From: Acidobacteriota bacterium
GTDB taxonomy: Bacteria > Acidobacteriota > Terriglobia > Acidiferrales > UBA7541
Direction of reading: 5' to 3'
Length of the DNA stretch: 64,000 nucleotides
Assembly: GCA_013289585.1 (NCBI GenBank)
Contig: JABCZR010000001.1
Location: 1 to 64,000, forward strand
A model generated the notes under the pieces. The model did no database searches. It saw only the letters and a program-made list of their open reading frames with translations, and was not told the origin of the DNA. Shown in pieces: positions 1 through 64,000 of the stretch (position 1 is its first letter; the number at the start of each line of letters is the position of its first letter). The position numbers and the translations under genes were made by a program.

Positions 1-33
1 AACATCCATGCCGATATACTTCACGCTATCCAT
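1..33 (-). CDS. IS110-family transposase, N-terminal fragment (runs off left edge)
   Basis: Only 11 codons are inside the window. They read MDSVKYIGMDV on the minus strand, which matches the usual opening of IS110-family DEDD transposases (a beta strand ending in the first catalytic Asp, normally in a Y(I/V)G(M/I)D motif). A Shine-Dalgarno AAGGAG (plus-strand CTCCTT at about 43-48) sits upstream of the ATG with suitable spacing. The rest of the gene lies beyond the window edge. The identification depends on a short motif, so it is likely but not certain. Most other protein families do not begin in this way. Confidence 0.6.
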   Translation of the reverse strand, partial: MDSVKYIGMDV

Positions 34-426
34 ATACAGGGCGCTCCTTTCTGGAGGGGTTCGAGCCGAACACTCAAAACCCTACTCCAAAAGGGACGCC
101 CTTTTATATTGCGTCGCCTTACCGGACATGTACAGTATTACTTTACTTTTCCGAGTAGTGCGGTAATCACTGACCAAGTCAGCTGATGATGGACTCTCCT
201 TTGGAAGCCCCCAAACCCTTTCAAAATGCGCTTATCGGGCACTCGGTTCATTTCAGGACAAGGCTCTGCACTCAACAATCTGGCCGGAGCATTGCATGCT
301 GCGGCGGTCAGAAGTACATTATCTCTCGGCCGGGAAGTCAAAATGGATATTCCGGCTAATAACTTCTCGCATCTGTATCTTGCGACCCCCAGTCATCGAG
401 GATGGACGCGGAGAGGGAGGAATTCC
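34..426. other. Intergenic leader between IS110 fragment and L,D-transpeptidase
   Basis: No convincing gene is seen. The left half lies upstream of the minus-strand IS110 transposase and, by family precedent, could contain the element's end and its noncoding (bridge) RNA. A short hairpin, CTGAC-CAA-GTCAG, is present at 171-183. I cannot locate the insertion boundary. Short ORFs here have no family-like features. Confidence 0.4.
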
Positions 427-2169
427 GTGAGGCGATCGCGGATTTCGGTGGGTCTGGTGTTAGTGTTGCCGATTGTCGCTATCACTCTGCTGTGGAGCTA
501 CCGCATCGGCTCCGCAAGAAGCGCACGCACACAAATTGAAGCTTCCGCAAAGCCCGTCGCACCGTTTCAACAGCTCAGCTCTGACGGCCAAGGTTCGTTG
601 CGCGCCATCATCCAGGCGGGAAATCTCTCAGACTTGCGCTGGCCCGATTTCAGCGATTACGGCAAGTACGTGCAGAAATTATACGAGTCGTACGGCTTTT
701 CCCTGCCATGGGTCAGGGGAATGCAGCCGACCGCGCAGGCGCAGCAACTCATTGCACTTCTATTGAAAGCAGAGCAAGAGGGATTGTCCGCTGAGGATTA
801 CGACGGGCCGCGCTGGACCAACCGGCTCGCGGCACTCAAACCCGCCACGACGCAGCCATCAGAAGCAGATGCGGTGCGATTCGATGTCGCGCTCACCGTT
901 TGCGTGATGAGATATGTATCGGACGTTCACATCGGCAAGGTGAACCCGAAGCACTTTGACTTTGGCCTCGACGTCGAAACCAAGAAATACGACTTGTCCG
1001 AATTCCTGAAAGAAGATGTCGTGGACGCTTCCGACGTTGCCGCCGTCATGGCGAAAGTGGAACCTCCCTACCCTGGATACCAGCGTACGATTCAAGCCCT
1101 GCGTTCCTATCTGGGGTTTGCCAAGGAATATGGTGGGAATCAGCTCCCCGCTATACAAAAAACGATCGCACCAGGGGACTCCTATTCCGGCATTCCTCAA
1201 CTGATCCACTTGCTCCGGCTGGTGGGAGATCTCCCAACGGATGCAAATATTCCGGCCGATGAAACTGTATACCAGGCTCCGCTTGTGGAAGCGGTCAAGA
1301 ATTTTCAGCGGCGGCACGGCCGTACGCCGGATGGACGAATCACCACGCAAACATTGGCCGATTTGAATGTGCCTCTCACAAAACGCGTGAGACAAATGCA
1401 GCTGACTTTGGAACGCTGGCGGTGGTTGCCCGTTGGCCTCCGCACGGCCCCGATCGTCGCGAATATTCCTGAGTTTCGCCTTCGCGCTTACGACGAAAAC
1501 TTCAAGGTCGTGTTGTCGATGAATGTCGTCGTGGGGAAAGCCTATGACCACGATACCCCGGTTTTCAGCGACAGCATGCAATATGTCGTATTCCGGCCCT
1601 ACTGGAGTGTTCCCTATTCCATTGCCAAAGCTGAATTCATTCCGCACATCGCTCGCGATCCCGACTACCTGGCGAAAAAGGGATTCGAAGTGGTAAACAG
1701 CCGCCAGGAGGTCGTCACGTCGGGAACGGTCACGAGCGACATGCTCGCGCAACTCCGCTCAGGCAAACTTTTCATCCGGCAAACGCCCGGACCGAAGAAC
1801 TCACTCGGACTCGCGAAATTTATCTTCCCGAATAGTTTCAGTGTCTACATGCACGATACGCCCGCTCAGGAATTCTTCGCGAAGTCCCGTCGCGATTTCA
1901 GCCATGGCTGCATTCGTCTGGAAAAGCCCGCGGATCTGGCTGCGTGGGTCCTGCGCGACAATCCGGGCTGGGACATGGATCGCGTCCGCGCGGCCATGAA
2001 TGGAAGTCCGAATCAGCAGGTGAATCTTGCGCACCCGATTCCGGTCTTAATCGTTTATGGCACCGCTATAGTGACTGAGGACGGACTCGTTCATTTTTAC
2101 GACGACATCTACGGGCACGACGCTGCGCTCGAAAAAGTTCTTGCGAAGGGTTACCCGTATCCGGGCTAA
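427..2169 (+). CDS. YcbB/LdtD-like L,D-transpeptidase
   Basis: Forms or remodels 3-3 peptidoglycan cross-links in the periplasm. The GTG at 427 is chosen because AGGGAGG lies 6 nt before it and the protein then opens with a basic stretch and one membrane anchor (about residues 8-25). This gives about 580 aa, close to E. coli LdtD (615 aa). A peptidoglycan-binding-like segment (NFQRRHGRTPDGRI) lies near residues 285-318. The YkuD catalytic domain follows, with the SHGCIRL motif and nucleophile Cys495. An upstream ATG at 343 is in frame but has no ribosome site. The 3' end overlaps the convergent DUF882 gene by 4 nt. The family call is firm; the exact substrate is inferred. Confidence 0.9.
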   Translation: MRRSRISVGLVLVLPIVAITLLWSYRIGSARSARTQIEASAKPVAPFQQLSSDGQGSLRAIIQAGNLSDLRWPDFSDYGKYVQKLYESYGFSLPWVRGMQPTAQAQQLIALLLKAEQEGLSAEDYDGPRWTNRLAALKPATTQPSEADAVRFDVALTVCVMRYVSDVHIGKVNPKHFDFGLDVETKKYDLSEFLKEDVVDASDVAAVMAKVEPPYPGYQRTIQALRSYLGFAKEYGGNQLPAIQKTIAPGDSYSGIPQLIHLLRLVGDLPTDANIPADETVYQAPLVEAVKNFQRRHGRTPDGRITTQTLADLNVPLTKRVRQMQLTLERWRWLPVGLRTAPIVANIPEFRLRAYDENFKVVLSMNVVVGKAYDHDTPVFSDSMQYVVFRPYWSVPYSIAKAEFIPHIARDPDYLAKKGFEVVNSRQEVVTSGTVTSDMLAQLRSGKLFIRQTPGPKNSLGLAKFIFPNSFSVYMHDTPAQEFFAKSRRDFSHGCIRLEKPADLAAWVLRDNPGWDMDRVRAAMNGSPNQQVNLAHPIPVLIVYGTAIVTEDGLVHFYDDIYGHDAALEKVLAKGYPYPG

Positions 2170-2777
2170 TCGCCGGCGATGAGGCTGGCAGGGCAGTCGA
2201 AACACCACTGGCGAACGCGGCCGACGTCCACGTGGATGAAGTCTGAGCGAGGATAGTAGCCCACGCCGCCGCGACCCAGGGCGAGAGCCGCCTTGCGCAG
2301 CTTTAGCGTGTCGATGCCGGGCATGCGCAAGTCGATCGCTTCCGCTTGGATGTGAAGGCTGTTCTTGGCGACTCCCGCAGTGTGCGCGCGCAGAGACTCG
2401 TTCGTCGACGAAGTGCGGTAGCCGCAAACGATGTCGATCTCGCTATCGGCATGTCCGATCGAGGATGTGAGATCGTAAAGGATATCGTACAAACGCGGAT
2501 CGAAATGGCGAACGTCGCCTGTGCGATGATCGCGGAGGAAATAATCGAGTTGGGCGAGCGCACTTGGAATGTACTGCTCACCCCGGCGGTAAACAATATC
2601 GATTCGCTCAGCGGTGTGCGTGTTGTATAGCAGCAGGTGACGATCCCGGCCCTCTTGCGAGGACGATTGCTGAGCCGACAGCCTTCGCGATTGGGCCCGC
2701 ACGTCATCCGGCGCAGAGAGGAATAGCATTGCGCACGCAACCCATAGACAGCACGGAATTTTTATAGATTTGTGCAT
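2166..2777 (-). CDS. DUF882/YcbK-like M15 family peptidase
   Basis: Secreted or periplasmic protein of 203 aa related to E. coli MepK (YcbK), a zinc endopeptidase that cuts peptidoglycan cross-links. It has a signal peptide (residues 1-28, ending VRA-Q). The DUF882 core carries CGYRTSSTNESL, then SLHIQAEAIDLR (first metal-binding His and Asp) and FIHVDVGRVRQW (second His-x-Asp). The start is an ATG preceded by AAAGGAA. It converges on the L,D-transpeptidase gene, overlapping it by 4 nt. In E. coli ycbB and ycbK are also neighbours, which supports a shared role in 3-3 cross-link turnover. Activity on 3-3 bonds is inferred from the family. Confidence 0.88.
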   Translation of the reverse strand: MHKSIKIPCCLWVACAMLFLSAPDDVRAQSRRLSAQQSSSQEGRDRHLLLYNTHTAERIDIVYRRGEQYIPSALAQLDYFLRDHRTGDVRHFDPRLYDILYDLTSSIGHADSEIDIVCGYRTSSTNESLRAHTAGVAKNSLHIQAEAIDLRMPGIDTLKLRKAALALGRGGVGYYPRSDFIHVDVGRVRQWCFDCPASLIAGD

Positions 2778-3669
2778 TTGTTCCTTTTCAATATAATTCT
2801 AATACAAGCAGGCGCGTCGCTCATTGCTCCAAGTCAATCAGTCGCCATTCCTGCTCAAGGCTGCGCAATCGACTGGCTTTCGTCCGAAATACGGAATCAA
2901 ACGCGTCAAGTGGGCTAGATGCTTGGCGTCTACTGATTGCAGCCGCCTATGCTCTTCGTAACATGTGGTTCAGGTGGGATTTGTAGCCGGTACTGTCCAG
3001 CTTTTGCTTTGATTCTTCCTCTATTTCTTGTTACGCCTCCTTCTCAATTTCCCGCTTCTTTTCAAGTTTCCAAGTCTCTGTTTTTCAACACTTTACAATT
3101 CCATTAGAATGCTAACAACAAAGTAATTGACAACCAGTGTACTTTTGTGCTAATCTCCCTGGTGTATCCCAACTCAAATCCCTGTCTCGCACTTCTTCAC
3201 CATTTTCCCGTTTCGCATTTCCATTTCCTCTTCTCCCCTAACTCCTTTCCCCGCACATCCTTAGCAGCCCCCACCCTCTAACCTCCATCGAATCACATCC
3301 TTACAAAAAACATAGGGGGGAGGGTCTCTTTCCTTTTTTATCCTTCGCTCTTTTGCTCTCTCTTGTCACTCTTTGCATCAAGAGTGTTTCACAACTCTTT
3401 TGCTATCAAACGGATCCACACTCTTTCTAAAAAATGCCGGGGTGTCACCCCCTCCAACAATTCCCATTCCGGAACTCAGCGCGACTGGCCCCACGCGGTG
3501 GGTGGGGATTCTTCCATCGCACCAATCCCCTCCTCCTCCTTTTCCCAGCCGGCTAACGCTCAAACCTTCCAAGCTCCAAACAATCTTCTCGTCTCCTAAC
3601 CTGCAAACGATCGTTGTCCCACTCCTCCCCTTGTCTCCACCCTCATTTCTCCACTATATTTCGCGCGGC
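2778..3669. other. 892-bp noncoding stretch, strongly pyrimidine-rich on the plus strand
   Basis: No gene is supported. From about 3000 to 3660 the plus strand is dominated by C and T, with many CTTCTC, TTTCC and CCTCC runs. An open frame continues upstream of the MFS start to 3373, but its Pro/Ser/Leu-rich residues simply follow the base bias and resemble no transporter N-terminus. A plausible sigma70-type promoter (TTGACA at 3127, GCTAAT at 3149) lies inside. Confidence 0.6.
3127..3154 (+). promoter_or_regulatory. Possible sigma70-type promoter for the MFS gene
   Basis: A perfect -35 TTGACA (3127-3132) is followed after 16 nt by GCTAAT (3149-3154), with an upstream TG resembling an extended -10. 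If used, it gives a leader of about 500 nt rich in pyrimidines. The -10 is weak, so this is tentative. Confidence 0.35.
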
Positions 3670-4992
3670 ATGCCAGCCGATCAGAACGACTCTGTGAAGC
3701 AACGGGCGAATTTGCAGGCGTCCTCGGTCCCCAAAAGGCGCTGGGGCATCGCCATGCTCTTGGGTTTTGGCGTGCTCGTGAATTATTTCGACCGCGTGAA
3801 CCTCTCCGTTTCCCGGGACGCGCTGCACGCTACATTTGGGATTTCCACCGTGATGTTCGGTTACCTGCTGAGCGCCTACAACTGGACCTACGCGGTGCTG
3901 CAATTGCCTTCGGGTTTACTGCTCGATCGATTTGGCGTCAGGCGCGTGGGCATCGTCAGCACGATCGTCTGGAGTGTCGCTTCGTTCGGCGCCGCGCTCT
4001 CCACGGGCATCGGAGGCATGTTTGCGTCGCGATTTCTTCTGGGAGTCGGCGAAGCCCCGACATTCCCCGGCAATGCAAAAGCCATCGGCTACTGGTTTCC
4101 TGAAAAGGAGCGGAGCCTGGCGACGGCCATGTTTGATTCCATGGCGAAACTCGCTTCGGCCATCGGAGTTCCACTGCTGGGTCTGACGCTACTGTATTTC
4201 GGATGGCGCTGGAATTTTGCCGCCACGGGCGTCATCAGCGCGGTCTATTCCGTGCTGTTTTACTTTTTCTACCGGAACCCGAGCGAAGACAAGTTACTTA
4301 CAGACACCGAACGGGAATTTATCAAACAGGGAGGAGCTCAGCCGGAAGATCGCGCTCGGGCGGCCAAAGGCGCGCCGCTGGGCTATCTGCTGCGGCAAAG
4401 GAGAGTTTGCGGACTGGCTCTGGGATTCGCATCGTACAACTACAGCTTTTATCTTTTTCTGACCTGGCTGCCGGAATATCTGTCCGAAACTCATCACGTC
4501 GATCTTCTGCACGCCGTTCTTTATACCAGCGTGCCCTGGCTCTTTGCGGCCATCTCGGACCTCCTGATCGGCGGGTGGCTGGTGGATTCGCTCATACAGC
4601 GCGGGTGGAATGCCGTTCGCGTCCGTCAAGTGGTGCTCATTGGAGGGACAGCCCTCGGGCTGGTGATTTTAGGCGCGGCGCGAGCGCGCACTCCATTTGA
4701 GGCGGTTTTCTGGATCAGCATTGCTTTGGGCGGTTTGTCCGCGGCCTCACCGGTGGGATGGTCGATTCCATCGCTGATTTCTCCAAGAGAGAGCGTTGGA
4801 ACTTTGGGAGGGATCATGAATTTTTGCACCCAACTCTCTGCCATCGCCGCGCCGATCGTCACCGGCTACATCGTTTCCGGAACGCACTCGTTTTTCTGGG
4901 CGTTTGCAGCCGCCGCAGCATTCCTCGTGGTTGGCATCGCGGGCTACGCGTTTCTCCTGGGAAATATGGCGCCGATTCCGGAGCCCACATGA
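3670..4992 (+). CDS. MFS transporter, anion:cation symporter (ACS)-like
   Basis: Inner-membrane major facilitator of about 440 aa with roughly 12 hydrophobic segments. The first loop motif NYFDRVNLSVSRDAL is typical of the ACS group (hexuronate, glucarate and phthalate carriers). The LLDRFGVRRVG loop between TM2 and TM3 is the MFS signature. Start at ATG 3670, because the family usually begins 20-30 residues before the first helix. The 99 codons upstream are compositionally odd. The next gene, a hydroxyacid dehydrogenase, starts about 75 nt downstream on the same strand, so the two may be co-transcribed, with an organic or sugar acid as the transported substrate (inference). Confidence 0.85.
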   Translation: MPADQNDSVKQRANLQASSVPKRRWGIAMLLGFGVLVNYFDRVNLSVSRDALHATFGISTVMFGYLLSAYNWTYAVLQLPSGLLLDRFGVRRVGIVSTIVWSVASFGAALSTGIGGMFASRFLLGVGEAPTFPGNAKAIGYWFPEKERSLATAMFDSMAKLASAIGVPLLGLTLLYFGWRWNFAATGVISAVYSVLFYFFYRNPSEDKLLTDTEREFIKQGGAQPEDRARAAKGAPLGYLLRQRRVCGLALGFASYNYSFYLFLTWLPEYLSETHHVDLLHAVLYTSVPWLFAAISDLLIGGWLVDSLIQRGWNAVRVRQVVLIGGTALGLVILGAARARTPFEAVFWISIALGGLSAASPVGWSIPSLISPRESVGTLGGIMNFCTQLSAIAAPIVTGYIVSGTHSFFWAFAAAAAFLVVGIAGYAFLLGNMAPIPEPT

Positions 4993-5067
4993 CGCCGCTG
5001 TCAGACTGCGCGTGCTGGAATTTCTGCATTCTGGTTGTGTTGTAATAATGTGGCTTTTTCGACTCCG

Positions 5068-6039
5068 ATGGAAAACGACACCATTCTTGTCCTGGCCGAT
5101 CCGGCCGCGCCGCAGCTGGGTATCCTCAGGACATCGCTCGGTGGTGTGAACATAGTCGCCGGAAATTCCCCCGAAGCGTTTGTGCAATCGGCCCTCGACG
5201 CCACCGTGCTTTTTAATTGGTCGGGATCTCTCCCGCTGTTTCGAAAAGTATTTGGAATGTGCCCCAGCTTGCGCTGGGTCCATTCTCTCTCTGCGGGACT
5301 GGATAAAGCGCTGTTCCCGGAATTGCTGCAAAGCCCTGTGCCGCTCACCAATGGCAGCGGAGTCTTCAGCGCATCCCTGGGCGAGTTTGCGCTTGCCGCG
5401 ATTTTGTATTTCGCCAAGGACTTCCGACGTATGATTCGCAATCAGCAAGCCAGCGTGTGGGAACCCTTCGACGTGATGCCCGTCTCGGGCCACACCGTTG
5501 GAATCATCGGGTATGGCGACATTGGCCGCGCGATTGCCGCGAGGGTGCGGCCGCTTGGGATGACCGTTCTCGCCGTCAAACGGCATGTTTCGGCGTCGCT
5601 CGCCGCGGACCCGCTGGTGGAGCAGGTCTATGGTCCGGAGCGCCGCATCGAAATGCTTTCGCGTTGCGACTACGTGGTGGTAGCGGCGCCGTTAACTGCG
5701 GAAACGCGAGGGATGATCGGCGAGCCGGAGTTTGCCGCGATGAAGTCCACGGCCGTGGTGATCAATGTCGGCCGCGGCCCGGTGATCGAAGAGAAAGCGC
5801 TCGTCCGTGCGCTCTCGAATGGCCGGATCAAAGGCGCGGCGCTGGATGTTTTTGATCAGGAGCCCTTGCCGCAAGGCCATCCCTTCTATCAGCTCGAAAA
5901 TGTTTTGCTTTCTCCGCACTGTGCCGACCACACGCCCGACTGGCTGGACAATGCCATGCGGTTTTTCGTCGCGCAATTCGAGCGGTTCCGGAAGGGCGAG
6001 CCGTTGCTCAACGTCGTGGACAAGAAACTTGGATACTAA
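5068..6039 (+). CDS. D-isomer-specific 2-hydroxyacid dehydrogenase
   Basis: NAD(P)-dependent reductase of 2-oxoacids (glyoxylate/hydroxypyruvate reductase or phosphoglycerate-dehydrogenase-like), about 323 aa. The Rossmann motif GIIGYGDIGRAIAARV lies mid-protein. The catalytic triad of the family is visible: Arg in NVGRGPVIEE, Glu in DVFDQEPLP and His in LSPHCADHTPDW. The ATG at 5068 is chosen over an upstream TTG at 5035; neither has a strong ribosome site. It follows the ACS-type transporter, so import and reduction of a hydroxy- or keto-acid is plausible. The exact substrate cannot be read from sequence. Confidence 0.88.
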   Translation: MENDTILVLADPAAPQLGILRTSLGGVNIVAGNSPEAFVQSALDATVLFNWSGSLPLFRKVFGMCPSLRWVHSLSAGLDKALFPELLQSPVPLTNGSGVFSASLGEFALAAILYFAKDFRRMIRNQQASVWEPFDVMPVSGHTVGIIGYGDIGRAIAARVRPLGMTVLAVKRHVSASLAADPLVEQVYGPERRIEMLSRCDYVVVAAPLTAETRGMIGEPEFAAMKSTAVVINVGRGPVIEEKALVRALSNGRIKGAALDVFDQEPLPQGHPFYQLENVLLSPHCADHTPDWLDNAMRFFVAQFERFRKGEPLLNVVDKKLGY

Positions 6040-6138
6040 CTCCCAAGACTCCATCCGGACCTGCGCATTCGGCCGCATCCGTACAAGGGCAAAGCGCCTC
6101 GACTTCACGCCCGATGCCGCGAACCTCATTCGCGAACT

Positions 6139-7800
6139 TCATTTTCCTGTGTAGCTGATCCGCCAGATGGACTTCGACCCGTCGTCGGTAACCAGCAGTG
6201 AACCATCGGGAGCGACTGTTACGCCGACAGGGCGTCCCCAAACGTGTCCATTGTCCACAACGAATCCTGTCATGAAGTCCTCGTATTCGCCGCTCGCGTG
6301 TCCGGTCTGATGCAAAGGCACGCGAATCAACTCATACCCCACGCGGACTGACCGATTCCAGGAGCCATGTTCGGCAGCGAAAATATCTCCCTGATATTCC
6401 GCCGGAAATTGTTTGCCGTCATAGAAGGTGAGTTCCAGCGAAGCATTGTGCGGATGAAGAATCACATCCGGCGTGATGACCTTGTCTTTGAGCTCAGGAT
6501 GCTTGCCTTTGTGCCGTGGATCCTGGTGTCCGCCCATGTACCACCAGGGCCAGCCGTAGAAGCCGCCGTCCTGCACATGCGTAATGTAGTCCGGAACGAG
6601 ATTGTCGCCCAGCGCGTCGCGCTCGTTCACCGAGCACCACAACTCGCCCGTTTTCGAATTGACCGCCAGCCCGACGCAGTTGCGAATTCCGTAAGCATAA
6701 ATGCGCATCTCCGAACCATCGGGATTGAATTCGAGAACATCGGCTCGATTTTTTTCCGCAGGCGTAGTATCGGAGTCGTCCACATTCGAAGCTGAACCAA
6801 CGGAAACAAACATTTTTTTGCCATCCAGCGAGAACTGAATATCGCGGGTCCAATGCCCGTCTCCGGCGGGCACATCGGCAATGTGTTCCGCGGGGCCGCG
6901 CGCTTTCAAATCCCCGTTCTGGTAAGGAAAGCGCACGACCGAGCCCGTATTCCCGACATAAACCCATTGCGGATTCGGTCCCGGAGGATAGAAGTTGATG
7001 CCAAAAGGCCGGTTCAGCCCGGTGGCGAAAGTTTCCGTGCGTTCCGGCTTCCCGTCGGCGGTGATGCCGTGAAAGACGAGTATCTCCCCGCTTTTGCTTT
7101 CGGCAACAAAGAAGTCGCCGTTAGGCGCCGTGCGGATCAACCGTGGCTCTTTCAAACCCGTTGCGTACAGCTCCACCTTGAAGCCGGAAGGAACCTGGGG
7201 CCAGGCTTTCTGGGGACGCGGCACAAGTTTGGGGCTGTTGCCCGCCGAATTGGTAGCGAAGGGTGCAGGCAAGTCATTCAACGTAATCTTGCGAACAACT
7301 CCGGGCTTCTCGAAACGGTAGTCAGTGAAAGGGGCCTTGGGCGGGGGCGCGTTCACGGCAACCGCCACCGCTTCGTCGGGTGTCGTGGCCACACGCGGAG
7401 AGCCCGGTTTGGAGCCACCAAGGACTCGAACATAATTGATAATCTGCCACCTTTGCGCTCGCGGCAGGGTCTGCCAGGATGGCATGCCGTTGTTCACATC
7501 GCCTTTTGTGATGTACCAGAAAAGTTCCCCGTCAGTGGCCGACTGCGCCTTGCCCGTAGCCAGGGCGGGAATGTTTCCCGAACCTTCCCCGTTCTCGCCG
7601 TGGCAGCGCGCGCATCGGAGATGATAAGTCGCCTTCGAGGAAGCCCCCTGCTGGCCTGCATACGGATTTTTCATTTCCTTGGCCGACGCCGGAGCATTAT
7701 GAAAACTCGTCTCCTGCGCCTGCGATGCCGCGAACCCCGGAAAAAAAACCATCAGGTAAATTCCGAGTGCGCCGGCAAAGTTTCGTGTGATCCGTTTCAA
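6139..7800 (-). CDS. Cytochrome c / sorbosone dehydrogenase-like (PQQ-type) fusion
   Basis: Periplasmic protein of 553 aa. A signal peptide (about residues 1-29) is followed by a mono-heme cytochrome c domain with CARCH (Cys63-His67) and a likely axial Met in NGMPSW (about 105). The C-terminal two thirds is a soluble glucose/L-sorbosone dehydrogenase beta-propeller (GLKEPRLIRTAPNGDFFVAE, YGIRNCVGLAVN, AAEHGSWNRS). The start is TTG at 7800 with GGAGG 6 nt upstream. Family members oxidise sugars and pass electrons to the attached cytochrome. PQQ use and substrate are inferred. It converges with the hydroxyacid dehydrogenase gene. Confidence 0.87.
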   Translation of the reverse strand: MKRITRNFAGALGIYLMVFFPGFAASQAQETSFHNAPASAKEMKNPYAGQQGASSKATYHLRCARCHGENGEGSGNIPALATGKAQSATDGELFWYITKGDVNNGMPSWQTLPRAQRWQIINYVRVLGGSKPGSPRVATTPDEAVAVAVNAPPPKAPFTDYRFEKPGVVRKITLNDLPAPFATNSAGNSPKLVPRPQKAWPQVPSGFKVELYATGLKEPRLIRTAPNGDFFVAESKSGEILVFHGITADGKPERTETFATGLNRPFGINFYPPGPNPQWVYVGNTGSVVRFPYQNGDLKARGPAEHIADVPAGDGHWTRDIQFSLDGKKMFVSVGSASNVDDSDTTPAEKNRADVLEFNPDGSEMRIYAYGIRNCVGLAVNSKTGELWCSVNERDALGDNLVPDYITHVQDGGFYGWPWWYMGGHQDPRHKGKHPELKDKVITPDVILHPHNASLELTFYDGKQFPAEYQGDIFAAEHGSWNRSVRVGYELIRVPLHQTGHASGEYEDFMTGFVVDNGHVWGRPVGVTVAPDGSLLVTDDGSKSIWRISYTGK

Positions 7801-7939
7801 GAGTGTCCTCCGCGAAGGGGAAACCGAGTTTTAATCAGGAAGCCGTGAGGACGAAAAACCTACACGGCACGATCGTTCGAATCTCCTCACGATCAAAGTA
7901 GCTCACGACACAGAGCGATTTTAGCAAAAGAAGCTGGGC

Positions 7940-9265
7940 CTACAAGGTTTGAGTTGGCGCATCGGAGAGAGGAGCTCGCGGGCTCGTCCAGGCTTGCGCG
8001 TTCGAATGAAGGAGGCGGGTAACATCTCGCCGAATGTCGCCGCGCATAACGCCTCGACCGTCTTCCAGGAGAAGAACGTAACGCTCCGAAAGAATATGAG
8101 CCAGAGTCCTGCGCGTATTGCTCCATTTGTAGATGATTTGCTCGAGCACGCGCGCGTCGGAATGTTGCGGGACGAAACTGGTGCCCAGCATCTCGATTCG
8201 CTCGCGCGTAATCTCCTCTACGATGGAAGGATTATTCAGGAACCACCAGCAGCCGAAGGGCATCAGGTTGCTGAACTTTCGCGCATAAACACAAAGTTCG
8301 TGCTGGTTCTCCCGGCTGAGCACGCTCACCAGAAAACGATTCTCTGGAAACTCGCGGCACAAATTTTCCAGCGCCCGCAAGTCCGCTCTTCCCACGCCGT
8401 CACCCGCCAAACGCAGCAACGGATTGACTTGCCGGCGCACGCCAATCATGAGCGAGAGCGGCAAATCCAATTCATGGCAGGCCGGAAGCACGGCCTCCCG
8501 GAGCAATCGGTTGCCGGCGGTATCCTCAGGATATTCGAAGGTGTCCGACAGGGAAACCGCCATATACACCGGCTGCATGCGCGCATGCCAGTCCATCAAG
8601 AAACGCCGTACTTCCGCGGCGGACTTTCCAGTGGCTTGTTCGTCAACGCGATAGCCTTGACCTGCCAGCATCTGCCAGTGCGTGGACCAGTTGCACAAAA
8701 TTCGATCCAGCCGTAACGCCGCGCGAAATTGAGGGTGGCTCGCGACGTCTCTCAACCAGAATGAAGCTTCCTGGGGATCGAGTGGATCATTGGTCATCAC
8801 CACGCGATTCACGCCCGCAATTTGAAACACTCTTTGAACGTGTGCCTCGATCGGTTGCGCGCTAAAGAAAGACCTGGCCTCCGCGAGGTCCGGGCGATCC
8901 GTCGGCAGTTGGAAAGCCTTGAGCACGGCAATCACGCCGCGCGTGGCTTCCGAGATGGGGGTGTTCTCAACGAATAGAGTCTTCCAGATGGCATCTGCCT
9001 GCGCGCGTTTCGAAAGAGCCCAGTACTCTTGTGGAGTGGTATCCGCCGATCGGAAAAATTCCGCTTCGAGATAATGATAGGTCAGAAGCTCGTCGATGCC
9101 CCACAAGCCGAGCTTGCCAAACGCAGGCGGGAACAAGTGCGTGTGAATGTCGAGGATTGGAGTAGTCGCTAGTACATCGTTCACTGCCGATGGAATCTCT
9201 GCATTTTTGAGTAGTTCTCCCTCGCGCGGGACCGGAGTGCGCCGGGTATCTTGCGGTTCGATCAC
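7940..9265 (-). CDS. Uronate-isomerase-like amidohydrolase-superfamily protein
   Basis: About 441 aa, resembling the glucuronate isomerase (UxaC) branch of the metal-dependent amidohydrolases. The N-terminal metal motif DIHTHLFPP is clear, and LTYHYLEAEFF follows as in UxaC relatives. The start is GTG at 9265: its GTGA overlaps the TGA stop of the preceding DUF1330 gene and GAAGGAG lies about 11 nt upstream, implying translational coupling. Classical UxaC converts glucuronate or galacturonate to keto-sugars. Proteins of this offshoot are often annotated only as amidohydrolases, so the reaction is uncertain. The nearby ACS-type transporter and sugar dehydrogenase fit a sugar-acid theme. Confidence 0.75.
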   Translation of the reverse strand: MIEPQDTRRTPVPREGELLKNAEIPSAVNDVLATTPILDIHTHLFPPAFGKLGLWGIDELLTYHYLEAEFFRSADTTPQEYWALSKRAQADAIWKTLFVENTPISEATRGVIAVLKAFQLPTDRPDLAEARSFFSAQPIEAHVQRVFQIAGVNRVVMTNDPLDPQEASFWLRDVASHPQFRAALRLDRILCNWSTHWQMLAGQGYRVDEQATGKSAAEVRRFLMDWHARMQPVYMAVSLSDTFEYPEDTAGNRLLREAVLPACHELDLPLSLMIGVRRQVNPLLRLAGDGVGRADLRALENLCREFPENRFLVSVLSRENQHELCVYARKFSNLMPFGCWWFLNNPSIVEEITRERIEMLGTSFVPQHSDARVLEQIIYKWSNTRRTLAHILSERYVLLLEDGRGVMRGDIRRDVTRLLHSNAQAWTSPRAPLSDAPTQTL

Positions 9266-9558
9266 TTGGTTGCTACTCCTTCGGTGAGAATGCACCGGTA
9301 GTCTCCTCCCTGGAACCGCCGTTCGCATGCTGCCTGATACTCCGGACTTTGATACCAGGCTTTTGCCTCTTCGTAGCTCGGGAACTCGAGAATAATGATG
9401 TCTTCAATGGCAGGCCCTTCCAGAACTTCATGACGGCAACGAAGGGCGCGAATCGTGGCCGGGTGTTGTTGGAAACTTGGGGGAACCAATTTTTTGTACT
9501 GTTCCAGCGCGGAGGCATTGCGCGTTTTTTCTCGAGTGAACACAATGTAGGCGGCCAT
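9262..9558 (-). CDS. DUF1330 family protein
   Basis: Small cytoplasmic protein of 98 aa with a ferredoxin-like (dimeric alpha-beta barrel) pattern typical of DUF1330: AAYIVFTREKTRN at the N-terminus, then EGPAIEDIIILEFPSYEEAK and WYQSPEYQAACERR. The ATG at 9558 has AAGGAG 7 nt upstream. Its stop codon overlaps the GTG of the uronate-isomerase-like gene, so the two form a coupled operon. The biochemical role of DUF1330 is not established. Relatives are dimeric and sometimes sit next to catabolic enzymes. Confidence 0.85.
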   Translation of the reverse strand: MAAYIVFTREKTRNASALEQYKKLVPPSFQQHPATIRALRCRHEVLEGPAIEDIIILEFPSYEEAKAWYQSPEYQAACERRFQGGDYRCILTEGVATK

Positions 9559-9693
9559 TTGTTTCTCCTTGGGGAGAAGATCTATTGTCGCTCACACCGG
9601 ATGGAGCCGCGGAAGCCGGTCGCAATTCCTCGAGTCCCTTCATAGCACATGAAGCTCCATGGAGGAATGCTCAATTCAGCCAACCTGGGTCCT

Positions 9694-10038
9694 TTAGTCA
9701 GCTTCCACTGCCGCCTTCAGCCGGCCAAGGGCATCGTCCCACTGCTTGGAGATCAGGTCGAGATGGCGGCGCGCCTCTCTGAGGCGCCGCCTGTCCAATC
9801 TCCAAATGCGTTCGCGCCCGCGCCGCGTGCTGTGGACAAGCCCTGCGTCCTCCATAACGCGCAGGTGTTTCGTAATTGCTTGACGAGTGACTCTAGATCC
9901 TGCCGTGAGCCTGCTAATGGACATGGGGCCGCCATCACAGAGACGGGAAACAAGCCGTAACCGGGTGCCGTCACCCAGCGCCGCAAAAAGGTGCGCAGAG
10001 CTCTTCGGCTCTGCCATCACCCTTGAGCTACCGCGCAT
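9694..10038 (-). CDS. ArsR-family winged-helix transcription regulator
   Basis: DNA-binding repressor of 114 aa. The ArsR/SmtB winged helix spans about residues 15-95: LFAALGDGTRLRLVSRL, then the recognition region SRVTRQAITKHLRVMEDAGLV and the wing RRGRERIWRLD. No metal-binding Cys pair is evident, as in the SRPBCC-associated subgroup. The ATG at 10038 overlaps the end of the upstream SRPBCC gene by 11 nt and has GAGGAG 10 nt before it; ATG 10017 is an alternative. It probably autoregulates the SRPBCC-arsR operon through the two GCAACC-N4-GGTTGC palindromes upstream (inference). Confidence 0.88.
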   Translation of the reverse strand: MRGSSRVMAEPKSSAHLFAALGDGTRLRLVSRLCDGGPMSISRLTAGSRVTRQAITKHLRVMEDAGLVHSTRRGRERIWRLDRRRLREARRHLDLISKQWDDALGRLKAAVEAD

Positions 10039-10516
10039 CGGCGAGGTACTCCTCGAGGACTTTCACCATCATGCTCCACCCTCCCTCGTTCGCCGTGAAC
10101 GCATTCGCTCGGCGCGCGAGCGGGATTTGATCGAAGCCGGACTCAGTGACCGTAAGCAGGACGCCATCCGCTGCTTGCTCCAGCGCAAAAGCGACCAGGG
10201 TCGTCGGCTCCGCGGAGTAGTCCATGTCGCGATCCACGGCGTGAGGATGCCATCGGAAGGAGAACAGCCGCTCTGGTTCCATCTGCTCGATGGTGATTTC
10301 GAAGACCATGCCTTCGTGCGACTTCTGGGCTTTGGCGACTTCCGCGTTGACCTTCGTGGGCGAGAGCACCCCGCGCATGACGGCACCGGGCGTGAACGGC
10401 CCTTCGAACTTCATGCCGAACCAGTTCCCAAACTCTTTGGAGTCCGCCAGGGCGCGCCAGACGCGTTTTTTCGGGGCGCGCAAGAGAATCTTCTTTTCGA
10501 TGCGATCCGTGTCCAT
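10028..10516 (-). CDS. SRPBCC (AHSA1-like) domain protein
   Basis: About 162 aa. It has the START-like/AHSA1 fold signature: an early IEKKILLRAPKKRVWRALAD strand-helix, then FGNWFGMKFEGPFTPG, and a C-terminal helix ANEGGWSMMVKVLEEYL. Such proteins bind hydrophobic ligands in a helix-grip cavity; no enzymatic role can be read here. The ATG at 10516 has AGGAGG 6 nt upstream, and that ribosome site lies inside a palindrome that is probably the ArsR operator. It is the first gene of a two-gene operon with the overlapping ArsR gene, a common pairing. The ligand is unknown. Confidence 0.88.
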   Translation of the reverse strand: MDTDRIEKKILLRAPKKRVWRALADSKEFGNWFGMKFEGPFTPGAVMRGVLSPTKVNAEVAKAQKSHEGMVFEITIEQMEPERLFSFRWHPHAVDRDMDYSAEPTTLVAFALEQAADGVLLTVTESGFDQIPLARRANAFTANEGGWSMMVKVLEEYLADAR

Positions 10517-10518
10517 AG

Positions 10519-10534
10519 GCAACCTCCTGGTTGC
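10519..10534. promoter_or_regulatory. ArsR operator candidate, copy 1 (GCAACC-N4-GGTTGC)
   Basis: Perfect inverted repeat GCAACC-TCCT-GGTTGC immediately upstream of the SRPBCC start, overlapping its ribosome-binding site. A second copy with the same arms lies 41 bp away, centre to centre. Binding by the adjacent ArsR protein is inferred. Confidence 0.65.
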
Positions 10535-10559
10535 ACATTAACATCGTCCAAAATGAAAT

Positions 10560-10575
10560 GCAACCCTTGGGTTGC
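10560..10575. promoter_or_regulatory. ArsR operator candidate, copy 2
   Basis: Inverted repeat with the arms GCAACC and GGTTGC and core CTTG (7-bp arms if extended by one base). It is followed directly by GTTGC-GCAAC. The centre is 41 bp from copy 1, about four helical turns, so both would face the same side of DNA. Confidence 0.65.
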
Positions 10576-10694
10576 GCAACAAGCGCCGGCGGCCAATTGC
10601 GTGGCGGCGCCAGCGAGCGTATATTGGCGGGCGGCCCGGAAATGGAAAAAGAAATTCCGCCGAGCTTCACGGATGGCGTTGCCGAGGAGGAACT

Positions 10695-12449
10695 GTGCTG
10701 AGAGTGCTGGCGTGCATGGCGGGGTTGTTGTTGCTGGTGGCGATGCCGATGACGGCGCAGGCGCCGGGAGTTTCCGAAATGTACGCGCAGATCCGCGCGG
10801 AAGAGACGAACAACTCCAAGATCATGTGGATTATTCACGAGGTGGCGGACGTGCATGGGCCGCGCGTGACCGGGACGCCGAATTTGAAGGCCGCCGACGA
10901 CTGGGCGGTGAAGACCATGGCGTCGTGGGGACTGACGAACACGCACCTGGAGCCGTGGACTTTTCAGCCACCGAGCGCAGCAACGCCCGTGCCCGGATGG
11001 GAAAACATGGAATTACAGGCGGACGCCGTTGCGCCGTTCCACGGGCAGCTTATGGTGAAGCCGCTGGCTTGGACTCCGAGCACAAAGGGAGTGGTGACCG
11101 GGCAAGTGGTTCTGGTCGAGCCGCCGGGATTGGCGCCTCCCACGGGTGGGGGATTCAACTTCTTTGGAGCCGCGCCGCCACCGCCGGAACCGAAATGGGC
11201 AGCACCGCCGATGCCGGCGGCAGCAAAGCCAGCGGAGCCAAAGCAGCCCATGCAGGCGGAGCTCGATGCGTATCTGAATTCCGTGAAAGACAAAGTGCGC
11301 GGAGCGATCGTGTTCGTTGGCAAGCACATAGAAGTCGCCGAGGACATGCACCCCGCGCCGATGCGGCGGCCCGAGGAGGAATGGACGTCGCGATTTGATC
11401 CCAAGAATCCGCGCCCGTTCCGATTCCCGGAGCAGCCGAAGCTTCCAGAGGGGCAACTGACGCGTGCGGAAGTTTCGCGGCAGGTAGACCAGTTTCTGGT
11501 GGATAACGGGGCGCTGGTGCGCGTAAATGACGCGGGACGCACGCACGGGGTGATCATCGCGCAACAGAATGGCACTTACGACTGGGTGAGAGCTGTGCCG
11601 ACGCTGGTGATGCGCAATGAGGACTACGGGCGGATTTCGCGGATTATCGGTGACGGGACCGCGGTAACTCTGCGCATCAACATCCAGAACAAGGAATATC
11701 CCGAAGGCACGACGGTTTACAACGCGATTGGAGAGATTCCGGGCGGCGACAAGAAGGATGAAGTCGTGATGCTCGGCGGGCACTATGATTCGTGGCACGA
11801 CGCGACGGGCGCCACGGACAATGGCATTGGTTCGGCCATGATGCTGGAGGCGGTGCGGATTCTGGCGGCGCTGCACGTGAAGCCTCGGCGCACGATTCGA
11901 ATCGCACTCTGGAGCGGAGAAGAAGAGGGGCTGCTTGGGTCACTGGCATACGTGCAGCAGCATTTTGGAACATTTGAAAATCAAAAGCCGGAGTATGCGA
12001 AGCTGGACGCGTATTTCAATATTGATTCGGGCACGGGGAAACCGCGCGGCGCGGGCGTATTTGGGCCGGCCGGCGCAGCCGAGATGGTGAACGAAGCAAT
12101 GAAGCCATTTGCGGAGTGGGGCTTCATGGGCACGCTGCCCTCGGACAGCCGACGAACGGGCGGGACAGACAGCACATCGTTCAACAATGCGGGATTGCCG
12201 GGGATCGGCTTGACGCAAGATCCGTTTGACTATGGATCGTACACACACCACACGAATCTCGATACCTACGAACGCATTTATGAAGAAGACGTGAGAGAAG
12301 GCGCGGTGGAGATCGCTTCGGCGGTGTACGCGCTGGCCATGGCCGATCAAATGGTGCCGCGCTTCAAGGATGCCGAGATGCCCAAGCCCGCGCCAGAACC
12401 CGGCCCGGGATCGCAAGCGACACAAGTACGGCACGTGCCTGCGAATTGA
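10695..12449 (+). CDS. Secreted M28 family zinc aminopeptidase
   Basis: About 584 aa. The GTG at 10695 follows GAGGAGG and yields a signal peptide (RVLACMAGLLLLVAMPMTAQA). A protease-associated-like region spans roughly residues 100-300, with a Pro/Ala-rich insertion. The M28 core holds the zinc ligands: His and Asp in GGHYDSWHDATGATDNG, the Glu pair in WSGEEEGLLGS, Asp in YFNIDSGTG and His in THHTNLDTYE. Such enzymes remove N-terminal residues from peptides in the periplasm or outside. It is divergent from the SRPBCC/arsR operon and may share its operator region. Substrate specificity cannot be deduced. Confidence 0.88.
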   Translation: MLRVLACMAGLLLLVAMPMTAQAPGVSEMYAQIRAEETNNSKIMWIIHEVADVHGPRVTGTPNLKAADDWAVKTMASWGLTNTHLEPWTFQPPSAATPVPGWENMELQADAVAPFHGQLMVKPLAWTPSTKGVVTGQVVLVEPPGLAPPTGGGFNFFGAAPPPPEPKWAAPPMPAAAKPAEPKQPMQAELDAYLNSVKDKVRGAIVFVGKHIEVAEDMHPAPMRRPEEEWTSRFDPKNPRPFRFPEQPKLPEGQLTRAEVSRQVDQFLVDNGALVRVNDAGRTHGVIIAQQNGTYDWVRAVPTLVMRNEDYGRISRIIGDGTAVTLRINIQNKEYPEGTTVYNAIGEIPGGDKKDEVVMLGGHYDSWHDATGATDNGIGSAMMLEAVRILAALHVKPRRTIRIALWSGEEEGLLGSLAYVQQHFGTFENQKPEYAKLDAYFNIDSGTGKPRGAGVFGPAGAAEMVNEAMKPFAEWGFMGTLPSDSRRTGGTDSTSFNNAGLPGIGLTQDPFDYGSYTHHTNLDTYERIYEEDVREGAVEIASAVYALAMADQMVPRFKDAEMPKPAPEPGPGSQATQVRHVPAN

Positions 12450-12637
12450 GGCGAAAACTTTCGGGTAACAGACAGCGGAGTAGACTAACTACCGATTGCT
12501 TTTCTTTGAATCCGCCGCGACTGGTACAGCGTTTCTACGACGCCGGAACGCTTCAGCCGACCCAGCAAATGCGATTCCTGACTCGGAATGTTAAGACAAG
12601 CCAATTGGTTTGAGTATGTCTCCAGAGAAAACAGGCG

Positions 12638-14023
12638 TTAAGTCTGACCCTCCGCCAACGGAAGCCACACTTGAAAGCGTGTGTCGCCGGGTTTCGAGCT
12701 GACTTGAATATTTCCGCGGTGCTTCTTGACGATACGCTGAACGGTGTCGAGGCCCAGGCCGGTTCCTTCGCCAACTCCCTTGGTGGTGAAGAAAGGTTCG
12801 AAGATGTGGGAGCGCACGTCGGGAGAAATTCCGGGGCCGTTATCGGCGATTTCAACCACGACGCAGTTATCGTCGCGATAGGTTCGGACCCGAATCTTGC
12901 CTTCGCCACCCATGGCGTCAATCGCGTTGTCGATGAGGTTCGTCCATACCTGGTTGAGCTCGCTGCCGAAGGAATTGACGAGAAGGGGAATTTTTTGGTA
13001 ATCGCGTTCGACGACGACTCCGTGCTTGAGCTTGTGATTCAAAATGGTAAGCGTGGTTTCCAGACTTTTGACGATGTCGACGTTTTGCAGCGGCGTCTGA
13101 TCCATGTATGTGTATTCCTTGATCGCACCGACCAGATCAGATATGCGGGACGTGCCGCTTTCGATTTCGTCGAGAAGGGTTGCAACTTCCACCGAGGCGG
13201 CGATCCTTACCAGGGCCGCCCTGGCGGTGTCTGGGTCGAGAATGGCAAATAAGGATTCAAGCGCTTCCGGTTGGACGTTTTTGCGGGCCAAGTCTGCCGC
13301 CATTTGCCACAAGTCATTCTGGCCATGACTGCGCAACAAGGAGTCAATCTGCTCTTCGAGGTCGCTGATGGTGAGCGCATCGGGCGGCACTTCGTTGCTT
13401 TGGACAAATGCAGTTTCCAGCTTCTCGATTTCTGCTTTCTGTTCGGGCGAGAGGTCACGGCTTCCCAAAGCGTGGCTGGCGTCACGGATTTTCTTCAGTA
13501 CATCGCGCAATTGGCTGGTGGCGCGCTTGGCGGCGGAGGCTGGATTATTGAGCTCGTGCGCGAGCCCCGCCGAAAGTTTTCCCAAGGAAGCCAACCTGTC
13601 ACGCTGCTGCTCTCTTCGAGTGGTTTCCCGAATTCGGTCGGACATTAAGCCAACGAGACGCTGAGCCAACTCCGGCATCTTCTGAACAAGATCGGGGAAC
13701 AGGGACGCTGGATAGCGCAGGACTCGGGAGTCGGTGATGGCTCTAGCGCCTACGCTAAACTGTTTCATTCTCGAAAAAGGCAGAACTCCGGTCACGTCTC
13801 CCGGCTTCATAGGAATGACGACGGCTTCGCCGCCCAGTTCGCCTCGCGCTTGCATTTGTCCTTCGAGAACAACGTACATGGCGTCCGCAGGCTCGTCCTG
13901 GCGAAAAGCCATGTCGCCGGCGGTGATATTCATTTCTTTGGCCTGGCCAATGAACCAGGCTATCTGGTCGTCGGGCAACCCGGAGAAGACCGGCACACGA
14001 AGCAGCTCAGATTTCTCGACCAT
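12638..14023 (-). CDS. Sensor histidine kinase with N-terminal cyclic-nucleotide-binding-like domain
   Basis: Cytoplasmic kinase of 461 aa with no membrane segment. Residues about 8-125 form a cNMP-binding/CRP-like beta barrel ([28 protein letters not shown]). A coiled helix follows, then the HisKA box [13 protein letters not shown] with phospho-acceptor His156. The HATPase domain shows the N box [11 protein letters not shown]1 [10 protein letters not shown] and G2 [11 protein letters not shown]. Its ATG directly abuts the stop of the upstream response-regulator/reductase fusion (0 nt gap), so the two are almost certainly partners. The signal sensed is unknown; redox or nucleotide input is possible. 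Confidence 0.9.
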
Positions 14024-15706
14024 TTAGACCTTGCTCAAATATTGATGGATGAATTGAACAGCGACCGACCCTTCACCGACACCGGATGCCACCCTCTTCA
14101 CCGAACCGTGGCGCACGTCACCTACCGCAAAGAGCCCTGGAACATTGGTCTCGAGCAGAAAGGGATCCCGATCAAGCATCCAGCCCTTCGGGCGCTGGCC
14201 ATCTCGCAGGAGATCCGGACCCGTCAAGACGAACCCGTGCGCATCACGCTCGACGACATCAGCCAACCAGTCTGTGCGCGGGGACGCTCCAATAAAAATG
14301 AACATGGCGCTCGCCGGTACGCGCTCCGTCTTGTTGGTATCCGAACAAAGAAATGAGATTTCCTCGAGGTGAGTTTCGCCGTGTACTTCGGCTATGCTCG
14401 CATTCGCCCACAACTGGATGTTTGGCATCTCCTTGATTTGGTCGATCAGGTACTGAGACATGGTGCTCGAAAGAGATTTGCCCCGCACAACAATGACGAC
14501 GCGCTCAGCGTACTTCGCGAAATTCATCGCTGCTTGCCCCGCGGAATTCGCACCCCCGATCACATAAACGACCTCGCCCTTGCAGGACAACGCTTCCGTT
14601 GCGCCTCCGCCGTAGTAGACGCCCGCCCCTTGCAACCGATCGATCCCAGGGGCTTCAAGACGCCGCCACTGCACGCCGGTGGCAATCATCAATGCATGGC
14701 AGGAAATCTCATTCCCATCGGCCAGCTTGATTATGCGATAGGGTCCTTCGATGCGCACGCCGAGAGCTTCCTGAGGAGAGAGAATTTCCACGCCAAAGCG
14801 CTGGGCTTGCACAACAGCACGACGGGCCAGGTCGCCACCACTGAGCCCCATCGGAAATCCCAGATAGTTTTCAATGCGCGAACTCATGCCCGCCTGCCCG
14901 CCAGGAGCTTCACGCTCAATCATCACGGTGTGCAATCCCTCGGACGCCCCATAGACGGCTGCGGCCAGCCCAGCAGGTCCGCCGCCCACGATCGCTAAAT
15001 CGTAAAAATTAGTTTGCGCGCGAGTTTTCAAACCGACTCGTTGCGCCACTTGCGAAGGTATGCTCTCGAGAAGTTTCGTACCATCGGGGAAAAGAACGAT
15101 CGGCAAACTCGAGGCCTCCGGTCCCAACACTTCCAAGAGGCGCTTCGTCTCCGGATCATTGGCGGAAAGTTCGACGTCTGTCCACTGATAAGGAACGCGA
15201 TTGCGTGCGAGAAAGTCGCGTAATTCATATGACTTGGCCGACCAACGGGTGCCTAGCACGCGGATACCTTGAAATTTCGGCCGGTAAGAAGCTTGCCAAT
15301 CATCGAGCAGATCATCCAATTGCGGGTAAAGGTGCTCGCTGGGAGGATCCCACGGCTTCAAGAAGAAGTAGTTGATGTTGGCCTGATTGATCGCGCTGAT
15401 TGCAGCATTTGTATCGGCGTAAGCGGTAAGCAGAGCCCGCTTCGCCTCCGGGAAGATGTGCATCGCTTCCTGCAGAAAAGCGACGCCATCCATATGAGGC
15501 ATTCGTTGATCGGCGATCAGCAACGCCACGCTATCATTTCGCAGTTTCAGCTGCTTCAGAAGCGTAAGCGCTGCTTCAGGTGAATCACTTCCAATCACAC
15601 GGAATTCAGCGCCGTACTTTGTACGCAGGTCGCGCTCAATCGCCCTCAGGACATCGGAGTCGTCATCGACACTAAGCAGAATTGGTTTCGCCATGTTCGG
15701 TCCCAT
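14024..15706 (-). CDS. Response regulator / glutaredoxin-like / thioredoxin-reductase-like flavoprotein fusion
   Basis: 560 aa in three parts. Residues 5-125 are a receiver domain: acidic pocket DDD 14-16, phospho-acceptor Asp66 in ADQRMP, conserved Lys in FLKPW. Residues about 147-225 resemble a glutaredoxin fold (IRVLGTRWSAKSYELRDF, LPIVLFPDGTKL), but the CxxC is replaced by WSAKS. Residues 234-560 are a TrxR-like FAD/NAD(P)H oxidoreductase with GGGPAGLAAA, GGANSAGQAA and LFAVGDVRHGSVKR. The CxxC of true thioredoxin reductase is also missing (YYGGGATEALSC, one Cys at 375). No DNA-binding output domain exists, so the output appears enzymatic. It forms an operon with the downstream kinase. 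Similar fusions exist in databases, but I know of no defined function. Confidence 0.88.
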   Translation of the reverse strand: MGPNMAKPILLSVDDDSDVLRAIERDLRTKYGAEFRVIGSDSPEAALTLLKQLKLRNDSVALLIADQRMPHMDGVAFLQEAMHIFPEAKRALLTAYADTNAAISAINQANINYFFLKPWDPPSEHLYPQLDDLLDDWQASYRPKFQGIRVLGTRWSAKSYELRDFLARNRVPYQWTDVELSANDPETKRLLEVLGPEASSLPIVLFPDGTKLLESIPSQVAQRVGLKTRAQTNFYDLAIVGGGPAGLAAAVYGASEGLHTVMIEREAPGGQAGMSSRIENYLGFPMGLSGGDLARRAVVQAQRFGVEILSPQEALGVRIEGPYRIIKLADGNEISCHALMIATGVQWRRLEAPGIDRLQGAGVYYGGGATEALSCKGEVVYVIGGANSAGQAAMNFAKYAERVVIVVRGKSLSSTMSQYLIDQIKEMPNIQLWANASIAEVHGETHLEEISFLCSDTNKTERVPASAMFIFIGASPRTDWLADVVERDAHGFVLTGPDLLRDGQRPKGWMLDRDPFLLETNVPGLFAVGDVRHGSVKRVASGVGEGSVAVQFIHQYLSKV

Positions 15707-16092
15707 TTATGATGCATTAGCAGTATTCAACTTCTGGGCCACTTCAACAAGTAGGGTGACCAAATGTCCCGGCGGGTTCGGTCAAGCCGCGGAGGCCACG
15801 GATGAAGCGTTTCTCCTTTCCATTCGATGCGTGATGAGGCCGCTTGGCACATACCTTAGGCGCTCGAATCGAGCTTACCGGAACAACAGTACCTGCCGAT
15901 CCCATAGCGACTTCACATGGCTGTTGGCCTGTCATTTATTACAGTAGCAACCGGTGCGCGACAGTGAGAGCATCAGACTGAGCCAGCGGTCGTGCGTATG
16001 CGCAAGAGATTTGTTTTGTTGCAAGTAGCCAATCCGTCAGAGCGAAAGTTTGTCAGCTTTTCCGGCAACGCTGCTTGAATGGAGATAAGAAA
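15707..16092. other. Intergenic region with no recognised gene
   Basis: 386 bp between the divergent response-regulator fusion and DUF3300 genes. It presumably holds both promoters. Short open frames here do not resemble known proteins, and no strong palindrome or RNA structure was seen. Confidence 0.5.
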
Positions 16093-17493
16093 ATGATCAG
16101 GACCTTCGCGAAGCAGCTTCTGTCAACCACGCTATCCTTCCTCCTGGTAATGGGAGCTCTACCGTTGGGCGTTGGAGCTCAATCGGGTTCAGCGGGCTAT
16201 TCAGGACAAGGCGCCCCGCTTACGGCAGATGAGTTGCAACAACTCGTGGCGCCCATCGCGCTGTACCCGGACTCCCTGGTGGCGCAGATTCTAGGAGCTT
16301 CGACCTTCCCAGACCAGCTTGCATCTGCTGCCAGCTGGCTTCAGCAAAACAGCTCTCTCACAGGTACGACTCTAATGCAGGCCGTCGATGCGCAGCCGTG
16401 GGATCCCAGTGTGAAGGCGCTCACACAATTCCCTTCTGTGCTCGGCAACTTGGCGCAGAACCTCAGTTGGACCTCCGCGCTGGGAGAGGCGTATCACGTC
16501 CAGACCGCCGACGTCATGTTAGCCGTCCAGGTTTTGCGTGCGAAAGCACTAGCTGCCGGCAATCTGAAATCAGGCTCGCAGATTGTTGTTTCGCAACAGT
16601 CACCGCAGACCATCGTAATTCAGCCTGCGAATCCGCAGGTCGTGTATGTACCCGTGTACAACCCCGCGGTGGTTTACGGCTACCCTTATGTGACTCCCGG
16701 ATACAGCAATACAGCCATTGTGGCCACCGGCATGGTTGCATTTGGAGTTGGCGTCGCGGTAGGCGCGATGATGAGCGGCGGGTGTTGCAGTTGGGGATAT
16801 AGCAGTTGGAACTGCGGCTGGCATGGCACCACTGCGGTTGTTTATAACGGTGGGGCGTACTACGGAAACAACGCCTGGCACGGCGGCTATTACGGCTCCA
16901 GTGGCTCTGCGTATGGTCCCAACGGCTCCGCGCACTATAGTAACGGCTACAACCCGTCCACCGGCACTTACGCGCGTGGGGGTACGGTCTCAAACGGTTA
17001 CGGCAGTCAAAGCGCAGCTCAAGCTTACAACCCAAAAACCGGTGCGTACGGTGCGACGGAGCAAGGTTCCAATGCCAACGGGAGCTGGGGCAGCTCAACG
17101 GCTTCGAAAAACGGCACCACCGTAAACAGCCAACATCAAACGAACGCTAACGGAACCACAGGCTCGATGGAAAGCTCGAACGGTGCCAAGGCTTATGGCG
17201 CGTCGGGCAAGAACGGCAACAGCGCCGCTGTGGGCGAAACCGCAAATGGCAACAAGTATGCGACGGCTGACGGCAAAACCTACAGCAACACCGGCAGCGG
17301 TTGGGACCAGAAGAGCGGAAGTTCGAACACGTCCAGTTACAACAAATCTAATTCTGGCGGCTGGGGCGGCCAGGAAAAGAGCGGCGGCTCGTCAGCCATG
17401 AACAGCGGAGGCGGCGGCTGGAATTCCAGGTCTGCCAGTGCTCGTGGCTCGTCGAGCATGGGACGCGGCGGTGGCTGGGGTGGTCGCAGGTGA
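16093..17493 (+). CDS. DUF3300 domain secreted protein with low-complexity Gly/Ser/Asn tail
   Basis: About 466 aa. The ATG at 16093 has GGAG 8 nt upstream. A signal peptide (residues 1-30, ending VGAQ) precedes a DUF3300 domain: LTADELQQLVAPIALYPDSL, ASTFPDQLASAASWL, QPWDPSVKALTQFPSVL, and the closing QVVYVPVYNPAVVYG. A short hydrophobic stretch (VATGMVAFGVGVAVGAMM) follows. The last 240 residues are rich in Gly, Ser, Asn, Tyr and Trp and end in GGGWGGRR. It is likely exported and envelope-associated; no function is known. The DUF2950 gene 85 nt downstream is a common partner. Confidence 0.88.
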   Translation: MIRTFAKQLLSTTLSFLLVMGALPLGVGAQSGSAGYSGQGAPLTADELQQLVAPIALYPDSLVAQILGASTFPDQLASAASWLQQNSSLTGTTLMQAVDAQPWDPSVKALTQFPSVLGNLAQNLSWTSALGEAYHVQTADVMLAVQVLRAKALAAGNLKSGSQIVVSQQSPQTIVIQPANPQVVYVPVYNPAVVYGYPYVTPGYSNTAIVATGMVAFGVGVAVGAMMSGGCCSWGYSSWNCGWHGTTAVVYNGGAYYGNNAWHGGYYGSSGSAYGPNGSAHYSNGYNPSTGTYARGGTVSNGYGSQSAAQAYNPKTGAYGATEQGSNANGSWGSSTASKNGTTVNSQHQTNANGTTGSMESSNGAKAYGASGKNGNSAAVGETANGNKYATADGKTYSNTGSGWDQKSGSSNTSSYNKSNSGGWGGQEKSGGSSAMNSGGGGWNSRSASARGSSSMGRGGGWGGRR

Positions 17494-17578
17494 AACAAAC
17501 GTCGGCGGGGCCACTGCAAACGAGGTGAAGTCAAGTACGTTGGTGAGGCGCTTATAGTCCAAGTTTTGGAGGGTCGGT

Positions 17579-18514
17579 ATGTCGCGAGGAACGACAATCG
17601 CTACTACGAGTCGCGTCATTCTTCTGGCGATACTCATTCTATTTGTCGGATGCCACAAGTCCGATAAGGCTTCGTACCAAGTGTTTGCTTCACCCGACGA
17701 CGCGGGTAGCGGGCTGTTGACTGCCGCAAAGACAGGCGATCCAAACACGATACTCGCAGTGTTTGGTGCGGACTCGAAAGACGTCATTCTCTCCGGCGAT
17801 CCGGTGCAGGACAAGGATACCGCCGGCCGATTCGTGGCCGCCTACGGCGTGATGCATCGCTGGCGCAAGATGCCTGACGAATCCCAAATCCTCCTAGTTG
17901 GGGCAGACAATTTCCCCTTCCCGATCCCGCTAAAGAAAAATACCGCGGGACAGTGGTACTTCGACGCGGCCGCTGGAAGGGAAGAGATCCTGGCCCGCCG
18001 TATCGGCCGTAACGAACTGGCTATCATGGACGTTTGTATGGCGCTGGCTGACGCTCAGTCTGAGTATTACTCAGAGCGTCACGCCGACGGAAGCACCCAC
18101 CAGTTCGCTATGAAGTTCATCAGTGACACCGGCAAGCAGAACGGTTTGTACTGGGAGTCATCGGAAGGTCAGCCGAAAAGCCCGCTTGGACCACTGGCGG
18201 CATTCGCGACCAAAGAAGGATATAGCGCAAAGCCGGACTCGCATGTGCCTTTTCACGGCTATTACTTCCATATGCTGACGCGGCAAGGCAGTCACGCGCC
18301 AGGGGGCGCGAAGGACTACGTGGTCGATGGGAAGATGACCGGTGGATTCGCCTTCGTCGCCTATCCAGCTGAATACCGCAATTCGGGGGTCATGACATTC
18401 CTCATCAACCAGGATGGCGTACTGCTGCAGAAGGATTTGGGCAAGAACACAGCGGAAACAGCAGCCGCAATGAGCGAGTTCGACCCCGATACCAGTTGGA
18501 GCCGAGCACAGTAA
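17579..18514 (+). CDS. DUF2950 family lipoprotein
   Basis: 311 aa. The ATG at 17579 follows GGAGGGT. The N-terminus is a lipoprotein-type signal (VILLAILILFVGC-H) with the lipidation Cys at about residue 25. The DUF2950 body includes YQVFASPDDAGSGLLTAAKTGD, LLVGADNFPFPIPLKK, GQWYFDAAAGREEILARRIGRNEL and a C-terminal GFAFVAYPAEYRNSGVMTF. It is probably anchored in the envelope. DUF3300 and DUF2950 genes often occur as neighbours, suggesting a common, still undefined envelope role. Confidence 0.9.
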   Translation: MSRGTTIATTSRVILLAILILFVGCHKSDKASYQVFASPDDAGSGLLTAAKTGDPNTILAVFGADSKDVILSGDPVQDKDTAGRFVAAYGVMHRWRKMPDESQILLVGADNFPFPIPLKKNTAGQWYFDAAAGREEILARRIGRNELAIMDVCMALADAQSEYYSERHADGSTHQFAMKFISDTGKQNGLYWESSEGQPKSPLGPLAAFATKEGYSAKPDSHVPFHGYYFHMLTRQGSHAPGGAKDYVVDGKMTGGFAFVAYPAEYRNSGVMTFLINQDGVLLQKDLGKNTAETAAAMSEFDPDTSWSRAQ

Positions 18515-18577
18515 TAACGGGTTTCCCCCGACCGGCATATGCTCTGCGGTGTTTCAATTCATTGTGAATCTTGAATT

Positions 18578-18652
18578 TGGCTCCCCGGGCTAGATTCGAA
18601 CTAGCAACCCTTCGGTTAACAGCCGAATGCTCTACCATTGAGCTACCGGGGA
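18578..18652 (-). tRNA. tRNA-Asn (GTT)
   Basis: A 75-nt cloverleaf with CCA encoded. The acceptor arm TCCCCGG pairs with CCGGGGA, the D arm is GCTC...GAGC, the anticodon loop is CTGTTAACC with anticodon GTT, and the T arm is GCTAG-TTCGAAT-CTAGC. The discriminator is G followed by CCA (plus-strand TGG at 18578). All stems pair perfectly. Confidence 0.96.
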
Positions 18653-18690
18653 ACAGTGTAAGTGGAAACGCGCGTAGCAACGACTGAGTT

Positions 18691-18720
18691 AGTCTAGCGA
18701 ACCCCGCGCAAAGGTGTCAA
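18691..18720 (-). promoter_or_regulatory. Sigma70-type promoter of tRNA-Asn
   Basis: On the minus strand, TTGACA (18720-18715) is followed after 18 nt by TAGACT (18696-18691). Transcription would start roughly 30 nt before the mature tRNA 5' end at 18652. This is one of the best promoter matches in the window. Confidence 0.75.
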
Positions 18721-18817
18721 CGAAGCCCGCGCAACATCCCTCCCATTCTTTTTCTTCTTCGCCTTGACACGCAAGCCTTCGCGTTGTTTACTCGCCCCCG
18801 CGAGGAGGTCCCTGCGC

Positions 18818-20878
18818 ATGATTTTCAAAGCACGCATTGCGGTAGCTACGCTGGCTGCTGCTGTCTTAATTACTCTCCCTCTCCCTCTGAAAGCGCAAGA
18901 CACCGCCAATCGGCTGACGGCCATGGACGAGTTCCAGCTGCAAACCGCCACCGATCCGCAAATTTCGCCGGACGGCAAGAAAATCGTCTATGTCCGCCGC
19001 TTTGCCGACCCCATGACCGACAAGCGCTACGCAAATCTCTGGGCCATCAACACCGACGGCACGGATCATCGGCCGCTTACTACTGGCAATCGAAGCGACG
19101 TCTCGCCTCGCTGGTCCCCCGACGGCACGCGCCTTGCTTATCTCTCCGATGCCGACGGCAAGCAGCAGCTCTACATCCGCTGGATGGACACCGGCCAGAC
19201 CGCGCGCATCACCAATCTCGATCAGGCGCCCGACGCCATCGCCTGGTCGCCCGACGGAAAAATGATTTCTTTTTCCTCACTCGTTCCCGGCAAGGGTCCG
19301 CACATCGCCGATCTTCCTTCCCCTCCCTCTGGCGCGAAGTGGGCCGATCCCCCGACTGTTTATGACCGTCTGGTCTATCGCTTCAATGGCACGGGCTATC
19401 TGAAGCCCGGCTACATGCAGGTGTTTGTCGTCAACGCCGAAGGAGGCGCGCCACGCCAGGTCACCAACGGGAATTTTCCCAACGGCGGCAATGAATTCGG
19501 TCCCTCGCGCGCATCGTGGACTCCCGACGGCAAGTACTTGATCGTTTCCGTCAACCGTCACCCCGAATCCGATCACGAATACTTCGACGATGAAGTTTAC
19601 GAATTCAACGTCACCGACGGCTCCTTGCGCGCGCTCACCAATCGCAAAGGCCCGGACAATTCGCCTGCCGTCTCTCCCAACGGAAAATTCATCGCTTACA
19701 CGGGATACGACGACCGCTACCAGGGCCACCAAACCACCAAGCTCTATCTGATGAACCGCGATGGCACCGGCGCGCACTCCCTCTCCGACAAGCTCGACCG
19801 CGACGTCCAGGACCCGCAGTGGGCTTCCGACGGCAGCGGCATCTACTTCCGCTACGATGATCAAGGTGATTCGAAAATCGGCTTCTGTCCGCCCGACGGG
19901 GCCTGCAAGAAAGTCACCGATCACCTCGCTTCCACGTTGAACGCCGGCGGCAGCGGCACGTTCTCACTTTCTCGCACGGGCATGATCGCTCTCACCTACG
20001 GACGGACCGACAATCCCGGCGATATCGCCATCCTCAATAATGGCGCGATGAAAGTCCTGACCTCTCTGAATGAAGAGCTTCTTACGCAGAAGAAACCCGG
20101 CCATGTCGAGGAGATTTCGTTCGAATCCTCAAAGGACAACCGCAAGATCCAGGGCTGGATTGTGCACCCGCCCGATTTCGATCCCACAAAAAAATATCCG
20201 CTCGTTCTGGAAATTCACGGCGGCCCCTTTGCCGACTACGGCGACCGCTTTGACTTCGAAAAACAGGTGCTCGCTTCCCGCGGCTACGTTGTTCTTTATA
20301 CCAACCCGCGCGGCAGCACCAGTTACGGCGAGGAATTCTCCAACCTCATCCATCACGCCTACCCCGGCGATGATTTCTTCGATCTCAACAGCGGCGTGGA
20401 CGCCGTCATCGCCAAGGGTTACATCGACACCAAAAATCTTTTCGTCACCGGCGGAAGTGGGGGCGGCGTCCTCACTTGCTGGACCATTGAGCACACCGAA
20501 CGTTTCCGCGCCGCCGCTTCTCTCTACCCGGTCATCAACTGGTACAGCTTCGCTCTCACGTCGGATATCCCCTTCATCACCAAATACTGGTTCCCCGGCC
20601 TGCCCTGGGACAATACCGACAATTACATGCAGCGTTCGCTCACCAATCTCGTTGCCAAGGTGAAAACGCCCACGATGGTCATGACCGGCGAAGTCGACTA
20701 TCGCACTCCCATCTCCGAGGCCGAACAGTTCTACGAAGCGCTGAAACTCTTGAATGTCGATACCGTGCTGGTGCGCGTTCCAGAAGAACCGCACGGCATC
20801 GGCCGCCGCCCCAGCCACCACATCGCCAAAATGCTCTACATCGCCGGCTGGTTCGAACAGCACAAATCCAAGCCCTAG
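18818..20878 (+). CDS. S9 family prolyl-oligopeptidase-like serine peptidase with TolB-type propeller
   Basis: About 686 aa. The ATG at 18818 has GAGGAGGT upstream and gives a signal peptide (ending LPLKAQ). Residues about 30-410 form a WD40/TolB-like propeller with repeated SPDG motifs (ISPDGKKIVYV, RWSPDGTRLAYLSD, WTPDGKYLI). The C-terminal alpha/beta hydrolase has the nucleophile in VTGGSGGGVL, the acid in GEVDYRTP and the His in EEPHGIGR. It is probably a periplasmic or extracellular dipeptidyl- or oligo-peptidase. An unusual feature is the GGSGGG nucleophile elbow, seen in this subfamily. It ends 21 nt before the convergent LysR gene. Confidence 0.9.
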   Translation: MIFKARIAVATLAAAVLITLPLPLKAQDTANRLTAMDEFQLQTATDPQISPDGKKIVYVRRFADPMTDKRYANLWAINTDGTDHRPLTTGNRSDVSPRWSPDGTRLAYLSDADGKQQLYIRWMDTGQTARITNLDQAPDAIAWSPDGKMISFSSLVPGKGPHIADLPSPPSGAKWADPPTVYDRLVYRFNGTGYLKPGYMQVFVVNAEGGAPRQVTNGNFPNGGNEFGPSRASWTPDGKYLIVSVNRHPESDHEYFDDEVYEFNVTDGSLRALTNRKGPDNSPAVSPNGKFIAYTGYDDRYQGHQTTKLYLMNRDGTGAHSLSDKLDRDVQDPQWASDGSGIYFRYDDQGDSKIGFCPPDGACKKVTDHLASTLNAGGSGTFSLSRTGMIALTYGRTDNPGDIAILNNGAMKVLTSLNEELLTQKKPGHVEEISFESSKDNRKIQGWIVHPPDFDPTKKYPLVLEIHGGPFADYGDRFDFEKQVLASRGYVVLYTNPRGSTSYGEEFSNLIHHAYPGDDFFDLNSGVDAVIAKGYIDTKNLFVTGGSGGGVLTCWTIEHTERFRAAASLYPVINWYSFALTSDIPFITKYWFPGLPWDNTDNYMQRSLTNLVAKVKTPTMVMTGEVDYRTPISEAEQFYEALKLLNVDTVLVRVPEEPHGIGRRPSHHIAKMLYIAGWFEQHKSKP

Positions 20879-20899
20879 GCCGTCGTTTGCGCTGTGCCC

Positions 20900-21808
20900 C
20901 TAACTGGGTCGCGGGTTGAACTGGGAACAGAGCGCAAAAGTTTTCTCCAAGTGCTCGATGAAAATGCGAACTTTGGTGGACAGCCGGCGGCTGGCAGGCC
21001 GTATGGCAAGGATTGGCACGGTTCGCTCAAAGGCAGTCAGAAGACGGATGACAGTGCCTTCTCTGAGTTCTGCGGCGAAAAGCCATGCTGGCGCCTGGGC
21101 AATCCCCAGATGTTCAAGGACACCCATCCGCATCTGTTCAATGTCGCTGGTTCGAAAGACTCCTGTGGGGATAACACGCGTCGCGTTCTGTCCAGAGCCA
21201 AAACTCCACGGCTGTACGGAGCCCCGCTCGATAAAGACGACCGATCGAAAATGTTGGATTTCTTCCGGGGATTCCGGTGCACCAAAGCGTGTGAGGTATT
21301 GAGGAGTGGCGACGAGAATGGTCATCGTCTGCGCGAATCTTCGCGCAACGAGAGTCGAGTCTGGTAGATCACCTGAGTGGATCGCTAAATCAAAGCCGTC
21401 TTCGATGATCGTTGTCGGGCTCTCCGATGCCGCCATCTCAACTGCCATATCGGGGTAAGCAGCAAAAAAAGCAGGCAGCTTTGACACCATGTGGAGGCGG
21501 GCAAACGTGGGAGCAACGGTCACACGAATGAGGCCTTTCGGAGCAGTTTGACCTCGACCGATTCGTGAAGTCGCGTTTTCAAAGTCGTCGAGAATGCGCA
21601 AAGAAGACTCGTAAAATTCGCGGCCTGCCTCAGTCAGTGCGATAGAACGAGAGGTGCGGTGAATGAGTTCGGTGCCGAGTTCATCTTCAAGGCCGGAGAT
21701 CTGTTTGCTCACAGCAGGTTGACCAATTCCACGTTCCTTCGCGACAGCCGAGAAGCTCCCTTTTTCAATTACTCGGACGAACATCTGCATTGCATCGAAT
21801 TTGTCCAC
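20900..21808 (-). CDS. LysR-family transcription regulator
   Basis: About 302 aa. The winged helix-turn-helix covers residues 1-65 (AMQMFVRVIEKGSFSAVAKE, GQPAVSKQISGLEDELG). The effector-binding PBP2 domain follows (APKGLIRVTVAPTFARLH, EDGFDLAIHSGDL). The GTG at 21808 is chosen because GGAGG lies 5 nt before it and the product then begins (M)DKFDAMQMFVRV, as is usual in the family. An ATG four codons upstream is the alternative. It is divergent from an SDR gene, and two ATTCC-N5-GGAAT palindromes lie between them. Regulation of the SDR/GlcG genes is inferred; the ligand is unknown. Confidence 0.92.
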   Translation of the reverse strand: MDKFDAMQMFVRVIEKGSFSAVAKERGIGQPAVSKQISGLEDELGTELIHRTSRSIALTEAGREFYESSLRILDDFENATSRIGRGQTAPKGLIRVTVAPTFARLHMVSKLPAFFAAYPDMAVEMAASESPTTIIEDGFDLAIHSGDLPDSTLVARRFAQTMTILVATPQYLTRFGAPESPEEIQHFRSVVFIERGSVQPWSFGSGQNATRVIPTGVFRTSDIEQMRMGVLEHLGIAQAPAWLFAAELREGTVIRLLTAFERTVPILAIRPASRRLSTKVRIFIEHLEKTFALCSQFNPRPS

Positions 21809-21820
21809 AGCAGCCTCCAT

Positions 21821-21835
21821 ATTCCTCTATGGAAT
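21821..21835. promoter_or_regulatory. Palindrome ATTCC-N5-GGAAT, copy 1 (LysR operator candidate)
   Basis: The inverted repeat ATTCC-TCTAT-GGAAT lies directly upstream of the LysR gene. A copy with identical arms is 44 bp away. The location is suitable for LysR autorepression. Confidence 0.5.
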
Positions 21836-21864
21836 GGATTCTAAGCGAGATCTCTGCGTTACGC

Positions 21865-21879
21865 ATTCCTATTGGGAAT
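21865..21879. promoter_or_regulatory. Palindrome ATTCC-N5-GGAAT, copy 2 (LysR operator candidate)
   Basis: The inverted repeat ATTCC-TATTG-GGAAT, followed by a further GCATTCC half-site near 21885. The spacing from copy 1 (44 bp, about four turns) fits a LysR tetramer contacting both. Confidence 0.5.
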
Positions 21880-22016
21880 AGCTGGCATTCCCCAGGGTGC
21901 TAAATCTGCTCGCAGTAATCACACATCAGATAGGAGGTCTAAGGACTGCGAGCGGGATAACAGTCAGTTGAATCATTCGAGCAGTGAATCGCTCACAGAA
22001 AATTATAGGAGGTTAC

Positions 22017-22757
22017 ATGTCTAAGTTAACCGAAAAAGTGGCACTAGTTACCGGCGGCTCGCGGGGCATTGGCGCAGCGATCGCGAAACGTCTGGCCGCG
22101 GACGGAGCGAGCGTAGCCATCACGTACGCGAAGGACGCCAGCGCGGCTTCAGCCGTGGTCAAAGCGATTGAACGCGATGGTGGAAAGGCTATAGCAATTC
22201 AGGCGGACGCCACTAATGCCGGTGCCGTCGAAGCCGCGGTCGAAAAGGCGTTTGCAACCTTCGGCCGACTGGATGTGCTGGTGAACAACGCGGGCACGGC
22301 CATTCCGAAACCGTTCGAGGAGGCGACGCTGGAAGAGATGGATCGCGTGATTGCCATCAATGTCCGTGGTGTATTCGTCGCGACGCAGGCCGCGCTGAAG
22401 CACATGAAGAGCGGCGGTCGCGTCATCATGATCGGTTCGGCCGTGGGTGAGCGTGTCGCGGCGCCCGGGCTTGTGCCATACGCGGGCACAAAGGGAGCCG
22501 TCAAGATGTTCACTCAGGCGCTGGCCCGAGAGATCGGGAGCCGGGGCATCACGGTCAACAACGTGCAGCCTGGTCCGATCGACACGGAATTGAATCCCGC
22601 CGCAGGCGAATGGGCGGTGCCACAGAAGGCCGCCACAGCACTCGACCGTTACGGGAACGTCGATGAAATCGCGGCGATGGTGGCCTTCGTCGCCGGTCCG
22701 GAGTCCTCGTACATTACCGGGGCAAATCTTACCGTGGATGGCGGAATGAACGCCTAA
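22017..22757 (+). CDS. Short-chain dehydrogenase/reductase (SDR)
   Basis: NAD(P)-dependent oxidoreductase of about 246 aa, of the FabG-like classical type. The cofactor motif TGGSRGIG lies near residue 12, with NNAG at about 85, the catalytic Ser in MIGSAVGERV, Tyr and Lys in PYAGTKGAVK, and the QPGPIDTE segment. The start ATG has AGGAGG 5 nt upstream. It is divergent from the LysR gene and is followed by the GlcG-like gene about 75 nt downstream on the same strand. The substrate is unknown; SDRs in this context are often annotated as 3-oxoacyl-ACP reductases without proof. Confidence 0.92.
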   Translation: MSKLTEKVALVTGGSRGIGAAIAKRLAADGASVAITYAKDASAASAVVKAIERDGGKAIAIQADATNAGAVEAAVEKAFATFGRLDVLVNNAGTAIPKPFEEATLEEMDRVIAINVRGVFVATQAALKHMKSGGRVIMIGSAVGERVAAPGLVPYAGTKGAVKMFTQALAREIGSRGITVNNVQPGPIDTELNPAAGEWAVPQKAATALDRYGNVDEIAAMVAFVAGPESSYITGANLTVDGGMNA

Positions 22758-22833
22758 AGGCGCTTGAACGCAAGTTGGATCGACCAGAGGGATGATCAAC
22801 ACGCAATAGATATCAAATGGAGAAAGGTATCTA

Positions 22834-23271
22834 ATGTCAAATATAGTGAAGAAACATACCATCTCTTCTGAGCTAGCACAGAAAATGGTGAATGCAGCGG
22901 TGGCGAAAGCCAGAGAACTTGGCGTTACTGAGAACGTAGCGATTCTCGATGACGGCGGCAATCTCAAGGCCTTTAGCCGGATGGATGGGACGCCAATTCC
23001 GACGATTGAGATGGCGCAGAATAAGGCGTATACAGCTCTCTTCGGCGTCTCCACGCAGGACTTTTTCAACTTTATCCAAGGCGACCCGTCGCTTTTGGCC
23101 GGCGTCCCCACGCTGGCGCGTATGGCCGCGTGGGGTGGAGGGTTTCCCATCGAGGTGGATGGCGAAATTGTCGGTGCGGTCGGCGTGAGCGGAGCGCCCA
23201 CGGTGCAGAACGATGTCGATTGCGCGAGAGCGGCCCTAGCGGTCGTATCCGATGAGGTGCAAGTGGCGTGA
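22834..23271 (+). CDS. GlcG/HbpS-like (DUF336) heme-binding-family protein
   Basis: 145 aa. The DUF336 fold is recognised from KMVNAAVAKARELGVTENVAILDDGGNLKAFSRMDG, the helix AQNKAYTALFGVST, and the C-terminal VGAVGVSGAPTVQNDVDCARAAL. HbpS members bind heme; GlcG members accompany glycolate oxidation genes but lack a clear assigned role. The ATG at 22834 is preceded by GGAGAAAGG. It is likely co-transcribed with the SDR gene and under LysR control. No signal peptide is seen, so it should be cytoplasmic. Confidence 0.88.
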   Translation: MSNIVKKHTISSELAQKMVNAAVAKARELGVTENVAILDDGGNLKAFSRMDGTPIPTIEMAQNKAYTALFGVSTQDFFNFIQGDPSLLAGVPTLARMAAWGGGFPIEVDGEIVGAVGVSGAPTVQNDVDCARAALAVVSDEVQVA

Positions 23272-23523
23272 ATCACGGATGTATTTCCTTCAACGTTGAT
23301 CAATCCCCTCAAGTTGCAAAACAGGCCAGCGCGCATCTAAGTGATGCAGTTTGCTGCGGAACGTATTTTCACCGTTGCCCAAAGTGGTGCTAATAATACC
23401 CGGAAGGGCCCGCCGGGGTAGTTAGTCCCCGCCGCGAGGATTCGCTTGGCGGTTCCGCTGAACCGTCATCCACGCTGAAAATCAACTGTACAGGACCAAG
23501 CCGATCAGAGGAGGCTGAACCGC

Positions 23524-24120
23524 ATGAGAACGGACATTGTAGCTGGAGCAGTATTTCCCGATTATGAGCTGACCGACCACAGGGGCAAACGTCGCAAACT
23601 TTCCGATCTACAGGGGCCAGATCCCATGATCCTTGTGCTTAGCCGGGGAGGATTCTGCCCGAAGGATCGGCGTCAGGCCGAAGGTCTGGTCCAACTTCAC
23701 CACGAGATGGAAGTCGGTTACTCCCGGCTAGTCACCATCAGCACCGACAACATGCTTCTGACGAATGAGTACCGCGACGGCGTCGGCGCTCATTGGACCT
23801 TTTTATCCGATCCCGGACGAAAGGTTCAGAAGGACCTCGACATCGCCGAGTACACGGACCCCGAGCACAATCCCATGATCCCGCATGTCATCGTCCTCGA
23901 ACCTGGTCTCGTTATATTCAAGGTCTACAACGGCTACTGGTTTTTTGGCCGGCCGACCATCGAAGAGCTTCGGCAAGACTTGCGTGCTGTGTTGAAGAAA
24001 TGCCGTCCGGACTGGGACATTACTAGGCCCGAACTGAAAGCCGCTTGGGAACGCGGTGAACATGACGGCTTTTATCCCTATGGCAAAACCTACGGGCAGG
24101 TATTTCGGGAGCAAGAGTAA
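23524..24120 (+). CDS. Peroxiredoxin-like (AhpC/TSA, redoxin) protein
   Basis: 198 aa with a thioredoxin fold: the N-terminal FPDYELTDHRGKRRKLSDLQG, the strand MILVLSRGGFCPKDRRQ carrying the likely peroxidatic Cys, then YSRLVTISTDN and HWTFLSDPGRKVQKDL. The usual Pxx(T/S)xxC context is changed to RGGFCPKD, so it is an atypical member. An extra C-terminal tail (KPAWERGEHDGFYPYGKT-like region, about 40 residues) follows the fold. The start has GAGGAGGCTGAACCGC upstream. It probably reduces peroxides or acts as a thiol oxidoreductase; this is inferred from the fold only. Confidence 0.8.
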   Translation: MRTDIVAGAVFPDYELTDHRGKRRKLSDLQGPDPMILVLSRGGFCPKDRRQAEGLVQLHHEMEVGYSRLVTISTDNMLLTNEYRDGVGAHWTFLSDPGRKVQKDLDIAEYTDPEHNPMIPHVIVLEPGLVIFKVYNGYWFFGRPTIEELRQDLRAVLKKCRPDWDITRPELKAAWERGEHDGFYPYGKTYGQVFREQE

Positions 24121-24421
24121 CGGCGATAGGGCCCCGCTTGCTCTCCGCAGAGTCGTTTTTGGTCTCGTGAGCCTAACAGAATACTGAAAAACGCAATATG
24201 CATTCCGGAGCAGGATATGGATGGCAACGCAGCTGATTGAATTCAGGCTGATTAGTACAGACAAACGCGCTTGTCGCCTCTTATTCCCGATGTCGGCAAT
24301 CCGGAAGTGATCGCCGGAACGGTGCCCAGCCCTCGCATTTATCTTGCGTTTAGGTTCATCGCCGTATAGATAGTTGGGCTCATTCTGGTTCGCAGGCTAT
24401 TTAGCCAAAGAGAGAAAAATC
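24121..24421. other. Intergenic region, no feature seen
   Basis: About 300 bp between the peroxiredoxin-like and YncE-like genes. No coding signal, strong promoter match, repeat or terminator-like hairpin was recognised. Confidence 0.4.
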
Positions 24422-25483
24422 ATGCGCAAGAGTATTACTCTTCTTACGATCCTCGCTTCACTTTCCATCGCGGCAGTTTTTTGTGCCGCATCCTTCTCAC
24501 ATGCGGCAACACCCGCTCCCGCCGGCTCCGGCTATCACGTGATCAAGACGGTCGCCGTTGGTGGCGAGGGAGGTTGGGACTACGTCTATGTGGACAGTGA
24601 CGCTCGCCGCGTTTACGTCTCGCGCGGCACGCACACTATGGTCATCGATGCGGACACCTACGCCGTCGTCGGTGACATTCCCGACACGCAAGGTGTTCAC
24701 GGCGTCGCCATCGCTTCCGACCTCGGTCGCGGCTTCACCAGCAACGGCGGTTCGAATGATGTCACCATCTTCGACCTAAAAACCTTAAAGGCCATCGGCA
24801 ATGTCAAGACCGACGTCAACCCCGACGCCATCCTCTACGAGCCCGTGACCAAGCGTGTTTTTACCTTCAATGGTGGCAGAAAAAACGTCGCCGGCGGCAA
24901 GAATGCCACTGCGATTAACGCCGCCGACGGCGCCGTGCTCGGCAACATTGACTTGCGCGGCAAGCCCGAATTCGCCGCCGCCGATGGCAAAGGCTCCGTC
25001 TACGTAAACAATGAAGATAGCTCCGAGCTTCATCATATCGATGCGGCAACTCTCAAGGAGCTCCACCACTGGCCGCTCGCGCCCTGCAAGGCTCCGTCTG
25101 GTCTTGCTATGGACGTCAAGAATCGCCGCACTTTTTCCGTCTGTGACGAAAAAGTGATGGCCGTGATGAACGTCGATACCGGCAAAGTCGTCGCCACCCC
25201 GACCATCTGCGAGGGCCCGGATGCCAGCGCTTTCGATCCCTCGACCGGTTATGTTTTTGCTTCCTGCGGCGACGGCAACCTCACCGTTATCCATGAAGAT
25301 TCTCCGGACAAATATACGGTCGTCGAGAATGTCCCCACGAAGAAGTCGGCTCGCACCATGGGCCTCGACCTGAAAACTCACAACATCTTTCTTCCCGCCG
25401 CGGATTTCGATGCACCGGCCGCGGGCGAACGCCGCGGAAAAATGAAGCCCGGTTCGTTCGTGCTGGTTGTAGTCGGCAAGTAA
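24422..25483 (+). CDS. YncE-like beta-propeller secreted protein
   Basis: About 353 aa. The ATG at 24422 gives a signal peptide (residues 1-28, ending SHAA). The body has repeated 40-residue blades typical of YVTN/YncE propellers: WDYVYVDSDARRVYVSRG, GVHGVAIASDLGRGFTSNGG, DVTIFDLKTLKAIGNV, PSGLAMDVKNRRTFSVC, GYVFASCGDGNLTVIHED. It should be periplasmic. Members have been linked to DNA binding or unknown envelope roles; no enzymatic motif is visible. It is followed by a strong hairpin that ends the convergent gene. Confidence 0.85.
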   Translation: MRKSITLLTILASLSIAAVFCAASFSHAATPAPAGSGYHVIKTVAVGGEGGWDYVYVDSDARRVYVSRGTHTMVIDADTYAVVGDIPDTQGVHGVAIASDLGRGFTSNGGSNDVTIFDLKTLKAIGNVKTDVNPDAILYEPVTKRVFTFNGGRKNVAGGKNATAINAADGAVLGNIDLRGKPEFAAADGKGSVYVNNEDSSELHHIDAATLKELHHWPLAPCKAPSGLAMDVKNRRTFSVCDEKVMAVMNVDTGKVVATPTICEGPDASAFDPSTGYVFASCGDGNLTVIHEDSPDKYTVVENVPTKKSARTMGLDLKTHNIFLPAADFDAPAAGERRGKMKPGSFVLVVVGK

Positions 25484-25527
25484 TTCGAATCCGATCGCGC
25501 GGCGCGAATCTGCGGGCTCCAAAAACA

Positions 25528-25563
25528 GAAGCGTCCCGGTGAGGAGGGTCACCGGGACGCTTC
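25528..25563 (-). terminator. Rho-independent terminator (minus strand)
   Basis: A perfect 15-bp stem (GAAGCGTCCCGGTGA and its complement) with a 6-nt GGAGGG loop. On the minus strand it is followed by TGTTTTTGG. It ends the minus-strand gene at 25601-26167 and may also act on the converging YncE-like transcript. Confidence 0.8.
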
Positions 25564-25600
25564 ATGTTTGGGGGTTGAGGGAACTTTTTATTGCACTTTC

Positions 25601-26167
25601 TTAGTGCACGACGCCGACGTTGTGCGCTCCAGCCGCGAACGAGAAGCTGGCGCCCGCCAGTTGCGGGATCCACCACGCCTTTCGAATGTAGCGGTTCTGG
25701 CTGACCATCATCTTCTTGCCGATAAAATCCATGACCGTGGGGCTAATCTGGGTCACTGCGTAAATCGCGTTCGAACCGGCGAAAGGACGCAGGAACGGGT
25801 TGGATTCCGTTCCATATCCGCCGGAAACCGCGCGGTGCGTGGACCAGGCGTCGAACGCTGCTCCGCTGTGTCCCGCGATCAGAAGCCCATACCAGATCTT
25901 TCTCTGCCTGGGCGTCTCCTGGAGCCGGGTAAACGCCGGCTTCACCGGCTGGAAGGGCTGCCCCGCTGGGTTCGGGGTGGCCGCTTCGGCGTCGCTCTTC
26001 ACTTTCGGCGTCGGCATGGCAGGCAAACCAGCGGACGCGGAAGCATCGTTTGTCTTGGAATCTGCCGTTTTTGTTTCGGAAGCCGCTGCCGGGAAGTCAG
26101 AACCAAGCTTTGCCGCATCATCCATCTGCGGGATGGAACAAACCAAAAGAAGTGCTGCGAGGACCAT
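25601..26167 (-). CDS. Hypothetical membrane-associated protein
   Basis: 188 aa, no family recognised. A hydrophobic N-terminus (MVLAALLLVCSIP) could be a signal or lipoprotein-like leader. Residues about 20-75 are Ala/Ser/Thr/Pro-rich and probably disordered. The C-terminal half has KIWYGLLIAGHSGAAFDAWSTHR, NPFLRPFAGSNAIYAVTQISP and a last amphipathic segment (WWIPQLAGASFSFAAGAHN), suggesting two or three membrane passes. The pattern of a His/Asp-bearing first helix followed by ESNPFLRPF resembles small acidobacterial membrane proteins of unknown role. ATG with AGGTGG upstream; own terminator downstream. Confidence 0.65.
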   Translation of the reverse strand: MVLAALLLVCSIPQMDDAAKLGSDFPAAASETKTADSKTNDASASAGLPAMPTPKVKSDAEAATPNPAGQPFQPVKPAFTRLQETPRQRKIWYGLLIAGHSGAAFDAWSTHRAVSGGYGTESNPFLRPFAGSNAIYAVTQISPTVMDFIGKKMMVSQNRYIRKAWWIPQLAGASFSFAAGAHNVGVVH

Positions 26168-26558
26168 TTTGCCACCTCAGTATTGCCAGGGGGTATTGCA
26201 AGTCCATCCCCACTCGCAATATCTGCAAATTACTGTACAAAGGGGCAGGTTGCACTGGCCCGTTGGTCACATTCTGGTTGGTACGACCTTCTGGCACCTC
26301 CGTTTACCGCTTTTAAAACGGCAGTACTAGGCCATAAATGTGAAAACATTTTTACATTCCTGGCCCTGTACTACCGTCCAGCTCATTCTCCGACTGGTGA
26401 AAATTGGCTCCTTGGGAAACCATCGGCTGCACTTTTCGCTTGGCGCATTGATGTTTTCGGTGCGCGATTTCGCTTCGATCTCCGCCTCGCACCGGGAATG
26501 ACTCTGCTATAATCCCGGCAGTTGGCGCCCCGACCCGGTTGTGGCGTCAGCTCCAACG
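26168..26558. other. Intergenic region, no feature seen
   Basis: Roughly 390 bp between divergent genes, with several short A/T-rich patches that may include promoters. No gene, clear promoter consensus or repeat was identified. Confidence 0.4.
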
Positions 26559-27248
26559 ATGGCCGCCCACGAAGCTTCCGCAGCAAAGCGCGCTCGCACT
26601 GCTCAGCGAGGTCCGCAAGCGCCTCGGTTCATCGTTATCGAAGGCCCGCTTCGCGTGGGTAAGACGACTCTCGCCAGAGTCCTCGCCGAAAAGCTCCACG
26701 CCCGCCGCATTTACGACTGCGAAGACAATCCGTTTTTAGCCGACTTTTACGCGGAGAAGCCCGGTTCGGCGTTCCACGCCCAGATGTACTTTCTACTCGA
26801 ACGCCAGAAGCGGCTCCGGGAAGCCCTGGCCGTCGAAGCTCCCGGCCCGATCCTTTCCGACTATTTGATGGAAAAGGACCGCATTTTCGCCAACCTGAAT
26901 CTGAACGATGAAGAGCTGAAGCTTTATGAGCGCTACTACACGGCGCTGACCGCGGACATTCCTTCACCCGATCTGGTGATCTATCTTCAGGCCAAGCCGG
27001 AAGTCCTGCGCGCACGCATCGCCAAGAAGGCTTCGCGCGACGAATCCCAGATTTCGCCCGAGTACATTGAAGAAGTCGCCCGCGCCTACGAACATTTCTT
27101 CTTCCGCTATGCCGCTTCCGACCTGCTGGTGATCAATACCTCCGAGATCGATTTTGTCGAGCGCAGTGAAGACTTACAGCAGTTGTTGCGCCGGCTCCAG
27201 GAGCCGGTCAAAGGCACCCAGTATTTCCTCCCCCTTGGCGCAGAATAG
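26559..27248 (+). CDS. Deoxynucleoside kinase family protein
   Basis: Phosphorylates deoxynucleosides to monophosphates in the salvage pathway. About 229 aa. The P-loop is FIVIEGPLRVGKTTLARVL near residue 30. The family's acidic/Arg motif is seen in LSDYLMEKDRIFA. The LID-like region RARIAKKASRDESQISPEY follows, then YEHFFFRYAASDLLVINTSEIDF. The ATG at 26559 is chosen over an in-frame GTG at 26541; neither has a clear ribosome site. A 15-20 residue basic, Ala-rich extension precedes the fold. Nucleoside preference (dA/dG versus dC/T) is not deducible. It converges with the cysteine synthase gene. Confidence 0.87.
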   Translation: MAAHEASAAKRARTAQRGPQAPRFIVIEGPLRVGKTTLARVLAEKLHARRIYDCEDNPFLADFYAEKPGSAFHAQMYFLLERQKRLREALAVEAPGPILSDYLMEKDRIFANLNLNDEELKLYERYYTALTADIPSPDLVIYLQAKPEVLRARIAKKASRDESQISPEYIEEVARAYEHFFFRYAASDLLVINTSEIDFVERSEDLQQLLRRLQEPVKGTQYFLPLGAE

Positions 27249-27266
27249 TCGTTGCAGAACAAAGCT

Positions 27267-27284
27267 TCAGGTCTGAAGACCTGA
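27267..27284. repeat. Short palindrome TCAGGTC-TGAA-GACCTGA
   Basis: 7-bp arms with a 4-nt loop, lying between two convergent genes and flanked by GCT...GCTACA. It resembles a dispersed REP-like unit. It could form a weak bidirectional terminator but lacks a T run. Confidence 0.5.
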
Positions 27285-27323
27285 GCTACAAGCCCGCCAC
27301 GACCGCGTTTTCGGGATAGGCGA

Positions 27324-28268
27324 CTACGTCTGGTATAGGTCTCCCGCGAGATATTTGAAGCCGGTATCCACGGCCACGGTAGCGATGGTGCTGCCGCGCC
27401 CAAGCTCTTGTGCCAATTGCAGCGCGGCCGTCACGTTGAGGCCGGAAGAGGTACCCGCGAAGATCCCTTCCTCCTTCGCCAAGCGGCGGGCCATTTCGCG
27501 GGCGGCGGGTTCCTCGATCGTGCGCACTTCGTCGTATTCGCCGTCCTTCAGGTGCGGCGGGCGGAATCCGGCGGCGATCCCCTCGACGCGGTGGGGCCCG
27601 CCTTTCCCCGTGGTGAGCACGGGCGAGGTTGCGGGCTCAAGCGCCACAATGCGCGCTTTGCATCCGGCTTCCTTCAGCGCCCGCGACACCCCGGAAATCA
27701 TTCCAGCGGTACCCACTCCGCCGCAAAATGCCGCCAAACCGGTGCCCGCCTGTTCGACCAGCTCCGTGCCGATTCCCATGTAGGCGCGAATGGCGTCCGC
27801 GTTGTGGAACTGGTCGGTGTAGAAGGTGCCCGGCTGCTGCGCCAGCTCTTCCGCGCGGCGCTTCATTCTCTGGTAAAGCTCTGGCACCAGCTTGCCGTTT
27901 TCGGCTGGAAAAATCTCCAGGTCCGCGCCGAAAAGACGCATGGTCTGCAGCTTTTCTTTCGAAAATCCGTCCGAGGAAATGGGCGTGAAGTGGTAGCCCT
28001 TGATCGCGCAGACCATCGCGAGAGACGAACCCGTGCTGCCTCCCGTCCACTCGACAACGCGCATTCCGGGGCGTAGCTCGCCGCGCGCCTCCGCTCCTTC
28101 AATCATCGCCAGCGCCATACGGTCCTTGTAGGAGCCGGTGGGATTGTAGTACTCAAGCTTGACCAGCACGTCGGCCATGGATAGCGTCACGACTTTCCGT
28201 AGTCTCACCACCGGCGTATTGCCGATGGCCTGCAGAACCGAATCTCGAATTGCATTGCTGTGCGCCAT
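27324..28268 (-). CDS. Cysteine synthase / PLP-dependent beta-replacing enzyme
   Basis: About 314 aa, type II PLP fold. Makes cysteine from O-acetylserine and sulfide, or a related beta-substitution. The PLP lysine is in NPTGSYKDRMA. The substrate loop is TGGSTGSSLAM (family TSGNTG, with the Asn replaced by Ser), and the phosphate-binding Gly loop is CGGVGTAGMISG. It ends with GTSSGLNVTAALQLAQ. The ATG at 28268 has GGGGGAGAAG upstream; the open frame extends 97 codons further but overlaps another gene and is unconvincing. The N-to-S change in the TSGNTG loop suggests a cysteine-synthase relative rather than certain CysK. Confidence 0.87.
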   Translation of the reverse strand: MAHSNAIRDSVLQAIGNTPVVRLRKVVTLSMADVLVKLEYYNPTGSYKDRMALAMIEGAEARGELRPGMRVVEWTGGSTGSSLAMVCAIKGYHFTPISSDGFSKEKLQTMRLFGADLEIFPAENGKLVPELYQRMKRRAEELAQQPGTFYTDQFHNADAIRAYMGIGTELVEQAGTGLAAFCGGVGTAGMISGVSRALKEAGCKARIVALEPATSPVLTTGKGGPHRVEGIAAGFRPPHLKDGEYDEVRTIEEPAAREMARRLAKEEGIFAGTSSGLNVTAALQLAQELGRGSTIATVAVDTGFKYLAGDLYQT

Positions 28269-28444
28269 GATCTTCTCCCCCACCCTTATAACGGAAGTGC
28301 CGCCGCAGCTTACGCTTCCGGAATGCGCTGTAGCAAGATCCGCATTGGCACGCACGGCGCCTGACAGCTCTTGCGTCGCTTGCGGCAGTTCGGAGACACG
28401 TCTGATGGAGTGAAGGCCTATCGCTGAGGGCGGACTGCGACGGG

Positions 28445-28855
28445 TCAGCTGCGGGCGGGGGCCTGGAGCCACTTGATGGCTTTGCGCCAGGGGGCAGCGT
28501 CTCCGGTGCTCATGGGCGTTTGCAGCCACGCGGTTACGCTGTGTAACACGACGACCCAACGGCTTGGACCGCTTTCGATGGGCTCGGACAAGAGAGCAGG
28601 AGGAAATTCCTGGGGCGTGAGCCAGTATGGGCTGGCGGTTGCGAAAGAGCGCTCGGCGGCAGTTGTCGAGTGGCGCTCCGTGAGCGCACCAGTCATCGAG
28701 AGCTTGAGCAGTGCTCCGATTTGCTCCTGGGATGCCCGCATGGTTCTGAGGACGTCACGCGCGAACCAGATCGCCGCAGTTAGGAAGGAAGCTTGTAAGA
28801 GAAGATTTCCCAGCGCATACCAATTGGTTTGCATCCAAGTAGAGAATTCGTTCAT
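28445..28855 (-). CDS. Hypothetical protein with one N-terminal membrane helix
   Basis: 136 aa, not recognised. One hydrophobic segment (YALGNLLLQASFLTAAIWFARDVL, about residues 13-36) is followed by a short helix (RTMRASQEQIGALLKLSM) and a Pro-rich, Trp-containing C-terminus. The ATG at 28855 has GGTGAGG upstream. It lies between the GAF gene and cysteine synthase on the same strand. The overall design (anchor plus short cytoplasmic region) resembles the 108-aa protein at 31029-31355, which may indicate a small local family. Confidence 0.6.
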   Translation of the reverse strand: MNEFSTWMQTNWYALGNLLLQASFLTAAIWFARDVLRTMRASQEQIGALLKLSMTGALTERHSTTAAERSFATASPYWLTPQEFPPALLSEPIESGPSRWVVVLHSVTAWLQTPMSTGDAAPWRKAIKWLQAPARS

Positions 28856-29039
28856 GGCCTCACCTTGGACCGGGGCAACTCCAATTTACAGCTCGGCTCT
28901 GGCGAAGGAAACTGGTGGGAAGGCCAGGAAACGGGCAGGTGGCTTTCTGCCCTGGCGGTCCACTGCGCGGCCCGCGGAGTTAGGTGACGCGTGGCGGGCG
29001 TTTCAGGGCATCGGCTTCACCGGGCCAATTTCAAGCCGC

Positions 29040-29510
29040 CTATTCTTTTGCCAAGTGGTTGGCAACCAGGCCGGCGCAGGCTTCGACGAACTCCTGCTCC
29101 GATTTGCTGAAGGTGTCGGCGAAATAGCTTTCGATATCGAGTTCAGCGGCAAGCTTCTTGTTCACGAATATGGGGACAACAATCTCAGACTTCACCAGGG
29201 ACGATCCCTCGAGATAGCGCGGATCCGCGGAAACATCCTGCACGACGATTACCTGACCGCTGGTGGCCGCCGCACCGCACAGCCCGGTACCGAGAGGAAT
29301 GCGAGCGTTGGGAGTAAAGCTGCCTGCGAAGGGTCCGACGATCAGGTAGTTGGAGTCCGCGGGATCGACCAGATAAAAGCCCACCCAATTATAGCGCGTC
29401 ATCTTCGCGTGCAGGCGCTCGGCCATCCGCTCCATGAGGGACTGGGCGGTAGGAGTGGTCTGAGCAAAGCTCTGAAGCTCCTGGAGAAGCTCTCGATGCA
29501 ATGGCGTCAT
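29040..29510 (-). CDS. GAF domain protein, fRMsr-like without the full Cys set
   Basis: 156 aa, a single GAF domain similar to free methionine-(R)-sulfoxide reductases (YebR): MTRYNWVGFYLVDP, LIVGPFAGSF, RIPLGTGLCGAAATSGQ, VQDVSADPRYLEGSSLVKSEIVVPI. Active fRMsr uses three Cys; here only the first (GLCGAA) remains and the catalytic position near the YLEGSS segment has none. One additional Cys lies in the last helix (VEACAGL). It is therefore more likely a ligand-binding GAF module than a reductase, unless another Cys substitutes. No signal peptide is present. Confidence 0.8.
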   Translation of the reverse strand: MTPLHRELLQELQSFAQTTPTAQSLMERMAERLHAKMTRYNWVGFYLVDPADSNYLIVGPFAGSFTPNARIPLGTGLCGAAATSGQVIVVQDVSADPRYLEGSSLVKSEIVVPIFVNKKLAAELDIESYFADTFSKSEQEFVEACAGLVANHLAKE

Positions 29511-29822
29511 GTTTTTTGGCCTCGCGCTGAGATCAGGAAACTATGGTGGCGCTCATATTTGCTTCCATACGCCCAGCAGTTTACACGAACGAGTCAATCC
29601 GCACGCCAGCGCCTCCACAATCGAAAGAGGCATGCGCTTCCAGGAATGGGGTTCTAAGAAAACCTCCGCTGACGGCAAGCGTGTGAATTTCAGGCTTTAA
29701 ACACAGGGGTTCGATTCTCAGGCCTGTGATCCGCGTCACAACCGACTGTGCCGAAGGGTACATACCGCTGCCTGGACGGGGGGCTAGAGTCATGGCAGTT
29801 CGGGGCGAAAAGGAGATTCAAA
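29511..29822. other. Intergenic region, no feature seen
   Basis: About 310 bp between divergent genes, without a convincing ORF, repeat or consensus promoter. Confidence 0.4.
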
Positions 29823-30896
29823 GTGCCAAACCTAAAAACCATGAAAGCGGCTGTTGTTGAAAAATTCGGCCAGCCGTTGGTCGTGCGCGAAGTTCCAATC
29901 CCTACACCTGGGCAAGGGCAAGCACTGGTCGAAGTGTTTGCGTCGGGAGTCTGTCACACCGACCTGCATGCCGTGGACGGCGATTGGCCAGTCAAACCGA
30001 TGATGCCGCTCATCCCGGGCCATGAAGGTGCAGGAATCGTCACAGCTCTCGGGCCGGGGGTTACTCATTTGAAAGAAGGCGACCGCGTGGGAATCGCCTG
30101 GCTGCACAGCGCGTGTGGGCATTGCGATTACTGTCTTGCCGGATGGGAAACACTCTGCCCGCAGCAGCAAAACTCGGGTTACTCGGTCAACGGAACATTC
30201 GCGCAGTACGCACTGGGGCAAGCCGATTACTTGGGACGAATTCCCAAGAACCTTTCGTTTGTGGATGCGGCGCCAATCCTGTGCGCGGGCGTCACCACCT
30301 ACAAAGGATTGAAAATGACGGAAGCGCGGCCCGGTGAATGGGTGGTGATCTCCGGAGTCGGCGGCCTGGGCCACGTGGCCATCCAGTATGCGAAGGCCAT
30401 GGGGATGCACGTCGCAGCCGTGGACCTGGGACCCGAAAAGATGGCGCTGGCGCGGAAGCTCGGAGCGGAAATCGCGATTGACGCGAAAACACAGGACCCT
30501 GCAAAGGAAATCCAAAAACAGATCGGCGGGGCGCATGGAGCACTGGTGACGGCGGTTTCGCCAATCGCCTTCAAGCAAGCGGTCGGGATGCTTCGGCGCG
30601 GCGGGACTTGCGTGTTGAACGGTCTCCCGCCCGGGGAGTTTCCTGTTTCGATTTTCGACGTGGTTCTTAACGGCTATACGATACGCGGCTCGATCGTGGG
30701 AACTCGCCTGGACCTGGAAGAGTCGTTGGCGTTTGCTGGAGACGGCAAAGTGAAGGCGACGATTGAAACATTGCCGCTGGAATCCATCAACGACGTGTTC
30801 AGCCGGCTCAAGAAGGGACAGGTCAACGGGCGCGTGGTGCTCGGACTGAAAGAGGAAACCTTCGCGAAGGTGGCGATGGCACGGCTCGCGAGCTAA
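29823..30896 (+). CDS. Zinc-dependent alcohol dehydrogenase (AdhP-like MDR)
   Basis: Oxidises alcohols with NAD; about 357 aa. Catalytic zinc ligands: Cys in [15 protein letters not shown], His-Glu in GHEGAGIV, and a later Cys in [10 protein letters not shown]. The structural zinc lobe has four Cys (CGHCDYC and ETLC). The Rossmann motif is [20 protein letters not shown], and Asp in AVDLGPEK suggests NAD preference. The GTG at 29823 follows AAGGAG; the ATG at 29841 is the alternative. It is single-gene, ended by a strong hairpin. Confidence 0.93.
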
Positions 30897-30957
30897 GGCA
30901 GGCCGCACCGGCAGTCCCCCGGCGCTGTGAACGCGCGCATGAACGCGGTAAAAAAAT

Positions 30958-31000
30958 GACGCTGCTTCCACTATCTACTGGTCGAAGCAGCGTCGTTTTT
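30958..31000. terminator. Bidirectional rho-independent terminator
   Basis: Stem GACGCTGCTTC / GAAGCAGCGTC (11 bp) with a 15-nt loop. It has GTTTTT on the right and an A run (GGTAAAAAA) on the left, so it can end both the alcohol dehydrogenase transcript and the converging minus-strand gene. Confidence 0.85.
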
Positions 31001-31028
31001 CGTTACAAGAGTCCGATGGATCGCCCAC

Positions 31029-31355
31029 TCATCGGCCTAACATGGAGTACGAAATGCCTTTAGAATCGCGCTGCGGCGGCGGTGGCACTTGTTGCTGTCG
31101 GCGCGAAGCGGCGGCGATGGCGTCATCGGCGGGGCGATTGGCGATACGCTCGAGGGCATCGGCGATGCGCGAGAGCTCGAAGGTCACCTGGTCGGTCCCG
31201 GTCGATCGCTTCAGCACGACGATGCGTTTCCGGCTGAAGTAGAGAGCGGTCCAGAACAACAGGCCAGTGACGATGGAGACGAACATCATGAGCATGTCGT
31301 GACTGGTGATGGTGAAGCTTCTGCCAGAGATAGTGATCAAGTGGTCTGAGAACAA
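31029..31355 (-). CDS. Hypothetical single-pass membrane protein
   Basis: 108 aa, no family recognised. One transmembrane helix (MLMMFVSIVTGLLFWTALYF, about residues 21-40) is followed by basic residues (SRKRIVVLKR), a predicted amphipathic helix (FELSRIADALERIANR) and a Gln/Pro-rich tail. The topology is probably Nout-Cin by the positive-inside rule. The TTG at 31355 is supported by AGGAGG 5-6 nt upstream. It converges on the alcohol dehydrogenase gene with a shared terminator between. Confidence 0.7.
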   Translation of the reverse strand: MFSDHLITISGRSFTITSHDMLMMFVSIVTGLLFWTALYFSRKRIVVLKRSTGTDQVTFELSRIADALERIANRPADDAIAAASRRQQQVPPPPQRDSKGISYSMLGR

Positions 31356-31456
31356 TGTTTCCTCCTGGTTCGGACTTAAGATTTGCTCGCGTGTGATTGA
31401 TTCCAGTCCTCCCCGGAGTTCAGGGCTCCGGGAGGAGCTGCGTGGACGGCGACCGC

Positions 31457-32560
31457 CTATTGCTGAGAAGTCGGCTTTTCGTCATGCGGCTTTGACGGAG
31501 CGGGCGGTTTCTCCGGCTTTTGCTGCCTTTGGCGTTCCTGCTGCTGCTTTTGCTGGAGTTTTTGTTGCTGCTGTTCGTGCTTTTGTTGTAGTTGCTGGAG
31601 TTGCTGCTGCTGTCTGCGCTGCGTGTCCTGTTGCTTGTTGGCATCGGCGGCTTGCTGCTGCAACTTTTGCTGCTCCTGCTGATGTTTTTGCTCGACGCGC
31701 TGGCGCTCCTGGTCTTGCTGCTGGCGTAGCCGATCCATTTGTTGCTGGTGTTTCTGCTCCAGCGCGGGATTGACGGGAGCGGCGTTGGGTGCCGCGGCCG
31801 GTCCTCTCACGTTTGCGGGAGGCCGATTGGGATTCACGGGTGTGCGTGCTTCGACGGCACCGTGAGATTCGAATTGGCCGGGGCGAGGACTGGCGGCAAC
31901 GTCCGGACGGCCGTGGTTCACGGAAGCCAGTAGAGTGCGATTCGAACTAGCAGCTTGTTGATGCTGGGATTGCTCAGCGGTCATGGTGACATGCCGCTGA
32001 TGCTCCGCGGTGATTTCGCGAGATGTTGGGCGAGCGGACACGCCACCGGGGCCGCCGTTGAAGCTGACGCGATTCACGGTGGTGTTGTTGACGACGGTGG
32101 TGTTGTAGGTGCTGCGCACCACGGTGACGTTTACGTTGGTCACAGCGCGGTTATAGAAGAATTCGCGGCCTCTCCAAGAGCCGCCGAAGAAGCCGACCCC
32201 GGTGTAGCCGAAGCCGTAGTTGATTCCGCCGTAGAAGCCGACTTCAGGTCCCCAGTAGCCGGCGTGCCAACGATAAGCGTCGTTCTCCCAAGCCCAGTAA
32301 CCTGGAGTCCAGAGCAGACCGACTTCTGGCGGCTCGACCCAGGTGCCGGGAACCCAGAAATAACCGTCGGAGCCGTAAGCCCAATAACCAGGAACCCAAA
32401 GAAAACCGAGGCCCGGACAAATGGGCTGTTCATAAACGGGCAAGGCCGGAGGACCGATCCGAACGGAAACGCCTACGACCACTTGAGAGCGTGACTGGAC
32501 CGGAATGGTTAGTAATTCAATTGCGAGCAATAAGAAACAAAGTAAACGAGCGATACGCAT
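31457..32560 (-). CDS. YXWGXW-repeat secreted protein with Gln-rich coiled tail
   Basis: About 367 aa. A signal peptide (MRIARLLCFLLLAIELLTIPVQS) starts at ATG 32560, which has GAGGAG upstream. Residues about 45-130 contain Trp/Tyr/Gly repeats (FLWVPGYWAYGSDGYFWVPGTW, LLWTPGYWAWENDAY, WHAGYWGPEVG) of the YXWGXW type. An Asn/Thr/Val-rich stretch follows, and the last 120 residues are dominated by Gln, Lys, Arg and Glu (QQQ, KHQQE), likely one long coiled coil. It is probably exported to the periplasm or outer membrane. Function is unknown. Confidence 0.82.
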   Translation of the reverse strand: MRIARLLCFLLLAIELLTIPVQSRSQVVVGVSVRIGPPALPVYEQPICPGLGFLWVPGYWAYGSDGYFWVPGTWVEPPEVGLLWTPGYWAWENDAYRWHAGYWGPEVGFYGGINYGFGYTGVGFFGGSWRGREFFYNRAVTNVNVTVVRSTYNTTVVNNTTVNRVSFNGGPGGVSARPTSREITAEHQRHVTMTAEQSQHQQAASSNRTLLASVNHGRPDVAASPRPGQFESHGAVEARTPVNPNRPPANVRGPAAAPNAAPVNPALEQKHQQQMDRLRQQQDQERQRVEQKHQQEQQKLQQQAADANKQQDTQRRQQQQLQQLQQKHEQQQQKLQQKQQQERQRQQKPEKPPAPSKPHDEKPTSQQ

Positions 32561-32693
32561 GATTCTCCTCACCTTTTCTGGCGTTCGCTGGGCGGTTTTG
32601 GATTTTGGAATGCGGCCGATTGGCAACTCGACCGCGCTCCCGTGTGGATACTTCACGTGCTGCAAGCAATTCGAGCGGGTTCCAACGAGATGA

Positions 32694-33407
32694 CTACCGC
32701 TTGAGCTGGGGGGATGACTTTTGCAGGGATGCGATCAAGTCGTGCGCCGCTTCGGGAGCATTGACGTCGGATTCCGAAATGATTTTTGCGGCGCTGGTGG
32801 ATTTGCCGTAGAGCTTGCGATTGGCGTCCTCATCGGGGCGGAGCGTCGAGCCTTCCAGGGAAATGCCGGCGAAGGCGCCGCGTGCGCGGGAGTAGCTCAG
32901 AATTTCCGCGCGCATGTAGGCGTCGGTATCGGCGGAAGCGGAACGTCCCTTCGGACCGGCGGCCGCGGAAATATCCGCGCCGAGCTTCACTTTGGAGTGC
33001 AAGAGACTGCTGGAGCCGCGGTCATTCATGACGAGAAAGACGAAGTCGGTGGCTTCTCCACCAATTTGCAGGCCAACGCTGCCGCCTTCGAGCGCGTACA
33101 TAGCTGGCGCTCCCCAAGGACCAGTGAAGTCCTTGCCGGTGCGGCAGACCATGGTGCCGCGGCCGTAGCTTCCGCCAACGACGAATGCAGCTTTCAAGAC
33201 CGAGGGCATGACGACGACACAACGAGCTTTGTCGATCAGGTCTTGCGGAATGTCATCAGGAACGTTGAGGATTTCCTGCATGACTTTTCCGGAGTTCTGG
33301 AGACGATCCTCTTCCGCCTTAGCATCGCTCGAATTCTTAGCAGAGGACGATAGACCCAAAGCGAGTACGCCCGCCACTAAGATGATTCCACATTTGGTGT
33401 ACTTCAT
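32694..33407 (-). CDS. SYLF (YSC84-like) domain lipid-binding protein
   Basis: 237 aa with a signal peptide (about residues 1-23). The SYLF domain spans about 40-225: IPQDLIDKARCVVVMPSVLKAAFVVGGSYGRG, GPWGAPAMYALEGGSVGLQIGGEATD, VKLGADISAAAGPKGR and GAFAGISLEGSTLRPDEDAN. Eukaryotic SYLF proteins bind phosphoinositides; bacterial ones are envelope proteins of unclear role. The ATG at 33407 has AAGGAGG upstream. It precedes the YXWGXW gene on the same strand (134 nt gap), and both are exported. Confidence 0.9.
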   Translation of the reverse strand: MKYTKCGIILVAGVLALGLSSSAKNSSDAKAEEDRLQNSGKVMQEILNVPDDIPQDLIDKARCVVVMPSVLKAAFVVGGSYGRGTMVCRTGKDFTGPWGAPAMYALEGGSVGLQIGGEATDFVFLVMNDRGSSSLLHSKVKLGADISAAAGPKGRSASADTDAYMRAEILSYSRARGAFAGISLEGSTLRPDEDANRKLYGKSTSAAKIISESDVNAPEAAHDLIASLQKSSPQLKR

Positions 33408-33926
33408 TCGCTGCGCCTCCTTAAGCGCATGATGTGCTGCTTCTGAGTGCAGAAGACTTTTGGTTTTATTATCGGGCGGGCTGATCCCGAGGCTGTTCTT
33501 GGTCCCAAGGCTAGAAAGGCAACTTCCGCGCCAAACTCGGTTTGAATTTGGTAAGGGGCTTAAAATTCAGTGGCTTAGAAGAGTGGCAGGGAGCCAAGGG
33601 CGGTGAGACTTGATTTGTGAAGAGTGTAGAAAATACAAGCCAGAAAAAAGGAGCGGTCACTTTCTGCGTACTGGAACCTGCTTAAGGAATTTCGGTCTGC
33701 GTTTGCGGGCGTAGAAAAAGCGACGAGGCTTCCACGGCAATTTGGTGGAAACCCCGTCGCGGTTGTTGATCGCGAATGATCGCATCAACTGGGAATCAGG
33801 TTGGATTTACTGGTGAAAGGAATGGGATTCGGAGTAGGACTGATTGGGTTAAGGCCGAGGTTGCGCGGGAATCCTGGAAACGAAAAGGCAGTTGGGCCGT
33901 CCTATGCGTTGGGTGGAGGTGTCGAG
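33408..33926. other. 519-bp intergenic region with one imperfect hairpin
   Basis: It lies between the divergent SYLF and permease genes and should hold both promoters. An imperfect hairpin at 33720-33760 is the only structure noticed. No gene is supported; the frame running into the permease from 33801 is not coding-like. Confidence 0.45.
33720..33760. repeat. Imperfect inverted repeat / hairpin
   Basis: Arms GCGACG-GG-TTCCAC and GTGGAA-CC-CGTCGC with small mismatches and a short loop. An A run (GTAGAAAAA) precedes it on the plus strand. It looks terminator-like for minus-strand transcription, but no minus-strand gene lies upstream within 3 kb. Confidence 0.5.
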
Positions 33927-36407
33927 ATGGCGGGAAACTTCCAACAGGATTTGCGGGGCGGGTTGCGGATGCTCCGGAAGAGCCCAGGATTCACTTTTGT
34001 CGCGGTGCTGTCGCTGGCGCTGGGGATCGGGGCGAATACCGCTATCTTCACGATTATCAACGCAGTTTTCCTGCATCCACTGCCGGTCGAAGAGCCTGCG
34101 CGGCTGGCGGAAATGTTCACGCGCGACACCCTGACGGTCGACGCCAACGTCAACTTCCAGCTTACCCCGACTTCACTCCCCAACTACGAGGACTACCGGG
34201 ATCAGAACACGGTGTTCTCCGGGCTGGCCGTGGTCACCTTCCCAATACCGCTGAATTGGGGCGGCCAAGCCGAGCCGCAGCAATTAAACGCTTCGCTGGT
34301 GAGCGGGAACTTCTTCGACGTGCTGGGCGTGAAACCCTATCGCGGGCGCACCTTCATCCCCGATGGAGACAAAAAGATCGGCGGCAACCCTGAAGTGGTG
34401 TTGAGCTACAGCTTGTGGACGCGGCGATTCGGTTCCGACGACAAGTTCGTCGGCCAGACTATCAGCCTCAATGGCACACCGTACACCGTGGTGGGGATCA
34501 CGCCGCCGAGCTTCAAAGGTATCGTCTCGCTTGGACGTCCGGACGTGCTCTGGATCCCCATCACCATGCGCGACTACGTCCTCACCGGGCAGCTCAAGGA
34601 TCTCGAAAACAACCGGCGTTTCCGCTGGACTTCCATCGTCGGCCGCCTGAAGCCGCAGGTCGGTATCGTAGAGGCGCAGGCGGCCATGAAAACGATTGCC
34701 GCCGGCCTCGAGAAGGAGTATCCGCGCGACAACAAGGGCCGCACCGTGGAGCTCTATGCGCTGAACGAGTCGGCGCTGGGGATTAATCAGCGAAAGCAAT
34801 TCTCTCTCGCTGGCGGGGTGCTGATGGGTGTGGTTGGCCTGGTGCTGTTGATCGCCTGCGTCAACCTGGCCAATTTGCTGCTCGCGCAATCCGCCAAACG
34901 CGAAAAAGAGTTGAGCATTCGCGCGGCGATGGGGGCGGGGCGGTGGCGGTTGGTGCGGCAACTGCTGACGGAGAGTACGGTGCTCTCGTTGATGGGCGGC
35001 CTGGCGGGACTGCTGGTCGCATATTGGGGACGCAATGTGTTGTGGTCCTTCCGGCCTCCATTCTTGATCGATGGCTCGATCAATCTTTCGTTCGATGCCC
35101 GCGTGCTGGGGTTTACCGTGCTGATTTCCATGATGACCGGCATGCTCTTCGGGATCATTCCAGCCATCAAGGCTTCCGGCACGGACGTCAACGAGGTTTT
35201 GAAGACCGGCGGGCGTGGCGGCGCGCTGGGCTGGACACACAACCGGCTGCGCGGCTTGCTGGTGATTTCGGAAATTGCGCTGGCACTCGTGGCGCTCGTG
35301 GGCTCGGGACTGTTTCTGCGTAGCATGCAGAATGCGCAGCAATTCAATCCCGGATTCGAATCGCACAATATGTTTCAGATGCTTTTTGATCTCGGCGCCC
35401 TGCGCTACGACGAGAATCATGGGCAGCAATTCTTCCGCGACGTTGTCGAGCGTGCGAAAACGGTCCCCGGAGTGGCGAATGCTTCGGTGTCCGCGAACGG
35501 CGTGTTCGGCGGCGGCATCTCAGCGACCGTCTTTCGCGAGGGCGAGCAGACCGATCCGAATAACCGCGGAACGCTTGTAAATCTTGACGAGGTGACCCCC
35601 GGCCACTTCGAAACCATGCGCATCCCATTGTTGGGCGGCCGCGACTTCACCGACTTCGACCGCGAAAACACTGCGCCAGTAGCCGTAATCAACCAGGCCA
35701 TGGCCAATCTCCTCTGGCCGGGCCAGGAACCGCTCGGAAAACGGTTCGCGGTCGTGCAGGAACCAAACCTGCTTCAGGTCGTGGGAGTGGTGGGGACCAC
35801 CGTTGTGGGCCAGATTGGGGAAGATCCCCAGCCGATCGCCTATTTTCCGATGCGGCAGAAATACTCGCCCTTTGCCACGCTGGTTGTACGCACTACTGGA
35901 AACCCCGATGGGCTTCTGGGAACTGTGCGCACGCAAGTGCAGCAACTCGACAAAAACTTGGCATTTACGAATACGCAGACGGTGCAGCAGATTCTGGGGC
36001 AGGGATTGTGGCCCGCGCGCATGGGCGCGGCGCTGCTCGGGTTGTTCGGGGCGTTGGCGCTGATCCTTGCTTCGATTGGAATTTACGGCGTGCTGGCGTA
36101 TTCGGTGGCGCAGCGAACGAGCGAAATTGGATTACGGATGGCGCTGGGAGCGCAGCCGCGTCAAGTGCTGCGTCTGGTGCTCAGGCAGGGAATGCTGCTC
36201 GCACTAATCGGAGCGGCTGTGGGCATCCTGGTAGCGCTGCCGGTGGCGCGGCTGGCTTCGGGGCTGCTGTATGGAGTGAGCGCGACCGATCCGATTACCT
36301 ATGCGGCTATCACGCTGTTGCTGATGGGTGTCGCGCTGCTCGCATGTTATCTTCCCGCGCGTCGCGCGACGCGCATTGATCCGCTCGTGGCGCTGCGCGT
36401 GGATTAG
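33927..36407 (+). CDS. ABC-type permease of the ADOP family (MacB core plus FtsX repeats)
   Basis: About 826 aa inner-membrane protein. It opens with an N-terminal [34 protein letters not shown] helix typical of acidobacterial duplicated permeases (ADOP). The first MacB periplasmic domain spans about 55-255. FtsX-like membrane blocks are seen near [27 protein letters not shown] and near [27 protein letters not shown]; a second MacB core sits between. The ATG at 33927 has TGGAGGTG upstream. No ATPase gene is adjacent, as is usual for ADOPs. These are thought to export peptides or lipoproteins with a separate MacB-type ATPase; the substrate is unknown. Confidence 0.9.
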
Positions 36408-36630
36408 AAGTGGCAGGGCTCACGAGCTAAGCACGCAGCCGTCCCCGGCCTGACGATAAGAAAAACATCGCCCTCGAAGTGGCAAGCAGGACAACTCGCC
36501 GTGTCGGAACGCTTGTTGTGACCCCGCAGGAAAACTAGACTGGAACCTGCTGCGGTGTCTCTGCGGCCGGTTTGCCTCCCTCTTCCGTCAGACTCCCTCT
36601 TGGCTTGCTCACTGAAAGTGTTGTGTCAAA

Positions 36631-37173
36631 ATGCCGAATGAATCTGTGAAACTTGGCTCACGCTCAACAGCGCCGGAGCGCACTGAACGCCGCCGCTATC
36701 CGCGATATTCGTTCACAGCTGCGGTGCAGGCAGTGGATACGGTGCAGCGGTCGGTGTTGAACGCGCGGATCAGCGACCTCGGGCGGGGCGGATGCTATGT
36801 CGACGCGTTCAGCCCGTTCCCGTTGAAGACGGGCGTGAAGCTGCGCATCACGAGTGAGAAGAGGTCGTTCGAAGCGCATGCGGATGTCGTCTATTCGAAA
36901 ACCGGAATGGGCATGGGGCTGGCGTTCACGACGGTGGAACCGGAACAACTCAATATTCTCGATCGATGGCTGGCGGAATTGAGCGGCGCGGCGCCGTTCG
37001 AACCAGAACGGTGCAGGAGCAACGGCGACAATCACGTCAGGGAGCCATCGAGCGATGAACAGTGCTACGCGCTCATCGAACGGACGATTTCGCTGATTCG
37101 TCAGGGCAGCCTCACGGACGAGCAAGGCAAGACTCTGCTTCGCAATCTGCTTTGCCCGGATCCAAAATCTTGA
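36631..37173 (+). CDS. PilZ domain (c-di-GMP binding) protein
   Basis: 180 aa. The PilZ signature is present: RRRYPRYSF (RxxxR) near residue 20, and DLGRGGCYVD (D/NxSxxG-like, with Ser replaced by Gly) near 50. A beta-barrel region follows (VKLRITSEKRSFEAHADVVYSKTGMGMGLAF). The last 60 residues are a helical extension without a known fold (YALIERTISLIRQGSLTDEQGKTLLRNLL). It likely binds cyclic di-GMP and relays it to an unknown partner. The Ser-to-Gly change could weaken ligand binding. It is followed by the symporter gene on the same strand. Confidence 0.85.
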   Translation: MPNESVKLGSRSTAPERTERRRYPRYSFTAAVQAVDTVQRSVLNARISDLGRGGCYVDAFSPFPLKTGVKLRITSEKRSFEAHADVVYSKTGMGMGLAFTTVEPEQLNILDRWLAELSGAAPFEPERCRSNGDNHVREPSSDEQCYALIERTISLIRQGSLTDEQGKTLLRNLLCPDPKS

Positions 37174-37276
37174 GCTAAGAATACTTGCATTGGCCTCCGT
37201 CACGTCCGCTCTCCATTGACACAGGCCCCTAAGCAGAATACCTTTCGGCACCGATGGAATGCTTCGTTCGGGGCCG

Positions 37277-38641
37277 ATGAAAAACAGACTTCTTCTGGCG
37301 GCGGTTGTGGCCGCTACGATTGCCGTGGCGGTTTCGCTCTTCGCTGGAGTTCCAGCGGCGGGGATGCCCGGTTTTGTCCCGGTAATTTTGCGCTGGGTCG
37401 CCATCCTGCTGATTGCCGCGTATGCGGCGTCACGGCGTTCGCTCACCGCGTGGATTCTTGTGGGGTTGCTGGCCGGCGCGGAAGTAGGGTACGACTGGCC
37501 CTCGGCCGCAGTGAAGCTTCAGTTCCTCGGCTCGATTTTTCTTCGACTCATCAAGGTGATCATCGCGCCGCTTTTGTTTGGCACGCTGGTAGTAGGCATT
37601 GCGGGCCACGCCGACTTGAAGAAGGTCGGACGGCTGGGCGTGAAATCGCTGATTTATTTTGAGATCGTCTCCACGATTGCCCTGCTGATCGGTTTCGCAG
37701 CCATCAATCTGAGCCGCGCCGGCGAAGGCGTGCGGTTGCCGCCCACTGCGGTCGCGGAAACATTGAACGCGACGCCGCACACCGCGGCACAACTCATCAC
37801 CGACATTTTTCCAGAGAACATTGCGAAGTCTGTCGCCGAAGGACAGGTTTTACAAGTGGTAGTGTTCAGTATTTTGTTTGCAATGGCGCTCGCGCTGGTC
37901 CCCGAACCCAAGCGGCGTCCCATGCTCGCGTTCGCCGAAAGCCTTTCGGAAACGATGTTCAAGTTCACGAACATTGTGATGCTGGCCGCACCGATTGGAG
38001 TGTTTGGAGCCATCGCTTACACCGTCGGCCATCTTGGCCTGGGCGTTTTGTTGCCGCTCTTGAAGCTGCTGGCGACGATGTACGTGGCGCTCATTTTTTT
38101 CATATCGTGCGTCTTGTTTCCCATTGCCTTGCTGGCTCGCGTGCCGGTGCAGCAATTCCTCCGCGCGGTGACCGAACCCGTGACCATCGCATTCGCCACG
38201 GCGAGCTCGGAGGCCGCGCTTCCCCGCGCAATGGAACAGATGGAAGCATTCGGCGTGCCGCGTGAGACCGTCGCGTTTGTGTTGCCAACGGGCTACAGCT
38301 TCAACCTCGATGGCTCCAGTCTTTACCAGTCGCTCGCATTACTGTTCATCGCACAAGCCGCGGGGATTCACCTGACCATCGGGCAGCAGGCCGTCATGCT
38401 TTTGACGCTGCTGGTAAGCAGCAAAGGAACCGCGGGTGTGGCGCGCGCGTCGCTGGTCATCGTTTTCGCCGCGGCAACTTCATTCCATCTGCCAACCGAG
38501 CCGCTCTTCTTGCTCTTTGCAATCGATCAACTGATGGACATGGGACGAACTGCCGTAAACGTGCTCGGCAATTGCCTCGCGTGCGTGGTTATCGCTCGAT
38601 GGGAGGGCGAATTTCCCGCCGAATCTCCCGCATCGCATTGA
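37277..38641 (+). CDS. Dicarboxylate/amino acid:cation symporter (DAACS, GltP-like)
   Basis: Inner-membrane Na+ or H+-coupled uptake of glutamate, aspartate or C4-dicarboxylates. About 454 aa with eight helices and re-entrant loops. The HP1 Ser-rich motif is TASSEAALPRAMEQ, the TM7 region is PTGYSFNLDGSSLYQSLAL, the HP2 loop is SSKGTAGVARA, and the TM8 substrate-binding motif is DMGRTAVNVLGN (Arg-Thr and Asn/Asp sites). The first two helices are longer than usual, with an apparent extra N-terminal segment. Start at ATG 37277; ATG 37259 is an alternative, and neither has a strong ribosome site. Confidence 0.9.
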   Translation: MKNRLLLAAVVAATIAVAVSLFAGVPAAGMPGFVPVILRWVAILLIAAYAASRRSLTAWILVGLLAGAEVGYDWPSAAVKLQFLGSIFLRLIKVIIAPLLFGTLVVGIAGHADLKKVGRLGVKSLIYFEIVSTIALLIGFAAINLSRAGEGVRLPPTAVAETLNATPHTAAQLITDIFPENIAKSVAEGQVLQVVVFSILFAMALALVPEPKRRPMLAFAESLSETMFKFTNIVMLAAPIGVFGAIAYTVGHLGLGVLLPLLKLLATMYVALIFFISCVLFPIALLARVPVQQFLRAVTEPVTIAFATASSEAALPRAMEQMEAFGVPRETVAFVLPTGYSFNLDGSSLYQSLALLFIAQAAGIHLTIGQQAVMLLTLLVSSKGTAGVARASLVIVFAAATSFHLPTEPLFLLFAIDQLMDMGRTAVNVLGNCLACVVIARWEGEFPAESPASH

Positions 38642-38890
38642 AATCATCTTCCTGCCTCGTCGGCAATTCGAGCCTCCAGGGATGCGATCGCCGAGAATCG
38701 TTTCACTACACCAATGGACAGGGCTGCGCTACCGCGGCGCCAACTGGCCGCTTTTGCGCCTCACGTCCAGTTACGCAGTTCCGTAGACAACCATAGACTG
38801 CCGCTAAAAGCAGAAGCAGTTTGCGGAAAGACCTAGCGGAGTCATGCTCGAAGTTAGCCGCAAGATGGTGCCGGTAAGGAGTGTGTCCTC

Positions 38891-39385
38891 ATGAAAATCC
38901 TAGCGCGTGTTTTGCTCGCATCTTTTCTGATTCTCTCTCAAGGCCCGCTATCGGCCGCGGCAAAAGACAAACACCCTTCGCTTCCCACCCTGGTCATGAA
39001 TGCCAAGACGATCTACGTTGAAAATCACACGACTGCCGCCGAGCTGAAAAATACCGCGTTCACCGAGCTGGCAAAATGGGGCCGCTTCCAGGTTGTGGAC
39101 AGCCCGGAGAAAGCGGATATCGTGCTGCAGCTTTCGAACGGCAACTACGTGAAATTTGTTCCCGGCGGGGAAGATTCACCGGCCGCTGCAGCCAAACCCG
39201 GCAAACAAGACTGGGTTGGCGCGGATGGAGCGGTGCCTCCGGGCTCCACGCGCGTCTCGCTGATCGACCCCAAGTCCGGAAGCTCGCTGTGGTCCGACGT
39301 GCGCAAGACGGACAGCCCAAAGGCCGCGACGCACATGCTCGACGGCCTGCGCGAAGCCTTCGATCAGAAAGAAAAAGGTCACTAG
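38891..39385 (+). CDS. Hypothetical secreted protein
   Basis: 164 aa with a signal peptide (MKILARVLLASFLILSQGPLSAAA). The body reads LVMNAKTIYVENHTTAAELKNTAFTELAKWGRFQVVDSPEKADIVLQLS, an alpha/beta pattern, and ends VSLIDPKSGSSLWSDVRKTDSPKAATHMLDGLREAF. This resembles small periplasmic proteins with a TolB-N/CsgG-like fold that compute a stable strand-helix-strand around 'VDSPEKADIVL'. I do not assign a family. The ATG at 38891 has AAGGAG about 10 nt upstream. It appears to be a single-gene unit. Confidence 0.7.
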   Translation: MKILARVLLASFLILSQGPLSAAAKDKHPSLPTLVMNAKTIYVENHTTAAELKNTAFTELAKWGRFQVVDSPEKADIVLQLSNGNYVKFVPGGEDSPAAAAKPGKQDWVGADGAVPPGSTRVSLIDPKSGSSLWSDVRKTDSPKAATHMLDGLREAFDQKEKGH

Positions 39386-39576
39386 CGTATCGTAGGCTGA
39401 GGCCCGCTACATTTTGGTCAGCGCTAGGTTTTATCATTCGGAACAGCGCTCTAGCCGCGCGAGAATACTCCTAACGGCCGATTTCCACCCTCACTGGTCT
39501 CTTTTTCCCTTCCGCCCCTGAACTGCGGGCGCTCAACTGTTGTATATTGCCTCCGCATGTTTTGGAGGCTTTCGAG

Positions 39577-40731
39577 ATGGAACTCTGGTCACGACGTAAA
39601 TTCTTTTTGACTTCTCTCGCGGGGAGCGCAATTGCCGGCGCCGGCAAATTATTTGGCAGCACGCCGTCGGCCAATAGCAGCAGTGCGTCCGCTCTTGCGA
39701 ACCCCGCTGCTGCCGCCCAAGGCAAGCGGCCGCTGATTATTTCCAGCGCCAATGGGCTGCACGCTCTCGGTAAGGGCATGGATATTCTCAAGCAAGGCGG
39801 GGACACACTCGAGGCGGTCGTCGTGGCAGTCACTATTGTTGAGGACGACCCCAACGACGACTCCGTGGGCTACGGCGGGCTCCCGAATGAGGAAGGAGTC
39901 GTCGAGCTGGATGCCAGCGTGATGCACGGGCCGACGTACCGCGCGGGTTCGGTGGCCGCGGTGCGCAATATCAAGAATGTTTCGCGGCTGGCGAAGACGG
40001 TGATGGAGAAAACGAATCACGTCATGATTGTCGGCGATGGCGCGCGGCGCTTTGGCGTGGACGAAGGGTTCGAAGAAATCAATCTGCTTACGGATCACTC
40101 GCGCAAAATCTGGCTGGCGTGGAAAGCGTCGACTTCTTTCAACTGGCGCCCGGGGATCGACTCTCCGGAATGGAAGCAGCGTGTTTCCGAGATCTTCAAC
40201 GGCGACGCCGCGCAAATCGCTTATGCGGAGCGCGTCATCGCGCATCCGCCGACGGGGACGATTCCGTGCATGGCCGTGGATGCCAAGGGAGATATTTCCG
40301 CCACGACGACGACTTCCGGCTTGGCTTGGAAAATTCCCGGCCGCGTGGGCGATTCACCGATCATCGGCGCGGGATGCTGCGTGGACAATGAAGTGGGCGC
40401 GGCTGGCTCGACGGGCAAAGGCGAGGAAAACATCAAGATTTCCGGTGGACGCATCATTGTCGAAATGATGCGCCAGGGTAAATCTCCCACTGACGCTTGC
40501 CTGGAGGCCATGGGACGCGTTGCCAAGCACTATAAGAACGACAAGACGAAGCTGGGAACGTTTCACTTGTACTTCTATGCGATCAACAAAGATGGCGTTC
40601 ACGGCGCGGCTTCTCTCTGGCGCAATGGATATGAAGAGAACAAGCAGGCTTCCTATGCTGTGCATGATGGAACGGAGTCGCGGCTGGTGCCCTGCACGCC
40701 TTATTTTGACGCAGCGGGCGGCGATCAATAG
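39577..40731 (+). CDS. Ntn-hydrolase, N4-(beta-N-acetylglucosaminyl)-asparaginase/isoaspartyl peptidase family
   Basis: About 384 aa with a Tat-type signal (SRRKFFLTSLAGSAIAGAG), so probably exported folded. The mature part has the asparaginase-2/glycosylasparaginase pattern: GLHALGKGMDILKQGGDTLEAVV, DDPNDDSVGYGGLPNEEGVVELDAS, and a self-cleavage region GDISATTTTSGLAWK holding the expected nucleophile Thr. It ends with GEENIKISGGRIIVEMM. Members cut N-acetylglucosamine from Asn or hydrolyse beta-aspartyl peptides. The ATG at 39577 follows GGAGG. The LhgO-like gene starts 18 nt downstream, so co-transcription is likely. Confidence 0.88.
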   Translation: MELWSRRKFFLTSLAGSAIAGAGKLFGSTPSANSSSASALANPAAAAQGKRPLIISSANGLHALGKGMDILKQGGDTLEAVVVAVTIVEDDPNDDSVGYGGLPNEEGVVELDASVMHGPTYRAGSVAAVRNIKNVSRLAKTVMEKTNHVMIVGDGARRFGVDEGFEEINLLTDHSRKIWLAWKASTSFNWRPGIDSPEWKQRVSEIFNGDAAQIAYAERVIAHPPTGTIPCMAVDAKGDISATTTTSGLAWKIPGRVGDSPIIGAGCCVDNEVGAAGSTGKGEENIKISGGRIIVEMMRQGKSPTDACLEAMGRVAKHYKNDKTKLGTFHLYFYAINKDGVHGAASLWRNGYEENKQASYAVHDGTESRLVPCTPYFDAAGGDQ

Positions 40732-40749
40732 CCGTTGATTTCACACACC

Positions 40750-41877
40750 ATGGACCAGGCCAACATTTTGATTATTGGCGGTGGGGTGGTTGGCTGCGCC
40801 ATCGCGCAGGCTGTTTCCCATCGCTGGCAAGACGTTTTTCTTGTCGAGCAATTTCCGAAGCTGGGCATGGCTACCAGCACGCGCAACAGCGGTGTGAATC
40901 ATTCGGGGATTTACTATCCGAAGAATTCGCTGAAGGCGCGGCACTGCGTCGAGGGTAACCGGCTCACGTACGAATTCTGCAAGAGGCACAACGTTCCTTT
41001 CCGGCATACGGGGAAACTCGTCGTCGCTGTCGATGCGCACGAGGAAGAAGAACTCCTCGCGCTGAAAAAGCGCGGGGAGGAGAACGGCGTTGAGGGCTTG
41101 CGCATCATCGGGCCTGTTGAGATTCGCGCCCGCGAGCCGTTTATCAGGGGTGTGGCGGCTCTCGAGGTTCCGTCCACCGGAATTGTCTCCGCCGAAGAAC
41201 TGGTTCACGGCTACGCCCGCGTGGCCACGAATCAGGGCGCGAGCATCGTTACCCACGCGCGCGTGATTTCGCTGGAGCCTTCGGGCGAAACCATCCGCGT
41301 AGGCCTGCGTATCGGCGACGAAGAAGATTCCCAGGACGAAACGATTGATGCGAAATGCGTGATCAATGCTGCGGGGCTTTTTGCCGACGAGGTTGCGGCG
41401 CTGCTTGGAAATCATTCATGGCGGATTTATCCCGTTCGCGGCGAATACTGCGAGATTCGCGGACCACAATCTTTGCTGATCAAGAATCTGGTTTATCCGT
41501 TGCCCCATTCCGACGGGCTGAGCCTGGGCGTGCATTTCACGAAGACGCTTTGGGGCAGCGTGCTCGTTGGGCCGACTGCGACTTACGTCGAGGGGAAGGA
41601 TAACTACGAGAAAAATCGCCTGCCCATCGCCGATTTTGCTCACAGCGCGAAAACGCTCCTGCCGGAAATCGAGGAGCGCGATTTGCAGCTCGGGTATTCG
41701 GGGCTGCGGCCGAAGCTCGTTCCTCCCGGCGGAAGAGGGATCGCGGATTTCGTGATTACTCGCGACCCGAACGTGCCACAGGCGATCCACCTTGTTGGCA
41801 TCGAGTCGCCCGGGTTGACCGCCGCGCCCTCGATCGCCAATCACGTCTCAGAGCTTGTCGGAGAGGTTTTGAATTAG
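40750..41877 (+). CDS. FAD-dependent oxidase, L-2-hydroxyglutarate oxidase (LhgO)-like
   Basis: About 375 aa. The N-terminal FAD-binding motif ILIIGGGVVGCAIAQAVS is followed by STRNSGVNHSGIYYPKNSLKARHCVEGNR, very close to the LhgO signature. A second segment, DGLSLGVHFTKTLWGSVLVGP, and the C-terminal PQAIHLVGIESPGLTAAPSIA complete the DAO fold. LhgO converts L-2-hydroxyglutarate to 2-oxoglutarate, passing electrons to quinone or oxygen. ATG 40750 is preferred over the in-frame TTG at 40735. It shares strand and close spacing with the asparaginase-family gene upstream. Confidence 0.87.
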   Translation: MDQANILIIGGGVVGCAIAQAVSHRWQDVFLVEQFPKLGMATSTRNSGVNHSGIYYPKNSLKARHCVEGNRLTYEFCKRHNVPFRHTGKLVVAVDAHEEEELLALKKRGEENGVEGLRIIGPVEIRAREPFIRGVAALEVPSTGIVSAEELVHGYARVATNQGASIVTHARVISLEPSGETIRVGLRIGDEEDSQDETIDAKCVINAAGLFADEVAALLGNHSWRIYPVRGEYCEIRGPQSLLIKNLVYPLPHSDGLSLGVHFTKTLWGSVLVGPTATYVEGKDNYEKNRLPIADFAHSAKTLLPEIEERDLQLGYSGLRPKLVPPGGRGIADFVITRDPNVPQAIHLVGIESPGLTAAPSIANHVSELVGEVLN

Positions 41878-41896
41878 TGGAATCCGCTGGGGCGAT

Positions 41897-43153
41897 TTAG
41901 CCCTGAACGATGAAATAGAAAAGTTGCTTTTTCCCAACTCTCAACAGATGTTTTTGAGGAACGTTAAGATCAATTTCGTACGTCGGGTCTGTGATTACCT
42001 TCTCGTCCAGCTCCACTGCTCCTTGTTTTATCAAGCGCTCAGCCTCTGCACGCGAAGGAGCGGCATCGAGCCTCAGCAATGCTCTTGAGAGCTTCATCTT
42101 GCCCGGTTCGGATCCAGTGTAGTTGTCTGGCTGCAGATTCTTTACAGGAGCATCTTCCGGCACTTGGCGGTCGCTGAACACTCGTTGAAAATGCGCTGCT
42201 GCTTTGAGTGCTGCCTCTTCACCGTAGAACTCTCTAACCATTTCGCTGGCGAGCGATACCTTGACCTGTTTAGGGTGAGCGGTGCCAGCTTGGACGTTAG
42301 TCTTTAAATTCTCGATTTCGTTCACTGTTCTATCAGTGAGAAGTTGAAGATAGGACCACATTAAAAAGTCCGGGATGGACATGAGTTTTCCAAACATGTC
42401 CTCAGGCGATTCCGTAATGCCCACATAGTTGCCCAGGCTCTTGGACATTTTGCGCGAACCATCGAGGCCGACTAGGATCGGCATGGTCAGAATGGCTTGG
42501 CCGGGCAAGCCATATTCCCGCTGAATCTCACGGTGCACCAGCAAATTGAATTTTTGCTCCGTGGCGCCGAGCTCAACATCGGACTGCAGTTTTACAGCAT
42601 CGATCGCCGTCAGCAAAGGATAAAGGATCTCGTGCACGGAAATGGGCTGGCCCTTGTCCAGTCGCGAACTAAAATCCTCGCGCTCCAACATGCGCGCGAG
42701 GCGGTAATGCGAACAGAGCCGGACGACGTCTTCGGCGGACATCTTGCTGAGCCACTCGCTGTTGTAGCGGACTTCCGTTTTTTCGCGGTTGAGAATCTTG
42801 AAGACTTGCTCGAGATACGTTTTCGCGTTGGCGTCGACCTGTTCCCGCGTCAGCGGCGGCCGCGTTTCGGATACTCCGGTAGGGTCGCCAATCATCGCGG
42901 AGAAATCGCCGATGAGGAAAACGGCGGTGTGGCCCATATCTTGAAAGTGCTTCAGCTTGCGGAGGACCACGGTATGACCGAGATGGATATCCGGTGCCGT
43001 GGGGTCTACACCCAGGTAGACGCGCAGCGGAGTTCCGGTTTTTAGTGATTTCGCGAGGCTGGCCTTGAGCTCTTCTTCGGGAATGATTTCCGCGACACCT
43101 TTTTTCAGGTAGGCGAGCTGTTCTTCGACGGGCTTGAATTTCGTTTGCGTCAT
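41897..43153 (-). CDS. tyrS: Tyrosyl-tRNA synthetase
   Basis: Class I aminoacyl-tRNA synthetase charging tRNA-Tyr; 418 aa. The HIGH-type motif is DIHLGHTVVLRKL, with GDFSAMIGDPTG in the Rossmann fold. KMSKSLGN is intact. The C-terminal S4 RNA-binding region is LLRLDAAPSRAEAERLIKQGAVELDEK. The length and sequence suit the longer TyrRS subgroup common outside enterics. The purN gene ends 7 nt upstream on the same strand, giving a purN-tyrS operon. Confidence 0.96.
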   Translation of the reverse strand: MTQTKFKPVEEQLAYLKKGVAEIIPEEELKASLAKSLKTGTPLRVYLGVDPTAPDIHLGHTVVLRKLKHFQDMGHTAVFLIGDFSAMIGDPTGVSETRPPLTREQVDANAKTYLEQVFKILNREKTEVRYNSEWLSKMSAEDVVRLCSHYRLARMLEREDFSSRLDKGQPISVHEILYPLLTAIDAVKLQSDVELGATEQKFNLLVHREIQREYGLPGQAILTMPILVGLDGSRKMSKSLGNYVGITESPEDMFGKLMSIPDFLMWSYLQLLTDRTVNEIENLKTNVQAGTAHPKQVKVSLASEMVREFYGEEAALKAAAHFQRVFSDRQVPEDAPVKNLQPDNYTGSEPGKMKLSRALLRLDAAPSRAEAERLIKQGAVELDEKVITDPTYEIDLNVPQKHLLRVGKKQLFYFIVQG

Positions 43154-43160
43154 GATTTTC

Positions 43161-43766
43161 TTAATTTGTTCGAAGCACGCGGCGTCCTTCGATTTTGAAC
43201 TTTCCTTCGAGTACGATTTTCACCGCCTCGGAATAAATCCGATGCTCTTCCTTCAGAATCTTTTCGGAAAGCGTTGCTTCCGTATCCTGATCCAGCACGG
43301 GCACTTCGGCTTGCAGCACAATTGGACCGGCGTCCAGATTTTCGTCCACAAAATGCACGGTACACCCGGCGAATTTCACGCCGTATTCGAGCGCTTGCCG
43401 CTGCGACTCCAGCCCGGGAAACGAGGGCAGCAGCGACGGATGGATATTCAATATACGATTAGGAAATGCTGCGACAAAGAACGGCGAGAGCAGCCGCATG
43501 TATCCCGCAAGGCAGATCAGGTCCACTTTGGATTCGTTCAGGACCGCGGCCACCTGGCGGTCATAGATTTCCCGCTCCAGGCCCTTCGAGGGAATCACGC
43601 GCGTCTTGATTCCACGCGCTTCCGCACGCTGGATTCCCGGCGCGCCATCGCGATTGCTGATGACGATGCCAATTTCCGAGTTCGGGATGCGGCCCGAGGC
43701 AACACTTTCCGCAAGGGCTTCAAAGTTCGAGCCGCGGCCGCTTACCAGCACGCCTATGCGCTTCAT
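43161..43766 (-). CDS. purN: Phosphoribosylglycinamide formyltransferase
   Basis: Adds a formyl group from 10-formyl-THF to GAR in purine synthesis (third step); 201 aa. Motifs: VLVSGRGSNFEALAES for phosphate binding; LAGYMRLLSPFFV; the catalytic region NIHPSLLPSFPG with Asn-x-His; and TVHFVDENLDAGPIVLQ with the catalytic Asp. It is separated by about 9 kb from the purQLF-lepB-purM cluster and lies in an operon with tyrS. The start ATG lacks a strong Shine-Dalgarno. Confidence 0.95.
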   Translation of the reverse strand: MKRIGVLVSGRGSNFEALAESVASGRIPNSEIGIVISNRDGAPGIQRAEARGIKTRVIPSKGLEREIYDRQVAAVLNESKVDLICLAGYMRLLSPFFVAAFPNRILNIHPSLLPSFPGLESQRQALEYGVKFAGCTVHFVDENLDAGPIVLQAEVPVLDQDTEATLSEKILKEEHRIYSEAVKIVLEGKFKIEGRRVLRTN

Positions 43767-43834
43767 AAACGAAAAACGTTAGCATAACCGTTTGAATCGG
43801 CAAAACGGGACGCAGAGGCAGGCACCGGGATCTT

Positions 43835-44215
43835 TCACTCTGACCGCATAACGACTGCGGCCGCCGATCTCCGGCGCGAAGCTACGACGCCGCCGGCCAT
43901 CCCTCCCACAATTTTGAGGCCATGAGCGATCTTGTACAGGAGAGGTTGCGGCTGGCCCCACGCCAAGCCAAAGTAAATGAGCGCGGCGACCAGACCGACA
44001 AGCGCTCCGTGAAGTACGAAGAGGGAGTCGATGCGCCGGCCGACCCACAGAGCGAAGAGGAATTGCAGCACGGCGGAGGCCATCAGGATGGACGCCAGAA
44101 AGGCCCGCTGGCCAAACAGGTACCGCGTGGGAAAGACGATGGCGAAAACAAGAAGCTCCGCCAAGAATCCGCCCACCAATACACGGCCCCAATGTATCTG
44201 TGTGAATTTCGCCAT
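43835..44215 (-). CDS. Hypothetical small membrane protein with four helices
   Basis: 126 aa, family not recognised. About four hydrophobic segments are evident: VLVGGFLAELLVFAIVF, AFLASILMASAVLQFLFALWVG, LHGALVGLVAALIYFGLAW and a last GLKIVGGMAGGVVA. It ends in a basic tail (SRRRSAAAVVMRSE). Start ATG at 44215. It is divergent from the M28 peptidase gene and about 70 nt upstream of purN on the same strand. No catalytic motif is seen. Confidence 0.65.
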   Translation of the reverse strand: MAKFTQIHWGRVLVGGFLAELLVFAIVFPTRYLFGQRAFLASILMASAVLQFLFALWVGRRIDSLFVLHGALVGLVAALIYFGLAWGQPQPLLYKIAHGLKIVGGMAGGVVASRRRSAAAVVMRSE

Positions 44216-44455
44216 AATCCTCAGATCGGCGCTTGTACGGCGGAACGCGGCGCCTCAAGGAGATCAGATGGTCATTCTAGCGAAGCCTGCATTATAGCGC
44301 CGACGGGGAATTTTTCTCATCGCGGATTCGATGGGCAAGTTCTCCGGGTCCATGCAAAGGAACCTGCTATCGGGGGCTTCTTAGCGCCATCGGAGGGAAT
44401 CTTTGCTAGAATTCCGGATTTGCCGATAGACAAATCAAACGGGGAATCACAAATC

Positions 44456-45880
44456 ATGAATAGGCGGCAGGTCGAATACTACGGACGTTCGTTGAGTTCT
44501 ATTTTGTGCGCTCTCGCCATTCTTTTGTTCGCCACTGCGACGGCTTCCGCACAGAAACCGTTGCCGCGTGATCCGGCGGAGCCCGCGCAGGGAAAACCGC
44601 ATCCCAGGATTTTGCCGCGGCCTGCGGGAAGCATTCCGCGGGCGTCGGTGGATGAGAAATCGATGCGCGCGCTGATCGGAAAACTGGTGGCTTGCGGGAC
44701 GCGGCTGACGCTTTCCTCGTGGGATGACCTGAAGCGCGGGGCTGGATGCGGGCGCGATGCAATCGCTGCGCGGTTCAACGAAATCGCGAAAGATTCGAAT
44801 GGAAAACTGCAGGTGGTGGTGGATAAATTCGAATCCACTTCGGAACGAACCTCTGGCAAACCGATGCCGCTCGAAAACGTCTACGGGATTCTTCCCGGTT
44901 CCGACCCCCAGCTGGCGAAAACGATTTTCATTGTCTCCGGGCATTTTGATTCACGGCCTTCGAATGTGATGGATCCGACCGCGGACGCTCCTGGCGCGGA
45001 CGATGATGCTTCCGGCGTGGCCGTCAGCGTGGAGTGCGCGCGGTTGTTGAGCAAGGCGGGGGCCAACGGGCGTGGGACGTATCGCGCGACGATACTTTTT
45101 GCGGCCGTTTCGGGTGAAGAGCAGGGATTGCTTGGCGCCACACACCTTCTGGAGTGGACGAAACAGCAGGGCTATACCGTTGGGGGAATGCTTGATGATG
45201 ACATCGTCGGCGCCGATCCCGCACCCGGTGCGCCTCATCGCGTGCGGCTCTTTTCCGGAAATGGCGAGATCGATGATGCGGATTCACCTTCGCGGGAATT
45301 GGCGCGAGCGGTCGAAGAAATCGACGGCCGCCCGGCGATTCGAATGATCTTCCGTGTGGACCGCTATGGGCGCGGTGGCGATCACTATCCTTTTTACAAA
45401 GCGGGGCTTCCCGCGGTGCGCTTCACGGAACCTCTCGAGGACTACAATCACCAGCATCAAACTCCGCGCACGGAAAACGGCGTCGAGTACGGAGACTTCG
45501 AGAAGTATCTGAACTTTACGTTTATGGGTGATGTGGCGCGCGACAACGCGGAAGCGTTACGCCAGCTCGCGCTGGCGCCGGCTCCCCCGACGAATGTGAA
45601 ACTGACTGGAGCCGTCTCGCCGGACGCGAAAGTGTCCTGGGCAGCCGGGGATGATCCCGAGCGCGCGGGATTCGAAATCCTGTGGCGCGAGACGACCGAT
45701 GCGCGCTGGACGGTTTATGATTTTGCAACCGCGCCTGGCGAAACGGTTTTGAAGGGCGTTTCTACCGACAATCATTTTTTTGCCGTGCGCGCCGTGGGCA
45801 AAAATGGCGCGCGGTCCATCGCGGTCCCGACGGAAATCGAGCGCCGGCCTCCGCCACTTTCTACGCCGAGCAAACAATAG
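44456..45880 (+). CDS. Secreted M28 family peptidase with C-terminal fibronectin III-like domain
   Basis: About 474 aa. The ATG at 44456 gives a signal peptide ending TASA-Q. The open frame runs 178 codons further upstream but overlaps another gene and lacks family features. The zinc site residues are His in VSGHFDSR, Asp in GADDDASGVAVSVE, Glu-Glu in AVSGEEQGLLGAT, Asp in MLDDDIVG and His in DYNHQHQTPR. The last 100 residues (PTNVKLTGAVSPDAKVSW ... VYDFATAPGETV ... FFAVRAVGKNG) form a fibronectin III-like beta domain. It is likely a periplasmic or extracellular aminopeptidase. This is the second M28 gene in the window. Confidence 0.88.
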   Translation: MNRRQVEYYGRSLSSILCALAILLFATATASAQKPLPRDPAEPAQGKPHPRILPRPAGSIPRASVDEKSMRALIGKLVACGTRLTLSSWDDLKRGAGCGRDAIAARFNEIAKDSNGKLQVVVDKFESTSERTSGKPMPLENVYGILPGSDPQLAKTIFIVSGHFDSRPSNVMDPTADAPGADDDASGVAVSVECARLLSKAGANGRGTYRATILFAAVSGEEQGLLGATHLLEWTKQQGYTVGGMLDDDIVGADPAPGAPHRVRLFSGNGEIDDADSPSRELARAVEEIDGRPAIRMIFRVDRYGRGGDHYPFYKAGLPAVRFTEPLEDYNHQHQTPRTENGVEYGDFEKYLNFTFMGDVARDNAEALRQLALAPAPPTNVKLTGAVSPDAKVSWAAGDDPERAGFEILWRETTDARWTVYDFATAPGETVLKGVSTDNHFFAVRAVGKNGARSIAVPTEIERRPPPLSTPSKQ

Positions 45881-45912
45881 ATATTGGTTGGCCGCTTGCG
45901 CTTGAGGGGAAG

Positions 45913-46353
45913 CTACTTCCCGGCTATACCTTCGGCGATTCCCGCTGCGATTGGCACTTTAAAGAGTTCGTGCTGAAACGCCTTGACCATGAGAAGCACC
46001 CACAGAACGAATGCCGTCAAACCGATCAGCATGGAAACAGCGGCCCATAGACCGAAACCGAGCAAGCCACTGACCCCGAAGACCATTCCCACGCCGATTC
46101 GAAGAATCATCAGGCCGCCGAAGACCACAATCGATTGCGCGGCGTGGAACTTCACGAAGGGCCGCTTGTCGATCAGCAAAAAAATGATTCCGGTGACCCA
46201 GCCGACAGCGTAGCAGAGCAATCCGGCCACGTTCTCCGCAAGTCCCTCGCTCGAAGGAGCCGCGACAACTGCCCCGGCACTCTGGCTCGTACCGCACTTC
46301 GGACAGAAAGCCGCACCGCCAACATCTGCGCCGCACGCGCTGCAGAACGCCAT
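45913..46353 (-). CDS. Zinc-ribbon plus DUF4870-like membrane protein
   Basis: 146 aa. The N-terminal zinc ribbon has two CxxC pairs (CSACGADVGGAAFCPKCG). After a Ser/Ala linker comes a DUF4870-like membrane domain with three helices: VAGLLCYAVGWVTGIIFLLID, VFGGLMILRIGVGMVFG and MLIGLTAFVLWVLLMVKAF. RPFVKFHAAQSIV is a DUF4870 hallmark. The ATG at 46353 is supported by GGGAGGAAC; the frame extends 14 codons upstream without merit. The role of the family is unknown. Confidence 0.85.
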   Translation of the reverse strand: MAFCSACGADVGGAAFCPKCGTSQSAGAVVAAPSSEGLAENVAGLLCYAVGWVTGIIFLLIDKRPFVKFHAAQSIVVFGGLMILRIGVGMVFGVSGLLGFGLWAAVSMLIGLTAFVLWVLLMVKAFQHELFKVPIAAGIAEGIAGK

Positions 46354-46465
46354 GGTTGTTCCTCCCAAAAGTCTGGAACGCGCGAAGCGTAACAAAATCG
46401 TTGGGAGGGCGCAATGAACAAAGCTGCCGTTGCAGCGGCCCGCACCGGGTGAGTAGTAATCAGAG

Positions 46466-46486
46466 ATCAGTGATCAGTGATCAGTG
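46466..46486. repeat. Short tandem repeat, three 7-bp units (ATCAGTG)
   Basis: ATCAGTG is repeated three times without a break in an intergenic stretch, preceded by AATCAGAG, which looks like a decayed unit. Confidence 0.85.
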
Positions 46487-46593
46487 AGAGGCACCAGGAA
46501 TTAGGAGCGGATGAGCAGAGAGAATTCGCGGACGATAAACGCGGGATATTTGGATTGCCTGCAACTGCAACGAACAGTTGCCTCGCAAACGAA

Positions 46594-46623
46594 AACGGCT
46601 GACAGCAACCGCTGCCAGCCGTT
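46594..46623 (-). terminator. Terminator-like hairpin for the Gly-rich gene
   Basis: Arms AACGGCTG-CAGC and GCTG-CAGCCGTT with one internal mismatch and a 4-nt loop. On the minus strand the stem ends in CCGTTTTCG. It lies 31 nt downstream of the stop of the minus-strand gene at 46655-47242. Confidence 0.65.
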
Positions 46624-46654
46624 CCAGTTCTAGGTTGAAGATAGACGGGGCGAA

Positions 46655-47242
46655 TTACTGATGCCCGCCGCCGTGAGATCCGCCGCCCTGGTTGCCGTGA
46701 GAGTTTCCGCCCCCGCGACCGCCCTGGTTTCTACCGCCACCCGAGCTGCGGCCATTTCCGCCATGCCCGGAATTACCATTGCCGCCGTGGGCAAAGTTTC
46801 CGTTGCCGCGCCCAGAATTGTCGCCGTTGTACCCGGAGTTGCCATTGCCGCGACCGTTGTATCCGTTGTTGCTGTTGGAGTTGCCGTGGCCATAGTAGCT
46901 GTTGCCACCACGGTAGTAACCGTTGCCGTTATAGCCGCGATTGTAGCCGCCTCCGCGTCCGTTATAGCCGTAACCACCACGGCCATAGTAGCCGTGATAC
47001 CACGGGCCAGCGCCGACAAAGACACCGCCGACGAAGTAGTTGGCACCGTAGAAGCCATACGGTGCGCATGCGTAGGGGTACGAGTCATAGTAACCGTACG
47101 AGCAGACGGGAGCCGCACCGACGTAGCCGTAACCAGGGCCATAACCGGGGCCGACTCCGATGCCGACGGAAACTTGAGCCTTGGAGTAACTTGCGGTAAG
47201 CATGAAAATGCCGAGTAAAGCGAAATATCTTAGGTAGCGCAT
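46655..47242 (-). CDS. Gly/Asn/Tyr-rich secreted low-complexity protein
   Basis: 195 aa. A signal peptide (MRYLRYFALLGIFMLTASYSKAQ) precedes a short structured-looking part (VSVGIGVGPGYGPGYGYVGAAPVCSYGYYDSYPYACAPYGFYG) with two Cys. The rest is almost entirely Gly, Asn, Tyr, Ser and His repeats (GNGNSG, GYNGRG, GGGSHGGG). The ATG at 47242 has AAAGGTC upstream, and a terminator follows. It is likely exported; composition resembles adhesive or surface-coat proteins, but the function is unknown. Confidence 0.75.
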   Translation of the reverse strand: MRYLRYFALLGIFMLTASYSKAQVSVGIGVGPGYGPGYGYVGAAPVCSYGYYDSYPYACAPYGFYGANYFVGGVFVGAGPWYHGYYGRGGYGYNGRGGGYNRGYNGNGYYRGGNSYYGHGNSNSNNGYNGRGNGNSGYNGDNSGRGNGNFAHGGNGNSGHGGNGRSSGGGRNQGGRGGGNSHGNQGGGSHGGGHQ

Positions 47243-47442
47243 TTTAGACCTTTCGTCAGATCCGGAAGACCTGTTCTACACCTAACTGGATCTGAAAGGC
47301 CTACTGGCGCCTCAGGTTAGTCTGAAGCGTCCCCTGTATTTCTTTAAACCCCAACGCCCGGAAAGAGTTGCAAGCCTCTTTCTCCGCTCAAAATGCGCAT
47401 TAACAGCGGCAAATCATTGAAGAGCCGGAGCGACTCCAGGTC

Positions 47443-47928
47443 CTAATGCTGCGGCGGTGCGACTTGTTGAGCAAAAGTGATGAAATGGCCGCCGGGGTCC
47501 TGGACGGCGAATTCCTTCATGCCGTAGAACGCGGTGCGGACGGGCATAACGATTTTTGCGTTTTTCATGGCGGCGAGCGTGGCATCGAAATCGTCGACTT
47601 CCATGTAGAGATAGGTGGGACCTTTCCTGGCCTCAGCGGACATGGAAGGCGGTGCGTCTTTTTCCACGCTCGTATAAGTCTGGTACATCACTTCGGCGGC
47701 GCCTTTCTGGAAAGTGACAAAACCGATTTTGTTGCCGTCGGGAACTTCGATGGTCTTGGTGAAGCCGAGGCGATCGACCCAGAAGGGCACGAGGGGCTCG
47801 ATTTCCCTGACGAGCAAGACCGGGGTGATGCGTTTGACGTTCATGGATTTTTTCTCCTGAGATTGATTGGCGTGCAGAAAAACGAACCCGAAAAAAAGCG
47901 CAAAAACCGCGAGTGCGAATGGGCGCAT
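47443..47928 (-). CDS. VOC (glyoxalase/bleomycin-resistance) family protein, possibly exported
   Basis: 161 aa from ATG 47928. The VOC fold covers ITPVLLVREIEPLVPFWVDRLGF, GNKIGFVTFQKGAAEVMYQT, TYLYMEVDDFDATLAAM and KEFAVQDPGGHFITFAQQ. The first 24 residues (MRPFALAVFALFFGFVFLHANQ) look like a signal peptide, unusual for this family. A second ATG at 47844 begins exactly at the VOC domain and has its own AGGAG about 9 nt upstream, as does the first (AAGGAG). Two products are possible. The substrate is unknown. It is divergent from the HhH-padR operon, with a palindromic operator between. Confidence 0.82.
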   Translation of the reverse strand: MRPFALAVFALFFGFVFLHANQSQEKKSMNVKRITPVLLVREIEPLVPFWVDRLGFTKTIEVPDGNKIGFVTFQKGAAEVMYQTYTSVEKDAPPSMSAEARKGPTYLYMEVDDFDATLAAMKNAKIVMPVRTAFYGMKEFAVQDPGGHFITFAQQVAPPQH

Positions 47929-47942
47929 GGCGGGTTTTCTCC

Positions 47943-47971
47943 TTGACGCGGCAACTAGTCTAATTTAGACT
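47943..47971 (+). promoter_or_regulatory. Promoter of the HhH-padR operon
   Basis: TTGACG (47943-47948) and TAGACT (47966-47971) are separated by 17 nt, a good sigma70-type match. The -10 hexamer falls inside the palindrome at 47953-47975, so a repressor there would block RNA polymerase. Confidence 0.65.
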
Positions 47972-47975
47972 AGTT
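47953..47975. promoter_or_regulatory. PadR operator candidate (23-bp perfect palindrome)
   Basis: Arms AACTAGTCTAA and TTAGACTAGTT with a single central T. It covers the promoter between the divergent VOC and HhH-padR genes. Its AT-rich dyad is of the type bound by PadR dimers. Autoregulation by the PadR protein encoded downstream is inferred. Confidence 0.7.
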
Positions 47976-48016
47976 AAAGAGTAGGAAACGGCACATTCCA
48001 AGTCAAGGAGATTTTT

Positions 48017-48301
48017 ATGGCCAAACCCAACCGTCAGCTTACCGATCTCATCTCCATCGGGCCGGCGATGCTTCGCGATTTCGAGCTGCTGGGGATTCGC
48101 AGCGTGGCGCAACTGGCCCGGCAGAATCCGCGGCGGCTCTACGACAAATTGGGACGCGTGGCGCGGCACCATCAGGATGTCTGCGTGCTAGACACGTTTT
48201 GCGCGGCGGTGGCGCAGGCGCGGAATCCGAAGTTAGCGGTTGAAAAATGCCAGTGGTGGTATTGGAGCAGAAAGAGGAAACAGGAAGAAAAGGGAAAGTA
48301 G
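48017..48301 (+). CDS. Helix-hairpin-helix protein, Cdd1-like
   Basis: 94 aa. The first 75 residues match Cdd1/TfoX-C-like helix-hairpin-helix proteins: LTDLISIGPAMLRDFELLGIRSVAQLARQNPRRLYDKL, then DVCVLDTFCAAVAQARNP and WWYWSRKRK. Such HhH motifs usually bind DNA non-specifically, but this small family has no defined function. The ATG at 48017 has AAGGAG upstream. The padR gene begins 3 nt after its stop, so they are translated from one mRNA. Confidence 0.85.
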   Translation: MAKPNRQLTDLISIGPAMLRDFELLGIRSVAQLARQNPRRLYDKLGRVARHHQDVCVLDTFCAAVAQARNPKLAVEKCQWWYWSRKRKQEEKGK

Positions 48302-48304
48302 AAA

Positions 48305-48973
48305 ATGGAAAATAGAAACCCGAAAAGCGAAATTCGGAAAGCGAGGACTCCGCAACTCCGGCGCAAGAGCCCGGTCGCGAGAAGTGTAGGACTGACGACG
48401 CCGGATCTGGTGCTGCTGAGCTTGTTGGCGGAACGGCCGATGCACGGGTATCAGGCAAACCTGGAGCTGGAGCGGCGGGAGATCCGGGATTGGGCGGAGA
48501 TTTCGCGGCCGCAGATTTATTACTCGCTGGAAAAATTGGCGCGTGCGGGCTTGATTCGCGCTTTGGAAACGGACGAGCCCGCAGCGGGTCCGGAGCGCAG
48601 CACGTTTGAGACGACGGAGAAGGGACGCGAAGTGCTCGCAGATGCTTTAGAACAGGCGGGCTGGACCACAAAGAGAGAGCACCCGCCTTTTTTGACTTGG
48701 ATGGCGCTTTCCTGGCAGGCGCGGCCGGGAGTTTTTCGGAATCAGTTGAAGCAAAGACGGAAATTTTTGCTGAAAGAGATCGCGAGAGAAAAGAAGACTC
48801 TGCTGTCGATTTACGGCGAGGTCGGCCACAAGTATCACGAGGCGGTATGGATGGTGGGCCTAATGCTCGACCTGATGCGAGCGGAAGTGCTGTGGACGAA
48901 GCGATTGGAGCGCGAGCTAGCGCGAAGGGCAAACGCCCTCTATCCGCAGTTCGCGGAAGGATTGCCCCAGTGA
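48305..48973 (+). CDS. PadR-family transcription regulator
   Basis: 222 aa. The winged helix lies near residues 30-110: TTPDLVLLSLLAERPMHGYQANLEL, then RPQIYYSLEKLARAGLIRALE and the wing RSTFETTEKGREVL. The C-terminal half is the Vir_act_alpha_C-like helical dimerisation domain (QLKQRRKFLLKEIAREKKTL, ALTKRLERELARR-like end). The first 25 residues are a basic extension. It follows the HhH gene by 3 nt. The palindrome at the operon promoter is its likely target. PadR proteins usually respond to small aromatic or toxic compounds; the ligand here is unknown. Confidence 0.88.
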   Translation: MENRNPKSEIRKARTPQLRRKSPVARSVGLTTPDLVLLSLLAERPMHGYQANLELERREIRDWAEISRPQIYYSLEKLARAGLIRALETDEPAAGPERSTFETTEKGREVLADALEQAGWTTKREHPPFLTWMALSWQARPGVFRNQLKQRRKFLLKEIAREKKTLLSIYGEVGHKYHEAVWMVGLMLDLMRAEVLWTKRLERELARRANALYPQFAEGLPQ

Positions 48974-49015
48974 AATGGCGCGGCCGCACTAAGAATCCGG
49001 AATGCATGAACCAGA

Positions 49016-50926
49016 TTACGGCGGCAGACCAACGCGGCGGAGCAAGTCCGCGAATCGCGGGTCAGTTCGCAGGGGGTCGAACAGGCGGTCCTCTTTAATT
49101 ATCATCAAGCCCCAATCGGTGCTCACGACGTCGCGATGCAGGTAGGCCTGCTCCAGCCAATAAAAAGCGCGGTCCTTGTCACCTGAAGCCAAGTGAGCAT
49201 AGGCCATGTTCTCCGGGGCAAATGCTTTATTGGCTGCGTAGAGATTCTCCAACAACTTGGCATACTCGCGCATCGCTCCCCGGTAGCCGGAAACCACAAA
49301 TCCACGATGCACATCGGCCGCGCTTTCTGGAAAGCCCCACAGGGTCAACGCCGCTTCTAGTTCCTGGACAGCTTCCTTGTACATTCCCATTTCCGCATAG
49401 TTTCGAAAGAGGAGGTAAGACCCAGCGCTATCGTTTGGATGGAGTTCGACCATCCGCTGGAGCAACTCAATGGCACGCCTGTGCTCGCCCCGCATTTCCA
49501 GAATGTGTGATAGGCGCTCTTCGTTGGGATCTAAGCCCTGGGAAATCTCGCCCTCCTTCAAGGCTTCGTCCAGCCGTCCCATGGCAGCGTGCAATATACC
49601 CAATCCATACAAGGACGAGGCACGGTTAGGATTGAGGGCGACGGCACGGCGATAGTCTTGTTCCGCTCCCTCCCAGTCCAAATCGTGCCACTTCATTTTT
49701 CCCAAAATGCCCCACGGCTCTGAGGAATTGGCGTCGAGCGCCAAGGCTCTCTCGGCTGCTCTTTTCCTGATGGCAATGTCATCCCTGGTCGCGAGCCGCA
49801 GGTCGTCATGTGCGTTCGCCAAGCCAATGTACGCGGGGGCGAAGTCAGAATCGGCGTCGATGGCCTGCTGGAAGTACTGCGCCGCCGCACGTTTTTCGTC
49901 GTCACTGATGCTCCACACTCCTCGAGCGAGGTAGTAGTTGCCCCGAAGATATGCGTCGAGAGCCTTAGAGTTTGCCGGCCCCGACCGGCGAAGCGGTTTC
50001 TGGCTCTCTCCCCCAATCTGCCCATGGACTCGCTCAACGATCTCCTGTGCCAAGTCTCGCTCGAGCGCGAAGGCATCGCGCATGTCGCGCTCGTAGCTAT
50101 TGGCCCATAGGTGCTTGTCCTCAGGGACCTGGATCAGCCGTGCAGTAATGCGCACGCGGTCGCCCGAGCGCTGCACCGTCCCTTCGATGATCCCGTCCAC
50201 ATTGAGTTCGCGCGCGATTTCCGGCAGCGTCTTGTCAGTATTTTTGTAGTGCATGACGGAGGTGCGGGAAATGATCTTCAGAGAACCAACCTGCGCGAGG
50301 TCTGTGATGAGCGCATCGGTCATTCCATCCGAAAAATACTCCTGGGCGGGGTCGCCCGAGAGGTTCTGCAGAGGCAACACCGCCAGCGATTGAATCCGTG
50401 GCGGGGCGCTTTTCCCCAATAAACGGTCCCGAGTCCCGCCCACGTTGAAACCAGCCACCGAGACAACCGCGGCCATCACGCCAGCCCCCAGCATATAGCC
50501 CCACGCGAACTTCTTCCTTGGTGTTGTCGGCGTACTTGTTAGTGGGAGCATTGCCGGAATGGTGACGCCTGTTGTCTGGTTGGCCCCTGTGACCGTTCCG
50601 ATGAAGCGATACCCCCGCCTCGCCAGTGTCTCGATGTAACGAGGCTCCCCGGCATCATCCCCCAGGGCTTCGCGCAATTTCTTTACGGCATTGTTCAAAC
50701 CGTGATCGAAATCCACGAAAGTATCGGCGGGCCAGATGCACTTCTGCAGCTCTTCGCGGGCGACAACCCGACCTGAGCGCTCCAGCAAAATCTGAAGGAC
50801 TTGGAAGGGCTGAACCTGGAGTCTAATACGGATGCCGTGCTTGCGCAGTTCACCGGAGTTCAAGTCGACTTCATAGTCGCCGAACTGAATGAGCGCCTGG
50901 GATGAGCCGGGCGGCGACACACTCAC
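49016..50926 (-). CDS. Winged-helix (OmpR/CadC-type) regulator with membrane helix and TPR domain
   Basis: 636 aa. Residues about 15-110 are a Trans_reg_C DNA-binding domain (FGDYEVDLNSGELRKHG, LLERSGRVVAREELQKCIWP, IETLARRGYRFIG). A single membrane helix (GYMLGAGVMAAVVSVAGFNV) follows at about 143-165. Next is a FlgO/adenylate-cyclase-associated-like region (SLAVLPLQNLSGDPAQEYFSDGMTDALI) that ends around residue 295. The C-terminal half carries several TPRs. The GTG at 50926 is used. Such proteins are CadC-like one-component sensors common in acidobacteria. The divergent HAF-repeat gene is a candidate target. Confidence 0.88.
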   Translation of the reverse strand: MSVSPPGSSQALIQFGDYEVDLNSGELRKHGIRIRLQVQPFQVLQILLERSGRVVAREELQKCIWPADTFVDFDHGLNNAVKKLREALGDDAGEPRYIETLARRGYRFIGTVTGANQTTGVTIPAMLPLTSTPTTPRKKFAWGYMLGAGVMAAVVSVAGFNVGGTRDRLLGKSAPPRIQSLAVLPLQNLSGDPAQEYFSDGMTDALITDLAQVGSLKIISRTSVMHYKNTDKTLPEIARELNVDGIIEGTVQRSGDRVRITARLIQVPEDKHLWANSYERDMRDAFALERDLAQEIVERVHGQIGGESQKPLRRSGPANSKALDAYLRGNYYLARGVWSISDDEKRAAAQYFQQAIDADSDFAPAYIGLANAHDDLRLATRDDIAIRKRAAERALALDANSSEPWGILGKMKWHDLDWEGAEQDYRRAVALNPNRASSLYGLGILHAAMGRLDEALKEGEISQGLDPNEERLSHILEMRGEHRRAIELLQRMVELHPNDSAGSYLLFRNYAEMGMYKEAVQELEAALTLWGFPESAADVHRGFVVSGYRGAMREYAKLLENLYAANKAFAPENMAYAHLASGDKDRAFYWLEQAYLHRDVVSTDWGLMIIKEDRLFDPLRTDPRFADLLRRVGLPP

Positions 50927-51111
50927 TTGCCTCGATCGCGCATTTCTCCCTCAGACTGGTTTCAATCCTGAGATGTTCATTCTCTCCAAACGTCCCAATC
51001 AAATCAAGAACTTAGACGGATACCTACTAAGGAGAAAAAGAAGATTGGCCGCGGATTGACGGCGCGCATTCCGGGTGAGATTTCTTGCGACTGCAACAAC
51101 AGGAGGCCAAA

Positions 51112-52494
51112 ATGAAGTCAAGGATATTGAAATCCATTGTCGCAATTACGGCGTTCGCCACTCTGCCAATTTCGCTTCAGCTCCATGGACAAAGTGGGCA
51201 GTCTAGCACCGGCCGGATTCATTATTCTGTTATTAGCCTGGGGACTTTTGGCGGTTCGGCCAGCAATGGCTACGGCGGTCCTAACGACCGAGGTTGGGTC
51301 ACGGGTGATGCCAACCTGCCGGGTGACCAGAACGAGCATGCTTTCCTGTGGCGCAACGGCGTAATGACCGATTTGGGCGCCCTCGGTGGCCCGAATAGCT
51401 CTGTGTCCTTCCCGGTCAAGGACGACATAGGTCTCATTGTGGGGCTTGCCCAAACTGCTACCGTTGATCCTTTGGGCGAGTTCTGGGGTGCAGCTTACGT
51501 TTGTACGACCGTCAGCTGCCAAGGGTTCCAGAACTTGGAGCGCGGCTTCCTGTGGCATGAGGGCGTCATGACCGCGCTACCCACGCTTGGCGGCAATTAC
51601 AGTGGAGCCTTGGGAGTCAACAACCTGGGCCAAGTTGTCGGGGTGGCGGAAACCGCGATTCAAGATCCAAACTGCGCTCCTCCCCAAGTGTTCGACTTTG
51701 AGGCTGTGATCTGGGGACCTCGACCTAACCAGATTCAAGTGCTCCCCGTATTCCCTGGCGACTCCGTCGCCGCGGCTTCGGCGATCAACAACAAGAGCCA
51801 GGTTGTCGGCACGTCGGGCATCTGCGCCGTCCCAACGTCCTTCGCCCTCGGCGTTCACCCCGTGCTGTGGCAACACGGCACAGTGACCGACCTGGGAGGC
51901 TTCGGCGGGCTGATGTTCAACGCAGCCATCGCCATCAATAATGCGGGGCAGGTGGTCGGCCAGTCGGATCTGCCGGGCGACACTACCACACATGCCTTCT
52001 TCTGGCAGAACGGCATAATGACCGACCTCGGAACACTTCCGGGGGACTCGTACAGCACCGCCAACGACATCAACGATAAGGGCCAAGTGGTAGGGGTCTC
52101 GTGCGATGCAACCTTCAGCGTCTGCCGAGCGTTCCTTTGGGAAAACGGTGTGATGACGGATCTCAATACACTCATTTCCAGCAACTCGCCGCTGTACTTG
52201 ACCTACGGCGCAGGCATCAATGATCGAGGAGAAATTACAGGGAGCGCCTGCGTTCTGTCCAACGGCGCGTGCACCAACGAGGTCCCCGCGTTCTTGGCAA
52301 TCCCATGCGGTCAAAGCGATACGAACAACGAGGAATGTCAGGACGCTGTTGAGGAGGGACGATCTGGCGCCAGCGTACGCCCGGCCGCGGTTCTGCCCCA
52401 AACCATGCGCGAGCAGCTTCGGCTGCATCGAGCCTTCGGACGTTTCGGAAGTAGGCCGAGAGGCAGTAGTGATCCAATTACACCGTCACCGTGA
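51112..52494 (+). CDS. HAF-repeat secreted protein
   Basis: About 460 aa. The ATG at 51112 has AGGAGG 5-6 nt upstream, giving a signal peptide ending LHGQ. Six HAF-type repeats are visible, with cores such as HAFLWRNGVMTDLGALGG, RGFLWHEGVMTALPTLGG, PVLWQHGTVTDLGGFGG, HAFFWQNGIMTDLGTLPG and RAFLWENGVMTDLNTL, plus a diverged one (VIWGPRPNQIQVLPVFPG). INNKGQVVG-like blades alternate with them. It is likely a beta-propeller exported to the surface. The last 50 residues are Arg/Ala-rich and do not resemble the repeats. Function is unknown. Confidence 0.85.
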   Translation: MKSRILKSIVAITAFATLPISLQLHGQSGQSSTGRIHYSVISLGTFGGSASNGYGGPNDRGWVTGDANLPGDQNEHAFLWRNGVMTDLGALGGPNSSVSFPVKDDIGLIVGLAQTATVDPLGEFWGAAYVCTTVSCQGFQNLERGFLWHEGVMTALPTLGGNYSGALGVNNLGQVVGVAETAIQDPNCAPPQVFDFEAVIWGPRPNQIQVLPVFPGDSVAAASAINNKSQVVGTSGICAVPTSFALGVHPVLWQHGTVTDLGGFGGLMFNAAIAINNAGQVVGQSDLPGDTTTHAFFWQNGIMTDLGTLPGDSYSTANDINDKGQVVGVSCDATFSVCRAFLWENGVMTDLNTLISSNSPLYLTYGAGINDRGEITGSACVLSNGACTNEVPAFLAIPCGQSDTNNEECQDAVEEGRSGASVRPAAVLPQTMREQLRLHRAFGRFGSRPRGSSDPITPSP

Positions 52495-52623
52495 CAGCCA
52501 CGGTTCAGTAAGAAGAGGCTAATTTATCGGCTAGGGCTTCGTTGCCGGGGAGTTGCCGGCGCAGCAAGCTGGTGATTCGCATCGCTTCGGCAACCCCCCG
52601 AAGATGGCAAGATGAACTCGCCT

Positions 52624-53670
52624 CTACAGGTTCAGTGAGCCGGAGTAGGCCACGCGCGCTTTTCCGGATTCGCTACGTTCGATGCGGCCGATGCGGAAGA
52701 ATTTTTCGCGGTGCTTTTTGAGGTCGGCTTCGACGGTCTTCACGTTTTTCGGCGGAACGATGAGAATCATGCCAACGCCCATATTGAAGGATTGCAGTAA
52801 TTCGTCCGTATCGATCTTCCCGAGCTTGGCGAGATACTTGAAAATCGGCGGCACCGGCCAGGATGCCAGATCAATCTGCGCCTTGACGCCGCTAGGCAGC
52901 ACGCGCGGCAGATTTCCCGGAATGCCTCCGCCGGTGATGTGCGCGAGAGCGGAAACCCAGCCGCGCGCGACGATGTTTTTCAACGCCGGCTCGTAGCACA
53001 GATGCGGCTTCAGCAGCTCGGCGCCAATTTTGTTTCCCACTTCGGCGACGTACGTGTCCGGCTTCAGCCTAGCCACTTCAAATACAAGTTTCCTCGCCAG
53101 CGAATATCCGTTGGTGTGCAGCCCGGCGGACGGCAAGGCGAGCAGCGTATCTCCGGGCTTCACATTTTTGCCGGTTAGAAGTTTTTTTCGCTCGACAACG
53201 CCGACGATAAATCCCGCAAGGTCGTATTCGCCGGGCGCATAAAAACCGGGCATCTCCGCGGTCTCGCCGCCGATCAGGGCGCAGCCGGCTTTGCGGCACG
53301 AGCGGCTCATGCCTTCGACGAGCTGCTCGACGACTTCAGGATCGAGCTTACCCATCGCCAGATAATCGAGAAAAAAAAGCGGCTTGGCGCCCTGCACGAG
53401 AATGTCGTTGATGCAGTGATTGACAAGATCGCCGCCGACGGTGGAGTGCACGCCGGTGGCCATGGCGACCTTGAGCTTCGTGCCCACCCCGTCGGCGCTC
53501 GAAACCAGCACGGGCTCTTTCCATTTTTTGCGGTCGAGGGCAAAGAGCGCCCCAAAGCTTCCGATCCCGCCGAGCACGCCGGGAGTGAAAGTGCGGCTGG
53601 CATGGTGGCGGATTCTCTGTTTGGCGTCGTCAGCGACGGCGATGTTCACGCCGGCATCGGCATATTTCAT
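52624..53670 (-). CDS. purM: Phosphoribosylformylglycinamidine cyclo-ligase (AIR synthetase)
   Basis: Closes FGAM to AIR with ATP in purine synthesis; 348 aa. Motifs: DAGVNIAVADDAKQRI at the N-terminus, SSADGVGTKLKVAMATG, the dimer region GGETAEMPGFYAPGEYDLAGFIVG, and HITGGGIPGNLPRVLP near the C-terminus. The ATG at 53670 follows a hairpin in the lepB-purM gap. It is the last gene of the purQLF-lepB-purM cluster. Confidence 0.97.
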   Translation of the reverse strand: MKYADAGVNIAVADDAKQRIRHHASRTFTPGVLGGIGSFGALFALDRKKWKEPVLVSSADGVGTKLKVAMATGVHSTVGGDLVNHCINDILVQGAKPLFFLDYLAMGKLDPEVVEQLVEGMSRSCRKAGCALIGGETAEMPGFYAPGEYDLAGFIVGVVERKKLLTGKNVKPGDTLLALPSAGLHTNGYSLARKLVFEVARLKPDTYVAEVGNKIGAELLKPHLCYEPALKNIVARGWVSALAHITGGGIPGNLPRVLPSGVKAQIDLASWPVPPIFKYLAKLGKIDTDELLQSFNMGVGMILIVPPKNVKTVEADLKKHREKFFRIGRIERSESGKARVAYSGSLNL

Positions 53671-53744
53671 GAGAAACCTGTCCGCTTCCGTTTCTGCTCC
53701 GGGCGCACCGTGCCTCCCGGTGTTCTTGCTGAGGAATGAATTCG

Positions 53745-53768
53745 AACGCCGCGGAGGGTCGCGGCGTT
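53745..53768. repeat. Hairpin between lepB and purM
   Basis: Perfect 9-bp stem AACGCCGCG / CGCGGCGTT with a 6-nt loop (GAGGGT). No T run follows on either strand, so it is more likely an RNA processing or stability element than a terminator. Confidence 0.6.
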
Positions 53769-53803
53769 TGCTGCCGATTGCGACCGCTCACAAAAAGACA
53801 AGA

Positions 53804-54482
53804 TCAGAATGTGTGAAAAATCCGCTTCCAGCGCACGATCCCCGGATGCAGGAGGGCATTCGCATAGGCGAAGAAACGCTCGCGAATCTGCCCCGGTTCC
53901 CAGGCTTCGGGCGAAACATTCAGCGACATGTAAATCATCACCGGCGTGCCAATGATGTCCTTGCGCGGAACGCAGCCCCAGAAGCGGCTGTCGTAGGAAT
54001 TCCCGCGATTGTCTCCCATCACAAAATAACAATCGGCTGGAACTTTGTACGGCGTGTGCAATTCGTAGGGCTCACTGGGGCCAGTCGTGTAATTTTCGAC
54101 GAGTTTCTGTCCGTTGATCCATACTGCGCCATCGTGAATGTCGATAGTGTCGCCAGGCAATCCGATGACGCGTTTCACGTAGTCCGGTGTGTCCGGAGCG
54201 AACGGCGGCTTGAAAATGATGACTTGCTGGCGCTTGGGATTGCGCCACAGCGGCACATGCCAGTTGGTGAACGGGACACCCGCATCGTAGCCGATGCGGC
54301 TCATGATGAGGTGATCGCCGATCAGCAAGGTATTTTCCATGGAGCCGGAAGGAATCACACGCGCCTGGCCGATGGTGCCATTGATCAACAGAAAAGCCAG
54401 CCCTACCCAGAACCACGCGATGATCTCGCGTTGAATCTTGGTCTTAACCGGTACGTTTGTTTCCTCTTGCATCTTGTTCTTG

Positions 54483-54493
<11 letters not shown>
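53804..54493 (-). CDS. lepB: Signal peptidase I
   Basis: Membrane serine protease that removes signal peptides from exported proteins; 229 aa. One N-terminal membrane helix (IIAWFWVGLAFLLINGTIG) is followed by box B with catalytic Ser51 (PSGSMENTLLIGD). Box D has catalytic Lys107 (YVKRVIGLPGD), and box E is MGDNRGNSYDSRFWG. Its start overlaps the 3' end of purF by 11 nt, so the two are translationally linked. A housekeeping protease between two purine genes is an unusual arrangement. Confidence 0.95.
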
Positions 54494-55991
<1,498 letters not shown>

Positions 55992-56013
55992 CTCACGTTT
56001 GATCGCCGGGCGA

Positions 56014-58392
56014 TCAGCGAACCCCTAAAGTATGCTCGAGCGAATGGGCCCAGGTGTCGCGAAGCGCTTCAACGGAACTATCGATCACCGCGTTCCCCTT
56101 GTATTGGATGCGGAAAGCATCGCCGCGGATGACCTGGCCAATCTGGTGCGCCGCAACGCTATATTGTCTCGCAGTATTGAGAACGGCGGCAAGTTTTGAT
56201 GGAGTGACGGAGACGACGGCGCGGGCGCCGCGTTCGCTGAAGACGGCGGCCTCGGCGGGGAGCAAAGAATCCGCGATGGTTACGATCGCGCCAAGCAGGG
56301 GCGCAACATGTTGCGCCCCTACGGAAGACGCGGAGGCGAAGCAGGATTCGGATAGGGTGACGGCGAGGCCGCCATCGCTGATGTCGTGGGCGGATTGGAC
56401 GTTGCCTTCGGCGGCTAGCGCGACAAGGCAGTCGATGAGGCGTTTTTCGGCGGCGAGATCGATCGCAGGGGGTTCGCCGGCGGTGATTCCGGCGATAGCC
56501 TTCGAGTATTCGCTCGAGGAAAATTCGCGGGCAAGTGCGATGGATTCATTCGTTTGTAGGGGCGCAGCATGCTGCGCCCTTGCAGCAGACATCGCTCCGT
56601 CCAGCAAAAGAATGACGTCGCCTTCTTCGCGGAAGGCGATTTTCAGGACGCGTGAGACGCCTTCGATGACGCCGAGGACGCCGACGACCGGCGTTGGGTA
56701 AATGGATTTGCCGAGAGTTTCGTTGTAGAAGCTGACGTTACCCCCGGTGATGGGAGTGCCGAGGGCGGTGCAGGCTTCGCTGAGGCCGTCAATGGCCCGG
56801 GAAAACTGCCACATCACCTCGGGTTTCTCCGGGCTGCCAAAGTTGAGGCAATTCGTGGCCGCGATAGGGCGCGCGCCGCTGGCAGCGACGTTGCGCGCGG
56901 CTTCGGCGACGGCGTGCATGGCACCGAGGCGGGGATTCAATTGGCACCAGCGGCCGTTGCCATCGGTGGACAAAGCAAGGGCGCGCTTTACCTCTCCCGT
57001 TTTTGGATCCTTGATGCGCACCACCGCAGCATCGCTCGCGCCGGGACCTGCGAGCGTGTTGGTGCGCACGCTGGTGTCGTACTGCTCGGTGATCCAGCGC
57101 TTTGAAGCAATCGCCGGCGAGGACAACAATTTCACAAAATTCTGCGTGAGATTTGTTCCGTCGGGAGCGAACGCAAACCAGTCTTTTTCGGATTCGACGC
57201 GCGGCGCGGGCGCGGAGAGGGGGCGATTGTAAACCGGCCCCTCCTCAGCGAGAGGATGCGCGGGAATTTCAGCGGCGACTCTGCCGTTGTTCTTGATCCT
57301 GGCGATTCCGCCTTCGGTGACCTGGCCAACGACCGTGGCGTCCAGTCCCCACTTCTTGAAAACGCCGAGCACTTCGTGTTCGCGACCTTTTTCCGCGACG
57401 AGCAGCATGCGCTCCTGCGATTCGCTGAGCATGATTTCGTACGGCGTCATGCCGGTCTCGCGTTGCGGAACTTTGGCGAGGTCGATTTCGATCCCGGTGC
57501 CGCCGCGCGAGGCCATTTCCATGGTGGAGCAGGTCAGTCCGGCAGCGCCCATGTCCTGAATCGCGACCACCGCGCCGGTTTGCATGGCTTCGAGGCACGC
57601 CTCGAGCAGCAGCTTTTCCATGAACGGGTCGCCCACCTGCACGTTCGGGCGTTTCTGCTTCGATTCCTCGGTGAATTCGGCCGACGCCAGCAGCGACGCG
57701 CCATGAATGCCGTCGCGGCCGGTTTTTGCGCCAACATAAATCACGGGATTGCCGATGCCCTTGGCTTTGGCCAGAAAAATTTCTTCTTTTCTCGCAATGC
57801 CCAGCGCGAGAGCATTCACCAGCGGATTCTGCGAGTAGCACGGCTCAAAGCCGACTTCGCCGCCGATGGTAGGCACGCCGAAACAATTTCCATAATTTCC
57901 GATGCCGCGAATCACGCTGTCGAAAATGCGTCGATTCTTCGCGGCTTCTTCTTCACTAGTATTCTTGCTTGCAGTAATTTCGCCGAAGCGCAACGAATCG
58001 AGCACGGCGATCGGACGCGCGCCCATGGTAAAAATGTCGCGCAAGATTCCGCCGACGCCGGTGGTCGCACCCTGGAACGGTTCGACGTAACTCGGATGAT
58101 TGTGCGATTCGATCTTGAAGGCCGCGACGAGCCCGTCGCCGATGTCCACCACGCCTGCGTTTTCGCCCGGGCCTTGCACAACGAGTTTGCCGCGCGTCGG
58201 CAGGCGCTTCAGATGCACCTTGCTCGATTTGTAGGAGCAATGCTCGCTCCACATCACGCTGAAAATGCCCAGCTCCGTGATGTTTGGCTCGCGGCCGAGG
58301 ATCTGCTTCACGCGCGCGTATTCTTCAGCGCTAAGGCCGTGTTCAGCCGCGATTTCCGGAGTAACTTTGATTTCTGTGATTGCTGTCGCCAT
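56014..58392 (-). CDS. purL: Phosphoribosylformylglycinamidine synthase, small-type subunit II, with two palindrome-derived insertions
   Basis: Converts FGAR to FGAM with ATP and ammonia from PurQ; 792 aa, longer than the usual 720-750 for this type. Motifs: [96 protein letters not shown] and [14 protein letters not shown]. Two inserted stretches, [12 protein letters not shown] (about residues 603-614) and [11 protein letters not shown] (about 689-700), are encoded by near-identical DNA palindromes and lie in loops between conserved blocks. AGGGGAA precedes the ATG. purQ lies upstream and purF downstream. No purS is visible. Confidence 0.95.
56297..56320. repeat. Palindromic element copy 1, inside purL
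   Basis: 24-bp perfect palindrome with arms AGGGGCGCAACA and TGTTGCGCCCCT. Read on the minus strand it codes for VGAQHVAPL within purL. Confidence 0.9.
56560..56579. repeat. Palindromic element copy 2, inside purL
   Basis: 20-bp perfect palindrome with arms GGGCGCAGCA and TGCTGCGCCC, flanked on the left by TGTAG. On the minus strand it codes for RAQHAAPL, the same reading frame as copy 1. Confidence 0.9.
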
Positions 58393-58414
58393 TTCCCCTG
58401 CTTAGAAGTCGCAA

Positions 58415-58435
58415 GGGCGCAGCATTGCTGCGCCC
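58415..58435. repeat. Palindromic element copy 3, between purQ and purL
   Basis: Arms GGGCGCAGCA and TGCTGCGCCC with one central T, followed by CTAC. It lies 23 bp upstream of the purL start, in the same element family as the two copies inside purL. Confidence 0.9.
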
Positions 58436-58463
58436 CTACAAGAAAATCCTCTTGGACTGCAGC

Positions 58464-59174
58464 TCAAGCCGTGGCCTTTGCGGCGCCGACGAGGGCTTCG
58501 GCCATGGAACGCAAAATCACGAGGCCGTCGGCGGAGCCCAGCGCGGGTTCCACAGCGCGCTCCGGATGCGGCATCAAGCCGGCGACGTTGCGCTCGCGAT
58601 TGCAGATTCCCGCGATGTTGTGCATCGAGCCGTTGGGATTGCCCGCTTCGTCGTTCGAACCGTCGGGAGTCGTGTAGCGGAAAATCACCTGACGATTTTT
58701 CTCGAGTTCGGCGTAGGTCGCGTCGTCACAAGTGTAGTTGCCGTCGGAGTGCGCGATGGGCATCTTGAGAATCTGGCCTTTTTGCGCGGCGTTGGTGAAA
58801 GGCGTGTCGGTCTGCTCGACGCGGACGTACACATGGCGGCAAATGAATCTCAGGCCGCTGTTGCGCATCATCGCGCCGGGAAGAAGGCCGGACTCCAGCA
58901 GCGTTTGAAATCCGTTGCAGACTCCTAGCACCAGGCCGCCGCTCTTCGCGAATTTCTCCACCGACTTCATCACCGGCGAAAACCGCGCGATGGCCCCGGT
59001 ACGAAGATAATCGCCGTAGGAAAATCCGCCGGGCAGAATAATGGCGTCACAATTGGCAAGGTCCTGAGATTGGTGCCAGATGAATTCGACAGGTTTTTGC
59101 AGGACGTTGCCGATGGCGTAAAACGCATCGTGGTCGCAATTGGACCCGGGAAAAACTACGACTCCAAATTTCAT
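58464..59174 (-). CDS. purQ: Phosphoribosylformylglycinamidine synthase subunit I (glutaminase)
   Basis: Class I glutamine amidotransferase supplying ammonia to PurL; 236 aa. Motifs: [37 protein letters not shown], the nucleophile in [15 protein letters not shown], and the His-Glu pair in [12 protein letters not shown]. Start ATG at 59174. It is the first gene of the minus-strand purine cluster. The purL gene follows after about 70 nt, a gap that contains a palindromic element. Confidence 0.96.
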
Positions 59175-59293
59175 GCGGTTGCAGCTCCCTGTAGCGTTGC
59201 GGGAACTCTTATTTTAGCACACACGCGCGAGTTCGAACGGGGGAGGATCAAACGAGGAAGAGAAATAACGCGGGGAAGCAGAGCTGCTCTGCC

Positions 59294-59713
59294 TCAGCTC
59301 TCCTTCATGCTGTGATCCATCGAAAAACACAGCCGGAAGCCACCGTTGTCTTCGACCACCATTTCATAGCAATTGTAGACGCGCAGCGTCGGAGCTTCGA
59401 TGATCTTCGCGCCGCGGGCCTTCAACTCCGCGTGAAGTGCATCGAGATCATTCACCCAAACGTAGGCATCGACGCTAATGCTGCGCCGCACAACGTTGGG
59501 CGATGGGAGAGCTCCGCCATCGGCTTTGCCGAAGTGAATCTCGGCGGTATCTCGCGCCACCATGGCGAATACCGGCGGATCCAGAAAATAGCCGAGGATT
59601 CGAAAGCCGAGGACGTCGCGATAGTATTCGGCCGCAGCCACAACATCCGGCACAACAAACACCGGAGAAATTGTCGTGAGCTTTATTCCTGGCTTGACGT
59701 TTGCCTCGGCCAT
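59294..59713 (-). CDS. VOC family protein (glyoxalase/bleomycin-resistance-like)
   Basis: 139 aa. The VOC beta-alpha-beta units are ISPVFVVPDVVAAAEYYRDVLGFRILGYF and VDAYVWVNDLDALHAELKARGAKI. A His in AEIHFGKAD and the Glu in YNCYEMVVEDNGGFRLCF are at positions that often bind metal. It ends in a short tail (SMDHSMKES). The ATG at 59713 has GGGAG upstream. The substrate is unknown. It lies downstream of the SPFH gene on the same strand (18 nt gap), so co-transcription is likely. Confidence 0.85.
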   Translation of the reverse strand: MAEANVKPGIKLTTISPVFVVPDVVAAAEYYRDVLGFRILGYFLDPPVFAMVARDTAEIHFGKADGGALPSPNVVRRSISVDAYVWVNDLDALHAELKARGAKIIEAPTLRVYNCYEMVVEDNGGFRLCFSMDHSMKES

Positions 59714-59731
59714 AAAAAGCTCCCGCTACGA

Positions 59732-60664
59732 TCAGATAGAGCGGCCCGCGGGTCCGGAAGTACCTGGTGCGGGCGCATCCGGCGAGGACTTGGGTAACGA
59801 TTGCACCGCGGCGTCGAGGCCAAGCACATTTACGAGGCTGGAGTTGGATGGCACGATGTACTTCGTGTTTTGCGCCAGCGTGTTGTTCAGAACTTCAAGG
59901 CGTCGCATCGTCTCGGCGCGCTCCTTAAAATAAGTTTCGGCCGCGGTGGAGACGAGCTTGATGGCTTCAGCTTCGGCATTGGCGCGCGTAACGCGGGCCT
60001 GCGCGTCGCCTTCGGCTTTCAAGATTTCGGATTGCTTCTTGCCTTCCGCTTGCAAAATCTGGCTTTGCTTGATGCCTTCGGCTTCGAGCACGGCGGCGCG
60101 CTTCTCGCGTTCGGCTTTCATCTGGCGGGACATGGCGTCGGTGATGTCCCGGGGAGGCTCGATTTTCTGCACCTCGACGCGCGTCACCTTCACGCCCCAG
60201 CCGTTGGTAGCCTCGTCGAGAACCTCGCGCAAGTTGGTATTGATCATGTCGCGAGCGACGAGAGTTTCATCCAGCGTGCGGTCGCCAATCAGGTTGCGCA
60301 AATTCGTCTGCGCCAGCGTGGTGCAGGCATAGCCAAAATCCTGCACTTCATATTGCGATTTCACCGGATCGATCACTTTGTAATAGACCACCGCGTCCAC
60401 TTCCACGGTCACATTGTCTTTGGTGATGAGTTTCTGCGGCGGCACGGTGATGACCTGCTCGCGCATGTCCACGCGCACGATATCGTCCACAAAGGGCACG
60501 ATGAACGTCAGCCCCGAGGGCGCCATGCCGTGGTACTTGCCCAGCCGGGTGATCAATCCTTTTTCATATTGCTTCACCGTTCGCGCGCCCTTGGCCAGCG
60601 CCACCAGGCCAAGCACCAGGAACGCGAAGATCGCTACCATGACCAATCCGCCGATGGCATCCAT
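59732..60664 (-). CDS. SPFH/stomatin-like (QmcA/HflC-like) membrane protein
   Basis: 310 aa. One N-terminal membrane helix (GGLVMVAIFAFLVLGLVALA), then the SPFH/Band 7 domain (GLITRLGKYHGMAPSGLTFIVPFVDDIVRVDMREQV, YYKVIDPVKSQYEVQDF, GVKVTRVEVQKIEPPRDI). A long coiled helix (RQMKAEREKRAAVLEAEG ... KAEGDAQARVTRANAEAEA) follows. Such proteins form large ring oligomers in membranes and are often paired with NfeD, whose gene lies just upstream (6 nt gap). The role is probably membrane quality control or domain organisation. Confidence 0.92.
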   Translation of the reverse strand: MDAIGGLVMVAIFAFLVLGLVALAKGARTVKQYEKGLITRLGKYHGMAPSGLTFIVPFVDDIVRVDMREQVITVPPQKLITKDNVTVEVDAVVYYKVIDPVKSQYEVQDFGYACTTLAQTNLRNLIGDRTLDETLVARDMINTNLREVLDEATNGWGVKVTRVEVQKIEPPRDITDAMSRQMKAEREKRAAVLEAEGIKQSQILQAEGKKQSEILKAEGDAQARVTRANAEAEAIKLVSTAAETYFKERAETMRRLEVLNNTLAQNTKYIVPSNSSLVNVLGLDAAVQSLPKSSPDAPAPGTSGPAGRSI

Positions 60665-60670
60665 ATCTCT

Positions 60671-61111
60671 TCACCTCACTCTGAGCGTCACACCTTCGAC
60701 CGATTGCACCACCACCACTGCGCCGGCATCGCGGGCGACTTCATCTCCACCGGACAATTCCGCTCGCCAAATCTCGGACCCCACCTTCACCATGCCAGGC
60801 TCGCGAATGGCGATCCGTTTGGTCACCACGCCGGTTTTCCCCACCACCGCATCCACGTTGCTGGCCTGGTCCTTTACCGTCAGTTTCTTTTTCAGCCAGC
60901 TTCGGAAGACCGCCAGATAAAGCAGTGCAAGCACGCCCGCGGCAAGCAAACCAATTTTTGCCGAGCCCGCCACAAGTCCGATTCCGCCGCCGACCGCCAG
61001 CGATGCACCCAAAAGCGCCAGATCGAATCCCGTCAATGCGCCTAGCGCCAGCTCGATGATCACGCACACGATGCCGCCGATCACCAGCAGCCAATTCACC
61101 CAATTGCCCAA
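60671..61111 (-). CDS. NfeD-like membrane protein
   Basis: About 146 aa. Three to four helices come first (NWLLVIGGIVCVIIELALG, LLGASLAVGGGIGLVAG, KIGLLAAGVLALLYLAVF). The C-terminal OB-fold-like NfeD domain follows: VGKTGVVTKRIAIREPGMVKVGSEIWRAEL, GAVVVVQSVEGVTLRV. A TTG at 61111 is supported by AAGGAG 7 nt upstream and begins just before the first helix; an ATG 20 codons further upstream (61171) gives an unlikely Arg/Ser extension. It lies 6 nt before the SPFH gene, a widespread pairing. Confidence 0.87.
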   Translation of the reverse strand: MGNWVNWLLVIGGIVCVIIELALGALTGFDLALLGASLAVGGGIGLVAGSAKIGLLAAGVLALLYLAVFRSWLKKKLTVKDQASNVDAVVGKTGVVTKRIAIREPGMVKVGSEIWRAELSGGDEVARDAGAVVVVQSVEGVTLRVR

Positions 61112-61317
61112 AGGAGGACTCCTTCCGCTTCGCGTACCGCGGACGATAGCACCTGCATGGGTGCTGTTCAATGGCCGGGGCTCTAGCGAGGATACCTATT
61201 GCGCGTGTCCGTAGAAGAGCGCGGTCCACCTATTCATTTCCGGAATTTTGTTGTATCAGACCGTGATAAAACATATCGCATGTTTGGTACAGGCTGAAAG
61301 TCCAGCGAGGAGGCACG

Positions 61318-61746
61318 TTGCGCGCATTTCGAACGTTATTTTACACAGGCACCGTGATTCAACTGATTACGGCGCCCGTGCATCTGCTCGGAACGCTCAG
61401 GAAACCGGTGCCCGCTAATGATCAGGAAAGAATGCTGTTGGACCTGCTCTACAATTACAAGTTCCATCTGGGCGCCGGTTTTGTGCGTTCGATGGGTGAC
61501 TTCTTGACAGGATTCAGCCTGCTCTACAGCGTCTTTATCCTCATTCTCGGCTTGATCAATTTGCTTACGATTCGACAGGCTGGGGATTCGCGGTTTTTGC
61601 GTTCGCTCTGTTGGCTCAACGTGCTATGCATGGCCGCATGCACGGGAATTGGATTTGCGTTTTTCTTCCTGCCGCCGCTGCTGTTCTCCCTGGTTCCGTT
61701 TGTCGCGTTTCTGGGAGCGGCATTGACAGCGCCCCGACAAGCGTGA
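61318..61746 (+). CDS. Hypothetical four-helix membrane protein
   Basis: 142 aa with four hydrophobic segments: TLFYTGTVIQLITAPVHLLG, SMGDFLTGFSLLYSVFILILGLINLL, SLCWLNVLCMAACTGIGFAFFF and LLFSLVPFVAFLGAALT. It resembles small proteins labelled LIC_13387-like, but I am not certain. The TTG at 61318 follows AGGAGG with a 4-nt gap. It converges with glmU, whose stop is 3 nt downstream. Function is unknown. Confidence 0.7.
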   Translation: MRAFRTLFYTGTVIQLITAPVHLLGTLRKPVPANDQERMLLDLLYNYKFHLGAGFVRSMGDFLTGFSLLYSVFILILGLINLLTIRQAGDSRFLRSLCWLNVLCMAACTGIGFAFFFLPPLLFSLVPFVAFLGAALTAPRQA

Positions 61747-61749
61747 AAG

Positions 61750-63216
61750 CTATCGGCGCTTCTTCGAGGCGCGACGCGGCTTCGATCTTTTCTTCGCACG
61801 GGCTTTCTTTGCGGGCTTCTTTGAATTTTCGGCTGCCAGTTCGCGCCGCTTCTTCGCGGCCCAGCCCGGCTTGTTTTCCTGGCGTCCGCGCGCGATGCCA
61901 AGCCCTTCGGCTGGAACATTCTCGGTGATGGTTGATCCCGCGGCGATGTACGCGCCATCGCCGACGCGCACCGGCGCCACCAGCGCGGAATCGCTGCCGA
62001 TGAACACTTTGTTGCCGATGGTGGTGGGATATTTGTGGAAGCCGTCGTAGTTGCAAGTGATCGTGCCGGCGCCGATATTCGATTTTTTCCCGATCTTTGC
62101 ATCGCCGAGATACGAGAGGTGCATGGCCTTCGTGCCTTCGCCGATGGTGCTCTTCTTCAGCTCCACGAAATTGCCGATGCGCGCGCCTGCTTTCAAGTGA
62201 TTGTCCGGGCGCAATCGCGCGAAGGGTCCGATGATCACGCGGTCATCGAGGCGGCTCTGGGCTACCACGCAATGCGCTTCAACCATCACGTCATCGCCCA
62301 GAATCGCATCTTTCAGCACGCTCCCGGTTCGAATCGTGCAGCGCGCGCCGATTTTCGTTTTTCCGAGCAGCTGCACTCCGGGTTCGAGGATCGTGTCTTC
62401 GCCTGCCGTCACATCCGGATCGATCAGCACCGTCTCCGGCAACTGGATCGTAACGCCCGCATCCATTAGCGCATTGCGCTTCCATTCTCTGAACACGCGG
62501 TCTACCTCGGCAAGGTCCGCACGCGTATTGCATCCCAGAACTTCCCGCGAATCGACGGCCACTTGAGCGATGACCGTCTCGCCTTTGGCATTCAGCGCCG
62601 CGATCGCATCGGTCAGGTACAGTTCGCGATGATGGTTGTTTGGCTTCACCAGGCTGAGCGCCGGCCAGAGTTTTTCCAGACTAAAGCAGTAAATCGCTGA
62701 ATTGATTTCATTGATTTCGCGCTGCTCTTCGGTGAGCTGCGATTCCTCAACGATGGCGGAAACCATGCTCTCGGACTTTCGGACTACCCGTCCGTAGCCC
62801 GAGGGATCCGCGAGCACCGCCGTCAGAATGGTTGCAGCGGCATTCCCTTTGCGATGCATCGCCACTAAGTTCTTCAAAGTTTCCGTGCGCACCAGTGGTG
62901 CATCCCCAGGCAAGACGATTGCAAATTTCGCCCTGCCCAGCGCGCGCCGCGCCACCTGCATTGCGTGGCCAGTTCCATTTTGCGGTTGCTGTAGAACGGT
63001 GACCGCACCCAGTGGTTCAACCATCGCCGTCACTTGCTCCGCCTGGTGCCCCACGACGACAATCGTCTCCCGCGCCTTCAGCGGCGCGCAGGCCAGCACC
63101 ACTTGCTCGACGAGTGTTCGTCCGCCCGCGCAGTGCAGCACCTTGGCAATGCTGGATTTCAGCCGCGTGCCTTTTCCCGCGGCCAGGATCACGATGGCAA
63201 GGTCGTTATTGGACAT
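61750..63216 (-). CDS. glmU: Bifunctional GlmU (GlcNAc-1-P uridyltransferase / GlcN-1-P acetyltransferase)
   Basis: Makes UDP-GlcNAc for peptidoglycan and lipid A; 488 aa. The N-terminal uridyltransferase has AIVILAAGKGTRLKSSIAKVLH and LQQPQNGTGHAMQVA. The C-terminal left-handed helix shows hexapeptide repeats (ILEPGVQLLGKTKIGARCTI, IGNFVELKKSTIGEGTKAMHLSYLGDAKIG, GAGTITCNYDGFHKYPTTIG). The last 45 residues form a Lys/Arg-rich tail (KKPAKKARAKKRSK, RRASKKRR) absent from most GlmU proteins. The ATG at 63216 begins exactly at the catalytic domain. lpxC ends 70 nt upstream. Confidence 0.95.
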   Translation of the reverse strand: MSNNDLAIVILAAGKGTRLKSSIAKVLHCAGGRTLVEQVVLACAPLKARETIVVVGHQAEQVTAMVEPLGAVTVLQQPQNGTGHAMQVARRALGRAKFAIVLPGDAPLVRTETLKNLVAMHRKGNAAATILTAVLADPSGYGRVVRKSESMVSAIVEESQLTEEQREINEINSAIYCFSLEKLWPALSLVKPNNHHRELYLTDAIAALNAKGETVIAQVAVDSREVLGCNTRADLAEVDRVFREWKRNALMDAGVTIQLPETVLIDPDVTAGEDTILEPGVQLLGKTKIGARCTIRTGSVLKDAILGDDVMVEAHCVVAQSRLDDRVIIGPFARLRPDNHLKAGARIGNFVELKKSTIGEGTKAMHLSYLGDAKIGKKSNIGAGTITCNYDGFHKYPTTIGNKVFIGSDSALVAPVRVGDGAYIAAGSTITENVPAEGLGIARGRQENKPGWAAKKRRELAAENSKKPAKKARAKKRSKPRRASKKRR

Positions 63217-63286
63217 GGTTTTCAGCCCATTCTGCTGGAGTAGCAGCCAATTCGCAATGAAGGGATGAACAGGACGCGGCGAATGC

Positions 63287-64000
63287 CTAATCAGTAGCGG
63301 GGGCGGGAGAAAGTGCGGCCAGGTAGCTCTCATCCCGTTCGGGGGGGGATGCTTCCTCGGTCGTGATAGTCCAGAGCGAGGGGTCGGCCAGCAGGCGGCT
63401 GACGAGCTGGGTGTGCAGGGCGTGGCCGGCCTTGTGTGCTTCCACACGCGCCAGCAGCGGAAGCCCCGCAAGAGCCAGGTCACCGATCAGGTCCAGCGCC
63501 TTGTGGCGGCCGAACTCGTCAGGGAAGCGTAGGGGACCGTTCATGACGCCGTCACTGGTGAGGACAATGGCATTGTCGAGCGACCCGCCGCGAATCAATC
63601 CCATGGCCTTCAGTGGCTCAATGTCTCGTTCGAAACAGAACGTTCGCGCCCGCGCCAGCAAATGTCGAAAGGTTTCCGGACCGACGACCATCTCCACTTC
63701 CTGCTGGCCAACCAGCGGATGCGGAAAGTCCACATAGCAGCGCACGCGAAACTCATCGGCGGGATAGATCCCGATGCGCCGGTCGCCCTCCACAACTTCC
63801 AGCGGCTTCAAGACCTTTAGATAGCGCCGCTTCCTGCGCAGCTTTCGAATGCCGCAGTGCTCCAGCATTTGCATGAAAGGCTCTGCCGAACCGTCCAGAA
63901 TGGGTACTTCGATGGAGTCAATATCGATGAATACGTTGTCGATTCCGCAGGAATAAATGGCCGCAAGCAAATGTTCGGTGGTGGAGAGCAGGACGCCCTG
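63287..64000 (-). CDS. lpxC: UDP-3-O-acyl-N-acetylglucosamine deacetylase, C-terminal part (runs off right edge)
   Basis: Catalyses the committed step of lipid A synthesis. 238 codons are inside the window; the start lies beyond 64000. The frame opens GVLLSTTEHLLAAIYSCGID, the conserved STxEHLLAA block with the first zinc His. FPDEFGRHKALDLIGDLALAG contains the second His and the Asp zinc ligands (HKxLDxxGD). Near the C-terminus is EAHKAGHALHTQLVSRLL with the catalytic His. The last 30 residues are a Pro/Ser-rich extension. It lies upstream of glmU on the same strand. Confidence 0.95.
   Translation of the reverse strand, partial: QGVLLSTTEHLLAAIYSCGIDNVFIDIDSIEVPILDGSAEPFMQMLEHCGIRKLRRKRRYLKVLKPLEVVEGDRRIGIYPADEFRVRCYVDFPHPLVGQQEVEMVVGPETFRHLLARARTFCFERDIEPLKAMGLIRGGSLDNAIVLTSDGVMNGPLRFPDEFGRHKALDLIGDLALAGLPLLARVEAHKAGHALHTQLVSRLLADPSLWTITTEEASPPERDESYLAALSPAPATD

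Follow-up and report, generated by a model that had tools for sequence, protein, structure and literature searches.

P0001 and P0002, two adjoining genes in the 64-kb window (the whole stretch of DNA that was analysed), are best explained as a two-component system in which the output of the response regulator is a phosphorylation-gated flavin oxidoreductase or electron switch, a reading to which we give an even chance. Judged from the alignments, the Grx–TrxR module has lost both of its disulfide sites and carries a new set of invariant residues. The kinase ATG sits immediately after the flavoprotein stop TAA with no gap, and both open reading frames lie where the initial annotation had placed a REC–(Grx-like)–TrxR protein and a directly abutting kinase:

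14024..15706 (-), REC–Grx-like–TrxR-like flavoprotein P0001, 560 aa; likelier start 15694 (M5)
15341..15694 (-), receiver domain with D14/D15/D16, D66, T94 and K117; Pfam PF00072; each kept in 97–99/100 distinct REC domains
15029..15274 (-), glutaredoxin-like (thioredoxin-fold) domain without its cysteines; homologue match and AlphaFold fold order
15230..15244 (-), WSAKS replacing Grx WCxxC (S156, S159); aligned with WCPDC of L127=L181
14027..15022 (-), TrxR-like FAD/NAD(P)H module; PF07992, E=1.3e-33; matches TrxR structures with Z as high as 31.5
14969..14986 (-), FAD motif GGGPAG (241–246); G241, G243 and G246 in 84/84 diverse members
14582..14617 (-), YYGGGATEALSC replacing the TrxR CATCD site; Y365 and E371 invariant, the single C375 not
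14540..14557 (-), NAD(P)H motif, here GGANSA; A386 in 35/39 diverse REC members, G in 44/45 others
14093..14122 (-), FAD motif GDVRHGSVKR; R538 where TrxR has Gln; R538 in 84/84, Q in both outgroups
12638..14023 (-), histidine kinase P0002, soluble, 461 aa
13664..14002 (-), CRP/cNMP-like fold of the kinase; PF00027; PDB CRP/FNR matches from E=3.2e-9
13739..13801 (-), degenerate phosphate-binding cassette of the kinase, 21 residues
13556..13558 (-), kinase phospho-acceptor H156 in AHELNNP; 81/81 distinct kinases
12650..13006 (-), kinase HATPase_c domain; PF02518, E=3.7e-28

Pfam assigns Response_reg to residues 6–116 and Pyr_redox_2 to residues 230–541 of the flavoprotein (numbered from A6 of P0001 in a 555-residue query). 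No DNA-binding family scores E≤0.1, in line with the earlier claim that this response regulator has no DNA-binding output. P0001 falls under the cut-off of every NCBIfam model among those listed (25 of 65). Its start is probably M5 (15694), since most homologues align only from residue 3–5; with that start 'Asp66' would be numbered residue 62. The receiver, described at the outset as intact, indeed is: D66, T94 and K117 each occur in 98/100 distinct REC domains, and the P0001 family has the phospho-acceptor Asp, the acidic pair, the Thr and the Lys of a response regulator.

The Grx-like domain of P0001 has no Pfam match, and a PDB search with this domain alone gave weak matches (a GST at E=0.025 and the Rv3198.1 glutaredoxin at E=0.24). 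The aligned domain of the homologue L127 matches Rv3198.1 glutaredoxin at E=9.9e-14, and the AlphaFold model of P0001 has a beta-alpha-beta-alpha order at 148–223; the Grx-like identity is confirmed through this homologue and the predicted fold order. WSAKS aligns with WCPDC of L127, and the TrxR site of P0001 with CATC. The loss of both cysteine pairs reported for this one protein extends to the whole family: both are absent in 103/103 distinct REC cores, with Cys at position 156, where glutaredoxin has its CxxC or CxxS, in 0/103, and the TrxR-type CxxC of the NAD(P)H domain, which is present in L003 and L181, likewise in 0/103. Of 164 distinct aligned cores, a single one, an acidobacterial Grx–TrxR fusion (L127=L181), carries both pairs. 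In a tree rooted on the ordinary TrxR of the same genome, which has the TrxR Cys pair, the pair loss is placed before the split between the REC and CRP-like branches, and a branch with SH-aLRT 99 divides 84/84 Cys-less rows from the Grx–TrxR homologue with cysteines and canonical TrxR. Both disulfide sites would thus, most simply, have been lost once, before these branches separated. The family spans acidobacteria, cyanobacteria, deinococci, actinobacteria, chloroflexi and proteobacteria. Local decay or a sequencing error as the cause is ruled out because the loss is common to the whole family. That the loss is old and family-wide, that there is a Grx–TrxR with both pairs and that zf-UBP is a recurrent third partner are points absent from the initial annotation.

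The template-free AlphaFold model of P0001 (pTM 0.68; pLDDT <50 at 278–281 and 533–537, within the FAD module) has the two-domain FAD/NAD(P)H fold of low-Mr TrxR (Z about 31, 2.0–2.9 Å), in keeping with the PF07992 match. It superposes at 2.0 Å on 4up3 and at 2.8–2.9 Å over 298–306 residues on 5mh4 (FR by title) and 1f6m (FR), and at 7.9 and 5.8 Å on the FO-titled entries 5mjk and 5w4c, respectively; the FR-like fit of the model may stem from training data. The VIA-align rows span mainly residues 231–560 and barely test the REC and Grx-like parts. Compared with low-Mr TrxR in the FR conformation (5mh4 and 1f6m), P0001 shares the FAD/NAD(P)H fold (2.8–2.9 Å, ∼300 residues) but has CATC replaced, E changed to Q, Q to R, and HRR to VRG. 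AhpF (PDB entries 4xvg, 4o5q and 1hyu), entries of which rank 1, 2 and 6 by E-value in Foldseek over 569–596 aligned columns, likewise has a thioredoxin-fold part N-terminal to the TrxR module, but the whole-chain TM score is only 0.34–0.39, P0001 has a receiver added, and it carries no Cys pair for a disulfide relay in either part. AhpF has two N-terminal Trx folds, whereas P0001 has one. The relative with both Cys pairs, L127=L181, is a single-chain Grx + TrxR with ∼37–38% identity and the same C-terminal insertion, but it keeps CPDC and CATC and has no receiver or CRP-like domain.

The flavin site is under strong constraint and has not decayed. Y365, E371, Q391, R408, Y419 and R538, together with the FAD-motif glycines, are invariant in 84/84 diverse members (under 80% identity; 39 REC and 45 others), whereas residues 371, 391, 419 and 538 are D, E, I and Q in each of the two outgroups with cysteines. 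Passages on Lactococcus TrxR (PMC5387739) place Glu158 and Gln285 along the re-face of the flavin in the FR conformation. By motif they correspond to Q391 and R538 of P0001, so the flavin pocket was recharged (E to Q, Q to R).

In the partner kinase Pfam identifies cNMP_binding and HATPase_c, while HisKA does not reach its cut-off. As claimed initially, the kinase is soluble; its 19-residue hydropathy peaks at 1.35, without a strong transmembrane segment. The survey of such fusions proposed at that stage found, beside the universal Cys loss, a fixed partner: the kinase adjoins the flavoprotein in 66/74 distinct REC loci (the window's own pair left out and duplicated loci merged) and in 0/21 true non-REC rows. 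The CRP-like fold of its N-terminal domain is supported by Pfam and PDB matches. The canonical phosphate-binding cassette GE...R[ST]A is present in 1/81 distinct kinases, with both parts missing in P0002, and in 1/44 non-REC flavoproteins. From this signature count, nucleotide sensing by the kinase is unsupported; 'cNMP-like' names the fold without establishing a binding site, and the label is doubtful. Of the early proposal of a phosphorylation-gated oxidase or a redox or nucleotide sensor, the intact receiver, the fixed kinase and the constrained flavin site are what a phosphorylation-gated oxidoreductase or sensor would need, and a nucleotide-sensing role of the kinase finds no support.

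A zf-UBP zinc-finger gene adjoins 20/74 distinct REC loci in a profile search, and in the other 54/74 none was found nearby. The sole zf-UBP gene of this genome adjoins a second, REC-less flavoprotein copy and not the window operon; the 64-kb window holds no zf-UBP remnant (best tblastn E 1.9 with the genome's own zf-UBP protein as query). Among ORFs of at least 130 aa common to at least four of 37 diverse loci, no recurrent gene that would name an acceptor was found beyond the flavoprotein, the kinase, their antisense ORFs and zf-UBP; the remaining clusters comprise 5–7 loci each, all within one acidobacterial family code. Burroughs, Iyer and Aravind reportedly placed bacterial ZF-UBP domains in a 'cyclic nucleotide-dependent redox signaling system' in 2011, so that the zf-UBP link is said to have been proposed then. 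The flavoproteins, CRP-like domains and zf-UBP genes found here match such a system, but its cyclic-nucleotide label is doubtful here given the cassette counts above. The architecture itself was already known, as first supposed: REC–thioredoxin reductase response regulators are in print (Galperin et al., 2018, PMC5847659), in passages that mention neither Cys loss nor a Grx-like domain, a kinase or a zinc finger. A search of titles and abstract openings, with most subscription journals outside its reach, gave no characterised homologue, with ordinary TrxR activity or otherwise, and no reported function, and the passages searched in a review of Deinococcus thiol reductases contain no response-regulator or cyclic-nucleotide form. 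Database names of members are 'thioredoxin-disulfide reductase' or 'FAD-dependent oxidoreductase'; the former is very probably wrong for the Cys-less members.

On the preferred reading, the CRP-like domain of the kinase would sense some cue in the cytosol, a cyclic nucleotide being improbable, after which the kinase would phosphorylate the receiver. Phosphorylation would reposition the receiver and the cysteine-less Grx domain against the flavin module and thereby gate NAD(P)H-to-FAD hydride transfer, with NADH at least as likely as NADPH. Having no dithiol, the reduced flavin would pass electrons straight on to oxygen, to a quinone or to another protein of this system, for instance the zf-UBP zinc finger. 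REC-less relatives would perform the same chemistry controlled directly by their own CRP-like domain. More tentatively, and with the balance against it as a whole, this would be a class of two-component output in which electron flow at a flavin is gated directly by the signal. An ancestral Grx–TrxR dithiol relay would have lost both disulfides at a single stroke, and the re-face of its flavin pocket would have been recharged (E to Q, Q to R); the electron switch so formed would have come under REC or CRP-like control, with the zf-UBP zinc finger as reader or acceptor.

The protein could instead be a redox sensor and not an enzyme, the flavin reporting on oxygen or on the NAD(P)H/NAD+ state and altering, via the receiver, the kinase/phosphatase balance or the zf-UBP partner, with slow and incidental turnover. 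We consider this possible but doubtful. The missing DNA-binding output, the invariant flavin site, the small zf-UBP partner and the presence of a signal domain on either kind of chain (REC, or CRP-like in 40/44 non-REC members) are all compatible with it, but an N-terminal receiver usually controls the domain that follows, and in the CRP-like relatives too the regulatory domain is N-terminal to the flavin module.

The NAD(P)H site bears on what the module can do. The initial annotation had taken both nucleotide motifs to be intact; the FAD glycines bear this out (84/84), but in the NAD(P)H motif, here GGANSA, 35/39 diverse REC members carry Ala instead of the third Gly, and the HRR of ordinary TrxR reads VRG in P0001, so that of HRRxxxR for the NADPH 2'-phosphate R408 alone is kept (84/84). 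TRi of Desulfovibrio, where TQ/NGK stands in place of HRRD, is NAD(P)H-independent (PMC5627308); by this analogy, NAD(P)H is not assured as the electron donor of P0001, and the donor may be another. Points against the gated oxidoreductase are the missing HRRD motif, the GxAxxA in most of the REC branch, the low-confidence stretches of the model within the FAD module, the lack of a recurrent neighbour that would name an acceptor, and the lack of a zf-UBP gene in the window and, as far as found, near 54/74 distinct REC loci. The altered NAD(P)H motifs, the joint loss of both dithiols and the retention of a Grx-like domain without cysteines would also suit a non-catalytic scaffold with a structural FAD, in which former Trx-docking surfaces now serve signal-dependent protein binding; we think this improbable, as new residues invariant in 84/84 members, two of which map by motif to the flavin, exceed the needs of a structural cofactor. 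Disulfide chemistry persisting through other cysteines, either C375 alone with a substrate thiol (27/39 REC and 37/45 others; C336 in 23/39 REC) or a relocated CxxC (5/39 REC and 3/45 others, three of them, L196, L197 and L204 of one REC sub-branch, at 336–339), has a slim chance at best, as no Cys column is universal among the diverse members, no other pair has taken over family-wide, 12/39 REC members carry Y, T, V or F in place of C375, C336 occurs in 1/45 others and residue 336 is modelled in a strand (333–341, AlphaFold).

Most response regulators act through an output that binds DNA or proteins or synthesises second messengers. A dithiol-less flavin module with an invariant active site would be a direct signal-to-redox output, and the invariant residues together with a Cys-bearing relative make the question of its function testable with a few purified proteins.

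The flavoprotein and its kinase are both encoded on the minus strand, and the start codon of the kinase directly abuts the flavoprotein stop codon.

15706-14024, minus strand, ORF: flavoprotein P0001, 560 residues
14023-12638, minus strand, ORF: kinase P0002, 461 residues

P0001 consists of a receiver, then a thioredoxin-fold domain and then a TrxR-like FAD/NAD(P)H module. Met5 (position 15694) is the likelier start, as most homologues align from residue 3-5. Both flanking long ORFs (10572-12449 and 16075-17493) are carried by the opposite strand. Elsewhere in the window, the minus strand at 9694-10522 appears from its translation to encode a small HTH protein and a neighbour resembling an AHSA1/SRPBCC protein, and the sole tRNA found is tRNA-Asn (GTT) at 18578-18652 (minus strand).

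The initial annotation held that the flavoprotein had lost both redox cysteine pairs. The 193 Grx-TrxR core ORFs in the homologue loci gave 164 distinct aligned cores (identical ones removed, the window counted once). Of these, 103 have a receiver, 14 a CRP-like domain by BLAST and 47 another, short or undetected N-terminus, among them fragments, the canonical TrxR of the same genome (L003) and the homologue L181. Among these 164 cores the complete Grx pair (156 and 159, P0001 numbering) occurs in L181 only, and the TrxR pair (366 and 370) in L003 and L181 only. Cys156 is otherwise found only in L120; a lone Cys159 is present in 7 of the 103 receiver cores and 6 of the 14 CRP-like cores. L181 and L127 denote one gene (L127:4383-5678, minus strand), a 431-residue Grx-TrxR fusion from the acidobacterial genome G015, which aligns CPDC exactly with the WSAKS of the window and CATC with the YGGGATE stretch. 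The closest solved structure to its Grx domain is the mycobacterial glutaredoxin Rv3198.1 (E = 9.9e-14); the Grx-like domain of P0001 matches the same protein at E = 0.24 only. A relative bearing cysteines at the same sites, together with this Grx match, thus bears out the direction of the proposed loss. A quick tree of 86 rows, rooted on L003 and built with the CxxC columns removed, splits all 84 Cys-less rows from L181 at an SH-aLRT of 99, with the root position unsure because L003 is a long branch. A single change suffices for the receiver label, at a support of only 38.

For conservation, the family was thinned at 80% identity to 39 receiver and 45 other members, excluding L003 and L181. 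No replacement cysteine pair common to the whole family was found in this set; a single sub-branch might carry a private one. C375 is present in 27/39 receiver and 37/45 other members, C336 in 23/39 and 1/45, and C454 in 7/39 and 2/45. CxxC motifs at other sites occur in 5/39 receiver members (336-339 in L196, L197 and L204; 348-351 in L105; 433-436 in L140) and 3/45 others. The 336-339 motif sits in the FAD domain and is possibly a regained pair.

Y365, E371, Q391, R408, Y419, R538 and the glycines of the FAD motif are invariant in all 84 members. In the two outgroups that bear cysteines R408 is shared, and positions 371, 391, 419 and 538 are occupied by D, E, I and Q, respectively. Residue 371 aligns with the Asp of CATCD, with a one-residue doubt from gap placement; in E. 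coli TrxR this Asp serves as the active-site acid. PMC5387739 describes the flavin re-face of Lactococcus TrxR in the FR conformation as ringed by Asp154, Glu158, Ser155 and Gln285. By motif position, Glu158 would correspond to Q391 and Gln285 to R538; thus a negative and a neutral residue would have become a neutral and a positive one. The invariant new residues and the change of charge at the flavin argue for a new flavin function rather than decay.

At the putative NAD(P)H site the GxGxxA motif reads GGANSA, and its third-glycine position is Ala in 35/39 receiver members and Gly in 44/45 others. The HRR of TrxR is VRG in P0001 and already in L127. According to PMC5627308, HRRD selects NADPH, and Desulfovibrio TRi, in which this motif is missing, is NAD(P)H-independent. 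On this basis the electron donor of P0001 may be NAD(P)H or something else. An AlphaFold2 model of P0001 (30-sequence alignment) has a pLDDT of 82.3 and a pTM of 0.68; its top Foldseek rank by E-value is AhpF, with a low whole-chain TM. By VIA-align the modelled flavin module fits 5mh4 (titled FR) and 1f6m (FR) at 2.8-2.9 Å and 4up3 at 2.0 Å, against 7.9 Å (5mjk) and 5.8 Å (5w4c) for the two entries titled FO. The FR state, again according to PMC5387739, positions NADPH for hydride transfer to FAD.

Partner genes were counted in those loci from L009 to L127 whose core is flanked by 1.5 kb or more upstream and 1.8 kb or more downstream, giving 76 receiver rows (74 distinct) and 28 non-receiver rows, in which related loci are not independent. 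In 66 of the 74 distinct receiver loci (68/76 rows) the same strand carries a kinase core no more than 1 kb away. The exceptions are L054, L063, L070, L072, L075, L080, L104 and L125: in some of these the kinase sits at a distance of 1.2-3 kb, the genes of L070 and L072 are broken, and L104 and L125, where no kinase was found, are the same two divergent receivers that lack the phospho-acceptor Asp66. Seven of the 28 non-receiver rows have a kinase, and in each case the receiver gene of the locus is broken (L057, L058, L061, L064, L070, L071 and L072); the remaining 21 have none. Two similar kinases lie near one receiver-TrxR gene in L081 (Caballeronia) and L079 (Deinococcus), and 'Low temperature requirement protein A' genes occur near the operon in L079, L080 and L084 (Deinococcus and two Nostoc plasmids).

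Of the 74 distinct receiver loci, 20 carry a zf-UBP gene (PF02148) on the same strand at a distance of up to 2.6 kb: 12 have it upstream of the receiver gene (e.g. L034, L015 and L023) and eight downstream of the kinase (e.g. L046, L103, Streptomyces L082, Tsukamurella L083 and Nocardia L086). Such a gene also accompanies 5 of the 21 true non-receiver rows (L088, L118, L119, L120 and L124). None was found within the 64-kb window; the only PF02148 match of this genome directly follows, on contig 24, a Grx-TrxR paralogue that lacks the receiver (L088:3732-5510, minus strand; 49% identity), with no adjoining kinase found. Among 247 Acidobacteriota genomes, the flavoprotein (E ≤ 1e-60) is encoded in 46 and zf-UBP in 55, the two occurring together in 37 (Fisher p = 5e-22); a hand tally by genus gives 20 with both, 8 and 13 with a single one and 100 with neither (p = 8e-10). 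Both p-values are uncorrected for phylogeny.

The kinase comprises a CRP-like domain, a HisKA-like H-box, whose H156 is present in 81/81 distinct kinases, and an HATPase domain. Its model (pLDDT 83.9, pTM 0.51) predicts long DHp helices and a helical insert of ∼75 residues, and its top structural matches are solved histidine kinases. In the L080 kinase a receiver-like N-terminus takes the place of the CRP-like domain. Pattern searches, which may miss borderline cases, found the canonical cassette GE..R[ST]A in 1/81 distinct kinases (L075) and 1/44 non-receiver flavoproteins, and LPxSR[ML] instead in 58/81 kinases (CRP-like cassette of the window at 13739-13801, minus strand). PF00027 is matched by 40 of those 44 flavoproteins, three of the 44 having no N-terminal domain. 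From these motifs, LPxSR[ML] may mark a different ligand, and a cyclic nucleotide would not be expected to bind the CRP-like domains.

Eleven plasmid records cover at least 80% of P0001; the ten listed are from Nostoc (two), Deinococcus, Gloeothece, Caballeronia, Paraburkholderia, Streptomyces, Nocardia, Nonomuraea and Tsukamurella. Matches occur in 13/194 genomes of the phylum of the cyanobacterial genome G247, part of them over partial length, and in 45/398 of the phylum of G252 (Pseudoduganella, L076), the receiver part being absent from all of the latter matches listed.

Burroughs et al. in 2011 reportedly linked zf-UBP with cyclic nucleotides and redox. The REC-TrxR architecture is already published (PMC5847659). 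In the literature passages covered we found nothing on four features, and such absence is no proof that these are unpublished: the joint disappearance of the two dithiols, the relative that keeps its cysteines, the changed charge of the flavin pocket and the departure of the cassette from the canonical pattern. The architecture, conservation and partners of the system are established here; the flavoprotein would act as a flavin oxidoreductase or an electron switch under the control of phosphorylation, a scheme in which the sensing and gating, and any donor or acceptor, are inferred.
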